This document shows, piece after piece, positions 1 to 64,000 of a DNA stretch of 64,000 nucleotides. Under the pieces are notes generated by a model. That model saw nothing but the letters and a program-made list of their open reading frames with translations. It was not told the origin of the DNA and made no database searches. Source of the stretch: Ammonifex degensii KC4 (GTDB lineage Bacteria; Bacillota; Desulfotomaculia; Desulfotomaculales; Ammonificaceae); contig NC_013385.1 of NCBI RefSeq assembly GCF_000024605.1, forward strand, positions 62,001 to 126,000, read 5' to 3'. The position numbers were made by a program, and so were the translations under genes. Numbering within the stretch: position 1 is the stretch's first letter; each line of letters opens with the position of its first letter.

Positions 1-1
1 G

Positions 2-544
2 TTGACCTTATTTCTGCTGGCGGTGGTGCTGGGTACCGATGCCTTCTCGGTAGCGGTGGGGCTGGGGCTGGGTGCTTTTTTGGGTCGGAGGCAGGTGCTG
101 GGGCTGGTCTTCACCGTGGCGGCCTACCACGTCTTCATGCCCCTGGCGGGCTGGTGGACGGGAAGGGTGGTGGAGTTCTTCTTGGGCAGGCTGGCCTCTT
201 TTCTGGGAGCAGCCGTGCTGATTTACCTGGGGCTGCGTCTGGTCTGGAGCAACTTTCGCCTGGCCGAAGAGGAACCCCCTGTCCTGCGCTCCGGCTTTTG
301 GGGTACATTGCTCTTGGGAGCTTCGGTGAGCCTCGACGCCTTAAGCGTAGGTTTCTCTTTAGGGGTTTACCATTTTCCCCCCTTGCTCGTGGCCTTGGTC
401 TGCGGAGCGATAGCGGGCCTCATGACCGCTCTGGGGCTGGGGCTTGGGCGCTTGGCGGGGGTTCTGGTCGGCCGCCGGGCGCAGCTGGTAGGGGGATTGG
501 TGCTCATAGGAGTAGGGCTTCACTTTCTGCAAGGAGTGGGATAG
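2..544 (+). CDS. mntP: MntP/YtaF-type manganese efflux pump (probably near-complete)
   Basis: A 180-residue, almost entirely hydrophobic protein with about six membrane segments. It has two related halves, each with a short acidic motif in a helix (TDAFSVAVGLGLG near the start and SLDALSVGFSLG near residue 110). This is the pattern of the MntP family, which exports Mn2+ across the cytoplasmic membrane. The reading frame opens at a TTG at base 2; the family usually begins just before this motif, so little or nothing is missing, but the ribosome binding site is outside the window. The gene abuts the YwlE-type phosphatase gene, matching the Bacillus order ywlD-ywlE-rpiB-glyA upstream of the atp operon. 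The Mn2+ substrate is inferred from the family. Confidence 0.85.
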   Translation: MTLFLLAVVLGTDAFSVAVGLGLGAFLGRRQVLGLVFTVAAYHVFMPLAGWWTGRVVEFFLGRLASFLGAAVLIYLGLRLVWSNFRLAEEEPPVLRSGFWGTLLLGASVSLDALSVGFSLGVYHFPPLLVALVCGAIAGLMTALGLGLGRLAGVLVGRRAQLVGGLVLIGVGLHFLQGVG

Positions 545-1009
545 ATGGCGCGTAAAGTACTTTTCGTGTGCAGCGGCAATACCTGTCGTTCCCCCATGGC
601 CGAGGGAATCTTCCGGCAACTGCTGGGGGCTTATGGAGTGGACGACGTGGAGGTCTCTTCCGCCGGGCTTTACGCCCTGGAGGGCATGCCGGCTTCCGAA
701 GAAGCGGTGACGGCCTTGGCCGAATGGGGGATAGATATAAGCGGGCACCGGGCACGCCGGGTGACTCAAGAGATGCTGACGGAGGCCGATCTGGTGCTGG
801 CCATGACCGAACGACACAAGGCCCACCTCCTGGAGCTGGCGCCCGAGGCTAAGGAGAAAATCTTTACTTTGGGTGAGTACGCGGGCCAGCCTAAAGATGT
901 AGACGATCCTATCGGCCTTCCCCTGCACTACTACCGGCAGTACGCCGAAGAAATAAGGCAGCTTTGCCGGCTGGCCTTAGAAAGATTCTTAGGGGGGCAG
1001 GAACGCTGA
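545..1009 (+). CDS. ywlE: Low-molecular-weight phosphatase, probable protein-arginine phosphatase YwlE
   Basis: A 154-residue protein with the LMW-PTP P-loop near the N-terminus, VCSGNTCRSPMAEG, and a C-terminal DPIGLP segment carrying the general-acid aspartate. The P-loop has Thr (CSGNTCR) where tyrosine-specific LMW-PTPs usually have Ile. In Bacillus and Geobacillus YwlE this Thr selects phosphoarginine, so removal of arginine phosphate marks placed by McsB is the best functional guess. The gene starts one base after the mntP stop and has the same neighbours as ywlE in Bacillus (ywlD before, rpiB after). An arsenate-reductase role is less likely because the extra C-terminal redox cysteines are not evident. 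Confidence 0.85.
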   Translation: MARKVLFVCSGNTCRSPMAEGIFRQLLGAYGVDDVEVSSAGLYALEGMPASEEAVTALAEWGIDISGHRARRVTQEMLTEADLVLAMTERHKAHLLELAPEAKEKIFTLGEYAGQPKDVDDPIGLPLHYYRQYAEEIRQLCRLALERFLGGQER

Positions 1010-1054
1010 AGCTTGCCTGCGAATTAACTCCTTTTTAAGGAAGGTGAGCAGCAA

Positions 1055-1504
1055 GTGAAAATAGCCATAGGTTCGGATCACGGCGGCTTTCAGCTCAAAA
1101 AAACCATCTGCCGCTTCCTCGAGGAGGAGGGTATAGCCTACCAGGATTTCGGCACCTACTCCTCCGAGTCTTGCGACTATCCGGACATAGCCTTCGCTGT
1201 GGCGGAGGCGGTGGCGCGCGGGGAGTTCGATCGGGGGATTTTGATTTGCGGCACCGGCATAGGGATGGCTATTGCGGCCAATAAGGTGCCGGGGATAAGG
1301 GCAGCTTTGTGTCACGATACCTATTCAGCCCGCATGTCCCGGGAGCATAACGATGCCAACGTGTTAACCTTAGGAGAGCGGGTAGTAGGACCAGGCCTGG
1401 CCGTGGAAATAGTTAAGGCCTGGCTCTCTTCTTCCTTTGCAGGAGAGCGGCACAGCCGCCGCGTGGAGAAAATCAAGGCGCGCGAAAGAGGAGGTTCGAA
1501 GTAG
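1055..1504 (+). CDS. rpiB: Ribose-5-phosphate isomerase B
   Basis: A 149-residue protein beginning MKIAIGSDHGGFQLK, the RpiB/LacAB signature, followed by CGTGIGMAIAANK with the catalytic cysteine and phosphate-binding loop, and SREHNDANVLTLGERV. It interconverts ribose 5-phosphate and ribulose 5-phosphate in the non-oxidative pentose phosphate pathway. The start is GTG after aaggtgagcagcaa. The length matches the family. The stop directly abuts the glyA TTG start, so the two are probably translationally coupled. Proximity to glyA and the dCMP deaminase gene fits nucleotide precursor supply. Confidence 0.93.
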   Translation: MKIAIGSDHGGFQLKKTICRFLEEEGIAYQDFGTYSSESCDYPDIAFAVAEAVARGEFDRGILICGTGIGMAIAANKVPGIRAALCHDTYSARMSREHNDANVLTLGERVVGPGLAVEIVKAWLSSSFAGERHSRRVEKIKARERGGSK

Positions 1505-2758
1505 TTGCGCAGGATTTTGCAACCTTTGGAGGAAGTCGATCCGGAAGTTTTTCAGGCTATAGAAGAAGAAAAGCGGCGGCAGGAAGAGAAGCTGGTACTC
1601 ATCGCCTCCGAGAACTTCGCCAGCCGCGCCGTGATGGCGGCCCAGGGTTCGGTCTTAACCAACAAATACGCCGAGGGCTACCCGGGGAAGCGCTATTACG
1701 GGGGCTGCGAGCTCGTGGACGTGGTGGAGGAGCTGGCCATAGAGCGGGCCAAGGCACTTTTCGGGGCAGAACACGCCAACGTTCAGCCGCATTCAGGAAC
1801 ACAAGCCAACTTTGCCGTCTACTTCGCCTTGCTTAAGCCAGGCGACGTCATCATGGGCATGGACCTGGCCCACGGGGGCCATCTCACCCACGGTAGCCCG
1901 GTCAATATGTCGGGTGTTTACTTCCGCTTCGTCCCTTACGGGGTAAGACGAGACACCGGTACCATCGACTACGATGAAGTGGCGGAGCTGGCCAGGCGCC
2001 ACCGGCCCAAGCTCATCATTACCGGAGCGAGTTCCTACCCCCGGGAGATAGATTTTGCCCGCTTTGCCGCCATCGCTCGGGAGGTAGGGGCCAAGCTCAT
2101 GGCGGACATAGCCCACATAGCGGGGCTGGTAGCGGCGGGGTTGCACCAAAGCCCCGTTCCCTACGCCGACGTGGTCACCTCCACCACCCACAAGACACTC
2201 CGAGGCCCGCGCGGAGGGCTTATTCTTTGCAAGAAGGAGTACGGACCTTTGATCGACAAGGCGGTGTTCCCCGGCACGCAGGGCGGCCCCTTGATGCACG
2301 TCATTGCCGCCAAGGCGGTGGCTTTTAAGGAAGCTTTGCAGCCGGAATTCAAGGAGTACCAGCGACGGGTGGTGGAAAACGCCAAAGCTTTAGCGGAAGC
2401 CCTTAAGGAGTACGGGTTTGAACTGGTTTCCGGCGGCACAGATAACCACATGGTGCTGGTCGACCTCCGCAATAAGGGGATCACGGGGGCGGAGGCGGAA
2501 GCCAGGCTTTACGAGGTGGGGTTGGTGGTTAACAAGAACGTGGTCCCCTTCGACACCCAGCCTCCCCGGATTACCAGCGGTATCCGGCTGGGGACGCCGG
2601 CGGTGACCACCAGGGGCTTGGGGCCAGAGGAGATGCGGGCAATAGCCACCGCCATCCACTACGCCCTGGACTACCGCGGGGAAGCCCGGTACCAAGAGAA
2701 GGCCCGTGCTATAGTGCGGGAGCTCTGCCGGTCCTACCCCCTTTACCGGGAAGGGTAA
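1505..2758 (+). CDS. glyA: Serine hydroxymethyltransferase
   Basis: A 417-residue protein with hallmark SHMT segments: [28 protein letters not shown], and the PLP-lysine motif [14 protein letters not shown] (Lys about residue 230). It converts serine and tetrahydrofolate to glycine and 5,10-methylene-THF, feeding thymidylate and purine synthesis. The gene starts with TTG directly at the end of rpiB, after gaggaggttcgaag, a strong Shine-Dalgarno that lies inside the rpiB 3' end. The length is normal and all key blocks are intact. The methylene-THF product and the neighbouring dCMP deaminase both feed dTMP synthesis. Confidence 0.96.
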
Positions 2759-2762
2759 GCCC

Positions 2763-3251
2763 ATGCGCCCCGATTGGGACACTTATTTTATGACCGTGGC
2801 CAAGGTGGTGTCCCTGCGCTCCACTTGCCTGCGCCGGCAGGTGGGGGCATGCCTTACGCGGGACAACCGCATCCTGGCCACGGGTTACAACGGTGCCCCT
2901 TCGGGGCTCAAGCACTGCCTGGAAATAGGCTGCCTGCGCGAGGAGAAGGGTATACCTTCGGGGGAGAGGCACGAGCTCTGTCGGGGCTTGCACGCCGAGC
3001 AAAATGCTCTTTTACAGGCGGCCGTTTACGGGGTGAGCATCGCCGGTGCCACCCTTTATACCACCCACTTCCCCTGCGCCCTTTGTGCCAAGATGCTTAT
3101 CCAGGCGCGAATAGAGAGGGTAGTATACTTGGAGTTTTACCCGGACCCCTTTGCGGAGGAGCTTTTCCGCGAGGCAGGAGTTAAGCTGGAGCCTTTCCGT
3201 GGAAAGCTCTGCTTTCCTGGGGAGAGAGGAGAAGATGGAGCGGAAGCATAA
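2763..3251 (+). CDS. comEB: dCMP deaminase (ComEB-like)
   Basis: A 162-residue protein of the cytidine/deoxycytidylate deaminase superfamily. It has the zinc site HAEQNALL (His and catalytic Glu) and PCALCAKML (two Cys ligands), plus an early [25 protein letters not shown] segment typical of dCMP deaminase. It deaminates dCMP to dUMP, the precursor for thymidylate synthase. It starts with ATG four bases after glyA. Its last 17 bases overlap the next gene. In Bacillus the homologue is called ComEB. Confidence 0.9.
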
Positions 3252-3552
3252 GGTCATTGCCCTGCCGCGACTCAACCGTCTTTCCCCTACGCTAGAGTCC
3301 ACCGCTTTGAAGCTCATGGAGGAGGCGGGGGAGCTGGCCCAGGCCATAGGGAAGCTTCGCGGCCTTTCGGGGGAGGCCTGCCCGGTTGATGAGCGGGCGG
3401 TTATGGAAAAGGTGACGCGGGAACTTTTAGACGTGGCCCAGACGGCCGTTTCTATGATGTTCGTGCTGGAGGAGCAGTACGGCATCGATATCGAGTCGGC
3501 CCTAGAACAGCACATCCAGAAACTTATTGCCAAGGGATATCTTGCCCCATGA
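3235..3552 (+). CDS. MazG-like nucleotide pyrophosphohydrolase
   Basis: A 105-residue protein with a MazG-type helical bundle. The sequence [15 protein letters not shown] carries the E-E-x-x-E metal motif, and [21 protein letters not shown] supplies the second acidic helix (E..D). Such proteins hydrolyse NTPs or dNTPs to the monophosphate and pyrophosphate as pool sanitation. The ATG at 3235 was chosen because GGGGAGAGAGGAG precedes it; the reading frame is open further upstream but would overlap comEB extensively. It overlaps wecB by four bases (ATGA). Substrate unknown. Confidence 0.78.
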
Positions 3553-4754
3553 AAAAAATCCTTATTGTTTTCGGCACGCGACCGGAGGCCATAAAGATGG
3601 CTCCGGTGGTAGGAGTTCTAAAGCACTCTAAATATTTCCGGCCGGTGGTGGCGGTAACCGCCCAGCACCGAGAGATGCTCGACCAGGTGCTGGAACTGTT
3701 CGGTATAGTACCCGATTACGACCTGGACATCATGCGCCCTCGGCAGACCCTCTTCGAGGTTACCGTACGGGCGCTTCAAGGGCTGGAGAAGGTGCTACAA
3801 GAAGCGGGGCCCGACCTGGTGCTGGTACACGGCGACACCACCACCACTTTCGTAGGAGCCCTATCCGCCTTTTACTTCCAGATACCGGTGGGGCACGTAG
3901 AGGCGGGGCTGCGGACGGGAAACAAATACGCTCCCTTTCCTGAAGAGATGAACCGGCGGCTCACGGCGGCTTTGGCCGACCTACATTTTGCTCCCACGGC
4001 CCGCGCCGCCGAGGCTCTTAAACGAGAGGGGATCGACCCGGAGAAGATTTTCGTCACCGGCAACACGGTAATCGACGCCCTGCAGGCGGTAGTGCGGGAA
4101 GATTACCAGTTTACCGACGGACGCCTGTACCGCTTTCTGGAAGAGGGAAAAAGGGTTATCCTGGTGACCACGCATCGGCGGGAGAACTGGGGGGAGCCCC
4201 TGCGCCAGGTCTATCGTGCCCTGCGCCGGGTAGTGGAGCAGTTTGAGGACGTGGCGGTGGTTTTCCCCGTGCACCGTAACCCGGTGGTGCGGGAGGCGGC
4301 GGAAGAAATTTTTGCTGGGCTTAACCGCGTTCACTTGCTGGAGCCTCTTCCCTATGCCGATTTTGCCAACCTCATGGCTAGAAGCTACCTGGTCCTGACC
4401 GACTCGGGAGGGCTGCAGGAGGAAGCGCCTTCGTTGGGCAAGCCGGTTCTGGTCCTGCGGGAAGTGACCGAACGCCCTGAGGCCCTGGAGGCGGGCACGG
4501 TAAGGTTGGTAGGAACGGCAGAAGAGCGGGTATTCGGGGAAGTAGTACGCCTTTTGACGGATGAGGCAGCTTACTACCGGATGGCCAGCGCGGTGAATCC
4601 TTACGGGGACGGGCAGGCATCCAGGCGCATTCTCGAAGCGCTCCTTTACCACTTTGGCCAAGGTCCGCGGCCGGAGCCCTTCTCTCCTAAAGTGCTTGCG
4701 AGCACAAGTTTTTGTGCTCCGGCACAAAATTCTAGCGGCGGGGAGGAGGAATAA
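3549..4754 (+). CDS. wecB: UDP-N-acetylglucosamine 2-epimerase (non-hydrolysing)
   Basis: A 401-residue GT-B-fold epimerase with the expected blocks: IVFGTRPEAIKMAPV at the N-terminus, VHGDTTTTF, GHVEAGLRTG, and near the C-terminus LTDSGGLQEEAPSLGKPVLVLR. It interconverts UDP-GlcNAc and UDP-ManNAc, the donor used by TagA/WecG-type ManNAc transferases; one is encoded at 27585. The last ~25 residues extend past the usual family end and are rich in small residues. A perfect 8-bp hairpin (4700-4719) is embedded in that tail, suggesting acquired sequence. In Bacillus the paralogue mnaA makes wall-polymer precursor. Starts with ATG overlapping the MazG-like stop. Confidence 0.92.
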   Translation: MKKILIVFGTRPEAIKMAPVVGVLKHSKYFRPVVAVTAQHREMLDQVLELFGIVPDYDLDIMRPRQTLFEVTVRALQGLEKVLQEAGPDLVLVHGDTTTTFVGALSAFYFQIPVGHVEAGLRTGNKYAPFPEEMNRRLTAALADLHFAPTARAAEALKREGIDPEKIFVTGNTVIDALQAVVREDYQFTDGRLYRFLEEGKRVILVTTHRRENWGEPLRQVYRALRRVVEQFEDVAVVFPVHRNPVVREAAEEIFAGLNRVHLLEPLPYADFANLMARSYLVLTDSGGLQEEAPSLGKPVLVLREVTERPEALEAGTVRLVGTAEERVFGEVVRLLTDEAAYYRMASAVNPYGDGQASRRILEALLYHFGQGPRPEPFSPKVLASTSFCAPAQNSSGGEEE

Positions 4755-4887
4755 ATTCGAGAGCGTAGAAGATATATAGAGGACAAGGACCCCACCTTTA
4801 CACACCATAAGATGGGGGAAGGTTTTGGTGTTTAGTGGTTAAAGCGGGTAGAATCTTGTAAAAAAAAGCACAAGGAGAACGAGTCAG

Positions 4888-5124
4888 GTGGCCAACGATC
4901 GATCGGGATGGGGGAAGGCCTTAAGAGCTTTTGCTCTGGCCTCCAGCATTAGCATTCAATTTGCCGCCTCGGTAGTAGTGGGCTGGTGGATAGGAAATTA
5001 TCTCGACCAGCGGTGGTATACTGCGCCCTGGCTCGGGCTTTTGGGATTGCTCCTGGGGATCGGAGCAGGGGTGTATGGTATTGTGCGGCTGCTCAGCCGG
5101 GTAGGTACCAATAACCGCACTTAA
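4888..5124 (+). CDS. atpZ: AtpZ/AtpI family small membrane protein of the ATP synthase operon
   Basis: A 78-residue protein with two hydrophobic helices separated by a short loop (GWWIGNYLDQRW). This is the signature of the AtpZ/'F0F1-ATPase subunit' family, often called a putative Ca2+/Mg2+ transporter. It starts with GTG at 4888 after caaggagaacga. It is the first gene of the atp operon after a 133-base gap from wecB, which presumably holds the operon promoter. AtpZ and AtpI form a complex linked to ATP synthase assembly and Mg2+ supply in some bacteria; here that is an inference from family and position. Confidence 0.78.
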   Translation: MANDRSGWGKALRAFALASSISIQFAASVVVGWWIGNYLDQRWYTAPWLGLLGLLLGIGAGVYGIVRLLSRVGTNNRT

Positions 5125-5142
5125 AAGGCGAGGGAGGAAGGC

Positions 5143-5550
5143 ATGAGCTTCAAAGAGCTGGAGTTCGAGGTTTTTGCCCGGCGCATACTTCTGCGGGCAG
5201 GCTGGCTGCTCGTAGCCTTGCTCCTCCTTCTGGCTTTTTACCCGCGCAGCTCCTTCTGGGCTGGATTAGCTTTAGGGCTAGGGGTAGGCTGGCTCAGTGC
5301 CTTCTTCCTCTGGTTGCGCCTCACCCGGTCAGTTCGGATCATGGCCTGGAGCATGGATAGGGCCAGGTTGTTCCTCAATATGGGTTTCCTGGGGCGGTGG
5401 GGGATGCTCTTTGCTGCTCTCCTCTTCGCCGTGTACACTGGCTGGTTCGATTTGCGTGCTTTCCTGGTGGGGGTTCTCTTCGTTCCCCTACTGGGGGTAG
5501 CGGAGGCAATAAGGGTTCTTAGGCGTAGCCGTGTTGAGGCGGAAGTCTAG
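5143..5550 (+). CDS. atpI: ATP synthase subunit I-like membrane protein
   Basis: A 135-residue protein with four predicted membrane helices. Its hydrophobic pattern and place between atpZ and atpB match the AtpI ('ATP synthase I chain') family, which assists assembly of the c-ring. Sequence conservation in this family is weak, so the call rests mainly on length, topology and operon position. It starts with ATG after gcgagggaggaaggc. A ~50-base gap with a good Shine-Dalgarno (gaaggaggtgaagg) separates it from atpB. Confidence 0.75.
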   Translation: MSFKELEFEVFARRILLRAGWLLVALLLLLAFYPRSSFWAGLALGLGVGWLSAFFLWLRLTRSVRIMAWSMDRARLFLNMGFLGRWGMLFAALLFAVYTGWFDLRAFLVGVLFVPLLGVAEAIRVLRRSRVEAEV

Positions 5551-5600
5551 GAACCCTTGTTCTTTAGTTGTTCTTTAAGGGAAGGAGGTGAAGGCGAGTT

Positions 5601-6416
5601 TTGCGGGAAAAGAAGCGGGCCAAGAGGGGTTGGCTTTTGTGGGCCTTGCTCGGCTTCGTGCTCGTCACGGCGGCGGGTTGTGCAGAAGACTTTTCCCTGG
5701 AGAAAATCCACCACGACCTTAACATTTGGCATATCCCGCACGGTCCCTGGCATCTGGGCACTGTAGCAGGGTTCTCGGTGGACGTTAACCCCAGCACCAT
5801 CATCTTCACCTGGGTGGCAATGATTTTGACCCTGCTCATAGCCCTCGCGGCCGTGAGGGGCGCGGACGTGCGGCGTCCCACTAAGATGCAGGCCCTTTTC
5901 GAGATCATGCTGGAATCTTTTCGGGGCCTCGTTTACGACAGCATGGGGGAGAAAAAGGGGCGTCCCTTGTACTACCTCTTCGTAACCTTCTTCTACTTCA
6001 TCCTGATCTGTAACCTTTTGGGCCTGGTGCCCACCTGCGTAGCCCCGACGGCGGACATCAACACCACTTTGGGCCTAGCAATCATCACCTTCGTGTTGAT
6101 GTACGTCTGGGGGCTGAAGTACAAGGGGCCGAAGCTCTTCCTGCATTACTTCTATCCCATACCCCTCCTCCCCATAATCGAGGACCTGGCGAAGCCGGTC
6201 ACCCTGGCCTTCCGACTCTACGGAAACATGTACGGTAAAGAAGTCATGTTGCTGGCCCTGCTGGGGCTTATCCGAGGGGCGGCGGAGTGGTGCGGGGGAT
6301 TCACGGCTTCGGTTATCTGGCTGGCTTTTGGTGTATTCGTCTCCTTCATCCAGGCTTTCGTGTTCGCCGTGCTGAGCATCGCTTACATATCCTTGGCTTC
6401 TGCTGAGGATCACTAA
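5601..6416 (+). CDS. atpB: ATP synthase F0 subunit a
   Basis: A 271-residue integral membrane protein. The stator arginine needed for ion translocation is in LAFRLYGNMYGKE (Arg about residue 205), and PIIEDLAKPVTLAFRLYGN is the typical helix. It forms the two half-channels next to the c-ring. The start is TTG after gaaggaggtgaaggcgag. The N-terminus has a basic stretch, a hydrophobic helix and TAAGCAEDF, which resembles a weak lipobox, so the N-terminus may be processed; this is speculative. Neighbours are atpI and atpE. Confidence 0.95.
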   Translation: MREKKRAKRGWLLWALLGFVLVTAAGCAEDFSLEKIHHDLNIWHIPHGPWHLGTVAGFSVDVNPSTIIFTWVAMILTLLIALAAVRGADVRRPTKMQALFEIMLESFRGLVYDSMGEKKGRPLYYLFVTFFYFILICNLLGLVPTCVAPTADINTTLGLAIITFVLMYVWGLKYKGPKLFLHYFYPIPLLPIIEDLAKPVTLAFRLYGNMYGKEVMLLALLGLIRGAAEWCGGFTASVIWLAFGVFVSFIQAFVFAVLSIAYISLASAEDH

Positions 6417-6433
6417 AAAATTAGATCTACTAA

Positions 6434-6688
<255 letters not shown>

Positions 6689-6837
6689 GAGGTACTTTAG
6701 ACCCCCACCGAGGCAATCTCGGTTGGGGGCGGGAATCATCGTCTGGTTCTTTCTCGGTGGGCAGGCGCAGGTTTCGGCCTTGTTAGTAGGCTCGAAACCT
6801 GCCGCCCGCACCCTTTTGTGCGGAGGGAGGAGAAAAC
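6689..6837 (+). promoter_or_regulatory. Three tandem hairpins between atpE and atpF
   Basis: This 149-base gap holds three successive inverted repeats: 6702-6712 with 6718-6729 (CCCCCACCGAG against CTCGGTTGGGGG, one bulge); 6767-6776 with 6793-6802 (10 bp perfect, extended by GCC/GGC with one bulge); and 6806-6811 with 6818-6823 (CCGCAC/GTGCGG), ending next to the atpF Shine-Dalgarno. None is followed by a long T-run. They could protect the 3' end of an atpE-containing transcript and so help over-produce subunit c, but that is an inference. Confidence 0.7.
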
Positions 6838-7326
6838 TTGCTAGGCCTCAATGCCACCCTGGTAATGCAGATATTCCACTTCCTGCTCCTGCTGCTCTTG
6901 CTCTGGTTGGTGGCCTATAAGCCGCTCATGCGGATTCTGGAGGAGCGGCAAAACCTCGTAGCCCGGAACATCGAGCAGGCGGAAGCCCAGCAAGAGGAAG
7001 CCCGGAAGCTTAAGGAGGAGATGGAAGCCAGCTTGCGTCGAGCCCGGGAGGAAGCACAGCTCATCATCGAGCGGGCTACCAAGGCCAGCGAGGAGCAGGC
7101 TCAAGCTATCCTGGATGCTGCCAAGGAAGAGGCTAACCGCATCAAAGAGAGTGCCCTGGCGGAAATCGAACGGGAGAAGGAGCGGGCCTTGGCCGAACTC
7201 AAGGACCAGGTGGCCAATCTGGCTATCTTGGTGGCCGGCAAGGTGATAAGGGAAGCTTTGCCGGAAGAGTTGCAGCAGAAGCTCATCCAGGAGGCCATAA
7301 GTGAGGTGAAGCAGCTGCCATGCTAA
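6838..7326 (+). CDS. atpF: ATP synthase F0 subunit b
   Basis: A 162-residue protein with one N-terminal membrane helix (FHFLLLLLLLWLVAYKPL) followed by a long charged amphipathic helix rich in Glu, Lys, Arg and Ala, the peripheral-stalk coiled coil. It begins with TTG at 6838 after gcggagggaggagaaaac. The stop overlaps the atpH start by seven bases. The length is normal for a homodimeric b subunit and no b' gene is present. Confidence 0.94.
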   Translation: MLGLNATLVMQIFHFLLLLLLLWLVAYKPLMRILEERQNLVARNIEQAEAQQEEARKLKEEMEASLRRAREEAQLIIERATKASEEQAQAILDAAKEEANRIKESALAEIEREKERALAELKDQVANLAILVAGKVIREALPEELQQKLIQEAISEVKQLPC

Positions 7327-7868
7327 AAGGGGCGGTGGCACAGCGCTACGCCGAAGCGCTCTTCGGCCTAGCCCAGGAGAAAGGCCTCCTGGACAAGATC
7401 GAGGAGGATCTGCGCGCAGTAGAGGAGGCGCTGGCTACGTCAAGCGATCTGCGACGGGTCTTTTACCATCCCCAGGTGCCGGCGGAAGTTAAAAAGGCCA
7501 TCGTCAAGGAGCTCTGGGAAAAGGACCTCCATCCCTACACGCTTAACTTCCTCAACGTGGTGCTGGATGCCCGGCGCGAGATCTTCTTCAAGGACATAGT
7601 GGCAGAGTACCGGCGCCTGCTCAATGAAACCAAGAACTTAGTCGAGGTGGAAGTGACTTCGGCCATCGAACTTTCGCCGGAGCAGGCCTCCGCCTTGACC
7701 GAGGCTTTAAAAGAGGCGGTCAAGCGGGAAGTTACGGTTCGCTACCGCGTCAACCCCGACATCCTGGGGGGGCTGGTGGTGCGTATCGGCAACCGGGTTA
7801 TAGACGCCAGCGTGGCGCGGCAGCTAGAAAGACTTCGGGAGCAAATCCGTGAAATTCGGGTAAGTTAA
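7320..7868 (+). CDS. atpH: ATP synthase F1 subunit delta
   Basis: A 182-residue soluble protein with the delta/OSCP pattern: N-terminal AQRYAEALFGLAQEKG, central NFLNVVLDARRE, and C-terminal DPDILGGLVVRIGNRVIDASV-like sequence. It joins the b-subunit stalk to the top of F1. Its ATG lies inside the end of atpF, indicating translational coupling, and it ends 17 bases before atpA. Confidence 0.94.
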   Translation: MLKGAVAQRYAEALFGLAQEKGLLDKIEEDLRAVEEALATSSDLRRVFYHPQVPAEVKKAIVKELWEKDLHPYTLNFLNVVLDARREIFFKDIVAEYRRLLNETKNLVEVEVTSAIELSPEQASALTEALKEAVKREVTVRYRVNPDILGGLVVRIGNRVIDASVARQLERLREQIREIRVS

Positions 7869-7885
7869 AGGGGTGACGGGAGGAG

Positions 7886-9409
7886 ATGAAGCTTAGGCCC
7901 GAAGAGATAAGCTCCATAATTCGCCAGCAGATAGAGAAGTACGAGGTCCAGGTCGAAGTGGCCGACGTCGGCACCGTAATTTACATTGGTGACGGCGTGG
8001 CGCGTGTTTACGGCCTGGAGGATTGCATGTACTCGGAGCTTTTGGAGTTCCCGGGCGGCGTCTACGGAATGGCGCTGAACCTGGAGGAAGACAACGTAGG
8101 TGCTGTTATCCTGGGTCCCTACACGCACATTAAAGAAGGGGACGTGGTTAAGCGCACCGGTCGTATCGCCTCGGTGCCGGTGGGAGAGGAGCTCATCGGC
8201 CGGGTCATCAACCCGGTAGGTATGCCGCTCGACGGCAAGGGACCCATCAAGTCCCAGAAGTTCCGTCCCATCGAGCGTATCGCCCCCGGTGTTATCTACC
8301 GCGAGCCGGTAAACACACCTGTGCAGACCGGTATCAAGGCTATCGACTCCATGATCCCCATCGGGCGTGGGCAGCGCGAGCTCATTTTGGGCGACCGGCA
8401 GACGGGTAAGACAGCCATTGCGGTGGATACCATCATCAACCAGAAAGGACAGAATATGATTTGCATCTACGTGGCTATCGGTCAAAAGGCCTCCACCGTG
8501 GCCAACGTGATCGAGAAGTTCCGGGAGTACGGCGCCATGGACTACACCGTGGTGGTGGTGGCTACGGCTTCCGACCCGGCGCCGCTGCTGTACATTGCTC
8601 CCTTCGCCGGATGTGCCATCGGCGAGGAGTTCATGGAGCAGGGCAAGGATGTGCTCATCGTCTACGACGACCTCTCCAAGCAAGCAGCGGCTTACCGCGA
8701 ACTCTCGCTCCTGCTACGGCGTCCGCCGGGACGCGAGGCTTATCCGGGCGACATCTTCAACCTGCACTCGCGCCTGCTGGAGCGGGCTTGCAAGCTGCAT
8801 CCTAACTACGGCGGTGGTAGCCTGACGGCCCTGCCCATTATCGAGACCCAGCAGGGTGACGTTTCGGCTTATATTCCCACCAACGTGATCTCCATCACCG
8901 ACGGGCAGATCTACTTGGAGCCGGACCTCTTCTACGCTGGTATCCGCCCGGCTATCAACGTGGGGCTCTCGGTGTCGCGCGTGGGTGGTAAGGCGCAGCG
9001 CAAGTGCATGCGGCAGGTAGCTGGTCGGCTGCGCTTGGACTTGGCCCAGTACCGCGAGCTGGCGGCTTTCGCCCAGTTCGGTACCGACCTGGACAAGGCT
9101 ACGCTAGCCCGACTGCGCCGCGGTGAGCGCCTGACCGAGCTTTTGAAGCAGGACCAGTACTGCCCCATGCCGCTCGAAGAGCAGGTCATGTCGATCTACA
9201 CCGGCGTACACGGTTATCTCGATGACCTGCCGGTAGATAAGGTGCGCGACTTCGAAGCCGAATTCCTGAAGTTCATGCGCACGCAGTATCCCGATGTAGG
9301 CGAGGCCATCAAGCGGGATCTGGAGATCAAGCCGGAGGTTGAGGAGAAGCTCAGGCAGGCCATTGAAGAGTTCAAGAAGGACTTCAAGCTCCGGCACGGG
9401 CTGGCCTAA
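7886..9409 (+). CDS. atpA: ATP synthase F1 subunit alpha
   Basis: A 507-residue protein of normal length. It has the non-catalytic nucleotide site P-loop GDRQTGKTA (about residues 170-178) and the alpha signature [13 protein letters not shown] with the arginine finger. It forms the alpha3beta3 hexamer with AtpD. It begins with ATG after ggggtgacgggaggag. No lesion is visible. Confidence 0.97.
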
Positions 9410-9427
9410 GGGCGGGGGTGGAAGGCG

Positions 9428-10291
9428 ATGCCCAGTCTGCGCGACTATCGACGCCGCATCAAGAGCCTGCAGAGCACCCGGAAGATCTGCCAAGCTATGA
9501 AGGCGGTAGCCACCGCCAAAATGGCCAAGGCGCAGGCGGCCCTGCTGGCGGCGCGACCTTACTCTCGTCACTTGCGGGAAGTACTGGCGCGGCTTGCCCG
9601 TGCGGCGGGCGACGTGCGTCATCCCTTGCTGGCCGTACGCGAGCCCCGGAAGGTCTGTTACGTAGTCATGACCGCCGACCGGGGCTTGTGCGGCGGCTTC
9701 AACAGCAACCTGCTGCGCCTGGCCATGCGGGAAATAAGCGCCTGTCCGGGCGAGGTAGCTCTAATAGCTGTGGGGCGCAAAGGACGCAACTTCTTCCGCT
9801 TCCGGCGCATGGCCATGGACGCGGAGTTTACCGGGCTGGGGGAGGAAATTCGCTTCGCTTACGCCCGGGAGATCGCCAAGGTCATCATCAACAAGTACTC
9901 TGCCGGAGAGTACGACGCGGTCTACCTGATCTACCCCCAGTTTATCAATATCTTGGTGCAGCGCCCCACCGTGCAGAAAGTGCTTCCCATCGAACCGCCG
10001 ACGGAGGAGCCCAAGGCCAAAGGGCCGGAGCCACTGTATATCTTCGAACCCTCGGCGGAAGGGGTGCTCTGCGATCTCCTGCCCAAGTATGTGGAGACGG
10101 CGATCTTCCACGCTCTGCTTGAGCTCAAGGCGGGTGAGCACAGCGCCCGCATGACGGCTATGGACGCGGCTACCAAGAACACGGAAGACCTCATTGCCCG
10201 TTTGACACTCAAGATGAACCGGGTGCGGCAGGAAAGCATCACAAAGGAGCTGCTTGACATCGTGGGTGGCGCGGCCGCACTCGAGTCTTAA
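9428..10291 (+). CDS. atpG: ATP synthase F1 subunit gamma
   Basis: A 287-residue protein starting MPSLRDYRRRIKSLQSTRKI, with TADRGLCGGFNSN in the middle and the conserved C-terminal helix ARMTAMDAATKNTEDLI. These mark the central rotary shaft. It is preceded by gggcgggggtggaaggcg. A proline/lysine-rich insertion near residues 186-200 is a minor feature. Order and spacing are those of a standard atp operon. Confidence 0.96.
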   Translation: MPSLRDYRRRIKSLQSTRKICQAMKAVATAKMAKAQAALLAARPYSRHLREVLARLARAAGDVRHPLLAVREPRKVCYVVMTADRGLCGGFNSNLLRLAMREISACPGEVALIAVGRKGRNFFRFRRMAMDAEFTGLGEEIRFAYAREIAKVIINKYSAGEYDAVYLIYPQFINILVQRPTVQKVLPIEPPTEEPKAKGPEPLYIFEPSAEGVLCDLLPKYVETAIFHALLELKAGEHSARMTAMDAATKNTEDLIARLTLKMNRVRQESITKELLDIVGGAAALES

Positions 10292-11755
<1,464 letters not shown>

Positions 11756-11767
11756 GGGGTGAGGGTA

Positions 11768-12199
11768 TTGGCGGAAAAGTTGCAGAAGCTGGTGGTGGTA
11801 ACCCCGGCGCGCGTGGTCTTCACCGACGAGGTGCGCATGGTGGTCGCCCGCGGAGTAGAGGGAGAGTTGGGCATACTGCCCGACCACGCGCCCCTCATCA
11901 CCCGCCTGAAGACCGACGTGGTGCGCATCCAGAAGGATGGGCAGTGGCGGGTGATGGCGGTAAGCAACGGCTTTTTAGAAGTGAAGAACAACCAGGTGAC
12001 CATTCTGGCCGACGCGGCGGAGCTGGCGGAAGAAATCGATGTGGAGCGGGCGCGGCGGGCCAAGGAGCGGGCGGAGGAGCGCCTCAGAGCCCGCACGCCG
12101 GACATAGACATAGCGCGGGCTGAAGCGGCCTTGATGCGGGCCTTAGCCCGTCTCAAGGCGGTGGAGCTGGCCCAGCGCTACCGCGGCACGGCCAGGTAA
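11768..12199 (+). CDS. atpC: ATP synthase F1 subunit epsilon
   Basis: A 143-residue protein with an N-terminal beta-sandwich (VVVTPARVVFTDEV, LGILPDHAPLITRL) and a two-helix C-terminal domain rich in Arg, Glu and Ala that can regulate ATPase activity. The TTG at 11768 is preferred over the GTG nine bases earlier, because aaggggtgagg then sits at a suitable distance and the protein begins MAEKLQK like its relatives. Last gene of the operon, followed by a terminator. Confidence 0.93.
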   Translation: MAEKLQKLVVVTPARVVFTDEVRMVVARGVEGELGILPDHAPLITRLKTDVVRIQKDGQWRVMAVSNGFLEVKNNQVTILADAAELAEEIDVERARRAKERAEERLRARTPDIDIARAEAALMRALARLKAVELAQRYRGTAR

Positions 12200-12219
12200 A
12201 AACTCTTAGGCGCTGCTTG

Positions 12220-12251
12220 AAACCGGGCTTTTTAGGCCCGGTTTATTTTTT
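12220..12251 (+). terminator. Rho-independent terminator of the atp operon
   Basis: A nine-base-pair perfect stem (AAACCGGGC at 12220-12228 pairing with GCCCGGTTT at 12236-12244) is followed by a run of six T. It lies 20 bases after atpC and has the standard intrinsic terminator form. Confidence 0.92.
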
Positions 12252-12306
12252 GGGTAAAGACAGGCAAAAGGTGGCATATTGATTAAAAGAAGGGAGGTGG
12301 AGGGGT

Positions 12307-13251
12307 TTGCGGCGGCTGGTAGGGTTGGTGCTGGTACTTTGTGCCCTGGCGGGGCTTTTATGGCTAGCCAAGAAGCAGAGGGAGCCCAAAATAAGCCCGC
12401 TCGAGCCCAAGGAGGTGCGCCTTTACCGTCACGCCACGGGAAAAGTCGAGGTTCTCCCTCTGGAGGAGTACGTGGTGGGGGTAGTAGCGGCAGAGATGCC
12501 GGCGGAGTGGCCGCTGGAGGCCTTGAAGGCGCAGGCGGTGGCGGCCCGTACTTATGTGCTACGGCGCATTGTGGCCGGAGGGGTTTATAACAACCCCCAT
12601 CCGGGGGCGGATATAAGCGACGACCCGCAGAGCGGACAGGCCTACATCGACAGAGAGGAACTCAAGCGGCGGCTAGGGCTTATAGACTACTACCGCTACT
12701 ACCCCAAGATTCGCCGGGCGGTGGAGGAAACCAAGGGGCTAGTCCTGGTTTACCGGGGGCAGCTAATCGAACCGGCCTACCACGCCTGCTGTGGGGGGCA
12801 CACGGAGGACGCGGCGGAGATCTGGGCGGTTTCTGCCCCCTACCTCAAAGGGGTTCCCTGCCCTTGCGCCGAGGCAGAAGCGGTGAAGGAGACGCGCACT
12901 TACACCCTGGCCGACTTTTACCGGGCCCTCTTGGGGGAGAAGGCCCTTCCTGCCCTGAAGGGAAACGCTCCCGTACTGGCAGTGACCAGGCGGAGCAACA
13001 CCGGCCGACCTCTGGAGGTGGCGGTAGCCGGGGTGCGCCTGCCAGCCCTGCTGGTGCGGGAGCGCTTGGGGCTCAAGTCCACCCGCTTCACCTGGGAGAT
13101 TAAAGGGGATCGGGTGGAGATCACCACCGTGGGCTACGGGCACGGTGTGGGCCTTTGCCAGCGCGGAGCCAAAGTGCTAGCTGAAAAGGGCTACGACTTC
13201 CAGCGCATCTTGTCCCATTACTACACCGGGGTAGGAGTTGTCAAGTACTAG
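12307..13251 (+). CDS. spoIID: Stage II sporulation protein D (peptidoglycan lytic transglycosylase)
   Basis: A 314-residue protein with an N-terminal membrane anchor (LVGLVLVLCALAGLLWLA) and the SpoIID/LytB catalytic domain: LEEYVVGVVAAEMPAEWPLEALKAQAVAARTYVL with the catalytic Glu in AAEMP, then YHACCGGHTEDAAEIW and the C-terminal GYGHGVGLCQRGA. SpoIID cleaves glycan strands during forespore engulfment together with SpoIIM and SpoIIP. TTG start after gaagggaggtggagggg. It directly precedes spoIIID, as in Bacillus. Expected to be under sigma E; I did not identify that promoter with confidence. Confidence 0.93.
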   Translation: MRRLVGLVLVLCALAGLLWLAKKQREPKISPLEPKEVRLYRHATGKVEVLPLEEYVVGVVAAEMPAEWPLEALKAQAVAARTYVLRRIVAGGVYNNPHPGADISDDPQSGQAYIDREELKRRLGLIDYYRYYPKIRRAVEETKGLVLVYRGQLIEPAYHACCGGHTEDAAEIWAVSAPYLKGVPCPCAEAEAVKETRTYTLADFYRALLGEKALPALKGNAPVLAVTRRSNTGRPLEVAVAGVRLPALLVRERLGLKSTRFTWEIKGDRVEITTVGYGHGVGLCQRGAKVLAEKGYDFQRILSHYYTGVGVVKY

Positions 13252-13364
13252 AAAAGGCAAATATGGGCGATAAACTAGACCAGACGCCGCTGGAACAAGC
13301 ATTAGCCTCCATTTCACGCATATAGATGTATCAAGCTCAGGGACTCGGTCCAGGAGGTAGAGGG

Positions 13365-13649
13365 ATGCAGGACTACATCCAGCGGCGGGTTCTGGAAATC
13401 TGCGCCTACATCCTGGAGACCAGGGCTACGGTAAGGCAGGCAGCCAAGGTTTTCAACGTCTCCAAGAGCACCGTGCACAAGGACATGACGGAACGCCTTC
13501 CCTCCCTCAATAAGACATTGGCCCGCAAAATTCGCGCCATTCTGGACCAGAACAAAGCAGAAAGACATCTGCGCGGGGGAGAAGCCACGCGTCGCAAGTA
13601 CCGGGAGAAAGCCGAAAAGGAGGAAAAAGAGGAGTTTCTTCGGGCTTAG
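13365..13649 (+). CDS. spoIIID: Sporulation transcriptional regulator SpoIIID
   Basis: A 94-residue DNA-binding protein containing a helix-turn-helix, TVRQAAKVFNVSKSTVHKDMTERLP, and a basic C-terminal tail. These are characteristic of SpoIIID, the mother-cell regulator that acts with sigma E. The ATG at 13365 was chosen because aggaggtagaggg lies just upstream; the reading frame is open 13 codons further but lacks a site. The glutamate/lysine-rich C-terminal tail is slightly longer than usual. Confidence 0.93.
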   Translation: MQDYIQRRVLEICAYILETRATVRQAAKVFNVSKSTVHKDMTERLPSLNKTLARKIRAILDQNKAERHLRGGEATRRKYREKAEKEEKEEFLRA

Positions 13650-13667
13650 GCGAAGAGAGAATACCGG

Positions 13668-16600
13668 GTGGTGGTAATGCGACGCTGTGGCCGGTACCTG
13701 GCTTGGCTTTTTCTCTTATTTTTGCTCTTGGCCCTGCTCGGAGGAGACAAGCTCTCCACCTCTTCAAGATCTCCTGGGACCAAACAGGAAACGGTGGTCT
13801 GCAAGAGGGTGGACAGGCCGGAAGAAAAACTTTCTCCCGAGCTTAAGGAACCCGGAACCGGGCCCAAGCAAGTTACCGTCCTTTTGCGGGATGCCGGTTC
13901 TAAAGAGCGCCTGGCTTCCTGGGTAAAGGAAAAAGGAGGCCGGGTGCTGCGGGGAACCGAGGGAACAGGTACCGCTCTGGAGGTAGTTCTGCCGGCGGAA
14001 GTGCTTTCCGCCTTGGCCTCTGACCCGGCGGTGGAGTGGGTGGAGCCTACCTACGAGCGCCGCTTTCTCTCCGACCGGGCGGCCGAAGTGATAGCCAGCG
14101 CCCCCTTGCGAGTCCCAGGCTTTGTGCTGCCCGAAGGGCTCGACGGTAAGGGGGAAGTGGTGGGGATAGCTGACAACGGCCTGGACAAGGGAGATATAAA
14201 CGACCTGCCTCCTACTTTCAGAGGGAAGGTCCAGCTCTTGCGTTCCTGGGGAGGAGGGGGCTTAGCTGATCCCACAGGTCACGGGACGCAGCTGGCAGGA
14301 ATCGTGGCCGGAAGCGGGGAGCGCTTCCCGGGGATCGCCCCCGGAGCTTACATCTACTTCCAGGCAATAGCGGGGCCGGACGGCAAAACTCCTAATCCTC
14401 CTGCCGACCTGGGCGACCTTTTCGCTCCTGCCTATGCGGCGGGGGTGCGGGTGGAACTCTGCGGCTGGGGAGGCGGGGAGGCCCGCTACGGGGCGGCCGC
14501 CTTCCAGATAGATCGCTTCTGTTACCAGCATCCTGACTTCCTGCCCGTGTTTGCGGCGGGCAACGGAGGTCCAGCTCCCGGCAGCCTTACGGCCGAAGCC
14601 TGCGCCAAGAATGCCTTGGTGGTAGGGGCTACGGAAAACCCCCGCCCCCTCTTTGGTACTTACGACCCCACCAAGGTGGCCGATATTTCCAGCCGGGGGC
14701 CGACCCAGGACGGCCGCTTGAAGCCCGATCTGGTGGTGCCGGGCATGGGTATTGTCGGTCCGTGTTCCCGCCTGGTCACCTCTAACCTGCCGGGCAACCC
14801 CCTTTACCTCCGCGGCGACGGGACCAGCCAGGCGGCGGCGGTAGCCGCAGGCGGAGCGTTGCTGGTGCGGGAGTACTTAGAGCAGACGGGCTACCATTCT
14901 CCTCCGGCGGCTCTCATTAAGGCCCTCTTGATCAACGGGGCGCAGTGGCTTAGCAACAAACCCAACAACGCCACGGGCTACGGCCTGCTGGACGTGGGAG
15001 GAACGGTGTTGGCCCTGAAGGAAGGAACTTTCCGCTGGGCCGCGCCGGCTAGAGGTATCTCAAACGGTGAGAAGGTTACCTTCTGGTTCTCGGTTACCGA
15101 TCCGACTCGGCCCCTAAAGGTAACCCTTTGCTGGACCGACCCTCCGGCCTCGCTGGGTTCGGGAGAGGTTCTGGTGAACGACCTCGACCTGGTGGTTTAC
15201 GGGCCGGGAGGGCAGCGCTTTTGCGGCAACGATTTTGAGAACAGAGGCCTGCCCGATCGCCGCAACAATGTGGAGCAGGTGGTCATTCCCCAGCCACTTC
15301 CCGGGACTTACCGGATAGAGGTAACTGCTCGGCGCACGGTCTCCCCCCAGACTTTCGCTCTGGTGTACGGCCAGCCTTTGGCTCACGGGGTGGTCAAGTC
15401 GATGGAGGGGGACAAGCTTCTCCTTACCGACGGCCGGGTGCTTATACCGACCAAGGTGCGGGAAGTGGTGAACGGGAAGCTGGTATCCTCCCCCAGTTTT
15501 CTCCCGGGGACCGACGTATATTACCTTCCTGATGGCACGGTCTACGCCGTGGTGGAGGAGAAGGTGCTGGCTCCGGCCCGCTTTTTCTCCCTGGCCAAAG
15601 GGGCAGTGGTGGGATCGGAAACGCCGGCCTTGCAGGACGGCGGCTACCTCCTGGCAGAGGAGTCGGTGGAAGCGCAGGGGAAACCGGCTTCTCCCCGGGA
15701 CTTGCCTCCCGGCGTTCGGGCCAGCTTCACCGTGAACCCCCGCACCCAGGAAGCTTGGGGAGTAAAGGTTTCCTGGCGGGAGGAGGAGGGGTTCCTCCTC
15801 TCCTTCAACGCAACGGAAGTAACCCTTATGGACCGAGGGACTTTTCCTCTGGCTTCCGGTTTTGTGGTGACCCAGAAGTCCCAAGAGGAGGAGCTTTATC
15901 CTTTTGATCGGCTCTTCGGTGTTCCACCCACCCCTAATCTCCTTCCCGGCTTGAAAGTCCTTCTCCGGCTTGATACCCAGACCGGCGAGGTTTTGCACCT
16001 GGAGGTCAGGCAGCGCGTAGTCTCCGGCTATCTGCGGTCGATTTCCGGGCAAGAAGTAACCCTTGCCGACGGCCGCGCTTTCCAGCTCTTCCCCGGGTTA
16101 GCTTGGCCAAGCCACCTGACTCCTGGGCAGCGCGTCGTGGGGGTGCTTGCGCCAGATAAACCGGAGCTTTTGCAGCTGCGGGCCGAGCCGGCCCTCTACG
16201 GCCGCGTGATCTTGGTGGAAGGAAGAAGAGTCTATTTTCAGGACCAACTAAGCGAGGTTCGCTTTTGGGAGCTTGCTCCGGAGGCCGACTTTTACCGGGA
16301 CGGGGTGCAAGTGGGTCCGGTGGCGGCCTTGCCGGGTACCTTTGCCCGACTGCTGTTGGACGAGCAGGGAAGGGTGAAGCGGGTGGACCTTCTCCGAGGG
16401 GAGACCTTGTCCTTTGAGGGCCAGATAGAGGCAGTGAGGGAAAGTAGCTTCTGGGTAGGTGGCCAAAGTTTCAGGGTGAGCGAAGGAACCATGATCCTGA
16501 AAAACGGTCAACCGGTTTTGCTTTCCGACCTTCGGTCCGGCGAGGAAGTGAGGGTGGTAGCAGCCACGTTAGATGGGCACTATTGGGCACTTATGGTAAG

Positions 16601-17348
16601 TGCCTCCACTTCCGAGCCTCCTCCCCGCCTCTGGGTGAGGAATACTGGAGAAAGGCAGTGGGAAGGGTTCACCTCGGCACGGCGCCTTTACCTGATCGAC
16701 GGAGAGAAGCGGGTGCAGATAACGCCGGACGAAAGGGGGTATTTCTCCTTGGCAGCTCCGCCGACGGCCCGGCTGGTAGCGGTGAACGGTGGGGTGAAGG
16801 GCTCGCGGTTGGGTGAAGCGGCCGACTTTACTCCTTTCCGGGACCTCAAGGGGCACTGGGCCCGAGGAGATGTTGCTGCCCTCTGGGCCGTAGGAATTTT
16901 GGGCGGTTACGGAGACGGCACTTTCCGGCCCGATAAGCCCATCACCAGGGTGGAGATGGCGGCCTTACTTTCCCGCTTCTACGCCTTGCCCCCTGCGCAG
17001 GATATTCCCTTGCCTTTGGATGTGCCTGCCTGGGCGGGTGAAGCAGTGAGAGCGGCGCTGGCGGCCGGTTACTTCGGCCTTTACCCCGACGGAAAATTCC
17101 ATCCTTCAGAACCCATTACCCGTGCCGAGGCGGCGCTCATGCTGGCCAGAGGGGTGGAGATAAAAGAAGCTCCTCTTCCCTCCTACCGCGACTGGGAAGA
17201 GGTACCTCCGGAAGCAAAAGCGGCCGTGGCTTACTTCACGGCCGCAGGGATCTGTCGAGGAAGGGAAGATGGCTTTTTTGCTCCCGCTGCCTACCTCACC
17301 CGCGCGGAGGCGGCAGTTCTCTTGTACCGGCTACGCTTCCTGCATTAG
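13668..17348 (+). CDS. Secreted S8 (subtilisin-like) serine protease with three SLH domains
   Basis: A 1,226-residue secreted protein. Basic residues and a hydrophobic stretch (LAWLFLLFLLLALLGG) form a signal peptide; a prodomain-like region follows. The subtilase catalytic residues are Asp169 (GIADNGLD), His205 (PTGHGTQLAG) and Ser387 (GDGTSQAAA). A jelly-roll P-domain-like part follows (about residues 460-570), then ~450 residues of beta-rich repeats that I cannot assign. Three S-layer homology domains end the protein (about residues 1057-1100, 1110-1160 and 1170-1222; FRDLKGHWARGDV, GYGDGTFRPDKPITRVEMA). It is thus a wall-anchored surface protease; the SLH domains need pyruvylated wall polymer (see csaB). 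Start GTG 13668 or ATG 13677. Its 3' end overlaps the convergent gene by 18 bases. Confidence 0.88.
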   Translation: MVVMRRCGRYLAWLFLLFLLLALLGGDKLSTSSRSPGTKQETVVCKRVDRPEEKLSPELKEPGTGPKQVTVLLRDAGSKERLASWVKEKGGRVLRGTEGTGTALEVVLPAEVLSALASDPAVEWVEPTYERRFLSDRAAEVIASAPLRVPGFVLPEGLDGKGEVVGIADNGLDKGDINDLPPTFRGKVQLLRSWGGGGLADPTGHGTQLAGIVAGSGERFPGIAPGAYIYFQAIAGPDGKTPNPPADLGDLFAPAYAAGVRVELCGWGGGEARYGAAAFQIDRFCYQHPDFLPVFAAGNGGPAPGSLTAEACAKNALVVGATENPRPLFGTYDPTKVADISSRGPTQDGRLKPDLVVPGMGIVGPCSRLVTSNLPGNPLYLRGDGTSQAAAVAAGGALLVREYLEQTGYHSPPAALIKALLINGAQWLSNKPNNATGYGLLDVGGTVLALKEGTFRWAAPARGISNGEKVTFWFSVTDPTRPLKVTLCWTDPPASLGSGEVLVNDLDLVVYGPGGQRFCGNDFENRGLPDRRNNVEQVVIPQPLPGTYRIEVTARRTVSPQTFALVYGQPLAHGVVKSMEGDKLLLTDGRVLIPTKVREVVNGKLVSSPSFLPGTDVYYLPDGTVYAVVEEKVLAPARFFSLAKGAVVGSETPALQDGGYLLAEESVEAQGKPASPRDLPPGVRASFTVNPRTQEAWGVKVSWREEEGFLLSFNATEVTLMDRGTFPLASGFVVTQKSQEEELYPFDRLFGVPPTPNLLPGLKVLLRLDTQTGEVLHLEVRQRVVSGYLRSISGQEVTLADGRAFQLFPGLAWPSHLTPGQRVVGVLAPDKPELLQLRAEPALYGRVILVEGRRVYFQDQLSEVRFWELAPEADFYRDGVQVGPVAALPGTFARLLLDEQGRVKRVDLLRGETLSFEGQIEAVRESSFWVGGQSFRVSEGTMILKNGQPVLLSDLRSGEEVRVVAATLDGHYWALMVSASTSEPPPRLWVRNTGERQWEGFTSARRLYLIDGEKRVQITPDERGYFSLAAPPTARLVAVNGGVKGSRLGEAADFTPFRDLKGHWARGDVAALWAVGILGGYGDGTFRPDKPITRVEMAALLSRFYALPPAQDIPLPLDVPAWAGEAVRAALAAGYFGLYPDGKFHPSEPITRAEAALMLARGVEIKEAPLPSYRDWEEVPPEAKAAVAYFTAAGICRGREDGFFAPAAYLTRAEAAVLLYRLRFLH

Positions 17349-18281
17349 GCATATGGTGACGATGTGGTTGCCGGCAGTGTTTTCCAGGTACTTGATTTCT
17401 TGCTCCAGAGCCGGGCGGTTCTCCGGCGAAGCAGAAGTGTACTGGGTTTTGAGGTTGGCCAGCTCCTGGGTTACATCCCGGCTGGTATCTTCTCTGCCCT
17501 GCAGGCTGCCCAAGCCCGACTTGAGCAAGGCGTTGATAAAAGCTTCACCTTCGGGATTGGGCAGGAGAAACTGGAGCACCACCACTTTGTCGGAAGCTTT
17601 GGCCTGGCTTACCTCTTTGGCTCCGAACTGCCGGGCCAAGGTCTCAACCTTACCTTGGGCTGTTACCACATCTGTCACCTGCAGGCGCAGCAGACTGCTC
17701 TTTATGGTCAGAGGGTGGCTGAGAAAGACCCGGTTGGGCGGCTCAAGTGTCGTCCTTCCTACCTCCGTCTTGGACCCCCCTTGGTTCGGCGAAGGGGAAA
17801 TCATCGAAGAGGTGGGAGGATTAGCCGGGCTCTTTTCCGGTTCCTTGGTCTCATTCGGCTGATTCTGGCCGGTATCCAATGGTTTATTTTCCATGGCGGT
17901 GGAGGAAGTGTTAGGCATCGGGCTTCTGCTTTCGTCTTTCCTATCTGCCACTATTTTCGTCTGGGTGGTGGGAGGAATGAAGTACTCGCTCTTTTTGAAA
18001 AAGGCCCAGGTGCTTCCGCTCAGAACCAGCAATCCAGCTGCTGCCAGGGCCAACCAGCGCCACTTCCAGGCCCTCTTTTCTTTCCCCGCATAAAGCCTGG
18101 CCATGACCCGCTCTTTGAAACCGGGAGGGGCCTCAGGCGCGGGCAGAATCAGAGCTTGCTTGGTCTTCTGCCAGAGGCAGTACACCTGCTGGCAGGAAGG
18201 GCACCTTTCCACATGCTCCCTTGCTTCTTCGGGCAGCTCCTCACTCTCCCAGATTAACCTCCTTGCCTCTTGGCAGTACAT
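17331..18281 (-). CDS. Membrane anti-sigma factor with zinc-finger (zf-HC2/ZAS-like) domain
   Basis: A 316-residue protein. The N-terminus has the zinc-binding anti-sigma pattern HVERCPSC within the first 35 residues. A single membrane helix lies near residue 75 (WLALAAAGLLVLSGSTWAFF). The outside part has a Ser/Pro/Asn-rich linker and a C-terminal helical domain reminiscent of DUF4349. It overlaps the upstream ECF sigma gene by 41 bases, which strongly suggests the pair is a sigma/anti-sigma module that releases the sigma factor on an envelope signal. The signal is unknown. Confidence 0.85.
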   Translation of the reverse strand: MYCQEARRLIWESEELPEEAREHVERCPSCQQVYCLWQKTKQALILPAPEAPPGFKERVMARLYAGKEKRAWKWRWLALAAAGLLVLSGSTWAFFKKSEYFIPPTTQTKIVADRKDESRSPMPNTSSTAMENKPLDTGQNQPNETKEPEKSPANPPTSSMISPSPNQGGSKTEVGRTTLEPPNRVFLSHPLTIKSSLLRLQVTDVVTAQGKVETLARQFGAKEVSQAKASDKVVVLQFLLPNPEGEAFINALLKSGLGSLQGREDTSRDVTQELANLKTQYTSASPENRPALEQEIKYLENTAGNHIVTICLMQEA

Positions 18282-18888
18282 CGACTTTCCCCTCCCCCGG
18301 CAGAAGCTCTAGGCCAGCTTCCCGGGCCATTTTGATGAGTGCTTTTTGCAAAGCGGCGCGGGCGCGATTAAGCCGCGATTTTACGGTGCCCGGCGCCACA
18401 CCTAAAACGGCGGCAATTTCCTCGTAGCTCATCTCTTCCATCTCGCGTAGCACCAGAACGGCCCGGTGCTCGCGGCTGAGACTATTTAGCGCCCGGCGTA
18501 CCAGGCGGATGAATTCCCGTTTCTCGGCCTCCTCTTCTGGATGCAGGTGGTTTCCATCCGCTACCTGCCGGGGGAGCTCCCCGTCGGGAACCGACACTGG
18601 ATCGTCTAGAGATAGGGTATTGTGGTTGGCTTTCCGGCGGTGATTGAGGAAGAGGTTCACCGCTATGCGGTGCAGGTAGGTTCCGAAGTCGGCTTCGGCG
18701 CGAAAGCTCCTCAATCCCCGGTAAGCCCGTACGAATACCTCCTGGGCCAGATCCTCGGCATCGTCGTGGTTCCCCGTGAGCCGGTAGCAGAGCCCATACA
18801 CCCGATCCTGGTAGGCGAGCACCAGTTCCTCAAAAGCCTGGTGGGAACCAGCGCGGGCCTGCTCCAGAAGATGCCTGGTTTCTGCCAA
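18241..18888 (-). CDS. ECF RNA polymerase sigma factor (SigW/RpoE-like)
   Basis: A 215-residue protein with sigma region 2 (YRLTGNHDDAEDLAQEVFVRAYRGLRSFR, the core-binding and -10 helix) and region 4 (YEEIAAVLGVAPGTVKSRLNRARAALQ, the -35 helix-turn-helix). It begins with TTG at 18888 behind AGGAGG. It is the first gene of a two-gene operon with its anti-sigma. A GGAACTT/GTCTA promoter upstream (18935-18962) suggests autoregulation. The C-terminal ~25 residues beyond region 4 are extra and are encoded over the anti-sigma start. Confidence 0.93.
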   Translation of the reverse strand: MAETRHLLEQARAGSHQAFEELVLAYQDRVYGLCYRLTGNHDDAEDLAQEVFVRAYRGLRSFRAEADFGTYLHRIAVNLFLNHRRKANHNTLSLDDPVSVPDGELPRQVADGNHLHPEEEAEKREFIRLVRRALNSLSREHRAVLVLREMEEMSYEEIAAVLGVAPGTVKSRLNRARAALQKALIKMAREAGLELLPGEGKVDVLPRGKEVNLGE

Positions 18889-18934
18889 AGGAGCTTACCT
18901 CCTCTGGGTCCGGAGAATTTCCCGGACACTTATT

Positions 18935-18962
18935 TAGACCTCTTGTGAGGGAAAAAAGTTCC
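18935..18962 (-). promoter_or_regulatory. Probable ECF-type autoregulatory promoter of the sigma/anti-sigma operon
   Basis: On the minus strand GGAACTT (18956-18962) is followed after 16 bases by GTCTA (18935-18939), then the sigma gene TTG 46 bases downstream. GGAAC...GTC is the general ECF -35/-10 pattern, so the sigma factor probably drives its own operon. The -35 element lies inside one arm of the perfect 11-bp inverted repeat 18958-18968/18990-19000. Confidence 0.6.
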
Positions 18963-19000
18963 CTTTCCATTATAGTGGAAGTGGAGGTAGGAAAGGGAAC
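18958..19000. repeat. 11-bp perfect inverted repeat upstream of the GT2 gene
   Basis: GTTCCCTTTCC (18958-18968) and GGAAAGGGAAC (18990-19000) are exact inverse complements separated by 21 bases. The repeat lies between the divergent sigma and glycosyltransferase genes and could be an operator or an RNA hairpin in the leader of the glycosylation operon. Confidence 0.75.
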
Positions 19001-19027
19001 GGCGGTAGGGAGGGAAAAGGAGCGGTT

Positions 19028-19786
19028 TTGGCGAACTTCTCCCCTGAGAGGGGGAAGATCGAGCCTGTGGCGGCGATTTTGGTCATTGTTCCCGCCTACA
19101 ACGAGGAAGCCACGGTGGCCCGAGTGGTGGAGGAAGTAAAAACTTTTTTTCCTGAGGCGGAAGTTCTGGTGGTAGACGACGGCTCAGAGGATGCCACGGC
19201 GGAGGAGGCGCTGCGGGCGGGGGCTAAAGTGCTGCGTCTCCCCTTCAACGTGGGAGTGGGAGGAGCGGTGCAAGCCGGCTACCTCTACGCCCAGCGGTGC
19301 GGCTACCGGATAGCGGTGCAGATGGACGGCGATGGGCAGCACAATGCCGCTGACCTGCCTGCCCTTTTGGCTCCCTTACTGGCAGGCGAGGCCGATATGG
19401 TGGTGGGTTCGCGCTTTCTGAATCCCCACTCTTACCGTTCTACCCCGGCGCGGCGGTTGGGCATCGTTCTTCTCCGGAATTTGATTTCTTGGCTTTCCCG
19501 CCAGCGCTTCACCGACCCCACCTCAGGCTTCCGGGCAGTAGGGCCGGAGCTCATCCGCTTCTTCGCCCGGCATTACCCTTACGAATATCCGGAAGCAGAA
19601 AGTTTGCTTCTGGCCAAGCGGCAGGGCTTCCGGCTGCGGGAGGTGCCGGTGACCATGCGCCCGCGACAGGGAGGAGTCTCTTCCCTCAGCGGCTGGCGCT
19701 CTTTTTACTTCATGGCCAAGGTGCTCCTGGCGGTGGGCATTACCGCTTTGCGGCGAAGGGAAAGGGTGGAAGCTGATGGCAAATAG
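19028..19786 (+). CDS. Family 2 glycosyltransferase (dolichol-phosphate-mannose-synthase-like)
   Basis: A 252-residue GT-A fold enzyme. It has VIVPAYNEEATVARVVEEV, the nucleotide-binding VVDDGSEDAT, the metal-binding QMDGDGQHNAADLP (DXD) and GSRFL. It resembles enzymes that charge a polyprenyl phosphate with a sugar. It lacks C-terminal membrane helices, which may be supplied by the DUF2304 protein encoded next with an 11-base overlap. TTG start after gggaaaaggagcgg. First gene of a five-gene overlapping operon that ends with an ArnT-like transferase. Sugar unknown. Confidence 0.87.
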   Translation: MANFSPERGKIEPVAAILVIVPAYNEEATVARVVEEVKTFFPEAEVLVVDDGSEDATAEEALRAGAKVLRLPFNVGVGGAVQAGYLYAQRCGYRIAVQMDGDGQHNAADLPALLAPLLAGEADMVVGSRFLNPHSYRSTPARRLGIVLLRNLISWLSRQRFTDPTSGFRAVGPELIRFFARHYPYEYPEAESLLLAKRQGFRLREVPVTMRPRQGGVSSLSGWRSFYFMAKVLLAVGITALRRRERVEADGK

Positions 19787-20150
19787 CGGTCCGGTCTACT
19801 ACCTCACCTTTTTTCTGGGCCTAGGCTTAGGGTTGGTGGTGCTAGAATTGGTGCGCCGGCGCTGGCTGAGAGAACGCTACGCCTTGCTCTGGCTTCTTAC
19901 CGGACTTTCCCTCATGCTCTTCTCCTGGAAGCGCTCTCTGGTAGAAGGGCTGGCGCGCACTTTAGGCATTTACTATGCTCCCTCGGCTTTGTTTCTCCTA
20001 GGCTTCTTTTTCCTCTTACTGCTGAACCTACAGTACGCGGTGGCTCTATCCCGACAAAGCGAGATGGTGGTGCGGCTGGCGCAGGAGGTGGCCCTTCTGC
20101 GCCAGGAAATTCTGGAGCTTAGGGCCGAAGGTAGGCGGGGGAAAGAATGA
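19776..20150 (+). CDS. DUF2304 membrane protein
   Basis: A 124-residue protein with three hydrophobic helices, the family-typical middle WLLTGLSLMLFSWKRSLVEGLARTLGIYYAPSALF-like pattern, and a C-terminal charged coiled coil (QSEMVVRLAQEVALLRQEILELRAE). DUF2304 proteins commonly sit next to GT2 genes as here and are thought to act with them at the membrane. It overlaps GT2 by 11 bases and shares an ATGA overlap with the next gene. Confidence 0.83.
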   Translation: MANSGPVYYLTFFLGLGLGLVVLELVRRRWLRERYALLWLLTGLSLMLFSWKRSLVEGLARTLGIYYAPSALFLLGFFFLLLLNLQYAVALSRQSEMVVRLAQEVALLRQEILELRAEGRRGKE

Positions 20151-20485
20151 GGGTTTACCTCTTTGGGGACCTGCCGGCGCGGCCGGACTACCGTCCCGGC
20201 TGACCGCCTCCGGGCAAGTCGGCCGAGCTGGTGCTCGGCTATCACCTTCTGCGCCAGGCGCTAAAGAAGCGCTTTGGTGAAAAGGTAGTTCTTGTCTATC
20301 AGGAGATACACCGTCCCGGGCCTTGGGCGGAGGCCGCCACTTTAGCCCAGCGTATCGTGGTGGAGGGGCTCCCTTTACCGGTGGTGGCGGTAGGGGAGGA
20401 AATAGTGGCGACGGGGAGCCTGCCCCGACCCGAAAAGCTGGTGGCCCGGGTGGAGAAAGCGCTGGCGGGAGGGAAAAAACTTTGA
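20147..20485 (+). CDS. Thioredoxin-fold-like protein with in-frame TGA (candidate selenoprotein, or broken gene)
   Basis: Reading from the ATG at 20147, which overlaps the DUF2304 stop as ATGA and follows gcggggga, gives MRVYLFGDLPARPDYRPG, then TGA at 20201-20203, then PPPGKSAELVLGYHLLRQ and an open frame to 20485. Read through, the product is 112 residues with a beta-alpha-beta pattern like small thioredoxin/glutaredoxin-fold proteins, with position 19 just before the first long helix, where such proteins carry a redox Cys. There is no Cys elsewhere. 19 bases after the TGA a perfect 7-bp stem (20222-20228 with 20233-20239) closes a UGGU loop, matching the bacterial SECIS pattern. The 3' end overlaps the next gene. 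Alternatives are a nonsense mutation, a sequencing error, or a shorter protein from GTG 20231. Confidence 0.6.
20201..20239 (+). promoter_or_regulatory. Putative bacterial SECIS element (UGA plus downstream hairpin)
   Basis: The UGA at 20201-20203 is followed by stem GCCGAGC (20222-20228), four-base loop UGGU (20229-20232) and stem GCTCGGC (20233-20239), extendable by a G-U pair. The loop starts 25 bases after the UGA and has G at its second position. The published bacterial consensus asks for roughly 16-37 bases and a G in the first two loop positions. The structure lies inside the coding sequence, as expected in bacteria. Confidence 0.5.
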
Positions 20486-20820
20486 CCCTTAAGGATTTTC
20501 TGCTGATTCTGCTCAACGCTTGCCTTCTGGTTACAGGGCAGATTTTTTGGAAGACCGGAATACAAGAGAGCGGGCTTAATTGGGTTAAGCTTTTGTTGGA
20601 TGTCAGAGTATGGGCTGGGTTTCTTGCTTTTGCCTTGGCTACCCTGATTTGGTTTCAGGTGCTGGCCAAGGTGCCGCTCTCGCGTGCTCTTCCTGTCCAG
20701 AGCGTGGCTTACGTACTGGGCGTGCTGGCTGGCTGCCTTTTCTTTCACGAGTCTGTTTCTTGGGAGAGATGGCTGGGGGTGGCTTTTATCATAGGCGGGA
20801 TCTGCCTGGTGGCGCGATGA
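20482..20820 (+). CDS. Small DMT/EmrE-family membrane protein (ArnE/ArnF-like)
   Basis: A 112-residue protein with four hydrophobic helices and the EmrE-like pattern (LLNACLLVTGQIFWKTGI, AKVPLSRALPVQSVAYVLGVLAGCLFFHE, WLGVAFIIGGICLVAR). In a glycosylation operon ending with an ArnT-like transferase, it is more likely a polyprenyl-phosphate-sugar flippase subunit (ArnE/ArnF type) than a drug pump. The TTG at 20482 was chosen because gcgggagggaaaaaac precedes it and it overlaps the previous stop. Its own end overlaps the next ATG (ATGA). Confidence 0.78.
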   Translation: MTLKDFLLILLNACLLVTGQIFWKTGIQESGLNWVKLLLDVRVWAGFLAFALATLIWFQVLAKVPLSRALPVQSVAYVLGVLAGCLFFHESVSWERWLGVAFIIGGICLVAR

Positions 20821-22019
20821 GGGGAAAAGCCGGGATCCTTTTAATCCTCTTTTTGGCCCTGGTGGTACGGCTAGTCTTCGTTCATCACTGGGGAAGTACC
20901 CTCACCCTTAATAGTGACGACGTGGGCTACATCAACTCGGCCAAGGTGTGGCTGGAGAAAGGTATCTTCACTTATGTTCGGCCGGCGCTGACCCTATCAC
21001 CTGAAGAGATCCAGCCCTCAGCCTACATCACCCCCGGTTACCCCCTTTTCCTGGCCTTTTTCCTTAAGCTGGCCCCGGAAAGTCGCGCTTTGGCCCTGGC
21101 CCGCTACGCCCAGGTCTTTTTGTCGGTGGCCAGTGTTTTTCTCGTTTACCGCCTGGGGAGCAGGTGGGGGAAGGGGGAACTGGCGGCTGCTTTGGCCGCC
21201 CTGTACCCTCCCTTTATTCTCCTGAGTGGGCTGCTTCTCACCGAGACTTTATTTACCTTCCTGCTCCTGCTCTTCCTGGATCGGTGGCTTGAGGTGAGGG
21301 AGAACCTTTTCCAGTGGTTTTCGCTGGGGCTTATCGGGGGCCTGGCCACTCTGGTGCGCCCCACAGGGGTGGTGCTGGTCGGCCTGGCATTGGGGGGCTT
21401 GGCTTGGGAGATCTGGCGGAGAAAGCGACTTTTCAAGGCTTTTTTGCTGTGTCTTTTGGGCTTTTGTTTGGTTCTTTCCCCCTGGTGGGTGCGTAACTAC
21501 CTCACCTTTCACCGCTTCATTTTCCTCTCCACCGGGGGAGGAAATCCTTTGCTTTTGGGGACCTACGTGGAGCTGGAGGGGATAGAGCGCGGCTGGAACC
21601 CTTATTGGCCGGTGGGGCGCACGCCGGACGAGACGAGTGCTTTGCAGCAGGCTTACGCCTTGAAGCGCCTCAAGGAGGGCTTTAGCCGCCAGCCCAAGCG
21701 CTACCTTTACTGGTACACCTGGGGAAAGTTTAAGCTTCTGTGGGGCAAGGTCTTCCTCTGGGGCGGGGAGGACAAGCTACCCCAAACTTTCACTTTGTGG
21801 TTCCATTACGCTCTTCTACTGCTAGGGGGAACGGGGCTTCTCCTTCTGCTTTTCCGGAAAGCGGAAGGCGGCGGCAAGGTTTTGGCCCTGCTCGCCGCCT
21901 TCACCTTGGTACACCTGATTACTTGCGCTTATTGCCGCTATGCCCTTCCCCTTTTGCCGGTGCTGGCTGCTTGTGCTGCCGCCTGGTGGCCCTCTCCTAG
22001 AGCTTCGCCAACTCGGTAG
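20817..22019 (+). CDS. ArnT/PMT-like (GT-C) glycosyltransferase
   Basis: A 400-residue membrane protein with about 10 hydrophobic helices. The first extracytoplasmic loop contains the acidic region typical of GT-C enzymes (TLNSDDVGYINSAKVWLEKG) and is followed by TPGYPLFLAFFLKL. Such enzymes transfer a sugar from a polyprenyl-phosphate donor to protein or lipid on the outer face of the membrane. It starts with ATG at 20817, overlapping the stop of the ArnE-like gene. It is the likely terminal enzyme of the pathway begun by the GT2 enzyme. Its 3' end overlaps a convergent gene by 23 bases. Acceptor unknown. Confidence 0.82.
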   Translation: MRGKAGILLILFLALVVRLVFVHHWGSTLTLNSDDVGYINSAKVWLEKGIFTYVRPALTLSPEEIQPSAYITPGYPLFLAFFLKLAPESRALALARYAQVFLSVASVFLVYRLGSRWGKGELAAALAALYPPFILLSGLLLTETLFTFLLLLFLDRWLEVRENLFQWFSLGLIGGLATLVRPTGVVLVGLALGGLAWEIWRRKRLFKAFLLCLLGFCLVLSPWWVRNYLTFHRFIFLSTGGGNPLLLGTYVELEGIERGWNPYWPVGRTPDETSALQQAYALKRLKEGFSRQPKRYLYWYTWGKFKLLWGKVFLWGGEDKLPQTFTLWFHYALLLLGGTGLLLLLFRKAEGGGKVLALLAAFTLVHLITCAYCRYALPLLPVLAACAAAWWPSPRASPTR

Positions 22020-22392
22020 TCCACTCGTAGGCGGCGGAAAGGGGTGCCAGCTCACTTCCGCAGTAAGGGCAGAAGCGCCCGGGGGTCTCCAACACAAAGG
22101 CGCCGCACTTGGTGCAGATCATTTCTATGCGGCTGGGGTTAAGAGAGCAGCTGGCGGTGTGGGGGTCGTAATAGACGCAGTTGCCGCAAACGCGGGGAGG
22201 CTCGTGGTAAATCAGGCTTTCCTTGATCTCGGTTGTGGGCTCGTAGTCGGGGCAGCTTTCCGCTCTGCTCACCTTAAAGACCCGGCGGGCCAGGGTGCTG
22301 ACGCACTGCCGACAGAGCACTACCTGTCCTTTTTTGCCTACTACCCGCTCTCCGTCGGGCGAGCCGCAAAGCTGGCACACAGGCTTGGCCAT
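21997..22392 (-). CDS. Zinc-ribbon protein of unknown function
   Basis: A 131-residue protein with four pairs of cysteines: CQLCGS, CRQC, CGNC and the C-terminal CTKCGAFVLETPGRFCPYCGSEL rubredoxin-like zinc ribbon. The central YYDPHTASCSLNP segment adds another Cys. It is probably a structural metal protein or nucleic-acid/protein adaptor. The ATG at 22392 was chosen because ggcggggtgatag precedes it. It is convergent with the ArnT-like gene and divergent from ctaB. I do not recognise a named family. Confidence 0.7.
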   Translation of the reverse strand: MAKPVCQLCGSPDGERVVGKKGQVVLCRQCVSTLARRVFKVSRAESCPDYEPTTEIKESLIYHEPPRVCGNCVYYDPHTASCSLNPSRIEMICTKCGAFVLETPGRFCPYCGSELAPLSAAYEWTTELAKL

Positions 22393-22541
22393 GCTATCAC
22401 CCCGCCTATAAGTGAAAAGAAGAACGATCTCGTATACAGGATACCAAGAACTTCTTGCCGCTGTCAAGGGCCAAACGAGGAGGAAAAATCCCGGCTAGGG
22501 GCGAATCTCTTAAATCTTAGAAGAAGAAAGGGGGAGAGTTC

Positions 22542-23441
22542 GTGTCGGCGGAAGCGCGGGCCGGAGAGTGGAGTTGGTGGGATAAGGTTAAGGCTTACGT
22601 GGAAGTCACCAAGCCCCGCTCGGTCTTTTTGCTGGTCTTTACTTCGTTGCCTCCCATGCTACTGGCAGCACAAGATCATCCTTTTTCCTGGGAGCAGGGT
22701 ATTTTAGCTCTGTGGGCGGTTACTTTGGCCTGTGCGGGGGCCAATGCGGTGAGCTGTTACGTAGACCGGGATCTGGATGCGGCTATGATCCGCACCTGCC
22801 GTCGCCCCATTCCTTCCGGGAGGATTTATCCTCCGGAAAAAGCTCTCTACTGGGGTCTTTTGCTTTTCTTAATAAGCTTAGTTTTGGGGTGGCAATTAAA
22901 CCCGGCTGCTGCCCTCTGCCTGGGTGGTGGCATGCTGGGGTACGTCGGGATTTATAGCCTCTGGCTTAAACGGCGTTCGGCCTGGAACATCATCTTGGGG
23001 GGCTTGGCCGGGGGGTTACCAGCGCTTTTCGGCTGGACGGCCGTGAGCGGTAAGCTCGACTTATTGCCCCTGCTCATGGCGGCTTTGGTGGTACTCTGGA
23101 TACCCAATCACATCTGGAGCCTAGCCATCTTCTACCGCGAGGACTACGCCCGCGTGCGGGTGCCCATGCTGCCGGTGGTCACCACGCTGGGCAAGGCCCT
23201 GCACTGCCTTCTGCTCACCGTGGTGCTGATGGTAGCTCTCTCTCTCTTCATCGGCTACCTGGGCAATTGGGGCTATGTTTACTGGGTAACTGCCCTCTTG
23301 GCCGGCGGGGCTGCGTTAGGCTTGAGTGTATATGTGGCCCTGCGTCCCAGCCCCCATAGTGCCTGGCTGCTCTTTAAGTTCTCCAGCCCCTACCTCTTCC
23401 TCGTCTTCCTGGCCATGATGCTCGACGTCCTGTGCCGCTAA
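22542..23441 (+). CDS. ctaB: Protoheme IX farnesyltransferase (heme O synthase)
   Basis: A 299-residue UbiA-family protein with about nine membrane helices. The prenyl-diphosphate motif NAVSCYVDRDLDAAMIRT is the CyoE/CtaB form of NxxxDxxxD, followed by RRPIPSGRI, and a second motif region WIPNHIWSLAIFYREDYARVRVPML specific to heme O synthases. It farnesylates heme B for cytochrome oxidases. GTG start after gaaagggggagagttc. No oxidase genes are nearby, so it stands alone here. A terminator follows it. Confidence 0.88.
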   Translation: MSAEARAGEWSWWDKVKAYVEVTKPRSVFLLVFTSLPPMLLAAQDHPFSWEQGILALWAVTLACAGANAVSCYVDRDLDAAMIRTCRRPIPSGRIYPPEKALYWGLLLFLISLVLGWQLNPAAALCLGGGMLGYVGIYSLWLKRRSAWNIILGGLAGGLPALFGWTAVSGKLDLLPLLMAALVVLWIPNHIWSLAIFYREDYARVRVPMLPVVTTLGKALHCLLLTVVLMVALSLFIGYLGNWGYVYWVTALLAGGAALGLSVYVALRPSPHSAWLLFKFSSPYLFLVFLAMMLDVLCR

Positions 23442-23455
23442 GAGTTAAGGGCTTG

Positions 23456-23504
23456 GCTCCTCTTTTCCCGTTGACCTGCGGGTAGGGAGGAGCTATTATT
23501 TTTT
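23456..23504 (+). terminator. Rho-independent terminator after ctaB
   Basis: GCTCCTC (23456-23462) pairs with GAGGAGC (23487-23493), with inner CCCG/CGGG pairing, and is followed by TATTATTTTTT. It separates ctaB from the downstream efflux operon. Confidence 0.8.
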
Positions 23505-23554
23505 AAGCGAATAGTTAAGCAGTTAAAGTATCGAGACAAAGGAGGGGGTGGGGG

Positions 23555-24013
23555 ATGGAAGAGCTGCAGCGCAAGATGGAGAAGCTCATGCGGTTCATGA
23601 TCCGCCGGCTGGCCGGTGCTGCCGCCTTAGGGGGTGAGACCCGGCGGGGTCTGCCCTTGCTGGCGGTGGTGGCCGGGGGGCCGTACTTTTTCTTGCAGGT
23701 GCTGGCGGAGAAGGGGAGGGCCAGCGTATCCGAAATGGCAGCAGAGTTGGGAGTGACCCTGGCGGCCATCACGGCGCTGGCCGGGAAGCTCGGCCGGGCC
23801 GGCTGGGTGCGGCGCACGCGCTCGGGCCCCGACCGACGGGTGGTGTGGCTGGAACTCACTCCGGCCGGACAGGAAGTTTTGGCCAGAGCCCGGGCGATAA
23901 GGCGAGAGGTTTGGCGATCCTACTTCGGCGTCCTCTCGACAGAAGAGATGGACCTTTTTAACCGTCTGATAACCAAGGTGCTGCAGGCGGCAGAGCAAGG
24001 AGGGGAGAGGTAA
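23555..24013 (+). CDS. MarR-family transcriptional regulator
   Basis: A 152-residue winged-helix protein. The recognition region is VSEMAAELGVTLAAITALAGKLGRAGWVRRTRSGPDRRVVWLELTPAGQEVL, the MarR helix-turn-helix plus beta-hairpin wing with the conserved D-R-R. It begins with ATG after caaaggagggggtgggg and abuts the adaptor gene by one base. As first gene of a marR-adaptor-adaptor-MFS operon it most likely represses this efflux operon in response to a small lipophilic compound. Confidence 0.9.
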   Translation: MEELQRKMEKLMRFMIRRLAGAAALGGETRRGLPLLAVVAGGPYFFLQVLAEKGRASVSEMAAELGVTLAAITALAGKLGRAGWVRRTRSGPDRRVVWLELTPAGQEVLARARAIRREVWRSYFGVLSTEEMDLFNRLITKVLQAAEQGGER

Positions 24014-25312
24014 ATGCGGCGGTTGGCGGCTTGGCTTGCCATTCTGGCCTTAATTTTTCCGGTTGCTGGTTGCCGGACTTCCCCGGCCAAGAGCGGGGGA
24101 GTGCCGCAGGTGCTGATAGCCCAGGCGACGGAGGGAAAGGTGGGGCAGGTGGACGAGCTTTTAGGCAAGGTAAAGGCGGTGCAAGAGGTTAACTTGCTCC
24201 CCAAAATTTCCGGGCGGATAAAGGAGATCAACTTCAACCTGGGAGATCGGGTCAAGGCGGGTCAGGTGGTCTTCACTTTAAGCGTGCCGGAAATCGAGGC
24301 GGAGGTGGCCCGGGCGCAGGCGGGGGTAAAGCAGGCGCAGGCGGCCAAGGCGGCGGCTGAGACCAGCCTGGCTCAGGCTAACTTCCAGGTAGAACAAGCG
24401 CGTGCTGCTCTGGAGCAAGCCCGTACCGCCCTGGAGCAGGCGAAAGAGAACTTCCGCCTGGCGGAAGAGAACTACAAACGGGGTAAGTTCCTGCTGGACC
24501 AGGGGGCCATAGCAAAGGCCACTTTCGAGCAACAATTCGAGACCCCTTACATAAACGCCAAGGCGAATATGGAGCAGGCGCAGAGTGCCTTGACTAGGGC
24601 GGAGGCAGCCTACCAGCAGGCAGTGAACTACCGCGACAAGGTAGTGCCGGCTCAGATAAGGCAGGCTCAGGCGGCCGAGGAAGCGGCGCAGGCGGCACTG
24701 GCGGCGGCCGAGACCACCTTAGCCCAGGCGGTGGTAGTAAGCCCCATCGACGGTTATGTGGTCGCCCGCAACGCCGAAGTAGGGGAACTGGTGGGTCCGC
24801 AGATGCCCATGCCCGTCCTGACCATAGCCCAACTCGACCCTATCCTGGTCGAGATAATGGTGCCGGAGGACAAGATAAACCTGGTGAAGGTGGGGGAGAA
24901 GCTGGCGGTGCGCTTTCCGGCGCTGGAGGAGCGGGTTTTGGAGGGTAAGGTCAAGTACATAAGCCCGGCCAGCAATCCCCAGACCAAAGGATACACGGTA
25001 CAAATCGAGCTTTCCAACCCCGACCTGAAGCTCAAGCCCGGCATGGCAGCGGTGGTTCTCCTGGGCGGCGAGAAAGGACTGCTCGTTCCCCGCGAGGCTG
25101 TCACTTGGCGTCAGGGAGAGCCGGTAGTTTTCGTGCTGAAGGACAAAAAAGCTTCTCCCCAGAGGGTGCTGCTAGGTCCTTCCGATGGCCAGTGGGTGGT
25201 AGTACGTGAAGGGATAAAGCCCGGGGACTGGGTGGTGGTCACAGGCCAGGACAGACTGGGCGATAAGGGTGGAAAAGTAGAAATAGCCGGCAAATGGCAG
25301 GTAAGCCGGTAG
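24014..25312 (+). CDS. Efflux membrane-fusion (periplasmic adaptor) lipoprotein, RND/HlyD type
   Basis: A 432-residue protein. The N-terminus is a lipoprotein signal (LAILALIFPVAGC, lipobox VAGC, Cys about residue 20). It continues with a barrel-sandwich hybrid half (VKAVQEVNLLPKISGRIKEINFNLGDRVKAGQ), a long Ala/Gln/Glu-rich coiled coil (about residues 95-235), the second lipoyl half (VVSPIDGYVVARNAEVGELV) and a beta-barrel domain. It is the adaptor of a pump. It begins one base after the marR stop and is followed by a second, shorter adaptor and an MFS pump. No outer-membrane channel is encoded nearby. Confidence 0.88.
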   Translation: MRRLAAWLAILALIFPVAGCRTSPAKSGGVPQVLIAQATEGKVGQVDELLGKVKAVQEVNLLPKISGRIKEINFNLGDRVKAGQVVFTLSVPEIEAEVARAQAGVKQAQAAKAAAETSLAQANFQVEQARAALEQARTALEQAKENFRLAEENYKRGKFLLDQGAIAKATFEQQFETPYINAKANMEQAQSALTRAEAAYQQAVNYRDKVVPAQIRQAQAAEEAAQAALAAAETTLAQAVVVSPIDGYVVARNAEVGELVGPQMPMPVLTIAQLDPILVEIMVPEDKINLVKVGEKLAVRFPALEERVLEGKVKYISPASNPQTKGYTVQIELSNPDLKLKPGMAAVVLLGGEKGLLVPREAVTWRQGEPVVFVLKDKKASPQRVLLGPSDGQWVVVREGIKPGDWVVVTGQDRLGDKGGKVEIAGKWQVSR

Positions 25313-25333
25313 AGGAAGGAGGAATGGCGGCAG

Positions 25334-25996
25334 ATGCCCAAGCCTAAAGCGGCCTTCGTGGCGGTACTGCTTTTCTTCTTGTTGACCATAGGGGGAATAG
25401 GCTTTTATTACTGGTACCAGAATGCCCATTACGTGACCACCGAGGATGCCTATGTGGACGGCCCCATGTGGCGGCTGGGTCCCTCCGTGGCGGGTAAAAT
25501 AACTTCCGTTCCGGTGAAAGAAGGGGACCAGGTGGAGCCGGGACAAGAAATTTTGCGGTTGGACAACCGTTCCCTGCCTCCCGGGGCTGATCCCGACCTG
25601 GCCATCGTGCGCTCCCCGGTGAAGGGAGTGGTGTTAAAAGTAAGTGCCCGCCCGGGGGAAGTGGTAGGGGCGGGGCAGCCAGTTGTCCTGGTGGGGGACC
25701 CGCGGCAGTTCTACATCACGGCCAACGTGGATGAAAGCAAGATTTGGCGGGTTCACCATGGCCAGCGGGTGGAGGTTCGCATAGACGCCCTCCCCGGCCG
25801 GGTCTTCGAAGGAAGGATAGCGGAAATCAACACCGCGGTGGCTTCTACCTTTTCCCTAATCCCCACCCGCAGCACCAGCGGCAGCTTCGTTAAAGTTTCC
25901 CAGCGGGTTCCGGTGAAGATCTACCTGCTAGACGCAAAAGGGGTTGACTTGCGCCTGGGCGAGAGTGCCGAAGTTAAGATTTTCGCGCGGGAGTAG
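25334..25996 (+). CDS. Short HlyD/EmrA-type adaptor protein
   Basis: A 220-residue protein with one N-terminal membrane helix (VAVLLFFLLTIGGIGFYYWY) and an EmrA-like start of the outside part (VTTEDAYVDGPMWRLGPSVAGKITSVPVKEGDQVEPGQ). It lacks the long coiled-coil hairpin of typical EmrA: the two lipoyl halves are joined directly (LRLDNRSLPPGADPDLAIVRSPVKGVV). A beta-barrel domain follows. It precedes the DHA2 pump gene by only a few bases and presumably docks to it. Confidence 0.85.
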   Translation: MPKPKAAFVAVLLFFLLTIGGIGFYYWYQNAHYVTTEDAYVDGPMWRLGPSVAGKITSVPVKEGDQVEPGQEILRLDNRSLPPGADPDLAIVRSPVKGVVLKVSARPGEVVGAGQPVVLVGDPRQFYITANVDESKIWRVHHGQRVEVRIDALPGRVFEGRIAEINTAVASTFSLIPTRSTSGSFVKVSQRVPVKIYLLDAKGVDLRLGESAEVKIFARE

Positions 25997-26003
25997 ATCG
26001 AGC

Positions 26004-27578
26004 ATGGAAAAAGAGCGGGCTTTGCCCTGGGGTTCCCTCGGTGTTTTGGTACTCGGGACCTTTATGGGGGTTCTCGACTCCAGCATCGTCAACGTGGCTT
26101 TGCCCCACCTCATGGCCCTTTTCAGCGCCACGGAAGACCAGATCCAGTGGGTCATGACCATCTATCTACTCGTGGGCGGGATGGTCATACCTGCTGCCGG
26201 TTTCCTGGGAGACCGCTTTGGCTACAAGAAGGCTTACCTAGGCAGCGTGCTGGCCTTCGTTTTGGCTTCGGCGCTCTGCGGCCTTTCCTGGAACACCACC
26301 TCCATCATCGTGGCCCGGGCTATTCAGGCACTGGGCGGCGGTATGGTTATTCCCTTGAGTATGGCTTATCTTTTCCGCATCTGGCCCCGAGAAAAGATAG
26401 GTGTGGCCACCGGACTCTGGGGAATGACCATAACCGTTGCTCCGGCCATTGGCCCCACTTTGGGAGGCTACCTCGTCGACTATGTCTCCTGGCACTGGAT
26501 CTTCTATATTAACCTTCCCATCGGCATCTTTACCGTTCTCTGGGGATGGCTAGCCCTGAAAGAGACTCCTATTCAGGAGGACTTGAAGCTTGACTGGCTG
26601 GGTCTCTTTTTGATTGCAGGTTCGGCTTTTTCCCTGCTTCTGGCTCTGAGCAAGGGGCAGGACTGGGGCTGGACTTCACCCAGCATTGTCTTCCTCGTCG
26701 TGGGTGCCCTCTTCGGTACCTTGCTTTTTATCCTTTGGGAGCTAAGCGTGCCCAACCCGGTACTGGACGTGCGGCTGATCTTAAACCCCACCTTCATGGC
26801 CAGCTTGGTGGCCAGTAACCTGACTTCCGTTGCCCTTTTTGTCGGGATATTCTTGGTTCCTCTTTTCTGCCAGAATATCCAAGGTTATTCGGCCATGCAG
26901 ACGGGCCTTATCTTAATGCCAGCAGCTTTGACCACTGCCTTTTTCATGCCGATAGCGGGGAAGCTTTTCGACACAGTAGGGGCGGTCTTCCCCGGTCTTT
27001 TGGGTATGGGCATCGTAGCTGCTGTTACCCACGCCCTTATCCACCTGACGGCGGATATGCCCATCCACCATCTGCAGATCTTGCTCTGTATTCGCAACGC
27101 CGGGCTGGCTTTGGCCATGATGCCTCTCATGACCGCAGGTATCAACACCATCCCGACAGCACGCACAGGACAAGCTACCGCCATAGCTTCGGTTACCCGT
27201 CAGGTGGCTGCCTCCTTCGGCATAGCCCTGGTGAGCTATGTTCTGACCAACCGCACGGTCTTTCACGCGGAGCGTCTGGCAGAAGAAGTGAGTTTGATTA
27301 ACCCCCTGGGCTACCACTATTACACTCAACTCAAAGGCCTGGTGGCGGGGATGGGTGGAGGCGACGGATTGGTGCAGACCCTGCTTTCGGGGATCGTCCA
27401 GAAGCAGGCCATGGTCTTGGCCATGGGGGATGCTTTCTGGGTGGCCATGTGGCTGGTCTTCCTTGCTTTTCCCTTCATCCCCTGGCTTACACCGCGGCGG
27501 GTGAAGGAAGAGCTTAAGCGGCAGGAGGAGCGGCTCAAAAGAGAAGAGGTTTCGCTCGGATCTTCGTCGAACCTCTAA
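26004..27578 (+). CDS. DHA2-family (EmrB/QacA) MFS drug exporter
   Basis: A 524-residue protein with about 14 membrane helices. The DHA2 signatures are visible: LGTFMGVLDSSIVNVALPHL with the helix-1 Asp, GDRFGYKKAY (motif A), ARAIQALGGGMVIPLS (motif B) and LWGMTITVAPAIGPTLGGYL (motif C, antiporter). It exports hydrophobic compounds using proton exchange. The ATG at 26004 begins the protein after aagattttcgcgcgggagtagatcgagc; the frame is open earlier but overlaps the adaptor gene. It pairs with the EmrA-like adaptor and is probably controlled by the MarR protein. Confidence 0.9.
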   Translation: MEKERALPWGSLGVLVLGTFMGVLDSSIVNVALPHLMALFSATEDQIQWVMTIYLLVGGMVIPAAGFLGDRFGYKKAYLGSVLAFVLASALCGLSWNTTSIIVARAIQALGGGMVIPLSMAYLFRIWPREKIGVATGLWGMTITVAPAIGPTLGGYLVDYVSWHWIFYINLPIGIFTVLWGWLALKETPIQEDLKLDWLGLFLIAGSAFSLLLALSKGQDWGWTSPSIVFLVVGALFGTLLFILWELSVPNPVLDVRLILNPTFMASLVASNLTSVALFVGIFLVPLFCQNIQGYSAMQTGLILMPAALTTAFFMPIAGKLFDTVGAVFPGLLGMGIVAAVTHALIHLTADMPIHHLQILLCIRNAGLALAMMPLMTAGINTIPTARTGQATAIASVTRQVAASFGIALVSYVLTNRTVFHAERLAEEVSLINPLGYHYYTQLKGLVAGMGGGDGLVQTLLSGIVQKQAMVLAMGDAFWVAMWLVFLAFPFIPWLTPRRVKEELKRQEERLKREEVSLGSSSNL

Positions 27579-27584
27579 CTAGGT

Positions 27585-28331
27585 ATGGGGCGAAGAGTAG
27601 TCATTTTGGGGGCGCCGGTGGATCCGGTAACCCTGGAAGAGGCGGTAGAAAGAATTACTTCGCTTTTGCGAGCAGGGGGAAGCCACCAGATCCTAACCCT
27701 CAATCCTGAGTATCTTTTCCGGGCGCAGAAGGAGAGGGATCTTCTGGAGATAGCCTGGAGGGCCAGCTTGGTCACGGCGGACGGCGTGGGAATACTCTGG
27801 GCGGCGCGCCGGCTGGGCTTCCCTTTGCCCGAGAGGGTGACGGGGATAGATTTGATGGTGGCTCTTTGCCGGCGGGCAGCGGCGGAGGGCTTAAGCGTTT
27901 ACCTCCTGGGAAGCAGGCCCGGGGTGGCAGAAGAGGCGGCGCAAAGGCTTCTTCAGCGCTTCCCCTCCCTCAAGGTGGCAGGCACCCAGCACGGTTACTT
28001 CACGCCAGCGGAGGAGCCGGAGGTGCTGGAGCAGGTGCGCCAAGCCCGTCCCCAGTTTCTCTTCGTAGGGTTAGGCTCTCCCCGCCAGGAGCGTTGGATA
28101 GACCGGCATAAGGAGGAACTGGGAGTGCCGATCCTCATGGGGGTAGGGGGGAGCTTCGACGTCCTGAGCGGGCGCGTCAGGCGAGCTCCGCCTCTTTTTC
28201 AGAGGGTGGGGCTGGAGTGGCTGTGGCGCCTGATAAACGAGCCTCGGAGGCTTGGGCGTATGACCTCTTTGCCGCGCTTTGCTTGGCTGGTCTGGCGCTC
28301 AGGTAGAGAAAAAAGCGAGGGAATCGAGTAG
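27585..28331 (+). CDS. tagA: WecG/TagA/CpsF-family glycosyltransferase (probable ManNAc transferase)
   Basis: A 248-residue GT26 enzyme. It has ILTLNPEYLFRAQKE, VTADGVGILWAARRLG, RVTGIDLM, VYLLGSRPGVAEEAA and the conserved C-terminal VGLGSPRQERWIDRHKEEL with GVGGSFDVLSGRVRRAP. Relatives add ManNAc (or ManNAcA) to undecaprenyl-PP-GlcNAc, the first committed step of wall teichoic acid or secondary wall polymer synthesis. The donor UDP-ManNAc can come from WecB at 3549. It overlaps csaB by one base. Confidence 0.9.
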   Translation: MGRRVVILGAPVDPVTLEEAVERITSLLRAGGSHQILTLNPEYLFRAQKERDLLEIAWRASLVTADGVGILWAARRLGFPLPERVTGIDLMVALCRRAAAEGLSVYLLGSRPGVAEEAAQRLLQRFPSLKVAGTQHGYFTPAEEPEVLEQVRQARPQFLFVGLGSPRQERWIDRHKEELGVPILMGVGGSFDVLSGRVRRAPPLFQRVGLEWLWRLINEPRRLGRMTSLPRFAWLVWRSGREKSEGIE

Positions 28332-29434
28332 TGCCCAGGGTGCTAATTTCCGGCTACTACGGTTTCGGCAACTGCGGGGACGAAGCCATGCTCCTGGCCA
28401 TTATAACCCAGCTCAGAAATATGCTCCCCGGGGTAGATATTGTGGTGCTTTCCGCCCGGCCGGCAGACACGGCGCAAAACTTCGGGGTAAAGGCCGTACC
28501 CCGGCGCCATTTTGCTTCCGTCTGGAGGGAGCTCTGCCGGGCCGACCTTTTGCTGAGCGGGGGCGGCAGCCTCTTTCAGGACGTAACCAGCAGAGGTAAC
28601 GTGCTTTACTACGCTTTGCTCGTTTTGGGAGCCAAGCTTTTGGGCAAAAAGGTTTGCCTTTACGGGCAGGGTATAGGGCCGCTCAACCGTTTCTTCAGCC
28701 GCTGGCTGGTAAAGCAGGTGGTGCGATTGGCCGATCTCGTCACCTTGCGCGATGAGGGCTCGGCTCTGGAGTTGGAGAGGCTTGGGGTCAGGCGTCCGGT
28801 CTATGTCACCGCCGATCCGGTGCTGGCCTTGGAAATGGAGGGGAATAAAGAGCAGGGAAGGGAGCTACTCCGCCAAGCAGGAGTGGGGAAAGGCAAAATC
28901 TTGGGGGTCTCCTTGCGCCCTTGGCCGCGGGTAGAAGAAGCACGGGAAGCGGTGGCGGGCCTGGCCCGGCACCTGAAAGAAGAGGGCTGGCAGGTGGTGC
29001 TCGTACCTTTCCATCCCGATGACATCCCGGTTCTCTCCTCTCTGCGGGAAAAGATCGGGGGAGCGGCCCTGCTATCACCCGGGCTTTCTTTCCAGGAAGC
29101 CGTGGGGGTTTTGTCTCACTTCACTTGCGCCGTGGGTATGCGGCTTCACTTTCTGATCTTTGCCGCCATGGCCGGGGTGCCCGGGGTGGGCTTGAGCTAC
29201 GATCCCAAGGTGGACCGCTTCATGAACCAGGTGGGCCTGCCTTCCCTACCTCTGGCTCCCGTTTCGGCCGAGGAGCTACTGCAGGCTGTTAAGGGGCTGC
29301 TGGCTGAAGAAGAAGAGGTGCGCTTGTGGCTCCGGCAACGCGTAGCCGAGCTTTCCCGGCGGGCGGCGTTAGACGCGCGGCTGGTGACGAGCCTCCTCAC
29401 CGACGATAAAGGGAAAGGAGAGAAGCACTCCTAG
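28331..29434 (+). CDS. csaB: Polysaccharide pyruvyl transferase CsaB
   Basis: A 367-residue protein starting with GTG at 28331. It has the CsaB pattern ISGYYGFGNCGDEAMLLAII, LLSGGGSLFQDVTSR, YGQGIGPL and the C-terminal GMRLHFLIFAAMAGVPGVGLSYDPKVDRFM. It adds ketal-linked pyruvate to the secondary cell wall polymer, the ligand of SLH domains. Two SLH proteins in this window (13668 and 48237) would depend on it. The TAG of tagA overlaps its start. Its 3' end overlaps the convergent WaaL-like gene by 66 bases. Confidence 0.93.
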   Translation: MPRVLISGYYGFGNCGDEAMLLAIITQLRNMLPGVDIVVLSARPADTAQNFGVKAVPRRHFASVWRELCRADLLLSGGGSLFQDVTSRGNVLYYALLVLGAKLLGKKVCLYGQGIGPLNRFFSRWLVKQVVRLADLVTLRDEGSALELERLGVRRPVYVTADPVLALEMEGNKEQGRELLRQAGVGKGKILGVSLRPWPRVEEAREAVAGLARHLKEEGWQVVLVPFHPDDIPVLSSLREKIGGAALLSPGLSFQEAVGVLSHFTCAVGMRLHFLIFAAMAGVPGVGLSYDPKVDRFMNQVGLPSLPLAPVSAEELLQAVKGLLAEEEEVRLWLRQRVAELSRRAALDARLVTSLLTDDKGKGEKHS

Positions 29435-30847
29435 CAGGAGCCAGAAGAAGGTACTCATGAGAGGGGTTTCAAACACATTTTCTACCGTGTTGTGCAGGAG
29501 CACGGCGCTCAAGCCCCCTAGGTAGGCGGCTGCCCAGATGCGGTGGTTTCCCTCCAACCGCGCCACGACCTGATAGGCGGCCCGCCAGGCGACCACGATA
29601 AGCCATACAAAGACGCTCAGGCCAATAAGACCGCCCTCGGTGGCGGTTTTCAGATAGAAGTTGTCTACGTAGAAACTGCCGGGGATGGAGCGGGCGGCTA
29701 CGGCTCCGCCGAAACGCCCCCATCCCTCTCCTACCAGGGGATGGTGCTGTAACTTTTCCAGAGCGGTCTGCCAGCGGATGATGCGCCCTCCCCGCTGGCT
29801 GGAGATGTAGTAGCTGTAGGAGAAGAGGTAGAGGAGGCGCTGGGCCACGCTGGGGAAGACGAGAGGGGTGGCTCCGGCGGCCACCGCCAGCCCCCAGATG
29901 AGCGGGGGATAAGAAAGCAGGCCCAGAAGGATAAGCCCCAGGCCGGCGCTAAACCAGGCTCCCCGCGAGAAGGTGAATATGAGGGCCAGGGCCAAGGCGG
30001 AAGTTACAGCCAGGTAGAAAAGGCGGGGGGTCGGCTTCCCAGTAGTAAGGAAACCGGCTACACCCAAAGGTAGAACTAGGCTTAAAAGCGAACCCAGTAT
30101 GTTGGGACTTTTGACTAAGGAGAAGGCGCGCGTCGTTATCCCACTCTCAGCCTGGTCGACCCACTCCGGTGGGATAGGGACGCGGTTTATATACTGCCAG
30201 ATGCCGTGGCAGGCCAAGACGGCCGTAAAAAGAAGGAGGCATAGGGAGAAAAGGTGAAGCTGGCGCTCGTCGTCGAGGAGGTAGAAGCCCACCCAGAACC
30301 AAAGGGCGTACTCCAGGTAAATCCGCAGCCCCTCGAAGGCTATGCTGAGGTCGGGGGAGCGGACGAAGAAAAGAAAGGTGTAAACAGCGAAGTAGACGGC
30401 CAGGGGAAAGGCTATGGGGTTGGGGCGATAAGCTTCTTTGCCGCGCAAGAGGAGCTTGGCCGCCACCAGTCCCAGGCCAAGTATAAGTGCTGCTTCTTTC
30501 CAGCCGCCTGCTATGCTTCCCACTGGCTGGCCGTAGCGGATGTAGTAGTCGATTATGGGGTAGGCGGCGAGCGCCAGCAAAAGGTAGTAGGCTCTCGGTT
30601 CACTCCAGCGCAAAAGACTACTTCCGGTAGCCCAAGGGAGGGGAGGTGCTCCCTCTTCCCAGCGGGCCCGCCAAGAGGCGGGCACCAGCCTGGCCAAGGA
30701 GGCCAGTACGAGGGGGGTCTTTCCTTCCCAGAAGGGCCGCGCGGCCAGGAAGCGGGCCAGGCGGCTACTCTGCCAAGCGCGACCCAGGAAGTTCTGCAGC
30801 CGGAAAAGCAGGCTCCCCTGCCACCAGGAAGAAATTGCGGAGGCCAA
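29369..30847 (-). CDS. O-antigen ligase/WaaL-like polysaccharide polymerase or ligase
   Basis: A ~492-residue membrane protein with about 12-14 hydrophobic helices. It carries the Wzy_C/WaaL pattern: FTFSRGAWFSAGLGLILLGLL followed by a large outside loop with HHPLVGEGWGRFGG and a conserved VDNFYLKTATEGGLIGL. Such proteins ligate or polymerise lipid-linked glycans outside the cell. The TTG at 30847 is favoured because GAGGAGGAGG lies a few bases upstream; the frame remains open to 30922 but no good site is there. It is divergent from the next glycosyltransferase. Confidence 0.82.
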   Translation of the reverse strand: MASAISSWWQGSLLFRLQNFLGRAWQSSRLARFLAARPFWEGKTPLVLASLARLVPASWRARWEEGAPPLPWATGSSLLRWSEPRAYYLLLALAAYPIIDYYIRYGQPVGSIAGGWKEAALILGLGLVAAKLLLRGKEAYRPNPIAFPLAVYFAVYTFLFFVRSPDLSIAFEGLRIYLEYALWFWVGFYLLDDERQLHLFSLCLLLFTAVLACHGIWQYINRVPIPPEWVDQAESGITTRAFSLVKSPNILGSLLSLVLPLGVAGFLTTGKPTPRLFYLAVTSALALALIFTFSRGAWFSAGLGLILLGLLSYPPLIWGLAVAAGATPLVFPSVAQRLLYLFSYSYYISSQRGGRIIRWQTALEKLQHHPLVGEGWGRFGGAVAARSIPGSFYVDNFYLKTATEGGLIGLSVFVWLIVVAWRAAYQVVARLEGNHRIWAAAYLGGLSAVLLHNTVENVFETPLMSTFFWLLLGVLLSFPFIVGEEARHQPRV

Positions 30848-30942
30848 GAGGATCCTCCTCCTCGCGCCTTGTCCTCGGGGATTATGATATATCATTGTAG
30901 TCCGAACGAGACTCTGGGGCAATTTTAATGCGAGGGAAGAAG

Positions 30943-32076
30943 ATGAAGGTTCTCCACGTCATCGGCGGAGGGGAATTCGGCGGTGCCGAGAAGCACATCT
31001 TAACCCTCTTTCGGGCCTTTGACCCGCGGGAGGTGCAGATGGAGGTGGTTTGTCTTTTCCCTGCGCCCTTCGCCGAACTGGCTCGGGAAGCAGGCATGCG
31101 AGTGGAAGTGCTGCCCATGGCGAGCAAGTTCGACCTGCGGGTAGTCCGGCGGTTGCGGCAGCTCCTGACCAAGGGGGGTTACGATCTCCTGCACACCCAC
31201 GGCGTCCGGGCCAATTTCTTGGGCCGCTTGGCTGCCTGGCCGTGGCCCGGTCCAGTAGTCACCACTGTCCACAGCCGCCTGGCCCAGGACTATCCCCACT
31301 GGTGGGATAGAAAAATCAACTTACTCATTGAGAAGTGGACCAGTTCCCGTACAGACCATTTCATTGCCGTCTCCCGCTTCCTGGCCGAGAGCCTGGTACA
31401 AGAAGGAATCGCGCGGGACAAGATAACGGTGGTCTACAACGGTATCGAGCTTCCTCTACCTTCTTCCTCCTCGGGAAAAAGCTTTCGGGCCACCTGGGGT
31501 GTGCCCCCGGACGTTCCCCTAGTGGCTACGGTAGGCCGGTTACACCCGGTTAAGGGGCACCGCTATTTCTTAGAGGCGGCGGCCGAGGTGCGGCGCGAGT
31601 TACCTGAGGCGCGTTTTGCCGTCATAGGAACGGGGCCGGAGCGCAGGGAGCTGGAGGAGCTGGCTTACCGCCTGGGGATCGAGGACAGCGTGATCTTCAC
31701 CGGCTTTCTTCCCGAGGTGACTTCTTGTTATCCGGAGTTTGACCTCCTGGTATTAGCTTCCCTCATGGAGGGATTCGGCCTGGTGGTATTAGAGGCTTTG
31801 GCCCTGGGGACGCCGGTGGTGGCCACCCGGGTGGGAGGGGTACCAGAGGTAGTGCGCGAGGGAGAGACTGGGCTTTTAGTTCCACCAGCAGATGCCCAGG
31901 CTTTAGCCCGGGCCATAATCTGGATGCTCGAGCACCGGGATAGGGCCCAGGAAATGGCGGCTAGAGGCAAGGAAATGGTGGCGCGCGAGTTCTCCTCTAC
32001 CCGCATGGCCAAAGACACTCTGGAAGTTTACCGGCGCGTCTTGCGCGAAAGGAGGCGAAGGATTGGGCAAGCTTAG
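30943..32076 (+). CDS. Family 4 glycosyltransferase
   Basis: A GT-B enzyme of about 377 residues. The N-terminal domain starts KVLHVIGGGEFGGAEKHILTL with THGVRANFLGRLAA; the C-terminal donor domain has VATVGRLHPVKGHRYFLEAAA and EGFGLVVLEALALGTPVVATRVGGVPEVV (the E-x7-E motif). It is a retaining glycosyltransferase for surface polysaccharide. The ATG at 30943 follows cgagggaagaag; an ATG at 30928 is an alternative. It overlaps the next glycosyltransferase gene by 14 bases. Sugar unknown. Confidence 0.88.
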   Translation: MKVLHVIGGGEFGGAEKHILTLFRAFDPREVQMEVVCLFPAPFAELAREAGMRVEVLPMASKFDLRVVRRLRQLLTKGGYDLLHTHGVRANFLGRLAAWPWPGPVVTTVHSRLAQDYPHWWDRKINLLIEKWTSSRTDHFIAVSRFLAESLVQEGIARDKITVVYNGIELPLPSSSSGKSFRATWGVPPDVPLVATVGRLHPVKGHRYFLEAAAEVRRELPEARFAVIGTGPERRELEELAYRLGIEDSVIFTGFLPEVTSCYPEFDLLVLASLMEGFGLVVLEALALGTPVVATRVGGVPEVVREGETGLLVPPADAQALARAIIWMLEHRDRAQEMAARGKEMVAREFSSTRMAKDTLEVYRRVLRERRRRIGQA

Positions 32077-33220
32077 AGGTCTGGACATCGTTTGCCTGGC
32101 TCCGGTGGACTGGCAGTTCTTACTGACGCGCATCCAGCATATCATGCAGCGCCTGGCCCGTCACAACCGCGTTCTGTACGTAAATCCTCCTGCTACCCTT
32201 CTCTCCCCTTTCAAAGATCCGGCCTTCTGGCCCAAATGGCGGCCCTGGGGGAAAAGGTACTCCGAGAGTCCTTCTTTGACTGTCTACCAGCCTCCTGTGG
32301 TTTTACCCCTGGGAAGCTACTGGCAGCCGGTGGCCTGGCTTAACCAGCGTTGGCTCGCCCCTTGGGTCCGTCGGGAGATGCGCCAGCTTAAGATGACCCG
32401 CCCCATCATTTTCACCTATCTACCGGGTACAGCCGATCTTATCCGTCTTCTTCCTCATCGGCTGGTGATCTACGACTGTGTGGATGAGCATGGCGCCTTC
32501 AAAGGGCTTATCCGGCCGGAGGTGGTCTGGGAGCAGGAGAAGGCGCTTTTGCTGAGGGCTGACCTGGTCTTCGCCACCGCATCTGGCCTTCTGGAGCGCA
32601 GGCGCCCCTTCTGCCGGCGAATTTACTTGGTGCCCAATGCCGCCGACGTAGAACTCTTCTCTCAGGCCTTAAAGCCTGAGACCCCTGTACCGGAAGAGAT
32701 AGCTTCTTTGCCCCGCCCGCGCCTCTGCTTTGTGGGGGCCATCCAGGAGTGGATAGACACCGGGTTCCTGGCCGGAATTGCCCGGTTGCGCCCTAATTGG
32801 CAGCTTCTGCTGATCGGTCCTATCGCCCCCGGTGTTCCGCTGGAGGGACTGGATAAGTTGCCCAATGTGCATTTCCTGGGCCCTCGGCCGCACGAAGTAC
32901 TTCCCCAGTACCTTAAAGGGTGCGATGTATGCTTGGCTCCCTTCCGACCCGGGGAACTCACGAGCAAGGTGAACCCTCTGAAACTTTACGAGTATCTGGC
33001 TGCTGGCCGGCCGGTTCTGGCTACTCCCTGGCTCGATTTCGGGGAGCTTAAGGATCTGGTGGCTTTGGCCCAGACGCCAGAAGAAGCGGTGAGGGAAGTA
33101 GAGCGTATCCTGGCGGAGGAAAGCGAGGAGAAGGCGAAGGAGAGGCTAAAACGCGCAGCCCCTCATTCCTGGGAAGCCCGCGTATCCTTCATGGAAGAAA
33201 AGATAGCAGAGCTACTTTGA
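32063..33220 (+). CDS. TuaH-like GT-B glycosyltransferase
   Basis: A 385-residue protein beginning GKLRGLDIVCLAPVDWQFLLTRIQHIMQRLA, as in teichuronic-acid TuaH-like and related enzymes that start with a W-x(5-7)-R-x-Q/H-H motif. The donor domain has LCFVGAIQEWIDTGFLAG, VHFLGPRPHEVLPQYLKGCDVCLAPF and NPLKLYEYLAAGRPVLATP. TTG start after ggaggcgaagga. Last gene of the polysaccharide cluster before the IS-rich region. Substrate unknown. Confidence 0.85.
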   Translation: MGKLRGLDIVCLAPVDWQFLLTRIQHIMQRLARHNRVLYVNPPATLLSPFKDPAFWPKWRPWGKRYSESPSLTVYQPPVVLPLGSYWQPVAWLNQRWLAPWVRREMRQLKMTRPIIFTYLPGTADLIRLLPHRLVIYDCVDEHGAFKGLIRPEVVWEQEKALLLRADLVFATASGLLERRRPFCRRIYLVPNAADVELFSQALKPETPVPEEIASLPRPRLCFVGAIQEWIDTGFLAGIARLRPNWQLLLIGPIAPGVPLEGLDKLPNVHFLGPRPHEVLPQYLKGCDVCLAPFRPGELTSKVNPLKLYEYLAAGRPVLATPWLDFGELKDLVALAQTPEEAVREVERILAEESEEKAKERLKRAAPHSWEARVSFMEEKIAELL

Positions 33221-33404
33221 CTTTGCACTCTATAAAATAAAGACCGGAGTTAAGGCCTTAAATAACATCCTGGTAGGCCCCAAAAGACCCCGTCTTTAAT
33301 AATTCCTTCCTCCTTATAGTGTGAAGCTAGGAGGACGTCACCTCTAACAACTCGAAAGTTCATCGTCTCATCCAAAGTCTAGCCTCCTGTTCTCGAACGG
33401 ATAC

Positions 33405-33560
33405 GGAGGGGCCAGAGTTTCGTTCAGAGAAGTTTTTGGAGCTGAAAAATGTACTAAAGGGGATCCCCTCCCCTACTTTGCACTTGGTAAGTTGTAGTTC
33501 AAAGAAAGGAGGAACCTCACCCGACGACATTATACCTAACAACTAGGGCGAGGCAGAAGT
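33405..33560 (+). mobile_element. Remnant of the 5' end of an IS481-like element
   Basis: This stretch matches, with mutations, the terminal and leader region of the intact element at 59714-60983 (read on its minus strand): GGCCAGAGTTTCGTTCA, then a ggggatcccc core, then acttggtaag...aaaggaggaacc before the first codons of the transposase. The homology decays after the start codon region. It lies right before the ISLre2-like remnant. The rest of 33221-33738 shows no gene. Confidence 0.7.
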
Positions 33561-33659
33561 CCCAAGCAGTTGCGTGCGCGTCAAGGGTTAGCAGGTGAAC
33601 CCGGGGAGAAAAATTTCCTGGAGCCTAAGACCCTGCCGCTTCAACTCCACATCGACCAG

Positions 33660-34975
33660 ACTCAAGCTGGCTCAAAACCAGGCCAACTCAACTCCCTCAG
33701 CACATACTTCACCCCTGGAGCCCCTCTAGACCGCCTCCTCAGTGCCAGCAACCCCGCGTCTTTGGCCAACTCCCTGCCTCTTTTACCTTCCGCTTCACCT
33801 CCACCTGCGTCGCCTGGGCCGGGTGCTCCTGCCCGGCCAGCCTTAACTCCCAACGAGAAGTGTACTTCCCAAGCTCCCGGTTGGACCGCGCCGACAACAC
33901 CCGCGCCATCCTGTCCGCTCCCACCTCGGTCCAGCTTGCCCCTATCCTCTTCATACGCCACCCTAACCCATGCCACACCTGCCCCTCTATGGTCCCCAAC
34001 CGCTCAGTGCCAGGAGAGGCAACTATCCCAGACCAGTTCTCTTCTAAATAGCGCCAAAGCCCCTCTGTCCTCTTCTTCCTGACTCCCCGAACTCTCCTCA
34101 CCGCTTTCTTCATCACCTCTTCTATCCTCTCCCACTCCCTAGAAGCTATGGCCTGCCTGGCTTCGTTGTAAGCTTCCTCGTCGTGCCAAAATGCCTCTAT
34201 AAGCCGCCGGTTCAATCAGAGTAAACCTCTTCTCGCATCTTCTCCCCTTCGCCTATGCCGCTCATAACCAGCTTGTCCTTCAAAGCCTTCCGGCCACCCC
34301 CAATTGCTTCTTTGCCTGTGTAAGCTACGAAGAGCTTGATCTCTTTTCGCTTCTCTGAAGCCTTATCACCATCCCGTCGGCCTCTATGTAAAGCCTGGAG
34401 GCCTTCTTTTTGCCCTCGGGTATCTCTCCCTTCTCAAAAACGGCTTCTCTCCTGGAATCTCCCTCTTGCCTGAGTGCTTCTCCTACTTCCTGCACGGCCC
34501 GCCACACCGCCATGGGGCTGATCCCCGGAACCAGATAACTTAAAATCTCTGCCGCCCTCCTGAAAGGCATATCTGCCCCCCAACTTTACTGCCATTTCTT
34601 TTAAACGCGGCGTGCATCTGCACCTCCCCGGCTAGAGCCTCTACGCCTGGTCAAGAAGAAACCTGGCTTCTCCCGTTTGCTTATTCCGGTAAAGCCGCCG
34701 AGCTCTCCAAAACTGGTGACTAAGGTCCTTTCCCTGAAGCCCACGACTTCCCAGGTGCGTTTGTCCCTCGCGTCCATAAGATGGGCGTCTATCTCTTGCA
34801 GAACCCAGGCGAAAATTTCGAGGGCCATTTCTAAAGACTGCCTCTGCACTTCCTTTTCGAGCTTGTAAAAGTCGCGGCATTTTACAATCAGCCGGCTTGC
34901 TTTCTCTCCGAAAAGAAGGATCCGGCCCACCAGAGGTTGAATGTTTGGAATGGTTTGCATTGGACCTCGCTCCTC
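33660..34975 (-). pseudogene. Decayed ISLre2-family (UPF0236) transposase
   Basis: Three broken reading frames on the minus strand together resemble an ISLre2/UPF0236 transposase. N-terminal part (34960-34601): a Leu/Glu-rich helical region with LEMALEIFAWVLQEIDAHLMDARDKR. Middle (34570-34230): SPMAVWRAVQEVGEALRQ, SRLYIEADGMVIRLQR, then in another frame EIKLFVAYTGKEAIGG. C-terminal part (34215-33739): AFWHDEEAYNEARQAIASREW and GTIEGQVWHGLGWRMKR. At least two frameshifts and an in-frame stop separate them, so the gene is dead. Flanking bases to about 35050 probably belong to the same element. Confidence 0.78.
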
Positions 34976-35362
34976 CTTGTTCCTCCTTTCAGTCCATGAA
35001 GGTTGTCTGTGAGGGGCAAGGTTTCCTTCTTCTAGGACCCCTTGGTTCCCCCGCTGTCACCTACTGAGAGATTTTACGCGGTGCCTGACGGAGGACTCGG
35101 GTGGCGGTACATTCTTGTCTGCTGATTGGGAGGCAGATGGAGCATATTGGACGCCGCATGGGGCCGATCATGCGGCTTGTCTTTTGATTGCTCAGGCAAA
35201 CGGGGAACTCGGCGAGTATGTTGAGAGCATGCGTACTTCCTTGTTGGTAGTTCCTGGTCAAGAATATCCTCTGCGAATCGGTTTCCGTTACTGGTGGCCG
35301 GCAGTTTAGAAGCCTGCGGAGGTCTCGCCTACTAAATCTTGGCACGTAGTTTTCACAAAACA
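34976..35362. other. Stretch without a recognisable gene
   Basis: After the ISLre2-like remnant, ~390 bases hold only short overlapping frames on both strands (for example 35115-35309 plus and 35061-35363 minus) that match nothing I recognise and lack ribosome binding sites. The left part is probably the terminal region of the dead element. Confidence 0.5.
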
Positions 35363-35391
35363 TTGCATGAGGCCAAATAAAGTTGTATAAT
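35363..35391 (+). promoter_or_regulatory. Sigma-A-type promoter for the PLP-enzyme operon
   Basis: TTGCAT (35363-35368), a 17-base spacer and TATAAT (35386-35391) lie about 46 bases before the start codon at 35437. The -10 is a perfect match to the housekeeping consensus. Confidence 0.7.
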
Positions 35392-35436
35392 CGTATCTGA
35401 AAATTGAGTGCGCTTCTTCGAGGGGGGTCAGCTTCT

Positions 35437-36648
35437 ATGGAGAAAAGCTTTCTGAGTCACCTGGAGTGTGGGCGCTGCGGAAAGGAGTATGAGCCTGAAA
35501 AGCCCTGGCAACTCTGTACGTGTGGGGGTCCTCTGTTAGCGAGATACGATCTAGGAAAGATTCGGTCATCTGTAAGAAAAGAAGATCTGGCGCGCCGTGC
35601 TCCTAATCTTTGGCGTTATAGAGAGTTTTTGCCTGTAAGAAAGGAAGAGAATATTGTTACTCTGGGAGAGGGAATGACACCTGTTTTGCCCTTGCGCCGG
35701 TTGGGAGCCGCAATAGGTTTGCCACACCTATACTTAAAAGACGAAGGAATCATTCCTACCGGCACCTTCAAAGCTCGTGGAGCGGCAGTTGGCATTTCTC
35801 GAGCCAAGGAGTTAGGCGTTAAAGTTCTTGCTATGCCTACCAATGGCAATGCAGGTGGAGCGTGGGCTACTTATGCTGCTCGGGCTGGGATCAGAGCTGT
35901 AATTGTTATGCCCAAGGATGCTCCAGTCATAACGCGTAATGAATGCGCTATTAGCGGTGCTGAACTTTATCTTGTGGACGGTTTAATTAGTGATGCTGGT
36001 AAGATTGTTAGTCGTGCAGTAGCCGAAAGAGGTTGGTACGACGCTTCAACACTTAAGGAACCTTATCGGATCGAAGGTAAGAAAACCATGGGGTTGGAGA
36101 TTGTTGAACAGTTTGACTGGCAAGTTCCTGACGTGATTCTCTATCCCACTGGTGGAGGGGTAGGTATTATTGGTATCTATAAAGCTTTGCAGGAGTTACA
36201 GGCTGTAGGTTGGATTGGGGAAAAGATGCCTCGTTTGATAGCAGTCCAGTCCAGTGGTTGTGCTCCTATTGTAAAGGCTTGGCAAGAACGCAAGAATGAA
36301 TCCGAATATTGGGAAAATGCCTATACTATTGCTTTTGGTATTAATGTTCCCAAAGCCCTAGGTGATTTTCTTGTCCTTAAGGCAATTTACGAGACTAACG
36401 GTTGCGCTGTGGCAGTGAGTGATGAGGAGATTTTGGCTGCTCAGCGAAGGTTAGCGAGGGAGGAAGGAGTTTTTGCGTGTCCTGAGGGAGCTGCCACTCT
36501 CGCTGCTGCGATCAGGCTGAGGGAACAAGGGTGGCTGCATCCTTATGAGAGAGTTCTGTTATTGAATACAGGGACGGGCCTAAAGTATCCTGATACTGTG
36601 GAGGTCAGCGTGCCTTTGCTGGAGAAAGACCAAGACCTTCCCAATTAG
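35437..36648 (+). CDS. Threonine-synthase-like PLP-dependent enzyme
   Basis: A 403-residue fold-type II PLP enzyme. The N-terminus is a zinc ribbon (CGRCGKEY...CTCGG), as in long threonine synthases. The PLP lysine is in TGTFKARGA (about residue 115), with the phosphate-binding PTGGGVG loop and a final NTGTGLKYPD. Threonine synthase is the family name, but the surroundings (RidA, a YheO-type regulator and an amino/dicarboxylate transporter) and the absence of homoserine genes favour a catabolic lyase or dehydratase that releases enamine intermediates. The ATG at 35437 follows cgaggggggtc. Codon use is AT-richer than the flanking core genes, suggesting transfer. Confidence 0.8.
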   Translation: MEKSFLSHLECGRCGKEYEPEKPWQLCTCGGPLLARYDLGKIRSSVRKEDLARRAPNLWRYREFLPVRKEENIVTLGEGMTPVLPLRRLGAAIGLPHLYLKDEGIIPTGTFKARGAAVGISRAKELGVKVLAMPTNGNAGGAWATYAARAGIRAVIVMPKDAPVITRNECAISGAELYLVDGLISDAGKIVSRAVAERGWYDASTLKEPYRIEGKKTMGLEIVEQFDWQVPDVILYPTGGGVGIIGIYKALQELQAVGWIGEKMPRLIAVQSSGCAPIVKAWQERKNESEYWENAYTIAFGINVPKALGDFLVLKAIYETNGCAVAVSDEEILAAQRRLAREEGVFACPEGAATLAAAIRLREQGWLHPYERVLLLNTGTGLKYPDTVEVSVPLLEKDQDLPN

Positions 36649-36669
36649 GCGTGGGAGTGGGGGGACGAT

Positions 36670-37344
36670 ATGGGTCAAGATATTGGAAGGAAAAAGTTGG
36701 GATTTGTTTTCGAAAACTTGAAGCGCATAGCAGACGTGGTAGCTGAAACCTTCGGGCGTAACTGTGAGGCTGTTGTACACGACTTAAGTAAATTGGATCA
36801 GTCGTTGATTCATATCGCAGGTGATGTGACTCATCGCAGTCCTGGAGCTCCGATAACTGATTTAGTGCTCAGAGTTTTGCGGCAAGAGGGAGATGGAGCA
36901 AAGGACCTGGTCAGCTATAAAACGATAACTAGGGATGGTAGGATACTTAAATCTTCTACCGTATTTATACGCGACGACAAGGGAAAAATAGTTGGCGCGT
37001 TTTGCATTAACTTTGATATTACAGAGTTTCTGAACAGCTTAAACTTAATTCAGGAGTTCGTAAGGTTCCGGGATGCAGACGACGATAGGCGAGAGACTTT
37101 TTCTATGTCTGTACAAGAAGCTATTGACGCTCTAGTAAACCAAGCGGTGTCGTTAATAGGTAAGCAACCACCGAGCATGGACACAGAGGAAAAAATACGC
37201 TTAGTTGCTTACTTAGAGGAAAGAGGTGCGTTTTTAATCAGGGGTGCTGTCGATTACGTAGCTACTATTTTGGGGGTTTCAAAATATACCATTTACAGCT
37301 ATTTGCAAAAAATTCGTTCTACACGTGGGCTAAACACTATTTAA
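36670..37344 (+). CDS. YheO/DauR-type transcriptional regulator
   Basis: A 224-residue protein. The N-terminal half matches the YheO-like PAS domain: FGRNCEAVVHDLSKLDQSLIHIAGDVTHRSPGAPITDLVLR, then YKTITRDGRILKSSTVFIRDDKGKIVGAFCINFD. The C-terminus is a helix-turn-helix (RLVAYLEERGAFLIRGAVDYVATILGVSKYTIYSYLQKIR). Homologues such as DauR regulate D-amino-acid or other amino-acid catabolic genes. It starts with ATG after gagtggggggacgat and lies 21 bases after the PLP enzyme. It is a plausible regulator of this operon and of the symporter at 41039. Confidence 0.86.
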   Translation: MGQDIGRKKLGFVFENLKRIADVVAETFGRNCEAVVHDLSKLDQSLIHIAGDVTHRSPGAPITDLVLRVLRQEGDGAKDLVSYKTITRDGRILKSSTVFIRDDKGKIVGAFCINFDITEFLNSLNLIQEFVRFRDADDDRRETFSMSVQEAIDALVNQAVSLIGKQPPSMDTEEKIRLVAYLEERGAFLIRGAVDYVATILGVSKYTIYSYLQKIRSTRGLNTI

Positions 37345-37390
37345 CACTCTGTTGCCTTGCAGGCTGGTAATAAAGGAGGGTTACGTAGAA

Positions 37391-37813
37391 ATGAAAAGGG
37401 AAAGAATAGTTGCTCCTAACGCTCCTTCGGCTATAGGGCCTTATTCTCAAGCTGTACGTGTAGGTTCATTGGTATTTGTCTCTGGCCAGGTACCGTTAGA
37501 TCCGTCCACAGGTCAGTTAGTAGAGGGAGATATAGGAACGCAGACGGAGCGCGCTATTCAAAATATAGAGGCTATTCTTGAGGCAGCAGGCTTAGGACTG
37601 AAAAATGTAGTAAAGACTACAGTTTTTTTGACGGATATTAACGAATTTCCTGTTGTTAACGAGGTGTACGCACGTTATTTTGGAGATAGTTTGCCAGCTC
37701 GTTCGGCTGTCCAAGTTGCAGGTTTGCCTAAAGGAGCACGAGTGGAAATAGAAGCAATAGCATGGGATCCGGGTCACGGTAAAGAGGGTGTGGCAGGGAA
37801 AACCAGCCAATAA
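37391..37813 (+). CDS. ridA: RidA-family enamine/imine deaminase
   Basis: A 140-residue protein of the YjgF/YER057c/UK114 family. It contains APSAIGPYSQAV, VSGQVPLDPSTGQLV, the catalytic Arg region PARSAVQVAGLPKGARVEIEAIA and VVKTTVFLTDINEF. It hydrolyses reactive 2-aminoacrylate-type imines made by PLP dehydratases, which fits the enzyme two genes upstream. The ATG at 37391 was chosen because aaaggagggttacgtagaa precedes it. The C-terminal extension (WDPGHGKEGVAGKTSQ) is longer than usual. Confidence 0.92.
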   Translation: MKRERIVAPNAPSAIGPYSQAVRVGSLVFVSGQVPLDPSTGQLVEGDIGTQTERAIQNIEAILEAAGLGLKNVVKTTVFLTDINEFPVVNEVYARYFGDSLPARSAVQVAGLPKGARVEIEAIAWDPGHGKEGVAGKTSQ

Positions 37814-37823
37814 CCTGTATGTG

Positions 37824-37930
37824 GTATCTGTGGAGGTATATAAGGACCCACCGCCAGGAGCTCCGCAGCTACGCAACTGCACCTGGCGGTGGGTCCTATG
37901 TATGCAGCACAGTGTTCTTGGAGATCCTTA
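37824..37930. repeat. Structured ~105-bp repeat, copy 1
   Basis: An outer 16-bp perfect stem (AGGACCCACCGCCAGG at 37843-37858 with 37882-37897) encloses an inner 4-bp hairpin (GCAG 37865-37868, CTGC 37877-37880) with loop CTACGCAA. Flanks (gtatctgtgg... and ...gtgttcttggagatcctta) are shared with copy 2 at 39714-39818. It lies just after ridA and could also act as its terminator, though no T-run follows. Confidence 0.8.
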
Positions 37931-38084
37931 GTTTTGAACCCTTCATAGGTAGGCTCAAATTCCTCTTTTGCAGGCTTAAAATCTAACTTCCAGGAGTTAA
38001 GTGCCGGATCCTCAAACGACTGTTCGCCGGAAGCCCTAATCTTTTCCTACTCCCATGCCCCTGCAACTCTCGAGCTTTTGTTAA

Positions 38085-38507
38085 TCCTTAAAGAGTGTCG
38101 CCCTGAGGAGAGGCCGGAGTTCCGTTCACAGAGGTTCTTAGAGTTGTTCACAGAGGTTCTTAGAGTTGAAGAGCATATTAGAAAGGGTGGGGATCCCCCC
38201 TCTTTTACACTTGGTAAGATGTATTTCGAACAAAAAGGAGGAACCTATCTGATGTTGTTATACCTCCAACTAAGGCGAAGCGGAAATCCCCACCCAGCTA
38301 CCTTAAGTGGGTAACCTCTCTTCTCGCCACTCATAGCTCTGACGAAGTGGCTCGCATAATGGGCTTGTTCCGTCTGCTGGGTGTGTGAGTCGTTCAACTG
38401 CGGTGGCAAGAATCCGGCGGCAACTTCTCTGCCTGTATCCTCTCCCCCGTGGGATCACTCACCTGGAAACGAGACCCTTGCTGTGAACGAGACTCTAGCT
38501 CAATACA
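38085..38507 (+). mobile_element. Internally deleted remnant of an IS481-like element
   Basis: The left part resembles the leader of the intact element at 59714-60983 (gttcacagaggttctt, duplicated here; ggggatcccccctc; aaaggaggaacc). It is followed by a decayed start of the transposase (LRRSGNP, then EVARIMG and ESGGN in shifted frames). It then jumps to the transposase C-terminus (NETLA..., ETLAQY) and ends with TGTATTGAGC (read on the minus strand), the same terminus as the intact copy. Most of the transposase is missing. The stop codon of the neighbouring gate-domain gene (38500) is supplied by this element. 37931-38084 shows nothing recognisable. Confidence 0.75.
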
Positions 38508-38964
38508 AGTATAAACGTACCGGTGCTTGCTTGTTGTAGCATTTCGCTACAAGAAAGACTATTGCCACCGTCAGAGCTAAGCGCCCACCCAGAATTATAG
38601 CCAGATTGGCTCCTAAGGCCAGGAAGATGATCGTATCTTCTATCACAGAATGGGTTAACCCTAAAAAAAGGTTGAGCAGTAAAACTTCTCGGTGATGTAA
38701 TTTGGCTTTCCGGACCTCTTCAATAATTATACCCGCACTGTAGGTCAGTCCAAAAATAACCCCCACGAGCAGAGGGAAAGCAGTCGACTCTGACATTCCA
38801 AACCAGGACAGCCTATGCCCCAATTTTTTGGAAAACTGCTGCCAAAAGGGTAGCTCCTGCAAAACCTCAAGCACAATCATCAAGGGGAAAATGATGGTTC
38901 CCATAATTAAGACGTTATGTAGTGCGCCTTTTAGGACGTCTCCGGCCACAGAGACCCAATCCAA
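38500..38964 (-). CDS. Nucleoside-recognition (gate) domain membrane protein, truncated at its 3' end
   Basis: A 154-residue protein with about four hydrophobic helices and the gate-domain pattern (GALHNVLIMGTIIFPLMIVLEVLQE, STAFPLLVGVIFGLTYSAGIIIEE, LFLGLTHSVIEDTIIFLALGAN). Relatives pair with a second gate protein, as with SpmA/SpmB or YjiH/YjiG, and are thought to form a transporter or channel. The last codons and the TGA come from an IS481-like remnant that interrupts the 3' end. Starts with ATG 22 bases after the partner gene. Confidence 0.75.
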   Translation of the reverse strand: MDWVSVAGDVLKGALHNVLIMGTIIFPLMIVLEVLQELPFWQQFSKKLGHRLSWFGMSESTAFPLLVGVIFGLTYSAGIIIEEVRKAKLHHREVLLLNLFLGLTHSVIEDTIIFLALGANLAIILGGRLALTVAIVFLVAKCYNKQAPVRLYLY

Positions 38965-38986
38965 CCTGTATCTCCCTCCCTCTACT

Positions 38987-39418
38987 CTACAAGACCAGGT
39001 TCAATAGTAAGCCAACTCCCAGAGCTGTCGCTAGCCGGAAGCTCCCCATTAACAGGGGGTTAACTCCTATCTGAGCTGAAATGGCCGATTCTGTAGGTAA
39101 GTTATGAGAGAGGAGTAGCATTATACCCAAAATAGTCACTTCCCGTGCAGAAAGAGAAAGAGAGGCAATCACCCCCACTGCCGCATAAATGTTTAGAACG
39201 TTGCCCATCACCAGGGCAAGAGCTGCTTCTCCGGGGAGACCGAAATTATGCATAAGCGGTGAACAGAGGCTAGCGAGCCAAGATAAAAAAGGTGTATGCT
39301 TTAATAAGGTGACCGTTACGTAGATAGGTACCGTTACTTTAACAAGCTTCCAGGTAGTGATAGCCCCCTTACATAGCCCCCGGCAAAATACTTTCCTGCC
39401 GTCCATGGTTTTTTTCAT
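38987..39418 (-). CDS. Gate-domain membrane protein (partner of the downstream gene)
   Basis: A 143-residue protein with about four hydrophobic segments and a gate-type motif (GEAALALVMGNVLNIYAAVGVIASLSLSAREVTILGIMLLLSHNLPTESAI). It is the YjiG/SpmB-like half of a two-gene gate system. The ATG overlaps the upstream small frame by four bases (ATGA), suggesting co-translation. Same AT-richer composition as the rest of the island. Confidence 0.72.
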   Translation of the reverse strand: MKKTMDGRKVFCRGLCKGAITTWKLVKVTVPIYVTVTLLKHTPFLSWLASLCSPLMHNFGLPGEAALALVMGNVLNIYAAVGVIASLSLSAREVTILGIMLLLSHNLPTESAISAQIGVNPLLMGSFRLATALGVGLLLNLVL

Positions 39419-39645
39419 CTTTTGGTGCCCCCCCGAACTATCATCTTGGCTAGCAGTAAAGCAGGGCCTATTTTTTTAGCCGAACCTGAAGGTAAGAGGA
39501 AAAGAAGGATGATTTCAGTATATGTACCAACGCAAGTTTTTATTCCCTTCTGCAAATGTTGTGCCAACGTATCATCGAGTTTCCCTAAAAAAGAATTATC
39601 CACTAGTTGGCCAGCCTTAACCTGGCTCGTAGCTACCACCACCAA
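39415..39645 (-). CDS. Small hypothetical protein or 3' fragment of a lost gene
   Basis: A 76-residue frame ending in an ATGA overlap with the gate-domain gene, which argues that it was translated. It has one hydrophobic segment (EIILLFLLPSGSAKKIGPALLLAKMIV). The frame is open to a TAG near 39711, directly beside the structured repeat copy 2, and the extra residues look equally protein-like, so it may be the tail of a larger gene cut off there. No family recognised. TTG at 39645 has no good ribosome binding site. Confidence 0.4.
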   Translation of the reverse strand: MVVVATSQVKAGQLVDNSFLGKLDDTLAQHLQKGIKTCVGTYTEIILLFLLPSGSAKKIGPALLLAKMIVRGGTKR

Positions 39646-39713
39646 TTCCTGCTCTTTGACTGCTGGATTTAGTAGCTCTATCCCGTTATATTTGCCTTCA
39701 CACTTCTACAGCA

Positions 39714-39818
39714 GTATCTATGAAAGCATATAAGGACCACCCCCGGGAGCTCTGTGGCTACGTAACTACACCTGGCGGTGGTCCTAGCGCGTGTGGCATG
39801 GTGTTCTTAGACACCTTA
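39714..39818. repeat. Structured ~105-bp repeat, copy 2
   Basis: It shares sequence and fold with 37824-37930. The outer stem is 39733-39747 with 39771-39785 (one mismatch, one G-U). The inner stem is GTGG (39754-39757) with CTAC (39766-39769) around loop CTACGTAA. Relative to copy 1 the outer stem lacks one base on each side at matching places, and inner pairs change C-G to T-A and A-T to G-T. It overlaps the symporter stop by a few bases. Confidence 0.8.
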
Positions 39819-41039
39819 AGTGACTTGATTTCCGCTAAACTTGTGTAGCACAAGTGCCGCTACTGTGTTTCCGAACACATTAATAGCTGTTCTCCCCATA
39901 TCCATAAGCCTGTCTACACCAGCTAGGATAGCAATTCCTTCTATGGGGAGCCCTAAGGTAGTCAGCACGGTCGCTATTACTACTAATGCTGCTGCAGGAA
40001 TCCCTGCGCCGCCTTTGTTAGCGATTAGCGTGGTTAGTAATATTGTTAATATTGTAGGCGTATCCAAGTGAAGTCCATATGCTTCTACTAGGAAACATAC
40101 TGCTAGCGATTGATACAGAGCTGCCCCGTCGAGGTTAAAGCTATACCCTAGCGGCAACACAAAAGATACTATCCTGTCGGGAATGCCATGTTTTTCCAGT
40201 ATTTCCATACGTCTGGGCAACGTTATCTCCGAGGAGGCTGTTGTAAATGCTAGTAGTAATGGTTCTAGGATTCTCTTAGTAGTCGCGAAAGGATTCTGCC
40301 CTAGCATGGATACTATTATCCAAAATAGGACCATAACAATAAGTACCCCAAGGTACATCACGCCAACCAACTTAAACAATCCCAAGATCACGCTTCCTCT
40401 CTGCGTGGCAAAGATCCAGGCCATAATTGCGGCTACTGCTATTGGTGCAGTTGTAATGATTCCTCCGGTTAACTTGAACATTGCGTTTAAGATACCTTCG
40501 AGTAAATTAGTTATGTATCTCGATTTCTCTCCAATCGCAGCTAGCGATAGTCCGAAACATATAGCAAAGAATAAGGTAGGAAGCATTTTTTGATTCGCCA
40601 TAGCAGCTATCACATTGTCCGGTATTATATCTAACAAAAACTTTACCCAATCTATAGAGGTGGCCAGGTTCTCGGGGAGCTTTCCTGTCGGTTGTAGTGC
40701 GGCGCCTGCTGCAGGGTGGAAAATTGCATTAAGTCCGATACCTAGGGCAACACAAATGCTGGTCGCAAGGTAGAACCATGCGAACGCTAAGATTCCCAGT
40801 CGACCAAGTTGTTTTATGTCGTTACCCATCTTGTAGACGCCTAACGTCACTGCCGAGAAGACCAAAGGAATCACTATCATCTTTATTGCTTTGATGAAGG
40901 CAGTACCTACCGGCTGAAGAGTTGCTCCAAACTTCGGCCAGATTGCCCCTATCGCAATGCCTACCACCATGCCTACCAGAAGTTGTGCCCATAGCGGTAC
41001 TCTCTTCCTGTTTGCGCCATTTTTTGTGTCCTTACCCAT
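39816..41039 (-). CDS. Dicarboxylate/amino acid:cation symporter (DAACS, GltP-like)
   Basis: A 407-residue protein with eight helices and two re-entrant loops of the SLC1 fold. Key motifs are GTAFIKAIKMIVIPLVFSAVTLGV, the HP1 loop TTASSEITLPRRMEILEKHG, and LPLGYSFNLDGAALYQSLAVCFLVEAYG with the cation-binding N-x-D. It imports glutamate, aspartate or C4-dicarboxylates with Na+ or H+. It is transcribed from a promoter covered by a perfect palindrome (41072-41094). It probably supplies the substrate for the PLP enzyme in the same island; the exact substrate is unknown. Confidence 0.88.
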   Translation of the reverse strand: MGKDTKNGANRKRVPLWAQLLVGMVVGIAIGAIWPKFGATLQPVGTAFIKAIKMIVIPLVFSAVTLGVYKMGNDIKQLGRLGILAFAWFYLATSICVALGIGLNAIFHPAAGAALQPTGKLPENLATSIDWVKFLLDIIPDNVIAAMANQKMLPTLFFAICFGLSLAAIGEKSRYITNLLEGILNAMFKLTGGIITTAPIAVAAIMAWIFATQRGSVILGLFKLVGVMYLGVLIVMVLFWIIVSMLGQNPFATTKRILEPLLLAFTTASSEITLPRRMEILEKHGIPDRIVSFVLPLGYSFNLDGAALYQSLAVCFLVEAYGLHLDTPTILTILLTTLIANKGGAGIPAAALVVIATVLTTLGLPIEGIAILAGVDRLMDMGRTAINVFGNTVAALVLHKFSGNQVT

Positions 41040-41071
41040 AACCCTTCCCCCTTCGCAATTTTTTTTGAGAG

Positions 41072-41100
41072 ATTATACAAATTTTTTGTATAATGCGCAA
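41072..41100 (-). promoter_or_regulatory. Symporter promoter overlapped by a perfect palindrome
   Basis: On the minus strand TTGCGC (41095-41100), 17 bases and TATAAT (41072-41077) form a promoter 33 bases before the symporter start. The same bases contain ATTATACAAA-TTT-TTTGTATAAT (41072-41094), a perfect 10-bp inverted repeat that looks like an operator; the YheO-type regulator encoded nearby is one candidate ligand. Confidence 0.65.
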
Positions 41101-41223
41101 GAGAAAATTGGCCCGAGGACAAAAAATGTGGTTGAAGGAGCCTCGCTTGTAGCAGGTACGGGTGCAACAGGAGTACCGCTTAGAGTTCTTCAGGCCACCA
41201 AAACGGCACCAAAGAAACATTAA

Positions 41224-41250
41224 AGGCTTCCGGGGTTTTGCCGGAAGCCT
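41224..41250 (-). terminator. Hairpin downstream of tRNA-Val
   Basis: AGGCTTCCGG (41224-41233) pairs perfectly with CCGGAAGCCT (41241-41250). It lies ten bases beyond the 3' end of the tRNA on the minus strand and is followed by a short T-containing stretch, consistent with an intrinsic terminator. Confidence 0.65.
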
Positions 41251-41259
41251 TGATTTTCC

Positions 41260-41334
41260 TGGTGGGCGGAGCTGGAATCGAACCAGCGACCTTCTGCGCG
41301 TCAAGCAGACGTTCTCCCACTGAACTATCCGCCC
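41260..41334 (-). tRNA. tRNA-Val (anticodon GAC)
   Basis: On the minus strand the acceptor stem GGGCGGA pairs with TCCGCCC. The D-arm contains AGTTCAGTGGGAGAAC. The anticodon arm TCTGC-TTGACGC-GCAGA gives anticodon GAC (valine, codon GUC, and GUU by wobble). The T-arm has GGTTCGATTCC. The discriminator is A and the CCA end is encoded (41260-41262). A 75-nucleotide gene. It marks the right edge of the AT-richer island, a common integration landmark, but I see no attachment-site repeat. Confidence 0.95.
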
Positions 41335-41430
41335 TCGCTGCCTCCATTATCGCACATCGTCTTTTATCTGTCAAGTTGGCCGGGGCTTGGTCATATAGAA
41401 TCAGCAGAAGTCGGGGAAGGTGGTGGAGGG

Positions 41431-42540
41431 GTGCGTCCGGCCACCGCCAGAGCTCTAGCAGGTTCCTTGCTCGTTGTTTTTTTTGTCATCATGATCACCC
41501 ACCCCGCTGCCGTGTACCGGGGAGCACTAAGAGGCCTTAGTATCTGGTGGGAGGTGGTTTTCCCTTCACTGCTCCCCTTCTTCATTACCACCGAGCTCCT
41601 TCTGGCTTTTGGGGTGATCCACTTCCTGGGATCGCTGCTCGAACCTTTAACTTTTCGCCTTTTCCGCCTGCCGGGGACGGCAGCCTTCGTACTGGCGGTG
41701 GGCTTCACTTCGGGCTACCCCATGGGAGCGGCAGCGGCGGCCAGACTTAAAAGTCAGGGTCTTTTGACCGCTGCGGAAGCAGCGCGCTTGGCCGCCTTCG
41801 CCAACAACTCCAGCCCCCTTTTTATTCTGGTGGCAGTTGCCGTGGGAATTTATCGCCTGCCAGAGATGGGGCCTTTCTTGGCGCTGGTGCACTACGGCAG
41901 CAATTTGCTGGTGGGACTGACTTTCCGCTTCTTCTCCCCTGCCGGACGCCCTTTTCTTCCCCGTTCTCGCTACTCACTGGCCGAGGGGCGGAAGCTTGCT
42001 CCTTTAGGGCAAACGCTGGGCGAAGCTATGCGACAGGCGGTGAATAATCTTCTGGTGATTGCGGGATTCATCGGTCTTTTTGGCGTGCTATGGGAGCTTC
42101 TAAAGGATATAAGCGACTGGCAAGGAGGTACTTCACTCCTCTTCGGGGCGGGAGCAGGCTTTCTGGAGGTGACGCTGGGTATTAAAGGAGTAGCCGAGAC
42201 GGCCCTTCCCTTAAAAACAAAGGTATGGCTTACGGAGGTCTGGCTTGCCTGGCAGGGACTGAGCGTCATAGTCCAGGTCTGGAGCTTTTTGAGTCAGGCT
42301 GGAGTCTCTCTCCTCCCTTTTTTGGGGGGGAGGATCTTGCAGATCGTCTACGCTTCCATTCTCACCCTTGCCCTTTTCCCCTTCTTTGCCTCCGGCTGGT
42401 CGCAAGCTGCTGCCGCGCACTTCACCTTTGTCCCTTCTTTTTCCTGGGTCCTCCTGGGCTCGACTGGTCTTTGCCTGGCAAGCTTTTTATTTTTACTCCT
42501 CCTTGCTTTAGTTATTGGCTGCTGCCGTTTCCGGTCCTGA
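41431..42540 (+). CDS. ylbJ: Sporulation integral membrane protein YlbJ
   Basis: A 369-residue protein with about eight membrane helices and two gate-domain regions: GLSIWWEVVFPSLLPFFITTELLLAFG with VGFTSGYPMGAAAAARLKSQGLLTAAEAARLAAFANNSSP, and later AVNNLLVIAGFIGLFGVLWELL. This is the YlbJ pattern, a mother-cell protein needed for spore formation. GTG start at 41431 close behind gtggaggg. It is convergent with the coiled-coil/coaD/rsmD genes, a common neighbourhood in Clostridia. Confidence 0.88.
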   Translation: MRPATARALAGSLLVVFFVIMITHPAAVYRGALRGLSIWWEVVFPSLLPFFITTELLLAFGVIHFLGSLLEPLTFRLFRLPGTAAFVLAVGFTSGYPMGAAAAARLKSQGLLTAAEAARLAAFANNSSPLFILVAVAVGIYRLPEMGPFLALVHYGSNLLVGLTFRFFSPAGRPFLPRSRYSLAEGRKLAPLGQTLGEAMRQAVNNLLVIAGFIGLFGVLWELLKDISDWQGGTSLLFGAGAGFLEVTLGIKGVAETALPLKTKVWLTEVWLAWQGLSVIVQVWSFLSQAGVSLLPFLGGRILQIVYASILTLALFPFFASGWSQAAAAHFTFVPSFSWVLLGSTGLCLASFLFLLLLALVIGCCRFRS

Positions 42541-42544
42541 AGGT

Positions 42545-42991
42545 CTATTTCATGCCGCGGAGCTCAGACCTTCCTTCCTGGATCTCTTTTAGGACCCGGT
42601 TGAGCCGCTCTTCCAGCTGGGCCAGTACTTCGTCCGCGTACTCCCTGGCCCTTATCTTTATCTCCCGCGCTATCTCTTCAGCCTTGCCTACTACCGCTTC
42701 GGCCCGCTCTTTGGCCTGGCGCACGATCTCGCTTTCCTCGGCGCGGCGGGCTATCTCTTCCTGGGCGGCAGAGATTATCCGCTCGGCTTCCTTGCGGGCG
42801 TCTTCCAGCACCTTTTCGCGTTCCTCAACCAGCCATTTGGCCCTGCGCAGTTCTTCCGGCAGGATGCTTCGCAGCTTGTCTAAGAGGTCAAGCACTTTAT
42901 CTTCGTCCACGATCACTTTTCTGGTCAGTGGTATGCGGCTGGACTGCGCAATAAGTTCCTCCAGTTCGTTGAGCAAATCCAGAAATTCCAA
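42545..42991 (-). CDS. Coiled-coil protein next to coaD (function unknown)
   Basis: A 148-residue soluble protein, nearly all charged helix. After a short start (MEFLDLLNELEELIAQSSRIPLTRKVIVDEDKVLDLLDKLRSILPEELRRAK) it is a continuous Glu/Arg/Ala coiled coil like the stalk part of an ATPase or DivIVA-like protein. Homologues with the same start sit beside coaD in many Clostridia. It follows coaD by four bases in one operon. No enzyme motif is visible. Confidence 0.75.
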   Translation of the reverse strand: MEFLDLLNELEELIAQSSRIPLTRKVIVDEDKVLDLLDKLRSILPEELRRAKWLVEEREKVLEDARKEAERIISAAQEEIARRAEESEIVRQAKERAEAVVGKAEEIAREIKIRAREYADEVLAQLEERLNRVLKEIQEGRSELRGMK

Positions 42992-42995
42992 GGTA

Positions 42996-43496
42996 TTACT
43001 CCTCCCCCAGCCTTTTTATTTCCCGAAACTTGGCCCTAAGACGGGCTTCCACCGGCGGCGGCACCATGTCCTTGAGGCATCCGCCGTAGTAGGCCACCTC
43101 TTTCACGGCGCTGGAGCTTATGAAGGAATACTTGGCCTCGGTCATCAAAAAAAGGGTTTCGATTTCAGGAGCCAGCTTTTTGTTGGTGAGGGCCATGACG
43201 AACTCGTTTTCGAAGTCGGATATAGCTCTGAGCCCCCGGATTATGGCGCAGGCTCCCTGACGGCGGGCGTACTCCACCGTGAGGCCGCGGTAGGCGTCGA
43301 TGCGCACCTTGGGCAGGTCTTTTAAGACCTCGTGTAGCATTTCCAGCCTTTCTTCTAAGCTGAAAAGCGCTTTCTTTTGCGGGTTTTCGGCAATGGCCAC
43401 GATCAACGTATCAAAAAGCTGGCAGGCGCGCTTTATGATGTCCAGATGGCCGTTGGTTATAGGGTCGAAGCTTCCCGGATAGACCGCTACTCGCAA
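42996..43496 (-). CDS. coaD: Phosphopantetheine adenylyltransferase
   Basis: A 166-residue nucleotidyltransferase. It starts MRVAVYPGSFDPITNGHLDIIKRA with the adenylyl-binding T/HxGH motif (TNGH), and has RGLRAISDFENEFVMALTNKKL and SSSAVKEVAYYGG. It catalyses the penultimate step of coenzyme A synthesis (ATP + 4'-phosphopantetheine to dephospho-CoA). It overlaps rsmD by ten bases. Normal length. Confidence 0.96.
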   Translation of the reverse strand: MRVAVYPGSFDPITNGHLDIIKRACQLFDTLIVAIAENPQKKALFSLEERLEMLHEVLKDLPKVRIDAYRGLTVEYARRQGACAIIRGLRAISDFENEFVMALTNKKLAPEIETLFLMTEAKYSFISSSAVKEVAYYGGCLKDMVPPPVEARLRAKFREIKRLGEE

Positions 43497-44056
43497 ACCT
43501 TCTCCTCCTCCAGGGCATAAAAAGATAAAGCGGTATCGCCGTAGCGCTCGCGGCGCTTGAGCACCAGCCGGAGCACTTTGTCCGGAGGCAGCTCGCGGGC
43601 CGAGCTCTCCACCACGACTAGGCCCTCTGTTTTCAGCAGATCGAGTTCGGCAAGTAGCTGCAGCACCTTCTTCTCGTATCCCTTTTGGTAGGGGGGATCG
43701 ATGTAGACCAGGTCGAAGCGCTCTTTTTTGCGGGCCAGGTAGGGAAGAAGAGAGAGGACGTCACGGCCGTAAACCCGCGCTCTATTAGACAAGCCGGTAC
43801 GCTCAAGGTTTTCCCGGATGAGCTTCACTGCTCGCGGGTCCCGCTCTACAAAAACGGCGAACTTGGCCCCCCGGCTGAGGGCTTCAATACCCACACCTCC
43901 CGTCCCGGCGAAGAGATCGAGGAACCGGGACCCGGGAACCTGGCTGGCCAGGATGTTAAAAAGGGCTTCCTTCACCCTTTCTGAGGTGGGTCTGAGATCT
44001 TTCCCTTTCAGGGTGGCCAGCCGACAGCGCTTGGCTTCCCCACCGATCACCCGCAT
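43487..44056 (-). CDS. rsmD: 16S rRNA (guanine966-N2)-methyltransferase
   Basis: A 189-residue Rossmann-fold methyltransferase. It has MRVIGGEAKRCRL and RPTSERVKEALFNIL at the N-terminus, the SAM loop FLDLFAGTGGVGIEALSRGA, and catalytic VYIDPPYQKGY (DPPY). It methylates G966 of 16S rRNA. rsmD is usually next to recG in Clostridia; here recG is 11 kb away on the same strand. Co-transcribed with coaD. Confidence 0.94.
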   Translation of the reverse strand: MRVIGGEAKRCRLATLKGKDLRPTSERVKEALFNILASQVPGSRFLDLFAGTGGVGIEALSRGAKFAVFVERDPRAVKLIRENLERTGLSNRARVYGRDVLSLLPYLARKKERFDLVYIDPPYQKGYEKKVLQLLAELDLLKTEGLVVVESSARELPPDKVLRLVLKRRERYGDTALSFYALEEEKVCE

Positions 44057-44209
44057 GAATATCGCCTCGAAAGTATATTCGGTATTTTGCTCGAACTTAA
44101 TTATAGCATTCCCGGCATGGCAATTGCGCCACGTTCTTCTACATCTTCATCTCCTATTATTGGGATTGGGAAACTAATTTGGTTGGGCAGAAAAAAGGGA
44201 GGATTCCTC

Positions 44210-44566
44210 TTACCTGTCGCAACTACAAGCATCGCCCGAGACTTGGAGTGCTGCAATAAAGGCTGCAATGTTCTTTGCTGGGACACCAGTTCGCTCGGCC
44301 AAGAGCTTCACCAAGGGGTCGGAGACGAGGGAACAGTAGCGGGATAAAGGTGACGACGTGGTAACCTCGGTGACACCTACCAGTTCGTCCAAGGAGACAC
44401 CGAATAACTGGCTCAGCTTTACCAGCGTCTCTAGGCTAGGTTGCTTCACCCCTCGTTCCCAATTGGCTACAGTGGAGCGCTCTACGCCGACCATCCTGGC
44501 TACATCGTCTTGTCGGAGGCCCATCCTCTGACGCAGTTGTTTTAGAGTATCTCCGAACCGAATCAT
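44210..44566 (-). CDS. XRE-family transcriptional regulator
   Basis: A 118-residue protein with a classic N-terminal helix-turn-helix: LKQLRQRMGLRQDDVARMVGVERSTVANWERGVKQPSLETLVKLSQLFGVSLDELVG. The C-terminal ~50 residues are unassigned. The ATG at 44566 follows tgggggcggttatt. It is divergent from another XRE gene with 134 bases between that contain three GTTYC-N5-GRAAC-like sites; one of the pair probably controls this region. Confidence 0.85.
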   Translation of the reverse strand: MIRFGDTLKQLRQRMGLRQDDVARMVGVERSTVANWERGVKQPSLETLVKLSQLFGVSLDELVGVTEVTTSSPLSRYCSLVSDPLVKLLAERTGVPAKNIAAFIAALQVSGDACSCDR

Positions 44567-44593
44567 AATAACCGCCCCCAATGGGGTTTTGGT

Positions 44594-44608
44594 GTTTCTA
44601 TTAGAAAC
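44594..44608. promoter_or_regulatory. Palindromic operator site 1
   Basis: GTTTC-TATTA-GAAAC is a perfect 5-bp inverted repeat with a 5-base spacer. It lies just upstream of the minus-strand XRE gene (starts 44566), where it can govern that gene. It shares the GTTYC-N5-GRAAC pattern with 44659-44673. Confidence 0.65.
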
Positions 44609-44628
44609 CTTACTTCCCTTTCGCCCCA

Positions 44629-44673
44629 TTGACAAGTTTCCAAAAGAACACATATAATGTTCCCAGATGGAAC
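44629..44673 (+). promoter_or_regulatory. Consensus promoter with overlapping operators for the plus-strand XRE gene
   Basis: TTGACA (44629-44634), an 18-base spacer and TATAAT (44653-44658) match both sigma-A hexamers perfectly. GTTCC-CAGAT-GGAAC (44659-44673) covers the start-site region. An imperfect third copy, GTTTC-CAAAA-GAACA (44636-44650), fills the spacer. The promoter should be strong unless a repressor is bound. Confidence 0.75.
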
Positions 44674-44700
44674 ATCGAGGTGGCACAAAGGAGGTAGCCG

Positions 44701-44946
44701 ATGCGCAGTAGCCTGCGCAAGGCCCGCCTCAGGGCAGGTCTGACCCAGTCCGAAGTGGCACGGCTGGTTGGTCTCACGCGCGCTTCCTACACAAACATCG
44801 AGAGAGGGCATAAAAATCCGTCGGTAGTCACCGCCCTGCGCATCGCCCAGGTACTCAACCGGTCTGTGGAGGAGCTCTTCTCCGATGAGCCCCCCGCGGG
44901 CCAGGCTGCAAAGCGTGAGGCGAATACAACGATGGACAAGTATTAG
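44701..44946 (+). CDS. Small XRE-family regulator (Cro/C1-type)
   Basis: An 81-residue protein consisting of a helix-turn-helix (LRKARLRAGLTQSEVARLVGLTRASYTNIERGHKNPSVVTALRIAQVLNRSVEELFS) and a short tail. ATG start after cacaaaggaggtagccg. It is transcribed from a perfect -35/-10 promoter with operator palindromes on top. It lies upstream of a very large surface protein gene and may be in the same regulatory unit. Confidence 0.86.
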   Translation: MRSSLRKARLRAGLTQSEVARLVGLTRASYTNIERGHKNPSVVTALRIAQVLNRSVEELFSDEPPAGQAAKREANTTMDKY

Positions 44947-45141
44947 GGCTAGATGCTTTGCCGCCGAGGACAAGTATTGCCATTTCTGATGCAAATTATG
45001 CTTCCCTAAAGTGACTTGCCCTGAGCGCATCAGCACGCTGTCGGACGGGCCGTGCAGCAGAACTCTAGGGGAGGTGGTAGCACGAGGAGAGGAAAAACAC
45101 GTACCCAACGCCTAGAAAATTTTTCAGCAAGGGAGGCGATG
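44947..45141 (+). other. Leader region before the large surface protein gene
   Basis: About 195 bases without a gene. The sequence GGACAAGTATT occurs twice (at the end of the XRE gene and near 44968). No riboswitch class that I can identify is present, and I see no convincing promoter. Confidence 0.4.
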
Positions 45142-48100
45142 ATGGGCGTGAGTGTGATGGGTTTAAGCAAATCTGCTAAGCGCACGCGCAAGGTGGTTTC
45201 CATCGTTGCCGTGCTCGCCCTGCTCGTGGCGCTTTTGCCGGTAGTCCCGGCGTGGGCGAATGTAGTGTCGAGTAGTGTAAAGGTGACTGCGGAAGATTCC
45301 AAAGCTGGAGCGCTTACCAATTATACAGTTGAGTTCCAAATTGATGCGGCATTGAATACCGGCGATGCGATTGCCGTGATTTTCCCGTCTGGCTTCAGCG
45401 AGAGCGGGGCTAAGGTAACAGCGGTAAAGGTTGGTAATAGTGACGTTACGGTGGATTTTGACGTACAGCACCCTACCACCGGCATCTGGTATCTGTATAA
45501 CAAAGGAAGCGCTATTTCAGCATCAACCACAGCACCAGCAACTTTAAGTGTCAGCTTTTCCGGTATCGTCAACCCCACCAAGGCTGGCTCGTATAACATT
45601 ACCGTCCGCGCGCCATATCCCTCTGACTCCGGCCAAGCTGGCCCTGTGACGATTGATCCTGCGGACCCGGCCAAGCTGGCCATCGATGCTAATGCTCTTG
45701 ATGAGGATACCTCCAAAGACGGCATTCAGGTGACGGCTGGGTTGAGCAAGAGTGTCACGGTTAAGCTCACCGACCAGTACGGCAATGAAGCTAATGCAAC
45801 AAGTAGCGTAACGGTCAAGGTGAGCGATACAGCAGGCTTTGAGGGCAATGGCACTATTAACAGCGGCAGCTCCTCTACGACCATATCTTGGAACGTGCCC
45901 CAGAAGATCGGCACCTACACCCTCACCGCCGAGGACATAACCGAGAATGTCACCACCAAGATGCAGGCTGCTTCGGTGACGGTGGAGGTAGTGCCGGGTG
46001 CTCCGACCAAGGCCGACATCGCCGGCCCGGGATACCTGGACGTGAATCAGGAGGGCACCTACACCATCACCCTGAAGGACCAGTACGACAACGTTGCCAA
46101 GGCATCTTCAGACCTGAACTTGACCCTCACTGCCAGTCCTTCTGACGGTGTGACCTTCGATCCGAATCCTGTCACCGTAAAGGCCAATGAGAGCACGGCC
46201 ACCTTCAAGTTCAAGAGTAGCAAGGCAGGCATGTACACCATTACGGCAAGCGGTGGCGGAATCTCAGCTACCAAGAATGTGGCGGTCGGCGTGACAGTGC
46301 TCAACAAGCTCGCCGTGAGCGCCCCGGCGAACGGGGAGGTGGGCATTGCTAGCGAGATTACCATCGAGCTGCGGGACCAGTTCGACAAGCCGTTTGTTGC
46401 ACCAAACGACTTGACAGTTAGCTTGCGCTCCGACAACACCGGTACTTTCTACGACAAGCCCTCGAACGGGACACCCATTACATCCGCAACCATCCCGAAG
46501 GGCCAGAGTAGCGTCAAGGTCTACTACGTGCCCGACACCAATGCAGTGGGTGCCCACAAGCTGACCTTCGAGGTGGATCAGGTCCTGAGCGACGGAACAT
46601 CCACGGGCGACACGGTGCGTGCTGAGGCCACCATCAACGTGGGCACCGGCGCTGAACTCGGGCTTGTAGTGAGCCTGCCTACCTTCACCGCCGGACAGCG
46701 GAGCGAGATTACCATTACCGTTAAGGACGGCCACGGCAACGACGTTCCCGCGGGCCCGAACGGCCGCGTGGTCTACCTGGAGACCGAGAGCCCGACCGGC
46801 AAGTTCTACGCTGCAGCGCAGGGCGGCGACCCGATCACCCAGGTGACCATCCCGGCGGGCCAGGCCAGCGTGAAGGTCTACTACGTGGACACCGAGAGCT
46901 GGACCAAGAAAGCTATGGCCGACGGTAAGCTTTCGTCCGCAGATGTTTCGGATCCTTGGCCTTACAGCTACACCGTCGCCTTCCGCTCCGAGGGCGTGAT
47001 TGGCTTCTCCGGAAAGGCTATCGTCGGTCCGGCCGAGGCCAAGGCCATCACCTTGGACATAGCGCGGCAGGACGTGAACGCAGTCCCAGATGAACTCTGG
47101 ACTCAGATCGGCTCGCAGATCGGCGCCACCGACCTGATCGGTATTGCTAATATGCGCGTTGGAGTGGTCGACCAGTATGGCAACCCGGTGCCGCAGACCA
47201 CGCTGCTCCGCATCTCGGTGAAGGACGACTCGCCATCGGCGTTCCTCTCGTATGACTACGTGACGCTGGAGGGCGGCGAGTGGGCCGAGGAGTGGCAGGC
47301 CGGGCTCGTGGTGACTGCGCCTGGAACCTACAAGGTGACCGCCACCGCGGGCGGGTTGACTGGCGCTGAGAAGCAGGTGACCTTCGAGCAGCCGTCCTTG
47401 GAGATCGCAGCTCCGGCTACGGCGCTGCCCGACGACCGCGTACCGGTGACGGTAAGGCTCACCAACCTCTGGGCGTCCGGCCGTGACCTGACGGTGGACC
47501 TCGGCACCGGCACGCAGAACAGCGCCTTCTACGCCACGGACCAGACCGCGGATCCCATCACGCAGGCAGTCATCCCTGCATATAGTAGTGAAGTCACCGT
47601 CTACCTCGAAAGCGACGATCCGCTGGGCACTGCTGTTGAACTCACGGCTTCTATCGCCGACCTCAACTTGACGGCGAAGGCGACCGTTACCCTTGGCAGA
47701 GGCCCGGACGCCGTCATGCTGCTGAGCCGCGGTTGGAACATCGTTTCCACGCCGTGGGTGCTGGAGGACGGCAAGAACACAATTGACAAGATCTTGGCCA
47801 ATCCAGAGTACGTTGAGCAGGCCTACGGCTTTGCCAACGGGCAGTGGTACCAGGTGACCACCGCGGATCCCGCGACCATGGAGCTCCGGCCGTTGGAGGC
47901 GCTGTACGTAAAGCTCAAAGGTGCAACCGACGCGGTCTTTTGGGCGAAGCGTGGTCTGGGCACGCCGCCGGTGCGGGACCTGGCAGCCGGCTGGAACCTG
48001 GTCGGCAACCCGGCAGACCGTGACACGAGAGTGAATGAAGCCCTCTCCAGCATCAGCGGCAGCTACGCGGTGGTGATCAGCCCGGCCGGTTGTAACCAGG

Positions 48101-48222
48101 CCGACTGGGTCTACACGCCGCAGGCCATAACGATGCCTAATATGGAGGTATTCCGCGGCTACTGGGTCTACATGACCAAAGCCGATAAGTTGGCTGGCCA
48201 GGCTATGCCACCGTTGCAGTAG
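45142..48222 (+). CDS. Large secreted surface protein with repeated Ig-like domains
   Basis: A ~1,026-residue exported protein. Signal peptide: SAKRTRKVVSIVAVLALLVALLPVVPAWA, cleaved about 35 residues in. The mature part is a series of beta-rich ~90-110-residue modules. Several share the invasin/Big-1-like phrase 'E-x-T-(I/V)-x-(L/V)-(R/K)-D-(Q/G)-(Y/F)-(D/G)-(N/K)' (for example LTDQYGNEANA, LKDQYDNVAKA, LRDQFDKPFVA, VKDGHGNDVPA, VVDQYGNPVPQ). The last ~160 residues (LLSRGWNIVSTPWVL... AAGWNLVGNP) are a distinct domain seen at the ends of other large surface proteins. There are no SLH domains; the next gene has them. ATG at 45142 after gggaggcg; 45139 possible. Adhesion or S-layer role inferred. 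Confidence 0.8.
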   Translation: MGVSVMGLSKSAKRTRKVVSIVAVLALLVALLPVVPAWANVVSSSVKVTAEDSKAGALTNYTVEFQIDAALNTGDAIAVIFPSGFSESGAKVTAVKVGNSDVTVDFDVQHPTTGIWYLYNKGSAISASTTAPATLSVSFSGIVNPTKAGSYNITVRAPYPSDSGQAGPVTIDPADPAKLAIDANALDEDTSKDGIQVTAGLSKSVTVKLTDQYGNEANATSSVTVKVSDTAGFEGNGTINSGSSSTTISWNVPQKIGTYTLTAEDITENVTTKMQAASVTVEVVPGAPTKADIAGPGYLDVNQEGTYTITLKDQYDNVAKASSDLNLTLTASPSDGVTFDPNPVTVKANESTATFKFKSSKAGMYTITASGGGISATKNVAVGVTVLNKLAVSAPANGEVGIASEITIELRDQFDKPFVAPNDLTVSLRSDNTGTFYDKPSNGTPITSATIPKGQSSVKVYYVPDTNAVGAHKLTFEVDQVLSDGTSTGDTVRAEATINVGTGAELGLVVSLPTFTAGQRSEITITVKDGHGNDVPAGPNGRVVYLETESPTGKFYAAAQGGDPITQVTIPAGQASVKVYYVDTESWTKKAMADGKLSSADVSDPWPYSYTVAFRSEGVIGFSGKAIVGPAEAKAITLDIARQDVNAVPDELWTQIGSQIGATDLIGIANMRVGVVDQYGNPVPQTTLLRISVKDDSPSAFLSYDYVTLEGGEWAEEWQAGLVVTAPGTYKVTATAGGLTGAEKQVTFEQPSLEIAAPATALPDDRVPVTVRLTNLWASGRDLTVDLGTGTQNSAFYATDQTADPITQAVIPAYSSEVTVYLESDDPLGTAVELTASIADLNLTAKATVTLGRGPDAVMLLSRGWNIVSTPWVLEDGKNTIDKILANPEYVEQAYGFANGQWYQVTTADPATMELRPLEALYVKLKGATDAVFWAKRGLGTPPVRDLAAGWNLVGNPADRDTRVNEALSSISGSYAVVISPAGCNQADWVYTPQAITMPNMEVFRGYWVYMTKADKLAGQAMPPLQ

Positions 48223-48236
48223 GGGGTAGGTAGAGA

Positions 48237-50540
48237 ATGCGCAGGCAGCGCCACATAAGGCTTCTGAGCATCTTGGTGGTTGCTGCCCTGCTCTTAGCGG
48301 TGATGGGCGGGGGGCAGGCCCTCGCGCAGGGCACGCCCCCCGTGCCTGTCCTGCCGCAGAGCTTTTGGGGCAGCGTGAAGGACGCAAGCGGCAACCCGAT
48401 TCTCTCCGGGACCGTTGAGGTTTGGATGAATGGCGTCAAGCAGGATAGCATCGCCATCGTGAACGGGCAGTACGGCGGCCCCGGTGGTTTTGATGAGAGA
48501 CTAATCGTTCGAGGGACAAGTGAGGATGTTGGGAAAACCATCGAGTTTTGCGTGAACGGTGTCAAGGCTAACGAGACAGCTAAGTACGCCCCTGGTGAGA
48601 AAACCAGGGTCGACCTGACAGTGGCGGTGCCCAGCGACACGGTGCCACCGACGGTTGAAGACACCGACCCCGTCAACGGTGCGGCCAACATACCCGTGAA
48701 CGCGACTATCACCGTCACCTTCACCGAGGACGTACAGGAAGGGCCGCAGTACGCGGGCATCTCCTTGGTGGACGAGCAGAGTAAACCTGTGACCCTGCAA
48801 AAGAGTATCTCCGGCAAGGTTCTGACCCTGAAGCCCGCATCTGACCTGGATTACTACAAGCGCTACACCGTCACCATCCCTGTGGGTGCCGTCAAGGATT
48901 TGGCGGGGAACGAGCTGGCCCAGACCTATGTGTTCAGCTTCACCACCGCCGCCCAGCAGGGGGCGAAGGTTGAAATCACCGTGCCGCAAAGCGGCGTGCT
49001 CGACAACTTCACCGTGCCGCCGGGAGCCTCCAGCGCGGTTTTGAACCAGAGCGGCGCCCAGCTGGAGATCCCGCAGGGGGCCTTTAGCGGAGCAGCCAGA
49101 ATCACCTTCAAGCCCGTGGACAAGACAGGGCTCCCAGGGGCCGGATCAATCGGCCAGGTCTTTGAGGTAAAGATCGAGAATGTGACGCTGTCGCAGCCGG
49201 TTACTTTGCGCCTGCCCGCGCCGGCAGGAGAGCGGGTGCGGGTGTTCAAGCTGGTAGGCGACCGCTGGGTCAACCTCGGCGGCAAGCTGAATAACGGGTA
49301 CGTTGAAGTGAGCCTGCAATCCTTCAGCACCTTCACAGCGGCTAACGCCCCGGCGCCTCCCACGGCCAGCCCGGCACCCGGCACCTACACGGGCAGCGTG
49401 CAGGTGACCCTTTCAGCGGAATCCGGCGCCACCATACTTTACGGACTGAACGCCGCTCCGCAGAACACCTACACGGCGCCCATAACGCTGACCTCGAGCG
49501 CCACCATCCGGGCGGTGGCGGTGAAGGACGCACTCACCAGCGAAGAGATGAGCTTTGCCTACACTGTTACCTCCTCTAGTGGCGGTGGTGGCGGTAGTTC
49601 CGGTGGTGGCGGAGGCGGCGGTGGTGGCGCGGTGATACCTTATGTCTCCAACACCGACCCAGCTGATAAAGCCACCGGCGTGCCCGTGGACAAGGAGATA
49701 AAGCTGTTGTTCAACGAGACCGTCACCGCAGGCGATGATTTTGCGAAAATCACCTTGAAGGACGCCTCCGGCAATGCGGTGGAAGTGAACGTGCGCATTG
49801 ACGGGAACGCCCTCTACATTAAGCCCAAGGCGGCGCTGGCCTACGGAGCGACCTACACCGTGGTCATTCCTGCCAAGGCAGTGAAAGACAGCAGCGGTCG
49901 CAACTTATCCAGGGACTACATCTTCTCCTTCACCACGGCTAAAGAACAGCAGGAACCGCCCGAGGAGCAGCCCAAGCTTAAGTTCAAGGACATGGCTGGC
50001 CACTGGGCGGAGGCCACCGTGGCCAAGCTGGCCGGCATGGGTGTAATCTCCGGCTACCCGGATGGCACTTTCAGGCCGGACAACGAGATCAGCCGGGCTG
50101 AAGTTACAGCCATACTAGTACGTGCTCTGAAGCTCGCTCCCGGCAGCGAACAGGACCTCAAATTTAAGGATAATGCCTCGATCCCGGCCTGGGCCAGGGG
50201 AGTGGTCGCCGCTGCGGCGAGGGAAGGGCTGGTCAGGGGCTACCCGCAGCCGGACGGCACGGTTACCTTTGAGCCTGACCGGCCGGTTTCCCGGGCCGAA
50301 ATGGCGGCCCTGGCGGTGAGGATACTGGAGAAGAAGGTCGGCCCTGTTGCGCCTGCCGAGCTGAAGTTTGCCGATACGGGCAGCATCCCGCAGTGGGCGA
50401 GGTCGAGCGTGGGAGCTGCGGTGGCCAAGGGCATTGTCGTGGGCTATCCGGATAACACGTTCCGGCCGGATAAACAAGTAACGCGTGCGGAAGCCGCGGC
50501 GATGATCCTCCGGCTGCTGGAGGCGGTCGGAAGCAAATAG
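48237..50540 (+). CDS. SLH-domain surface protein with Big_5/Ig-like modules
   Basis: A 767-residue secreted protein. Signal peptide ends near LAQG (about residue 33). Next come a carboxypeptidase-like beta domain, a Big_5 (SbsA Ig-like) domain (VPPTVEDTDPVNGAANIPVNATITVTFTEDV), a ZU5-like stretch, a chitobiase-type C-terminal-like domain (PGTYTGSVQVTLSAESGATILYG), a 15-residue Gly-rich linker, and a second Big_5 domain. Three C-terminal SLH domains follow (about residues 580-765; FKDMAGHWAEATVAKLAGMGVISGYPDGTFRPDNEISRAE). It sits 14 bases after the Ig-like protein gene and is the likely wall anchor of a two-protein surface unit. A terminator follows. Confidence 0.87.
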   Translation: MRRQRHIRLLSILVVAALLLAVMGGGQALAQGTPPVPVLPQSFWGSVKDASGNPILSGTVEVWMNGVKQDSIAIVNGQYGGPGGFDERLIVRGTSEDVGKTIEFCVNGVKANETAKYAPGEKTRVDLTVAVPSDTVPPTVEDTDPVNGAANIPVNATITVTFTEDVQEGPQYAGISLVDEQSKPVTLQKSISGKVLTLKPASDLDYYKRYTVTIPVGAVKDLAGNELAQTYVFSFTTAAQQGAKVEITVPQSGVLDNFTVPPGASSAVLNQSGAQLEIPQGAFSGAARITFKPVDKTGLPGAGSIGQVFEVKIENVTLSQPVTLRLPAPAGERVRVFKLVGDRWVNLGGKLNNGYVEVSLQSFSTFTAANAPAPPTASPAPGTYTGSVQVTLSAESGATILYGLNAAPQNTYTAPITLTSSATIRAVAVKDALTSEEMSFAYTVTSSSGGGGGSSGGGGGGGGGAVIPYVSNTDPADKATGVPVDKEIKLLFNETVTAGDDFAKITLKDASGNAVEVNVRIDGNALYIKPKAALAYGATYTVVIPAKAVKDSSGRNLSRDYIFSFTTAKEQQEPPEEQPKLKFKDMAGHWAEATVAKLAGMGVISGYPDGTFRPDNEISRAEVTAILVRALKLAPGSEQDLKFKDNASIPAWARGVVAAAAREGLVRGYPQPDGTVTFEPDRPVSRAEMAALAVRILEKKVGPVAPAELKFADTGSIPQWARSSVGAAVAKGIVVGYPDNTFRPDKQVTRAEAAAMILRLLEAVGSK

Positions 50541-50550
50541 ACAGGGAACG

Positions 50551-50580
50551 GCGTGGGGCATCGAATTGCCCCGCGATTTT
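50551..50580 (+). terminator. Terminator after the SLH protein
   Basis: GCGTGGGGCA (50551-50560) pairs with TGCCCCGCG (50567-50575) with one T-G wobble and is followed by ATTTT. A second strong GC hairpin lies at about 50614-50648 and ends in a short T-run. Confidence 0.75.
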
Positions 50581-50704
50581 AGGGGTGGTAGAAAACAGGG
50601 TTCCGCGTGGTGGCCGGGGTGCCCTCGCTCTGCGAGAGGCGCCCCGGCTTTGCGTGTAGGGCAGGACAGATTCGGGTAATAGAGAAGGGGTGTAAAGTTG
50701 CTTA

Positions 50705-51367
50705 ATGGAGCCGGAGCAGGTACAGGTAGTATCAGAACTTTGTAGGGCGACCGTATATTTTTTATCGGCTGTGGGTATGGGAATTTGCTTTTACTGCAGG
50801 CGAGGCTGGAAAGGCTCCGGACCAGAGAAATTGCTGCTTTTGGGGCTATTAACTATGGGCACCGGAACTTTTCTTAGCGCTTACTGGAGCAAACTGGGTC
50901 TTCCGGAAAGCTGGGGAAGGATCTTGGGTGACCTGGTGCTGGTGAACGCCGGCACGGCAGTTACCATATTAGCTGTGTACCTCCTGACCGTAAAATTCCA
51001 CCTAGTAGCGCTGGCAATCAAAAAGGAAGCAGATACCGACCCCCTGACAGGCCTTTACAACCGCAGGACTTTTTTCCGGGAACTGGACCGCAGGTTAAAA
51101 AGGGGTGGAAGTTTTGCGGTAGCCATTCTGGACGTGGACAACATGAAGCGGGTAAACGACACCTTGGGGCACCAAGTGGGAGACGAGGTTTTGAAGGCGG
51201 CTGGAAGGGCAATAAGGAGGAGCACGCGTAAAGAGGACATAGCCGCCCGGTACGGGGGAGACGAGTTTGCAGTGCTGTTTGCTGGCAGGGGACCGCGAGT
51301 AGAAGAATTCAAGACCAGGCTGAAAGAGAACCTGGTGGCGGAGCTTCCTCATACCGGGGGTTGCTAA
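50705..51367 (+). pseudogene. Diguanylate cyclase (GGDEF) gene, 5' part, interrupted by an IS607-family element
   Basis: The frame encodes about four hydrophobic N-terminal segments and a GGDEF domain with TDPLTGLYNRRTFFRELDRRL, DVDNMKRVNDTLGHQVGDEVLKAAG and the active-site RYGGDEFAVLF. It runs intact to HTGG (51360), then three wrong residues and a stop contributed by the IS607-family element. The remaining GGDEF end (IEVGISVGVAYCPEDG... ADARMYAEK) continues in frame at 53637. The product lacks the final beta-strands, so cyclase activity is doubtful. ATG at 50705 after gaaggggtgtaaag. Confidence 0.85.
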
Positions 51368-51409
51368 CAGCTTGCTGATTTGCCATACTATTATCGGTGA
51401 TCGCTGGAA

Positions 51410-52060
51410 ATGTCGAAGTACCGCAAGAAGCGCATGTACCGGATTGCCGAAGCGGCAGTCCTGCTCGGCGTTCACAAAGACACCCTGCGCCGCTGGGAAA
51501 GGGAAGGAAAGATCAAAGCCGTCTGGCTCGGGCGAGAGCGCCGCTTCCCCGAAGAAGAGATCCGCCGCCTCTTAGGAGAAGCCAACCCCGACACGGTAGT
51601 GCTTTACGCCCGGGTATCGGGCCACGACCAGAAAGCGGATCTCCAGCGGCAGGTAGAGGTATTGAGAGAAGCGTACGGCCCCAAATTCTCTAACGTGGTG
51701 GTCCTGACCGACGTCGGTTCCGGCCTCTCGACTTCCCGCAGGGGTTTGAGGAAGGCCATGGAACTGGCCCGGGAGAGAAAGATACGTGCCGTCGCCGTCA
51801 CCTGTCCCGACAGGCTGACGCGCTTCGGCTTCGAGTACCTGGAAGAGTACTTCTCGAGCTTCGGCGTCGAAGTCCTCGTGCTCAACCGGGAAGAAGACAA
51901 AAGCCCGCAGCAGGAACTGGTAGAAGACCTTCTCACCATAGTCACCTCTTTTGCAGGCAAGCTCTACGGGCACAGGTCGCACAAGGTAAAAAAGCTTAAG
52001 AATGAGGTGAAGGAGGCACTCTCCCGCCTTGATACTGACGACCAGCTTGAGACTCCCTGA
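51410..52060 (+). CDS. tnpA: IS607-type serine recombinase (TnpA), copy 1
   Basis: A 216-residue protein. The N-terminus is a MerR-type helix-turn-helix (YRIAEAAVLLGVHKDTLRRWEREGKIKAVWLGRERRFPEEEIRRLL). The rest is a resolvase domain with catalytic Ser70 in LYARVSGHDQK, then LTDVGSGLSTSRRGLRKAMELARERK and TCPDRLTRFGFEYLEEYF. It catalyses cut-and-join transposition through a phosphoserine link. The 3' end overlaps tnpB by 32 bases. It looks intact. Confidence 0.94.
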   Translation: MSKYRKKRMYRIAEAAVLLGVHKDTLRRWEREGKIKAVWLGRERRFPEEEIRRLLGEANPDTVVLYARVSGHDQKADLQRQVEVLREAYGPKFSNVVVLTDVGSGLSTSRRGLRKAMELARERKIRAVAVTCPDRLTRFGFEYLEEYFSSFGVEVLVLNREEDKSPQQELVEDLLTIVTSFAGKLYGHRSHKVKKLKNEVKEALSRLDTDDQLETP

Positions 52061-53621
52061 TGAACTGGTCGAGCCCTTGAAGAACCTCACCGCCCTGGGA
52101 CTCAAAGTCCAGGAGCGGGTGCTGGCGATGTACTGGTCGCCTGAAGGCCTGGAAGCCGTGGTCTCTTCCCCTGGCAAGGCGTGGAAGCTTTTAGACACAC
52201 AGCTTTCCCGCCCGCAGGATGTCTACGTCCCCAGCCGCGCGTGGCGCTGCATCCTGGAGTCGGCAGGGCGCATCCTGCGCTCCATGGCCGAGAGAAAACG
52301 CATCTTCGAGCTCCTCCTGCCCTACTTCAACGGCAAGGCCAAAGACGCCGCGAAGGAGCTTTACGGCCTGCTCAAAAAAGACGGGGAAGGGGAGAAGTTC
52401 GGGTATCTCTTCAACGTGGCCGAGGCTGTGGCCAACTTCTACGCCGAGCACGAGAGGCTTCCTAAAGACTTCTTCGAACTCCAGAAAAAGCCCGAGCCTA
52501 AAAAGTTCACCTTCACGACTTCCCCGGACGACGGTCCTGAGAAAGGGCAGGTGGTGAGGTACGAGTGCGACGGGAAAGTCCTGCGGGGCCGGGTGAAGCT
52601 TCCGAACTCTCCCGAGCCCAGGAAGGAAGAAGACTGGCGGTGGTTCTCCTTCGAGGCCGAACTCCCGGAGAAGCTCCGGGAGAAGCTGGCTCAGGGAGGA
52701 AAGCTCTGTGCCCCTGACCTGAGGCTCAAGGTCAAGCCTTCGGGCAAGCTCGTCGCCCTCCTCGATGTCAAGGTGGAGGTGCCGGAAAAGACGCCTTCAG
52801 GTGAAAAAGACCGGGCGCTGGGGGTCGACTGGGGCCTGAGGAAGCTCGTGACCGGCACCGTGGTCTCGAAAGAAGGACAGCTCACCCCTCCCTTCTTCGT
52901 CTTCTGGCAGGCCTTAAAAGGCAAGCTCCTCCGCATCCGGGAGGAGATAAGCCGGCTGCAGAAAACACGCGACCGGTATGAGAGGAAAAGCCCGGAGTGG
53001 AAGGAGTACAACCGGATGATAGCCTCTGCCTGGCAGAAGTACCACCGGATACAGCACCAGCTCGCCCACCAGGTGTCGAGCCTCTTAGTGCTCTTAGCTA
53101 AGGCATGCAGTTGCCGGTACATCTTTGTCGAGTGGCTTCTCACCCTGCGTGGGGAGAAGGGAAGGTCGAAGGACCTCAACTGGTGGGTGACCACCACGGT
53201 GAGGGGGCTCCTCTTCAGGCTTCTGAGGTATAAAGCAAGACTCCTAGGGATCAGGGTCATACCGGTTCCTCCGGGCGGCACGAGCACCGTTTGCCCCAGA
53301 TGCCTGAAGGAAGGCAAGCACGTCAAGTCGCCGGGGGAGCCTGAGGAGAAGGACTCCGGTTCCTGGTTTGTCTGTCCTTCCTGCGGGTACAGCGCCGACC
53401 GGGACTACGTGGGGAGCCTCAACGTCGGGAGGACGGGCTTTAAGCTTGAAAGGCCGCTGACCTACACGGTCTGTCAGGCCGCGGCGGAGCCGTTCCCGTC
53501 GCAGGGAGCCCTTGAGGCGATGACCTTCACCACGCTGGGGTACGTCAAAAGCGTCTTCGTGGCCAACTTCAACGCGCTGACCAGACTCTTGGAACCCGCA
53601 GTCTTACCTAGCATAACCTAG
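52029..53621 (+). CDS. tnpB: TnpB-family RNA-guided nuclease (OrfB), copy 1
   Basis: A 530-residue protein, longer than many TnpBs (~400). The RuvC-like catalytic residues are present: Asp267 (LGVDWGLRK), Glu368 (IFVEWLL), and the C-terminal SADRDYVGSLNVG (Asp457/459). A zinc finger (CPRC...CPSC) sits between the second and third motifs. TnpB proteins use an RNA from the right end of the element (omegaRNA) to cut matching DNA and so keep the element. Here only 15 bases separate the tnpB stop from the element end, so such an RNA must overlap the tnpB 3' coding part. TTG start at 52029. Apparently active by sequence. Confidence 0.92.
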   Translation: MILTTSLRLPDELVEPLKNLTALGLKVQERVLAMYWSPEGLEAVVSSPGKAWKLLDTQLSRPQDVYVPSRAWRCILESAGRILRSMAERKRIFELLLPYFNGKAKDAAKELYGLLKKDGEGEKFGYLFNVAEAVANFYAEHERLPKDFFELQKKPEPKKFTFTTSPDDGPEKGQVVRYECDGKVLRGRVKLPNSPEPRKEEDWRWFSFEAELPEKLREKLAQGGKLCAPDLRLKVKPSGKLVALLDVKVEVPEKTPSGEKDRALGVDWGLRKLVTGTVVSKEGQLTPPFFVFWQALKGKLLRIREEISRLQKTRDRYERKSPEWKEYNRMIASAWQKYHRIQHQLAHQVSSLLVLLAKACSCRYIFVEWLLTLRGEKGRSKDLNWWVTTTVRGLLFRLLRYKARLLGIRVIPVPPGGTSTVCPRCLKEGKHVKSPGEPEEKDSGSWFVCPSCGYSADRDYVGSLNVGRTGFKLERPLTYTVCQAAAEPFPSQGALEAMTFTTLGYVKSVFVANFNALTRLLEPAVLPSIT

Positions 53622-53636
53622 CGTGGGAGGAACGGT

Positions 53637-53924
53637 ATAGAGGTTGGCATTTCGGTCGGGGTAGCCTACTGTCCCGAGGACGGCGAAGACGCCCATACTC
53701 TTCTCTCCGCCGCTGACGCGCGCATGTACGCTGAGAAAGAAGCGAAGAAGAACCACCTGTACGCATTTGGCTTGCTGGCCGAAAACAGTAACCCGCTAGA
53801 ATTCGGGATAGCCCGGAAGAGGGTTTTTACGGTGAAAGGAGGTGTTTTAACGGGAAGGCAGCAGTTAGCCGAATACTGGCCTCGGCTGCCGGAGAAAATA
53901 GGAGAAGGAACGCCGGGGAGGTAA
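53637..53924 (+). pseudogene. 3' part of the interrupted GGDEF gene
   Basis: The frame reads IEVGISVGVAYCPEDGEDAHTLLSAADARMYAEKEAKKNH, the C-terminal end of a GGDEF domain, in phase with the 5' part at 50705-51360 once the IS607-family element is removed. It then has a ~60-residue tail (to LPEKIGEGTPGR). No start codon of its own before Met at 53724. Confidence 0.82.
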
Positions 53925-53928
53925 TAAA

Positions 53929-54879
53929 GTGCTAGATCTGGCGGTAGAGGCCCACGATCTGGCCCGGGCGCGGACCGGTAAAGAGATTCCCGGGGTAAGG
54001 GTGGAGAAAGAGGAACACCCTTATGCCCTGGTGACCACCGTGCAGGTGGAGACGGAAGAGGCAGAGCGCTTGATGCAAAAGCCTAAAGGTACCTACATCA
54101 CCATCGAATCCTCTGCGCTTTTAGAGAACAACCGGCAGATCCACCAGGAACTGATAAAACTTCTGGGAGAAAAGCTCAGCCTGCTGCTGAAAGACTTGCC
54201 CGAGACGGCCAGCGCTTTGATAGTGGGCCTGGGAAACTGGCACGCCACCCCGGATGCTTTGGGTCCTCGCACGGTCGATTACACCCTGGTCACCCGGCAC
54301 CTCTTTCACTACGCCCCCCAGGAGCTGCGGGGAGGGCTTAGAGAGGTAAGTGCCTTGGCGCCGGGGGTGCTGGGCACCACAGGAATCGAGACGGCCGAAA
54401 TAATTCGCGGTGTGGTGGAGAAGATAAAGCCCGACGTGGTCATCACCATAGACGCACTGGCGGCCCGTAGCGTGGCCCGGATAGCCACCAGCATCCAGTT
54501 GGCCGATACGGGCATAAGCCCCGGCTCAGGCATAGGCAACGACCGAGCAGGCATTAACCGGGAGACCATGGGGGTGCCGGTGATAGCTGTCGGGGTCCCC
54601 ACCGTCGTCCACGCCGCCTTTATTGCCCAGGATGCCATGGAAAGACTTTGGCAGGAACTCAACCAGCACCCGCGCTTGCGAGAAGTGTATAAGTACCTGC
54701 ATCCGGAGTTGGTTCAGCGGGTGATCGATCAACTGCTGGCTCCTTTCGGCGGGCGTTTGATGGTTACCCCCAAGGAGATCGACACGTTGGTACAGAACAC
54801 GGCGCGCATTTTGGCTGGGGGCTTAGCGGTGGCCCTTCACCCGGGCATGAATCCGGAAGAGGCCTACCTCTATCTATAA
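53929..54879 (+). CDS. gpr: Spore protease GPR
   Basis: A 316-residue protein with the GPR family pattern: a short propeptide, then EIPGVRVEKEE, VTTVQVETEEAERLMQKPKGTYITIES, VGLGNWHATPDALGPRTVDYTLVTRHLF and PGVLGTTGIETAEIIRGVV. It is the germination protease that starts degradation of small acid-soluble spore proteins. GTG start after cggggaggtaataaa. Its presumed substrate, an alpha/beta SASP, is encoded convergently right after it, sharing a terminator-like hairpin. Confidence 0.95.
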   Translation: MLDLAVEAHDLARARTGKEIPGVRVEKEEHPYALVTTVQVETEEAERLMQKPKGTYITIESSALLENNRQIHQELIKLLGEKLSLLLKDLPETASALIVGLGNWHATPDALGPRTVDYTLVTRHLFHYAPQELRGGLREVSALAPGVLGTTGIETAEIIRGVVEKIKPDVVITIDALAARSVARIATSIQLADTGISPGSGIGNDRAGINRETMGVPVIAVGVPTVVHAAFIAQDAMERLWQELNQHPRLREVYKYLHPELVQRVIDQLLAPFGGRLMVTPKEIDTLVQNTARILAGGLAVALHPGMNPEEAYLYL

Positions 54880-54885
54880 TTAAAA

Positions 54886-54936
54886 CCGCGGGTGGAGAGG
54901 TTTATAATGCCGAGCCTTTCCTTCCTCCACCCGCGG
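54886..54936. terminator. Hairpin between the convergent gpr and SASP genes
   Basis: CCGCGGGTGGAG (54886-54897) pairs perfectly with CTCCACCCGCGG (54925-54936). It sits between the stop codons of the two convergent genes and probably ends transcription from both sides, although the T-runs are weak. Confidence 0.6.
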
Positions 54937-54947
54937 GTAAGAGGAAC

Positions 54948-55178
54948 TTAACGGGTGGTACCCAGGACATTGGCCGCCAGATTACGCTCGTACTCCAGGA
55001 TCATCCGGCGGACCATGTGACCCCCGATGGCCCCGTTCATACGGGAGGGGACGTCACCAAGGTAGCTCCCAGGCGGGAGGTTGATGCCCACCTCGCGGGC
55101 GATCTCCCACTTCATCTGGTCAAGCGCCGCCCGCGCCTCGGGCACCAGCACCCGGTTGGTGCGCTGACCCTGTGCCAT
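54948..55178 (-). CDS. Alpha/beta-type small acid-soluble spore protein
   Basis: A 76-residue protein with the SASP pattern LVPEARAALDQMKWEIAREVGINLPPGSYLGDVPSRMNGAIGGHMVRRMI. The GPR cleavage site is the E-I-A motif (KWEIARE). It coats spore DNA and protects it from damage. The ATG at 55178 follows ggcgaaggaggtgaagaaa. Confidence 0.94.
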   Translation of the reverse strand: MAQGQRTNRVLVPEARAALDQMKWEIAREVGINLPPGSYLGDVPSRMNGAIGGHMVRRMILEYERNLAANVLGTTR

Positions 55179-55250
55179 TTTCTTCACCTCCTTCGCCGCC
55201 TTTCTGGTCTTATTTTTCGTGGGTATAAGGAGAGTCATACCCGGTAAAAC

Positions 55251-57314
55251 TTAGCCTACGAAGTCTCTAAAGGCGGCGAAACGGAGGGCAATCTCTTGGC
55301 GCAAAATCCTACCTAAAGGGGAGGAAAGAGAGGGGTCTTTTTCCAAGAAGCGCCAGGCTTCTTCCCGGGCCAAGGGAAGGAGCTGGTGGTCGCGCAGAAG
55401 ATCGGCCACTTTCAGTTCCGGCAGGCCCGACTGGCGGGTACCGAAAAATTCTCCCGGCCCTCTTATCCGGAGGTCTTCTTCGGCCAGGGCAAAGCCGTCT
55501 CTCAAGTTGGTGAAGGCCTTGAGCCGGGCCTGGGCTTCAGGGGTCACCTTGTCGGCTACCAGGATGCAGTAAGAAGGCTTGTCGCTACGCCCCACCCGGC
55601 CGCGTAGCTGGTGTAGCTGGGCCAGGCCGAAGCGGTCGGCGTCGTAGATCACCATCACTGTGGCGTTGGGAACGTCAACTCCTACTTCCACCACGCTGGT
55701 GGTGACCAGAAGTTTTATTTCTCCGCTCCGGAAGGCGGCCATTACCCGCTCTTTTTCTTCCAGCTTGAGCCGACCGTGCAGAAGCCCGATCTGAAACTCC
55801 GGGAAGAACTTCTTAAGTTCCTCTGCCAGTTTGCTGGCTGCCTGGGCATTGAGTTCCTCCGACTCTTCGATAAGGGGGCAGACGAAAAAGGCCTGGTTTC
55901 CTTGGGCTGCTTCCTGGCGGATGAAGTTATAGACGCGGGGAAGGGCACTCGGCTTTATCCATATGGTCTTTACTGGCTGCCTCCCCGGAGGAAGGGAGTC
56001 TATCACGCTAAGATCTAGGTCGCCGTAAAGAGTAAGGGCCAGAGTGCGAGGGATGGGAGTGGCGGTCATAACCAGGACGTCCGGGGCTTCTCCTTTCCGG
56101 CGCAAGATCGTCCGCTGACGCACACCGAAGCGATGCTGTTCGTCTATTACCACCAGCCCCAGGCGGTGAAAGCTTACTTCCTCCTGGATTAAGGTGTGGG
56201 TGCCTATAACTACGTCTATGTCCCCCCGGGCTATGGCCGCTATTTGCCGCCAGCGCAGCTCTTTTTTGAGGTTGCCGGTCAGCAATCCCACCTTTATACC
56301 AATTTTTTCTAAAAGAGGATGAAGGTTCAAGAAATGCTGCTCGGCCAGTATTTCGGTGGGGGCCATGAGGGCTCCCTGTAACCCGTTTTCCACCGCCTTG
56401 ACCAGGGCCAGAGCTGCCACCACCGTTTTGCCCGCTCCCACGTCCCCCTGAAGCAGCCGGTGCATGGGGCGGGGACTTTCCATGTCCCGGGAGATCTCCC
56501 TCCAGGCCCGCTCCTGGGCCGGGGTCAAGGTGAAGGGGAGGCTTGCCAGGAACTGCTGGACTAGGGGGCCGTCCGGGCGGCAGGGATAGGGTTTTTGGGC
56601 TGAGGCCAGGTGGCGTCGGCGTTGCCCTAGGGCCAGTTGGAGGAGAAAAAGCTCTTCCAGTACCAGCCTTTTTCGGGCCTCCTCCGCCTTTTCCAGGGTG
56701 GAGGGAAAGTGAACTTCCCGCAGGGCCTGAGCGCGGGTGAAAAAGCCCTGCCGAAGAAGGTGCGGGGGCAAGAGCTCCGGGAGTTCGGCGGCATTTTCCT
56801 CCAGCGCTCGGAAGATTAAAGAGCGGAGGGTGCGCTGGGGTAGCTTCTCCGTAGAAGGGTAGATGGGGACAATGCGTCCCGAGTTAATTCCTTCTTCGTC
56901 CTCTCCGATCTCGAAGTCGGCCACCTGTATTTCTATGAAGCCTAGCAACCGGCGCACTTTCCCGGTGACCGTAACTTTAACTCCCGGCTTGAGGATTTGG
57001 GTGAGGTAGGTTTGGTTGAACCACACGGCGTAAAAAGTTCCTTCGGGGTGGCGCAAAGCGGCCCGGATTATCTTGAGCCCGGAGCGTGCCGTGCTTTCCT
57101 CTACTGTCAGGACTTCCCCCCGAGCCGTTACCGTTTCTCCGTCAACCAGGGTTTGTAAGGGTCGGCTGAAGGTGCGGTCTTCGTAGCGGCGGGGAAGGTG
57201 GTATAAAAGATCTCCTACGGTGTTTATTCCCAGGCGGGAGAGCCAGCGTGCCCGTTGCGGCCCTACTCCTTTAAGGTACTGTACCGGTCTTTCCCATATG
57301 GTCGCCAACGTCAC
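55251..57314 (-). CDS. recG: ATP-dependent DNA helicase RecG
   Basis: A 687-residue protein with the RecG wedge domain (IWERPVQYLKGVGPQRARWLSRLGINTVGDLLYHLPRRYEDR) and two RecA-like domains: Walker A GDVGAGKTVVA, Walker B VIDEQHRFG, then VMTATPIPRTLA, VEVGVDVPNATVMVIYDADRFGLAQLHQLRGRVGRS and the C-terminal RGPGEFFGTRQSG. It reverses stalled forks and branch-migrates Holliday junctions. ATG start at 57314. Confidence 0.97.
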   Translation of the reverse strand: MTLATIWERPVQYLKGVGPQRARWLSRLGINTVGDLLYHLPRRYEDRTFSRPLQTLVDGETVTARGEVLTVEESTARSGLKIIRAALRHPEGTFYAVWFNQTYLTQILKPGVKVTVTGKVRRLLGFIEIQVADFEIGEDEEGINSGRIVPIYPSTEKLPQRTLRSLIFRALEENAAELPELLPPHLLRQGFFTRAQALREVHFPSTLEKAEEARKRLVLEELFLLQLALGQRRRHLASAQKPYPCRPDGPLVQQFLASLPFTLTPAQERAWREISRDMESPRPMHRLLQGDVGAGKTVVAALALVKAVENGLQGALMAPTEILAEQHFLNLHPLLEKIGIKVGLLTGNLKKELRWRQIAAIARGDIDVVIGTHTLIQEEVSFHRLGLVVIDEQHRFGVRQRTILRRKGEAPDVLVMTATPIPRTLALTLYGDLDLSVIDSLPPGRQPVKTIWIKPSALPRVYNFIRQEAAQGNQAFFVCPLIEESEELNAQAASKLAEELKKFFPEFQIGLLHGRLKLEEKERVMAAFRSGEIKLLVTTSVVEVGVDVPNATVMVIYDADRFGLAQLHQLRGRVGRSDKPSYCILVADKVTPEAQARLKAFTNLRDGFALAEEDLRIRGPGEFFGTRQSGLPELKVADLLRDHQLLPLAREEAWRFLEKDPSLSSPLGRILRQEIALRFAAFRDFVG

Positions 57315-57399
57315 TCCCCCTCTCCTAAAATTTAGCGCGCCGGGAGATCTTGCGCAACGCGGGAGGGGAAAAGAGGACGCCTGCCTAAGTATTTAAAGC

Positions 57400-57534
57400 A
57401 TGGAAGCTCTGCACGCTTACTCCTGGGCCATAGGACTCTTTTGCCTCTTCTGGAGCGCGGTCATACTAGCCTGCGTGCTGGTGGAACTCTCGGAGGGAAA
57501 GAAAAAGGACGATGAGGGCAAGGGAAAAGAGTAG
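57400..57534 (+). CDS. Small single-membrane-helix protein upstream of the helicase gene
   Basis: A 44-residue frame: MEALHAYSWAIGLFCLFWSAV and on, with one hydrophobic helix followed by a Lys/Asp/Glu-rich tail. Its 3' end overlaps the helicase start by 23 bases, arguing for a translated upstream frame. The ribosome binding site is weak. No family recognised. Confidence 0.4.
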   Translation: MEALHAYSWAIGLFCLFWSAVILACVLVELSEGKKKDDEGKGKE

Positions 57535-60037
57535 GTTTAGTCCCGATCTTCTAGCTCTTTTACGCCGGGTTCCGGGGGAGGGCCGACAGCTGGTCTCCGA
57601 GTGGGAAGAGCCGGCCAAAGCCCCGGTATACGGTGAAATCGATCCTCCCCTCCCTCCAGCTCTGGCCTCCTGGCTTAAAAAGCGGGGAATCAGGCCCTAC
57701 CTGCATCAGGCGGAGGTCTTGCGGCGGGTAAGGGGCGGGGAAAATGTGGTCCTGGTAACCCCCACTTCTTCGGGCAAGACTTTAGCCTTTTGCCTGCCGG
57801 TCTTCGAGCGCCTGTATGAAGATCCTCAGGCCACCGCCCTTTTTCTTTATCCGCTTAAGGCCCTGGCTTACGATCAGTTGAAGTTTTTACGGGAACTGGA
57901 TAGGGAGACGCAGGGCAGGATTTTCCCCGCCGTTTACGACGGCGATACTCCCGGTGAAAGGCGAAGGGAGATAAGGACGAGGTCTCGTCTTGTCCTCAGC
58001 AATCCCCACGCCATGCACCGTTACCTGCGCTACCACCACCAGTGGGCCCGTTTCTGGACTAATCTCCGCTTCGTAGTGGTGGACGAGGCGCACTGGTACC
58101 GGGGGATTTTCGGGGCCCACGTGGCCTACTTCTTCCGGCGTCTGCGCCGGATACTTTCCTACTACGGAGCCGACCCTCAGTTCATCCTTTCCTCCGCCAC
58201 CATGGCCGACCCGGCAGAACACGCGGCTAGACTCACAGGGAAAGAATTTCAGGTGGTAGAGGAGGACGGAGCAGCTCGGGGTAGAAGACGTTACCTCATC
58301 TACAATGCGGCCCTTTTTCCCGATCTCTCTCCTTTCTTGCAGGCGGCGCGGCTAATGCAGGCCTTTGTTGAGGAGGGCTGGCAGGTTCTCTGCTTTACCG
58401 GCTCGCGCAAGATGGCGGAACTCATCGCCATTTGGGCCGGGGGAGAGGAGAAGAGGATAAGCCCCTATCGGGCCGGTTACCTTCCTGAGATCCGCCGAAG
58501 CATAGAGACCCAGCTGAAAGAGGGGGAGCTTAGGGGGGTGGTAACCACCAATGCCATGGAGCTCGGCGTGGACCTAGGGGGCCTGGACGCAGTGATAATG
58601 GCTGGCTACCCCGGGACGGTAGCCTCCTTCCGCCAGCAGGCGGGAAGGGCGGGGCGGGGAACGCGGGAGTCGGGGGTAGCACTAGTAGCCACGGAAGAGC
58701 CTTTAAACCAGTATTTTGCCCGGCACCCTTATCGCCTGTTTTCCGCCCCTCTGGAGCAGGCGGTAATTCCGCTGGACAACCCCTACGTCCTTTCCCAGCA
58801 CGTGCGCTGTGCGGCCGATGAGTTACCGCTTTGCCCTGCCGACATTGCCTTTTTTGGCCCCAAGCTTCCTTCCTGCCTGCAGAGCCTGGAAGAGGCGGGT
58901 CTGGTGCGCCGGATAGGACACCGGGGCTACGTCAGCACCGAAGAGGTTCCTCCTTCCCTCAAAGTATCCCTGGACGCTTTTGAAGAAGGTGGCGTCTGGC
59001 TTTTGCATGAAGGGGAAAAGCTGGAGGAGGTGGAGTACCGGCGGGCTTGTCTGGAACTTTACCCGGGGGCCATCTACCTTCACCAAGGGCGAGCCTACGA
59101 GGTAGTGAAGCAGGATCTGGAAGCTCGGCGCATCTACCTGCGGGAAGCATCCCCCAATGTCTATACCGAATCCAGACGCCTGGTAGAGGTCTCCGTCGAC
59201 AGCTTGCAGGAGGAGCGGAAAGTCAAGAAATTATCCCTTTGCCGGGGCGGAGTTACGGTAGTGGAGAAAGTGGTGGAGTACGTGCTGAGGCGGGTGGGGA
59301 GCAAAGAGGAGGCGGAGCTGAGCTTTCCTCTACCCCAGGCACCGGCCGTGAGGTTCTCCACTTCCGGCCTCTGGTTAGGTATATCTCCCGAGCTTCTGCG
59401 GCAGGCCGGTCCGGGGGATCCCGCCGGGGCGCTGCATGCCATAGAGCATCTCTTGATTGCCGCTGCTCCTTGCCTTACCATGGCCGATCGCTGGGATCTG
59501 GGGGGCTTGAGCACCCTGTACCATCAGCAACTAGGCGGCCCGGGAATTTTCCTTTACGACGCCTTTCCCGGAGGGTCGGGAATCACGGAGCGCCTCTTCT
59601 TCGCCTTTCCCCAGCTCTTGGAGGTGGCCCGGGAGCTGGTCTCTTCCTGCCAGTGCACCGACCTCTCGATAAGGAAATGGCGCTCAGGTGCCTGGACCTG
59701 CTTCGCGCAAGTTGTATTGAGCCAGGGTTTCGTTCGCAGCGGGGCTTTCATTTTTGGGTGGGTAATCCCACGGGAGAGTAGAGAGTTTGTAGGCATCGAA
59801 GATGTGCGGAGCCAGGTGATCCAGGACTACCACCGGCATAGCCCCTATAGCCGGATGGTAGTGGGAAAGCGAGGTCGCTATTTCCATAGGAGTTTTCCCG
59901 TTCAGTTCCCGGCCCAGATGTGGACGCTGGTAGTTGTAGTAAAGGATCCACCTCTGGGCAGAGATAAGGAAATCCTTCTGGCTTCTGATACCTGCCAGGT
60001 AGGGGATGTAGAACTCTTCATCGTCGGTGCGGTGTGA
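57512..60037 (+). CDS. YprA/MrfA-type DEAD/DEAH-box helicase, 3' end damaged and IS-interrupted
   Basis: The first ~715 residues match the YprA/MrfA helicase family (DNA-repair helicase with DUF1998): VTPTSSGKTLAF (Lys89), LYPLKALAYDQL, VVVDEAHWYRG (DEAH at about 191-194), SSATMADP, NAMELGVDLGGLDAVIMAGYPGT, QQAGRAGRG, and the DUF1998 part ending ELVSSCQC. At 59655 the frame shifts; the family continuation PLDKEMALRCLDLLR is found in another frame, and the intervening CxxGCPSC...CGN cysteine cluster is absent. After 59713 the frame reads antisense through an IS481-like element until 60037. The native end (SFVDITYELEI, stop 61026) lies beyond it. Probably non-functional. Confidence 0.85.
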   Translation: MRAREKSRFSPDLLALLRRVPGEGRQLVSEWEEPAKAPVYGEIDPPLPPALASWLKKRGIRPYLHQAEVLRRVRGGENVVLVTPTSSGKTLAFCLPVFERLYEDPQATALFLYPLKALAYDQLKFLRELDRETQGRIFPAVYDGDTPGERRREIRTRSRLVLSNPHAMHRYLRYHHQWARFWTNLRFVVVDEAHWYRGIFGAHVAYFFRRLRRILSYYGADPQFILSSATMADPAEHAARLTGKEFQVVEEDGAARGRRRYLIYNAALFPDLSPFLQAARLMQAFVEEGWQVLCFTGSRKMAELIAIWAGGEEKRISPYRAGYLPEIRRSIETQLKEGELRGVVTTNAMELGVDLGGLDAVIMAGYPGTVASFRQQAGRAGRGTRESGVALVATEEPLNQYFARHPYRLFSAPLEQAVIPLDNPYVLSQHVRCAADELPLCPADIAFFGPKLPSCLQSLEEAGLVRRIGHRGYVSTEEVPPSLKVSLDAFEEGGVWLLHEGEKLEEVEYRRACLELYPGAIYLHQGRAYEVVKQDLEARRIYLREASPNVYTESRRLVEVSVDSLQEERKVKKLSLCRGGVTVVEKVVEYVLRRVGSKEEAELSFPLPQAPAVRFSTSGLWLGISPELLRQAGPGDPAGALHAIEHLLIAAAPCLTMADRWDLGGLSTLYHQQLGGPGIFLYDAFPGGSGITERLFFAFPQLLEVARELVSSCQCTDLSIRKWRSGAWTCFAQVVLSQGFVRSGAFIFGWVIPRESREFVGIEDVRSQVIQDYHRHSPYSRMVVGKRGRYFHRSFPVQFPAQMWTLVVVVKDPPLGRDKEILLASDTCQVGDVELFIVGAV

Positions 60038-60853
60038 TCTTTCTACATAGCCGTTGGCTTCTTTTCTGCCTGCGGGTATGTTAAGCAGCTGGCAGTCAAG
60101 GCGAGAGAAGATAAGGGACATGAGTTTACGCTTTCTCGAGTTAGGAGGGCCACCGAACTCCGAGCCATTATCGGTCTGGATAAGGATTGTTTGATTAAGG
60201 CCGAAGGTTTTAAGCCAGTTTGCCAGGAGCACAAGGAAAGCGATTCCGTTGGCGAAAGAGAGGGAGTAGGCGAAGGCTATGAACCGGACCCTTGTTCGGA
60301 CATCGATAGCGGTGAACTGGTAACGGGGCAGGCGGTTTTTCAGAATAGAGGAGTAGGCTGCGGCTGGGAGGGTTGTCTTATCGGCTATGTGCTTTACATC
60401 GACCTGCCAGAAGGAGAAGGGGGCGAAGGCCTGCACATCGGTCCAGTATTTCCGGGAGCCCGTTTTGCTTTTACGTTTGCGACAGCGGATGTGGTGGCGT
60501 TTGAGGATATTTCGTATGGTGTAGGGGGAGAGCTTAATTTTAAGGCTTTGGTACAGGAGGGAGGCGAGGCGTTTAGGGCCCAGGTTAGTTTCCTGAGCGA
60601 GTTTTACGACTAGGGCTTCGAGTTCTTGAGGGGTACGGTTGGGCATTCTTTTTTTGGGGCCGCGAGGGAGGATACAACCGGACAAGTTTCCGCCGGAGTC
60701 GTTTAGGCGTTTGCGCAGTTTATAGATCCAGCGGACGGAGCAGCCCATTATGCGGGCTACCTCTTTAGGGCTACAGGTGGTGAGGAGGGAGGCCACGGTT
60801 TGGGCGATTGCCTGGGGGTTTCCGCTCCTCTTAAGTTGCTGGTATAATGTCAT
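59684..60853 (-). CDS. IS481-family (DDE) transposase
   Basis: A 389-residue transposase. An N-terminal helix-turn-helix (CSPKEVARIMGCSVRWIYKLRKRLNDSGGN) precedes an rve integrase core with the DDE triad Asp152 (FWQVDVKHI), Asp228 (IQTDNGSEF) and Glu271 (NGYVERSH). It is intact. ATG start at 60853 after aaaggaggaaccccacccg. Its last codons run through the terminal repeat and a little into the damaged helicase gene. Two decayed copies of the same element are at 33.4 and 38.1-38.5 kb, so it has been active in this region before. Confidence 0.9.
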   Translation of the reverse strand: MTLYQQLKRSGNPQAIAQTVASLLTTCSPKEVARIMGCSVRWIYKLRKRLNDSGGNLSGCILPRGPKKRMPNRTPQELEALVVKLAQETNLGPKRLASLLYQSLKIKLSPYTIRNILKRHHIRCRKRKSKTGSRKYWTDVQAFAPFSFWQVDVKHIADKTTLPAAAYSSILKNRLPRYQFTAIDVRTRVRFIAFAYSLSFANGIAFLVLLANWLKTFGLNQTILIQTDNGSEFGGPPNSRKRKLMSLIFSRLDCQLLNIPAGRKEANGYVERSHRTDDEEFYIPYLAGIRSQKDFLISAQRWILYYNYQRPHLGRELNGKTPMEIATSLSHYHPAIGAMPVVVLDHLAPHIFDAYKLSTLPWDYPPKNESPAANETLAQYNLREAGPGT

Positions 60854-60983
60854 CGGGTGGGGTTCCTCCTTTCTTTAAGGTACACTTGCCAGAAGTGTAG
60901 AAGGGAGGGGATCCCCACCCTCTTTAATACGCTCTTCAACTTCAAAAACCTCTGTGAACGAAACTCTGGCCCTTCTACAGATC
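59714..60983 (-). mobile_element. IS481-family insertion sequence inside the 3' end of the helicase gene
   Basis: The element is bracketed by an exact 13-bp direct repeat CTTCGCGCAAGTT (59701-59713 and 60984-60996). Its ends carry imperfect inverted repeats (GCCAGGGTTTCGTTCGCAG near 59721; the inverse of GCCAGAGTTTCGTTCACAG near 60970). Removing it with one repeat joins LDLLRAS to FVDITYELEI in the helicase reading frame. The left end TGTATTGAGC also terminates the remnant at 38.5 kb. Exact ends are uncertain by about 5 bases. Confidence 0.85.
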
Positions 60984-61103
60984 CTTCGCGCAAGTTTTGT
61001 TGACATTACTTACGAGTTGGAGATATAATCATATCTAATAAGGAGCGCCGGGGCTAAGCCTCCGCGTTGCTCGAGGTTGGAAGCGGAGGGAGGGAGGGAA
61101 AGT

Positions 61104-61280
61104 ATGGCCGAAGTTCGGGTGGGGAAGAACGAGAGCTTGGATAGCGCTTTGCGCCGGTTTAAGCGCCTGTGCCAGAAGGCCGGCATTCTGGCCGAAGCCC
61201 GGCGCCACGAGTATTACGAGAAACCAAGCGCTCGTCGCAAGAAGAAGAACGAAGCCGCGCGCAGGCGGCGTTCACGCTAA
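61104..61280 (+). CDS. rpsU: Ribosomal protein S21
   Basis: A 58-residue basic protein matching bS21: [52 protein letters not shown]. It starts with ATG at 61104 after gcggagggagggaaagt. It is followed by a strong hairpin whose right arm contains the yqfC ribosome binding site. Confidence 0.96.
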
Positions 61281-61310
61281 ACCCTTGTAGCAGATAAAAG
61301 CTTTGGGCTT

Positions 61311-61355
61311 AAAGAACCCTCCCGCGACATAAAGTAGCCCGTGGGAGGGTTCTTT
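61311..61355 (+). terminator. Hairpin after rpsU that also contains the yqfC ribosome binding site
   Basis: AAAGAACCCTCCC (61311-61323) pairs perfectly with GGGAGGGTTCTTT (61343-61355); two further inner pairs extend the stem to 15. It ends one base before the yqfC ATG (61357). The only Shine-Dalgarno for yqfC, GGGAGGG (61343-61349), is in the right arm, so a read-through rpsU transcript would hide it. Confidence 0.8.
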
Positions 61356-61356
61356 A

Positions 61357-61638
61357 ATGGGCTGGCGGGAAGCACAGGAAAGGATACGCCGCAAACTGGC
61401 CTCGGCCCTGGATTTGCCGGGGGAAGTCATCCTTAACCTCCCTAAGATAGTGCTCATCGGCAACTTCCAGGTCTTAATCGAAAACCACCGCGGTATCTTA
61501 GCCTACAACTCGGAGACGGTGCGCGTGCTGGTGGAGACGGGCGAAGTAGCCGTTAGGGGACAAGATCTGGTTCTCCGCCGCATCCTCCCCGAAGAGCTCT
61601 TGATCGAAGGCAGGATCCAAGGGATCGACTTTACCTGA
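61357..61638 (+). CDS. yqfC: Sporulation protein YqfC
   Basis: A 93-residue protein of the YabP/YqfC family: EVILNLPKIVLIGNFQVLIENHRGILAYNSETVRVLVETGEVAVRGQDLVLRRILPEELLIEGRI. It is a mother-cell (sigma E regulon) sporulation protein, normally next to yqfD; yqfD begins at 63927, separated by an IS607-family element. ATG at 61357 is preceded by GGGAGGG, located in a hairpin. Its operon with yqfD is probably broken or weakened by the insertion. Confidence 0.9.
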   Translation: MGWREAQERIRRKLASALDLPGEVILNLPKIVLIGNFQVLIENHRGILAYNSETVRVLVETGEVAVRGQDLVLRRILPEELLIEGRIQGIDFT

Positions 61639-61698
61639 CGAGTTCAGAGTTGCTAACAGCTTGCCGATTTGCTATGCTATTATCGGTGATCACTGGAA

Positions 61699-62349
61699 AT
61701 GTCGAAGTACCGCAAGAAGCGCATGTACCGGATTGCCGAAGCGGCAGTCCTGCTCGGCGTTCACAAAGACACCCTGCGCCGCTGGGAAAGGGAAGGAAAG
61801 ATCAAAGCCGTCTGGCTCGGGCGAGAGCGCCGCTTCCCCGAAGAAGAGATCCGCCGCCTCTTAGGAGAAGCCAACCCCGACACGGTAGTGCTTTACGCCC
61901 GGGTATCGGGCCACGACCAGAAAGCGGATCTCCAGCGGCAGGTAGAGGTATTGAGAGAAGCGTACGGCCCCAAATTCTCTAACGTGGTGGTCCTGACCGA
62001 CGTCGGTTCCGGCCTCTCGACTTCCCGCAGGGGTTTGAGGAAGGCCATGGAACTGGCCCGGGAGAGAAAGATACGTGCCGTCGCCGTCACCTGTCCCGAC
62101 AGGCTGACGCGCTTCGGCTTCGAGTACCTGGAAGAGTACTTCTCGAGCTTCGGCGTCGAAGTCCTCGTGCTCAACCGGGAAGAAGACAAAAGCCCGCAGC
62201 AGGAACTGGTAGAAGACCTTCTCACCATAGTCACCTCTTTTGCAGGCAAGCTCTACGGGCACAGGTCGCACAAGGTAAAAAAGCTTAAGAATGAGGTGAA
62301 GGAGGCACTCTCCCGCCTTGATACTGACGACCAGCTTGAGACTCCCTGA
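61699..62349 (+). CDS. tnpA: IS607-type serine recombinase (TnpA), copy 2
   Basis: A 216-residue protein identical to the copy at 51410-52060, with the MerR-like helix-turn-helix and catalytic serine in ARVSGHDQK. Intact. Overlaps tnpB by 32 bases. Confidence 0.94.
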   Translation: MSKYRKKRMYRIAEAAVLLGVHKDTLRRWEREGKIKAVWLGRERRFPEEEIRRLLGEANPDTVVLYARVSGHDQKADLQRQVEVLREAYGPKFSNVVVLTDVGSGLSTSRRGLRKAMELARERKIRAVAVTCPDRLTRFGFEYLEEYFSSFGVEVLVLNREEDKSPQQELVEDLLTIVTSFAGKLYGHRSHKVKKLKNEVKEALSRLDTDDQLETP

Positions 62350-63910
62350 TGAACTGGTCGAGCCCTTGAAGAACCTCACCGCCCTGGGACTCAAAGTCCA
62401 GGAGCGGGTGCTGGCGATGTACTGGTCGCCTGAAGGCCTGGAAGCCGTGGTCTCTTCCCCTGGCAAGGCGTGGAAGCTTTTAGACACACAGCTTTCCCGC
62501 CCGCAGGATGTCTACGTCCCCAGCCGCGCGTGGCGCTGCATCCTGGAGTCGGCAGGGCGCATCCTGCGCTCCATGGCCGAGAGAAAACGCATCTTCGAGC
62601 TCCTCCTGCCCTACTTCAACGGCAAGGCCAAAGACGCCGCGAAGGAGCTTTACGGCCTGCTCAAAAAAGACGGGGAAGGGGAGAAGTTCGGGTATCTCTT
62701 CAACGTGGCCGAGGCTGTGGCCAACTTCTACGCCGAGCACGAGAGGCTTCCTAAAGACTTCTTCGAACTCCAGAAAAAGCCCGAGCCTAAAAAGTTCACC
62801 TTCACGACTTCCCCGGACGACGGTCCTGAGAAAGGGCAGGTGGTGAGGTACGAGTGCGACGGGAAAGTCCTGCGGGGCCGGGTGAAGCTTCCGAACTCTC
62901 CCGAGCCCAGGAAGGAAGAAGACTGGCGGTGGTTCTCCTTCGAGGCCGAACTCCCGGAGAAGCTCCGGGAGAAGCTGGCTCAGGGAGGAAAGCTCTGTGC
63001 CCCTGACCTGAGGCTCAAGGTCAAGCCTTCGGGCAAGCTCGTCGCCCTCCTCGATGTCAAGGTGGAGGTGCCGGAAAAGACGCCTTCAGGTGAAAAAGAC
63101 CGGGCGCTGGGGGTCGACTGGGGCCTGAGGAAGCTCGTGACCGGCACCGTGGTCTCGAAAGAAGGACAGCTCACCCCTCCCTTCTTCGTCTTCTGGCAGG
63201 CCTTAAAAGGCAAGCTCCTCCGCATCCGGGAGGAGATAAGCCGGCTGCAGAAAACACGCGACCGGTATGAGAGGAAAAGCCCGGAGTGGAAGGAGTACAA
63301 CCGGATGATAGCCTCTGCCTGGCAGAAGTACCACCGGATACAGCACCAGCTCGCCCACCAGGTGTCGAGCCTCTTAGTGCTCTTAGCTAAGGCATGCAGT
63401 TGCCGGTACATCTTTGTCGAGTGGCTTCTCACCCTGCGTGGGGAGAAGGGAAGGTCGAAGGACCTCAACTGGTGGGTGACCACCACGGTGAGGGGGCTCC
63501 TCTTCAGGCTTCTGAGGTATAAAGCAAGACTCCTAGGGATCAGGGTCATACCGGTTCCTCCGGGCGGCACGAGCACCGTTTGCCCCAGATGCCTGAAGGA
63601 AGGCAAGCACGTCAAGTCGCCGGGGGAGCCTGAGGAGAAGGACTCCGGTTCCTGGTTTGTCTGTCCTTCCTGCGGGTACAGCGCCGACCGGGACTACGTG
63701 GGGAGCCTCAACGTCGGGAGGACGGGCTTTAAGCTTGAAAGGCCGCTGACCTACACGGTCTGTCAGGCCGCGGCGGAGCCGTTCCCGTCGCAGGGAGCCC
63801 TTGAGGCGATGACCTTCACCACGCTGGGGTACGTCAAAAGCGTCTTCGTGGCCAACTTCAACGCGCTGACCAGACTCCTGAATTCCGCAGTCTTACCTAG
63901 CATAACCTAG
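62318..63910 (+). CDS. tnpB: TnpB-family RNA-guided nuclease, copy 2
   Basis: A 530-residue protein identical to the copy at 52029-53621 except for two residues near the C-terminus (TRLLNSAVL here, TRLLEPAVL there). The RuvC residues and zinc finger are intact. Its right-end RNA would carry a guide derived from the yqfD start, different from that of copy 1, which would be derived from the GGDEF gene. Confidence 0.92.
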   Translation: MILTTSLRLPDELVEPLKNLTALGLKVQERVLAMYWSPEGLEAVVSSPGKAWKLLDTQLSRPQDVYVPSRAWRCILESAGRILRSMAERKRIFELLLPYFNGKAKDAAKELYGLLKKDGEGEKFGYLFNVAEAVANFYAEHERLPKDFFELQKKPEPKKFTFTTSPDDGPEKGQVVRYECDGKVLRGRVKLPNSPEPRKEEDWRWFSFEAELPEKLREKLAQGGKLCAPDLRLKVKPSGKLVALLDVKVEVPEKTPSGEKDRALGVDWGLRKLVTGTVVSKEGQLTPPFFVFWQALKGKLLRIREEISRLQKTRDRYERKSPEWKEYNRMIASAWQKYHRIQHQLAHQVSSLLVLLAKACSCRYIFVEWLLTLRGEKGRSKDLNWWVTTTVRGLLFRLLRYKARLLGIRVIPVPPGGTSTVCPRCLKEGKHVKSPGEPEEKDSGSWFVCPSCGYSADRDYVGSLNVGRTGFKLERPLTYTVCQAAAEPFPSQGALEAMTFTTLGYVKSVFVANFNALTRLLNSAVLPSIT

Positions 63911-63926
63911 CGTGGGAGGAACGGTG

Positions 63927-64000
63927 ATGGCCTTGCGTTTCTTCCGCTACTTGCGGGGCTATGTTTTGCTTAAGCTGGAAGGCAAAAAAATAGAGCGCTT
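63927..64000 (+). CDS. yqfD: Sporulation protein YqfD, 5' end (cut by window edge)
   Basis: The frame starting with ATG at 63927 reads MALRFFRYLRGYVLLKLEGKKIER, matching the beginning of YqfD (a membrane sporulation protein beginning with ...RYLRGYV...). The nearest Shine-Dalgarno, gggagga (about 63914-63920), lies inside the right end of IS607-family copy 2, so the element supplies translation initiation for this gene. The remainder is outside the window. Confidence 0.85.
   Translation, partial: MALRFFRYLRGYVLLKLEGKKIER

Follow-up and report, generated by a model that had tools for sequence, protein, structure and literature searches.

The locus analysed here raises the question of whether a UGA codon inside an otherwise open gene of Ammonifex degensii KC4 is read as selenocysteine (Sec), as a first-pass annotation had proposed, and, if so, what kind of protein results. 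The window, that is, the whole stretch of 64,000 nucleotides under analysis, carries the candidate gene on its forward strand at 20147–20485 (112 codons plus stop). The best explanation as a whole, to which we assign a probability of about 0.9, is a cytoplasmic 112-residue selenoprotein with a thioredoxin fold of the DUF1462/YuzD superfamily, in which Sec19 would serve as the nucleophile.

The reading frame and the selenocysteine machinery

The frame runs from ATG 20147 to the TGA at 20483–20485, and its sole interruption is the TGA at 20201–20203, which occupies codon 19 and is the putative Sec codon. There is no Cys codon among the 112. Upstream, on the same strand, lie the genes for a family 2 glycosyltransferase (19028–19786; PF00535, 1.6e-23) and for a DUF2304 membrane protein (19776–20150; PF10066, 1.1e-21), the latter overlapping the Sec gene by ATGA. 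Downstream, the stop of the Sec gene overlaps, by TTGA, an in-frame TTG at 20482, the probable start of a gene for a small EamA/SMR-like membrane protein, possibly ArnE-like (20482–20820, forward strand); the PF00892 match (3e-9) was obtained on the longer ORF 20323–20820. This gene in turn shares an ATGA overlap with a forward-strand ORF (20817–22019) for a hydrophobic glycosyltransferase that looks PMT/ArnT-like by eye, with start and family assigned provisionally. The first-pass annotation had given this frame, its lack of cysteine and its overlaps at both ends with exact coordinates. Elsewhere in the window, 13668–17348 encodes a secreted protein of 1226 aa that, by eye, resembles a subtilisin-type protease whose C-terminal part has S-layer-homology-like repeats.

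The genome contains all four genes needed for Sec incorporation. Family searches returned selA (641.9 bits), selB (386.9 bits) and selD (391.4 bits), and tRNA-Sec (selC), with anticodon tca, was detected with RF01852 at 76.6 bits. The selD gene (G000:C1:301304-302227, L074) itself carries one in-frame TGA and represents the Sec-containing form. A hairpin comparable to that of the Sec gene, CGGGCC-loop-GGCCCG, has its loop at +17 nt from this TGA and serves as an internal positive control from this genome.

The hairpin and the conserved UGA

The SECIS-like hairpin GGCCGAGC-UGGU-GCUCGGCU (20221–20240, forward strand) was evaluated by folding, synonymous controls, frozen codons and covariation. 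Its stem-loop, GCCGAGC-UGGU-GCUCGGC at 20222–20239, has a 7-bp stem that begins 19 bases past the TGA and a UGGU loop that begins after 25 intervening nucleotides, with G at loop position 2. Applying the bacterial SECIS rules (loop 16–37 nt downstream, G in the first two loop bases), we confirmed the fit that had been claimed for it. Folding of 20201–20245 gave -23.7 kcal/mol (z -3.7), and none of 200 shuffles was as good; compared with synonymous recoding of the same peptide, the hairpin stood out with P=0.002. An Rfam scan of the Sec-gene region returned chance matches only.

Homologues were then sought at increasing taxonomic distance. Within the taxonomic family, searched with the single query sequence, seven of eight genomes have the gene, and every copy contains one in-frame TGA and no more. 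The class search, with a profile of 19 sequences against 113 genomes (E<=7.2e-10, about 7e-10), resulted in 31 homologues from 30 genomes, or roughly a quarter of the sampled class (30/113), and 30 of the 31 had exactly one in-frame TGA. Across the class, the TGA keeps its site, where the first-pass annotation had suggested looking for TGA or Cys. The remaining homologue, the first of a tandem pair in G076, has Ser at the Sec site and no stop; that the lone stop-free close homologue has Ser rather than Cys was counted against the main reading. No Cys form at the Sec position was found in this close class family of 31 homologues. The tandem copies (G076:C128:7017-7798; L076, L037), the second of which keeps the UGA, are a natural Sec loss after duplication. 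A scan of genome contigs with the query matched only Ammonifex thiophilus, whose protein is 89% identical; a phage search gave no homologue, and the lone match of a plasmid search by tblastn was a weak one to a Priestia YuzD.

We aligned 29 members, with 19–90% identity to the query; the G020 copy, at a contig edge, is absent from this set. The only invariant columns were Sec19 and Pro78 (codon 20378–20380, forward strand), and a thioredoxin-fold enzyme is expected to keep positions equivalent to these two. Protein-level conservation extended across the UGA in species at 45–50% identity. Most close relatives have U-x4-C (RPGUPPxGC) and one sub-group has C-U, whereas the Ammonifex form has Sec only.

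A bSECIS-type hairpin was present in 29 of 29 members, with the loop starting at +17 to +30. The 30 TGA-containing homologues all retain the UGA at one aligned position, so that its occurrence exceeds chance. Together, the hairpins of the 29 members beat synonymous-codon controls with a Fisher P of 1.9e-9, and those of 15 less redundant members with 7e-6; the member sequences are related, so that these values overstate independence. The hairpins of G037 and G006 were weak, and those of G004 and G071 were not above their controls (P 0.9 and 0.67), which was counted against the main reading. Among the 13 relatives that align gap-free past the UGA, six of the seven stem pairs showed compensatory double changes and 86.8% of cells were paired. 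The covariation score was 0.595 against a shuffle mean of 0.254 (0/500 shuffles reached it), with slid-partner versions at or below 0.194, and RNAalifold independently recovered the same stem. When the two Ammonifex species were compared, all 14 codons that follow the UGA and span the hairpin were unchanged (14/14); of the next 78 codons, 28 had changed (19 synonymous and 9 replacement).

If the UGA were an ordinary stop, the gene would be either decayed or restarted at GTG 20231 to give an 84-aa protein. The standard code does yield an ORF at 20231–20485, and overlapping genes could permit reinitiation. However, an invariant UGA column, protein conservation across it at 45–50% identity, frozen hairpin codons and covarying pairs all argue against this explanation, and decay would bring further stops or frameshifts; we regard it as very improbable. 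Readthrough of the UGA to Trp or another residue is less credible still, to the point of being negligible. The frame is open past the UGA, which is the single point in favor of such recoding, whereas the full Sec machinery, the SECIS covariation and the Cys of relatives at equivalent active-site positions speak against it, and nothing points to Trp.

Hairpin stability, covariation and frozen codons together constitute the strongest evidence, and on these sequence grounds the decoding of UGA-19 as Sec appears near certain. The presence of the SECIS hairpin within the coding frame, 18–37 nt past the UGA, would allow Sec-tRNA (selC) bound by SelB to decode it. The selenoprotein reading of the first-pass annotation is supported by four features established at the level of sequence, namely UGA conservation, covariation of the SECIS stem, the Sec machinery and the fold relationship.

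Fold, superfamily and probable activity

In an AlphaFold2 model of the protein (mean pLDDT 92.6), the secondary-structure elements are arranged beta-alpha-beta-alpha-beta-beta-alpha, as in a thioredoxin fold. Sec19, modelled as Cys, is in the loop preceding helix 27–46, and Pro78, at the cis-Pro position adjoining strand 3, comes just before strand 79–82. Model confidence is lowest in the Sec loop (pLDDT 83–87). The top PDB match of Foldseek was 1xg8, a DUF1462 protein of S. aureus (probability 1.00, TM about 0.6), followed by ArsD and thioredoxins, with a best E-value of only 1.2e-3. Both the thioredoxin fold and the placement of the TGA before the first long helix, as anticipated in the first-pass annotation, were borne out by the model, the fold by Foldseek as well. 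In Pfam, the best model was DUF1462 (PF07315), at E 5e-5 and 23.9 bits against a gathering threshold of 25, so that the cut-off was not reached; PF07315 matched 7 of the 29 members at E<=0.1.

The relationship to DUF1462 was extended through outer relatives in the phylum, some of which are above the PF07315 cut-off. They align with YuzD over the full length, CxxC included, and an hhalign comparison of the close family with them gave E 8e-20 (a single comparison), with Sec19 placed on their first active-site Cys. DUF1462/YuzD (PF07315; 1xg8) has length and fold in common with the query and is its best Pfam model, but YuzD has CxxC and no Sec, whereas the query contains a single Sec without any Cys and falls below the Pfam cut-off. 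SelW-like, Grx, Trx and UXX-star selenoproteins also have a thioredoxin fold with Sec in its active-site loop. Their motifs are UxxC or CxxU, in contrast to the GUPP / U-x4-C of the query family, which did not match their NCBIfam models.

According to the model, Sec19 would occupy the active-site position in the loop before helix 1, facing the cis-Pro-78 loop. Its selenolate would most likely attack, as a nucleophile, disulfides or other electrophilic sulfur or selenium, and to judge from the sequences the protein most likely acts by thiol/selenol exchange on its thioredoxin fold. In most relatives, the partner of Sec would be a Cys that either follows it at a distance of five residues (U-x4-C) or directly precedes it (C-U). 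Since the Ammonifex form lacks Cys, resolution of its Sec would fall to an external thiol or to a partner protein. The absence of Cys is unusual for a dithiol enzyme and was counted against the main reading; Sec insertion itself, the nucleophile role and the external resolving thiol are what we infer from the evidence above.

The biochemical role would be that of a Sec-nucleophile redox protein or of an ArsD-like metalloid carrier. The second possibility, in which the selenoprotein would carry metal(loid)s through selenol/thiol ligands, as the arsenic metallochaperone ArsD does, and would not be a redox enzyme, is the main rival because ArsD (PF06953) was the second-best fold match and its spacing agrees: the U-x4-C and C-U of the relatives copy that of CC-x4-C in fetched ArsD sequences, the C-x4-C part equalling the U-x4-C of most relatives. 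ArsD shares the thioredoxin fold, the C-terminal half of the query aligns with it (hhalign 93%), and the A1 search matched an ArsD-type protein in the order. Additionally, several CU-motif selenoproteins in the 2026 catalogue are tied to metals (PMC13188914). On the other hand, the hhalign match stops short of the Sec loop, and the DUF1462 profile fits better than ArsD. The conserved CC-x4-C ligand set of ArsD is absent, the Ammonifex form offering Sec19 as its single possible ligand and the relatives U-x4-C or C-U. Nor was the ars-operon location expected of an ArsD seen, as no ars genes adjoined the family among the representative neighbours read. We therefore consider the carrier role unlikely, though the least unlikely of the alternatives, and retain the Sec-nucleophile redox protein as the preferred reading.

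Searching the phylum with a profile of the outer relatives, we obtained matches in 83 of 398 genomes, about a fifth of the sample, with dozens of in-frame TGA members in this wider DUF1462-like group. Many outer relatives are apparent selenoproteins with C-x4-U, CxxU, CGU or GGUSC motifs and strong hairpins. Cys was found at the aligned active site in other outer relatives, and because these have it at the same sites, Sec/Cys exchange becomes visible: GGUSC (L149, L152, L156, L158) is replaced by GGCSC (L048, L065, L153) at one site. The odds appear about even that this superfamily is a major uncatalogued home of Sec in the phylum, in which two active-site positions can each carry Sec (U-x4-C, C-x4-U, CxxU, GGUSC) and Sec and Cys have been exchanged repeatedly. 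The Ammonifex protein would then be a single-selenol member that contains no Cys and whose mechanism differs from that of the usual dithiol pair. Two outer matches have an in-frame TAG, which was rejected as another recoding, one being the gene end and the other lying off the active site.

A second set of DUF1462-like apparent selenoproteins was also observed, comprising L046 (1501–1830, reverse strand), L052, L057, L060, L062, L064, L066, L067, L047, L050 and L051. They carry C-x4-U, CxxU and CGU motifs, and most have SECIS-type hairpins, that of L046 with a perfect 14-bp stem. No NCBIfam selenoprotein model matched this set above its cut-off.

Genomic context and catalogue status

The names of neighbouring genes were read by eye from the sequences. 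In both Ammonifex species, the gene is joined by ATGA/TTGA overlaps to DUF2304, EamA/SMR and glycosyltransferase genes, which could suggest a selenoprotein that serves this glycosylation operon specifically, for instance by placing the synthesis or flipping of polyprenyl-phosphate sugars under redox control. The setting noted by the first-pass annotation holds in these two species; in other genomes, the gene is elsewhere. Three other genomes of the taxonomic family (L099, L100, L101) have an HtpX-like protease gene upstream and a convergent Hsp20 gene downstream, and hsp20 was nearby downstream in nine genomes overall. In family f9, an hdr/sdh-like cluster lies downstream, and part of f7 has hydrogenase-type genes upstream. 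Clustering of gene neighbours revealed no partner kept across the whole set; the glycan-operon context is thus local and gives no clue to the function of the family. With the operon link not common to the family, a dedicated role in glycosylation is improbable. That no operon partner is conserved outside the genus was also counted against the main reading, a selenoprotein of the DUF1462/YuzD superfamily.

UGA-Sec genes are truncated or skipped by annotation pipelines, and finders that work by homology often need Cys homologues. In our reading, the Sec family is a selenoprotein family that is new and uncatalogued, although its kind is known; an unnamed deposited record may exist. When the 29 members were scanned against NCBIfam release 20, the lone selenoprotein match was TsoC in one member, with a chance-level E of 0.093. 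The 2026 catalogue of 119 prokaryotic selenoprotein families and subfamilies (PMC13188914) has none under PF07315, DUF1462 or YuzD in the portion consulted. Similarly, the consulted text of an earlier survey of 25 families (PMC1794560) and that of the nine new deep-Sep families (PMC12013277) contain no description of the Sec family.

The Sec family would add to the known selenoproteome of these anaerobes. A DUF family of unknown function gains a clear active-site residue to test, and the Ammonifex protein offers a natural Cys-free selenol protein for single-selenol chemistry.

Two catalogued families were rejected as the identity of the Sec family. NF041239 (CC/Se motif selenoprotein, Moorella) is likewise a small selenoprotein from the same order; however, in the genomes concerned its matches are at loci other than that of the Sec family, and the model had zero matches in the Ammonifex genome. 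TsoC (NEPxGxxU, NF045708) is a small selenoprotein with a motif loosely similar to that of the query family, and its weak matches in the order are at different loci, below the cut-off. Among these sub-threshold TsoC-like matches, L160 (G020:C136:2366-2602) and L159 contain an in-frame TGA, and the match in G020 lies ~1.6 kb from the G020 copy of the Sec family. Six matches to the NF041239 CC/Se motif were found in a single genome (G038), with TGA in some and not in others.
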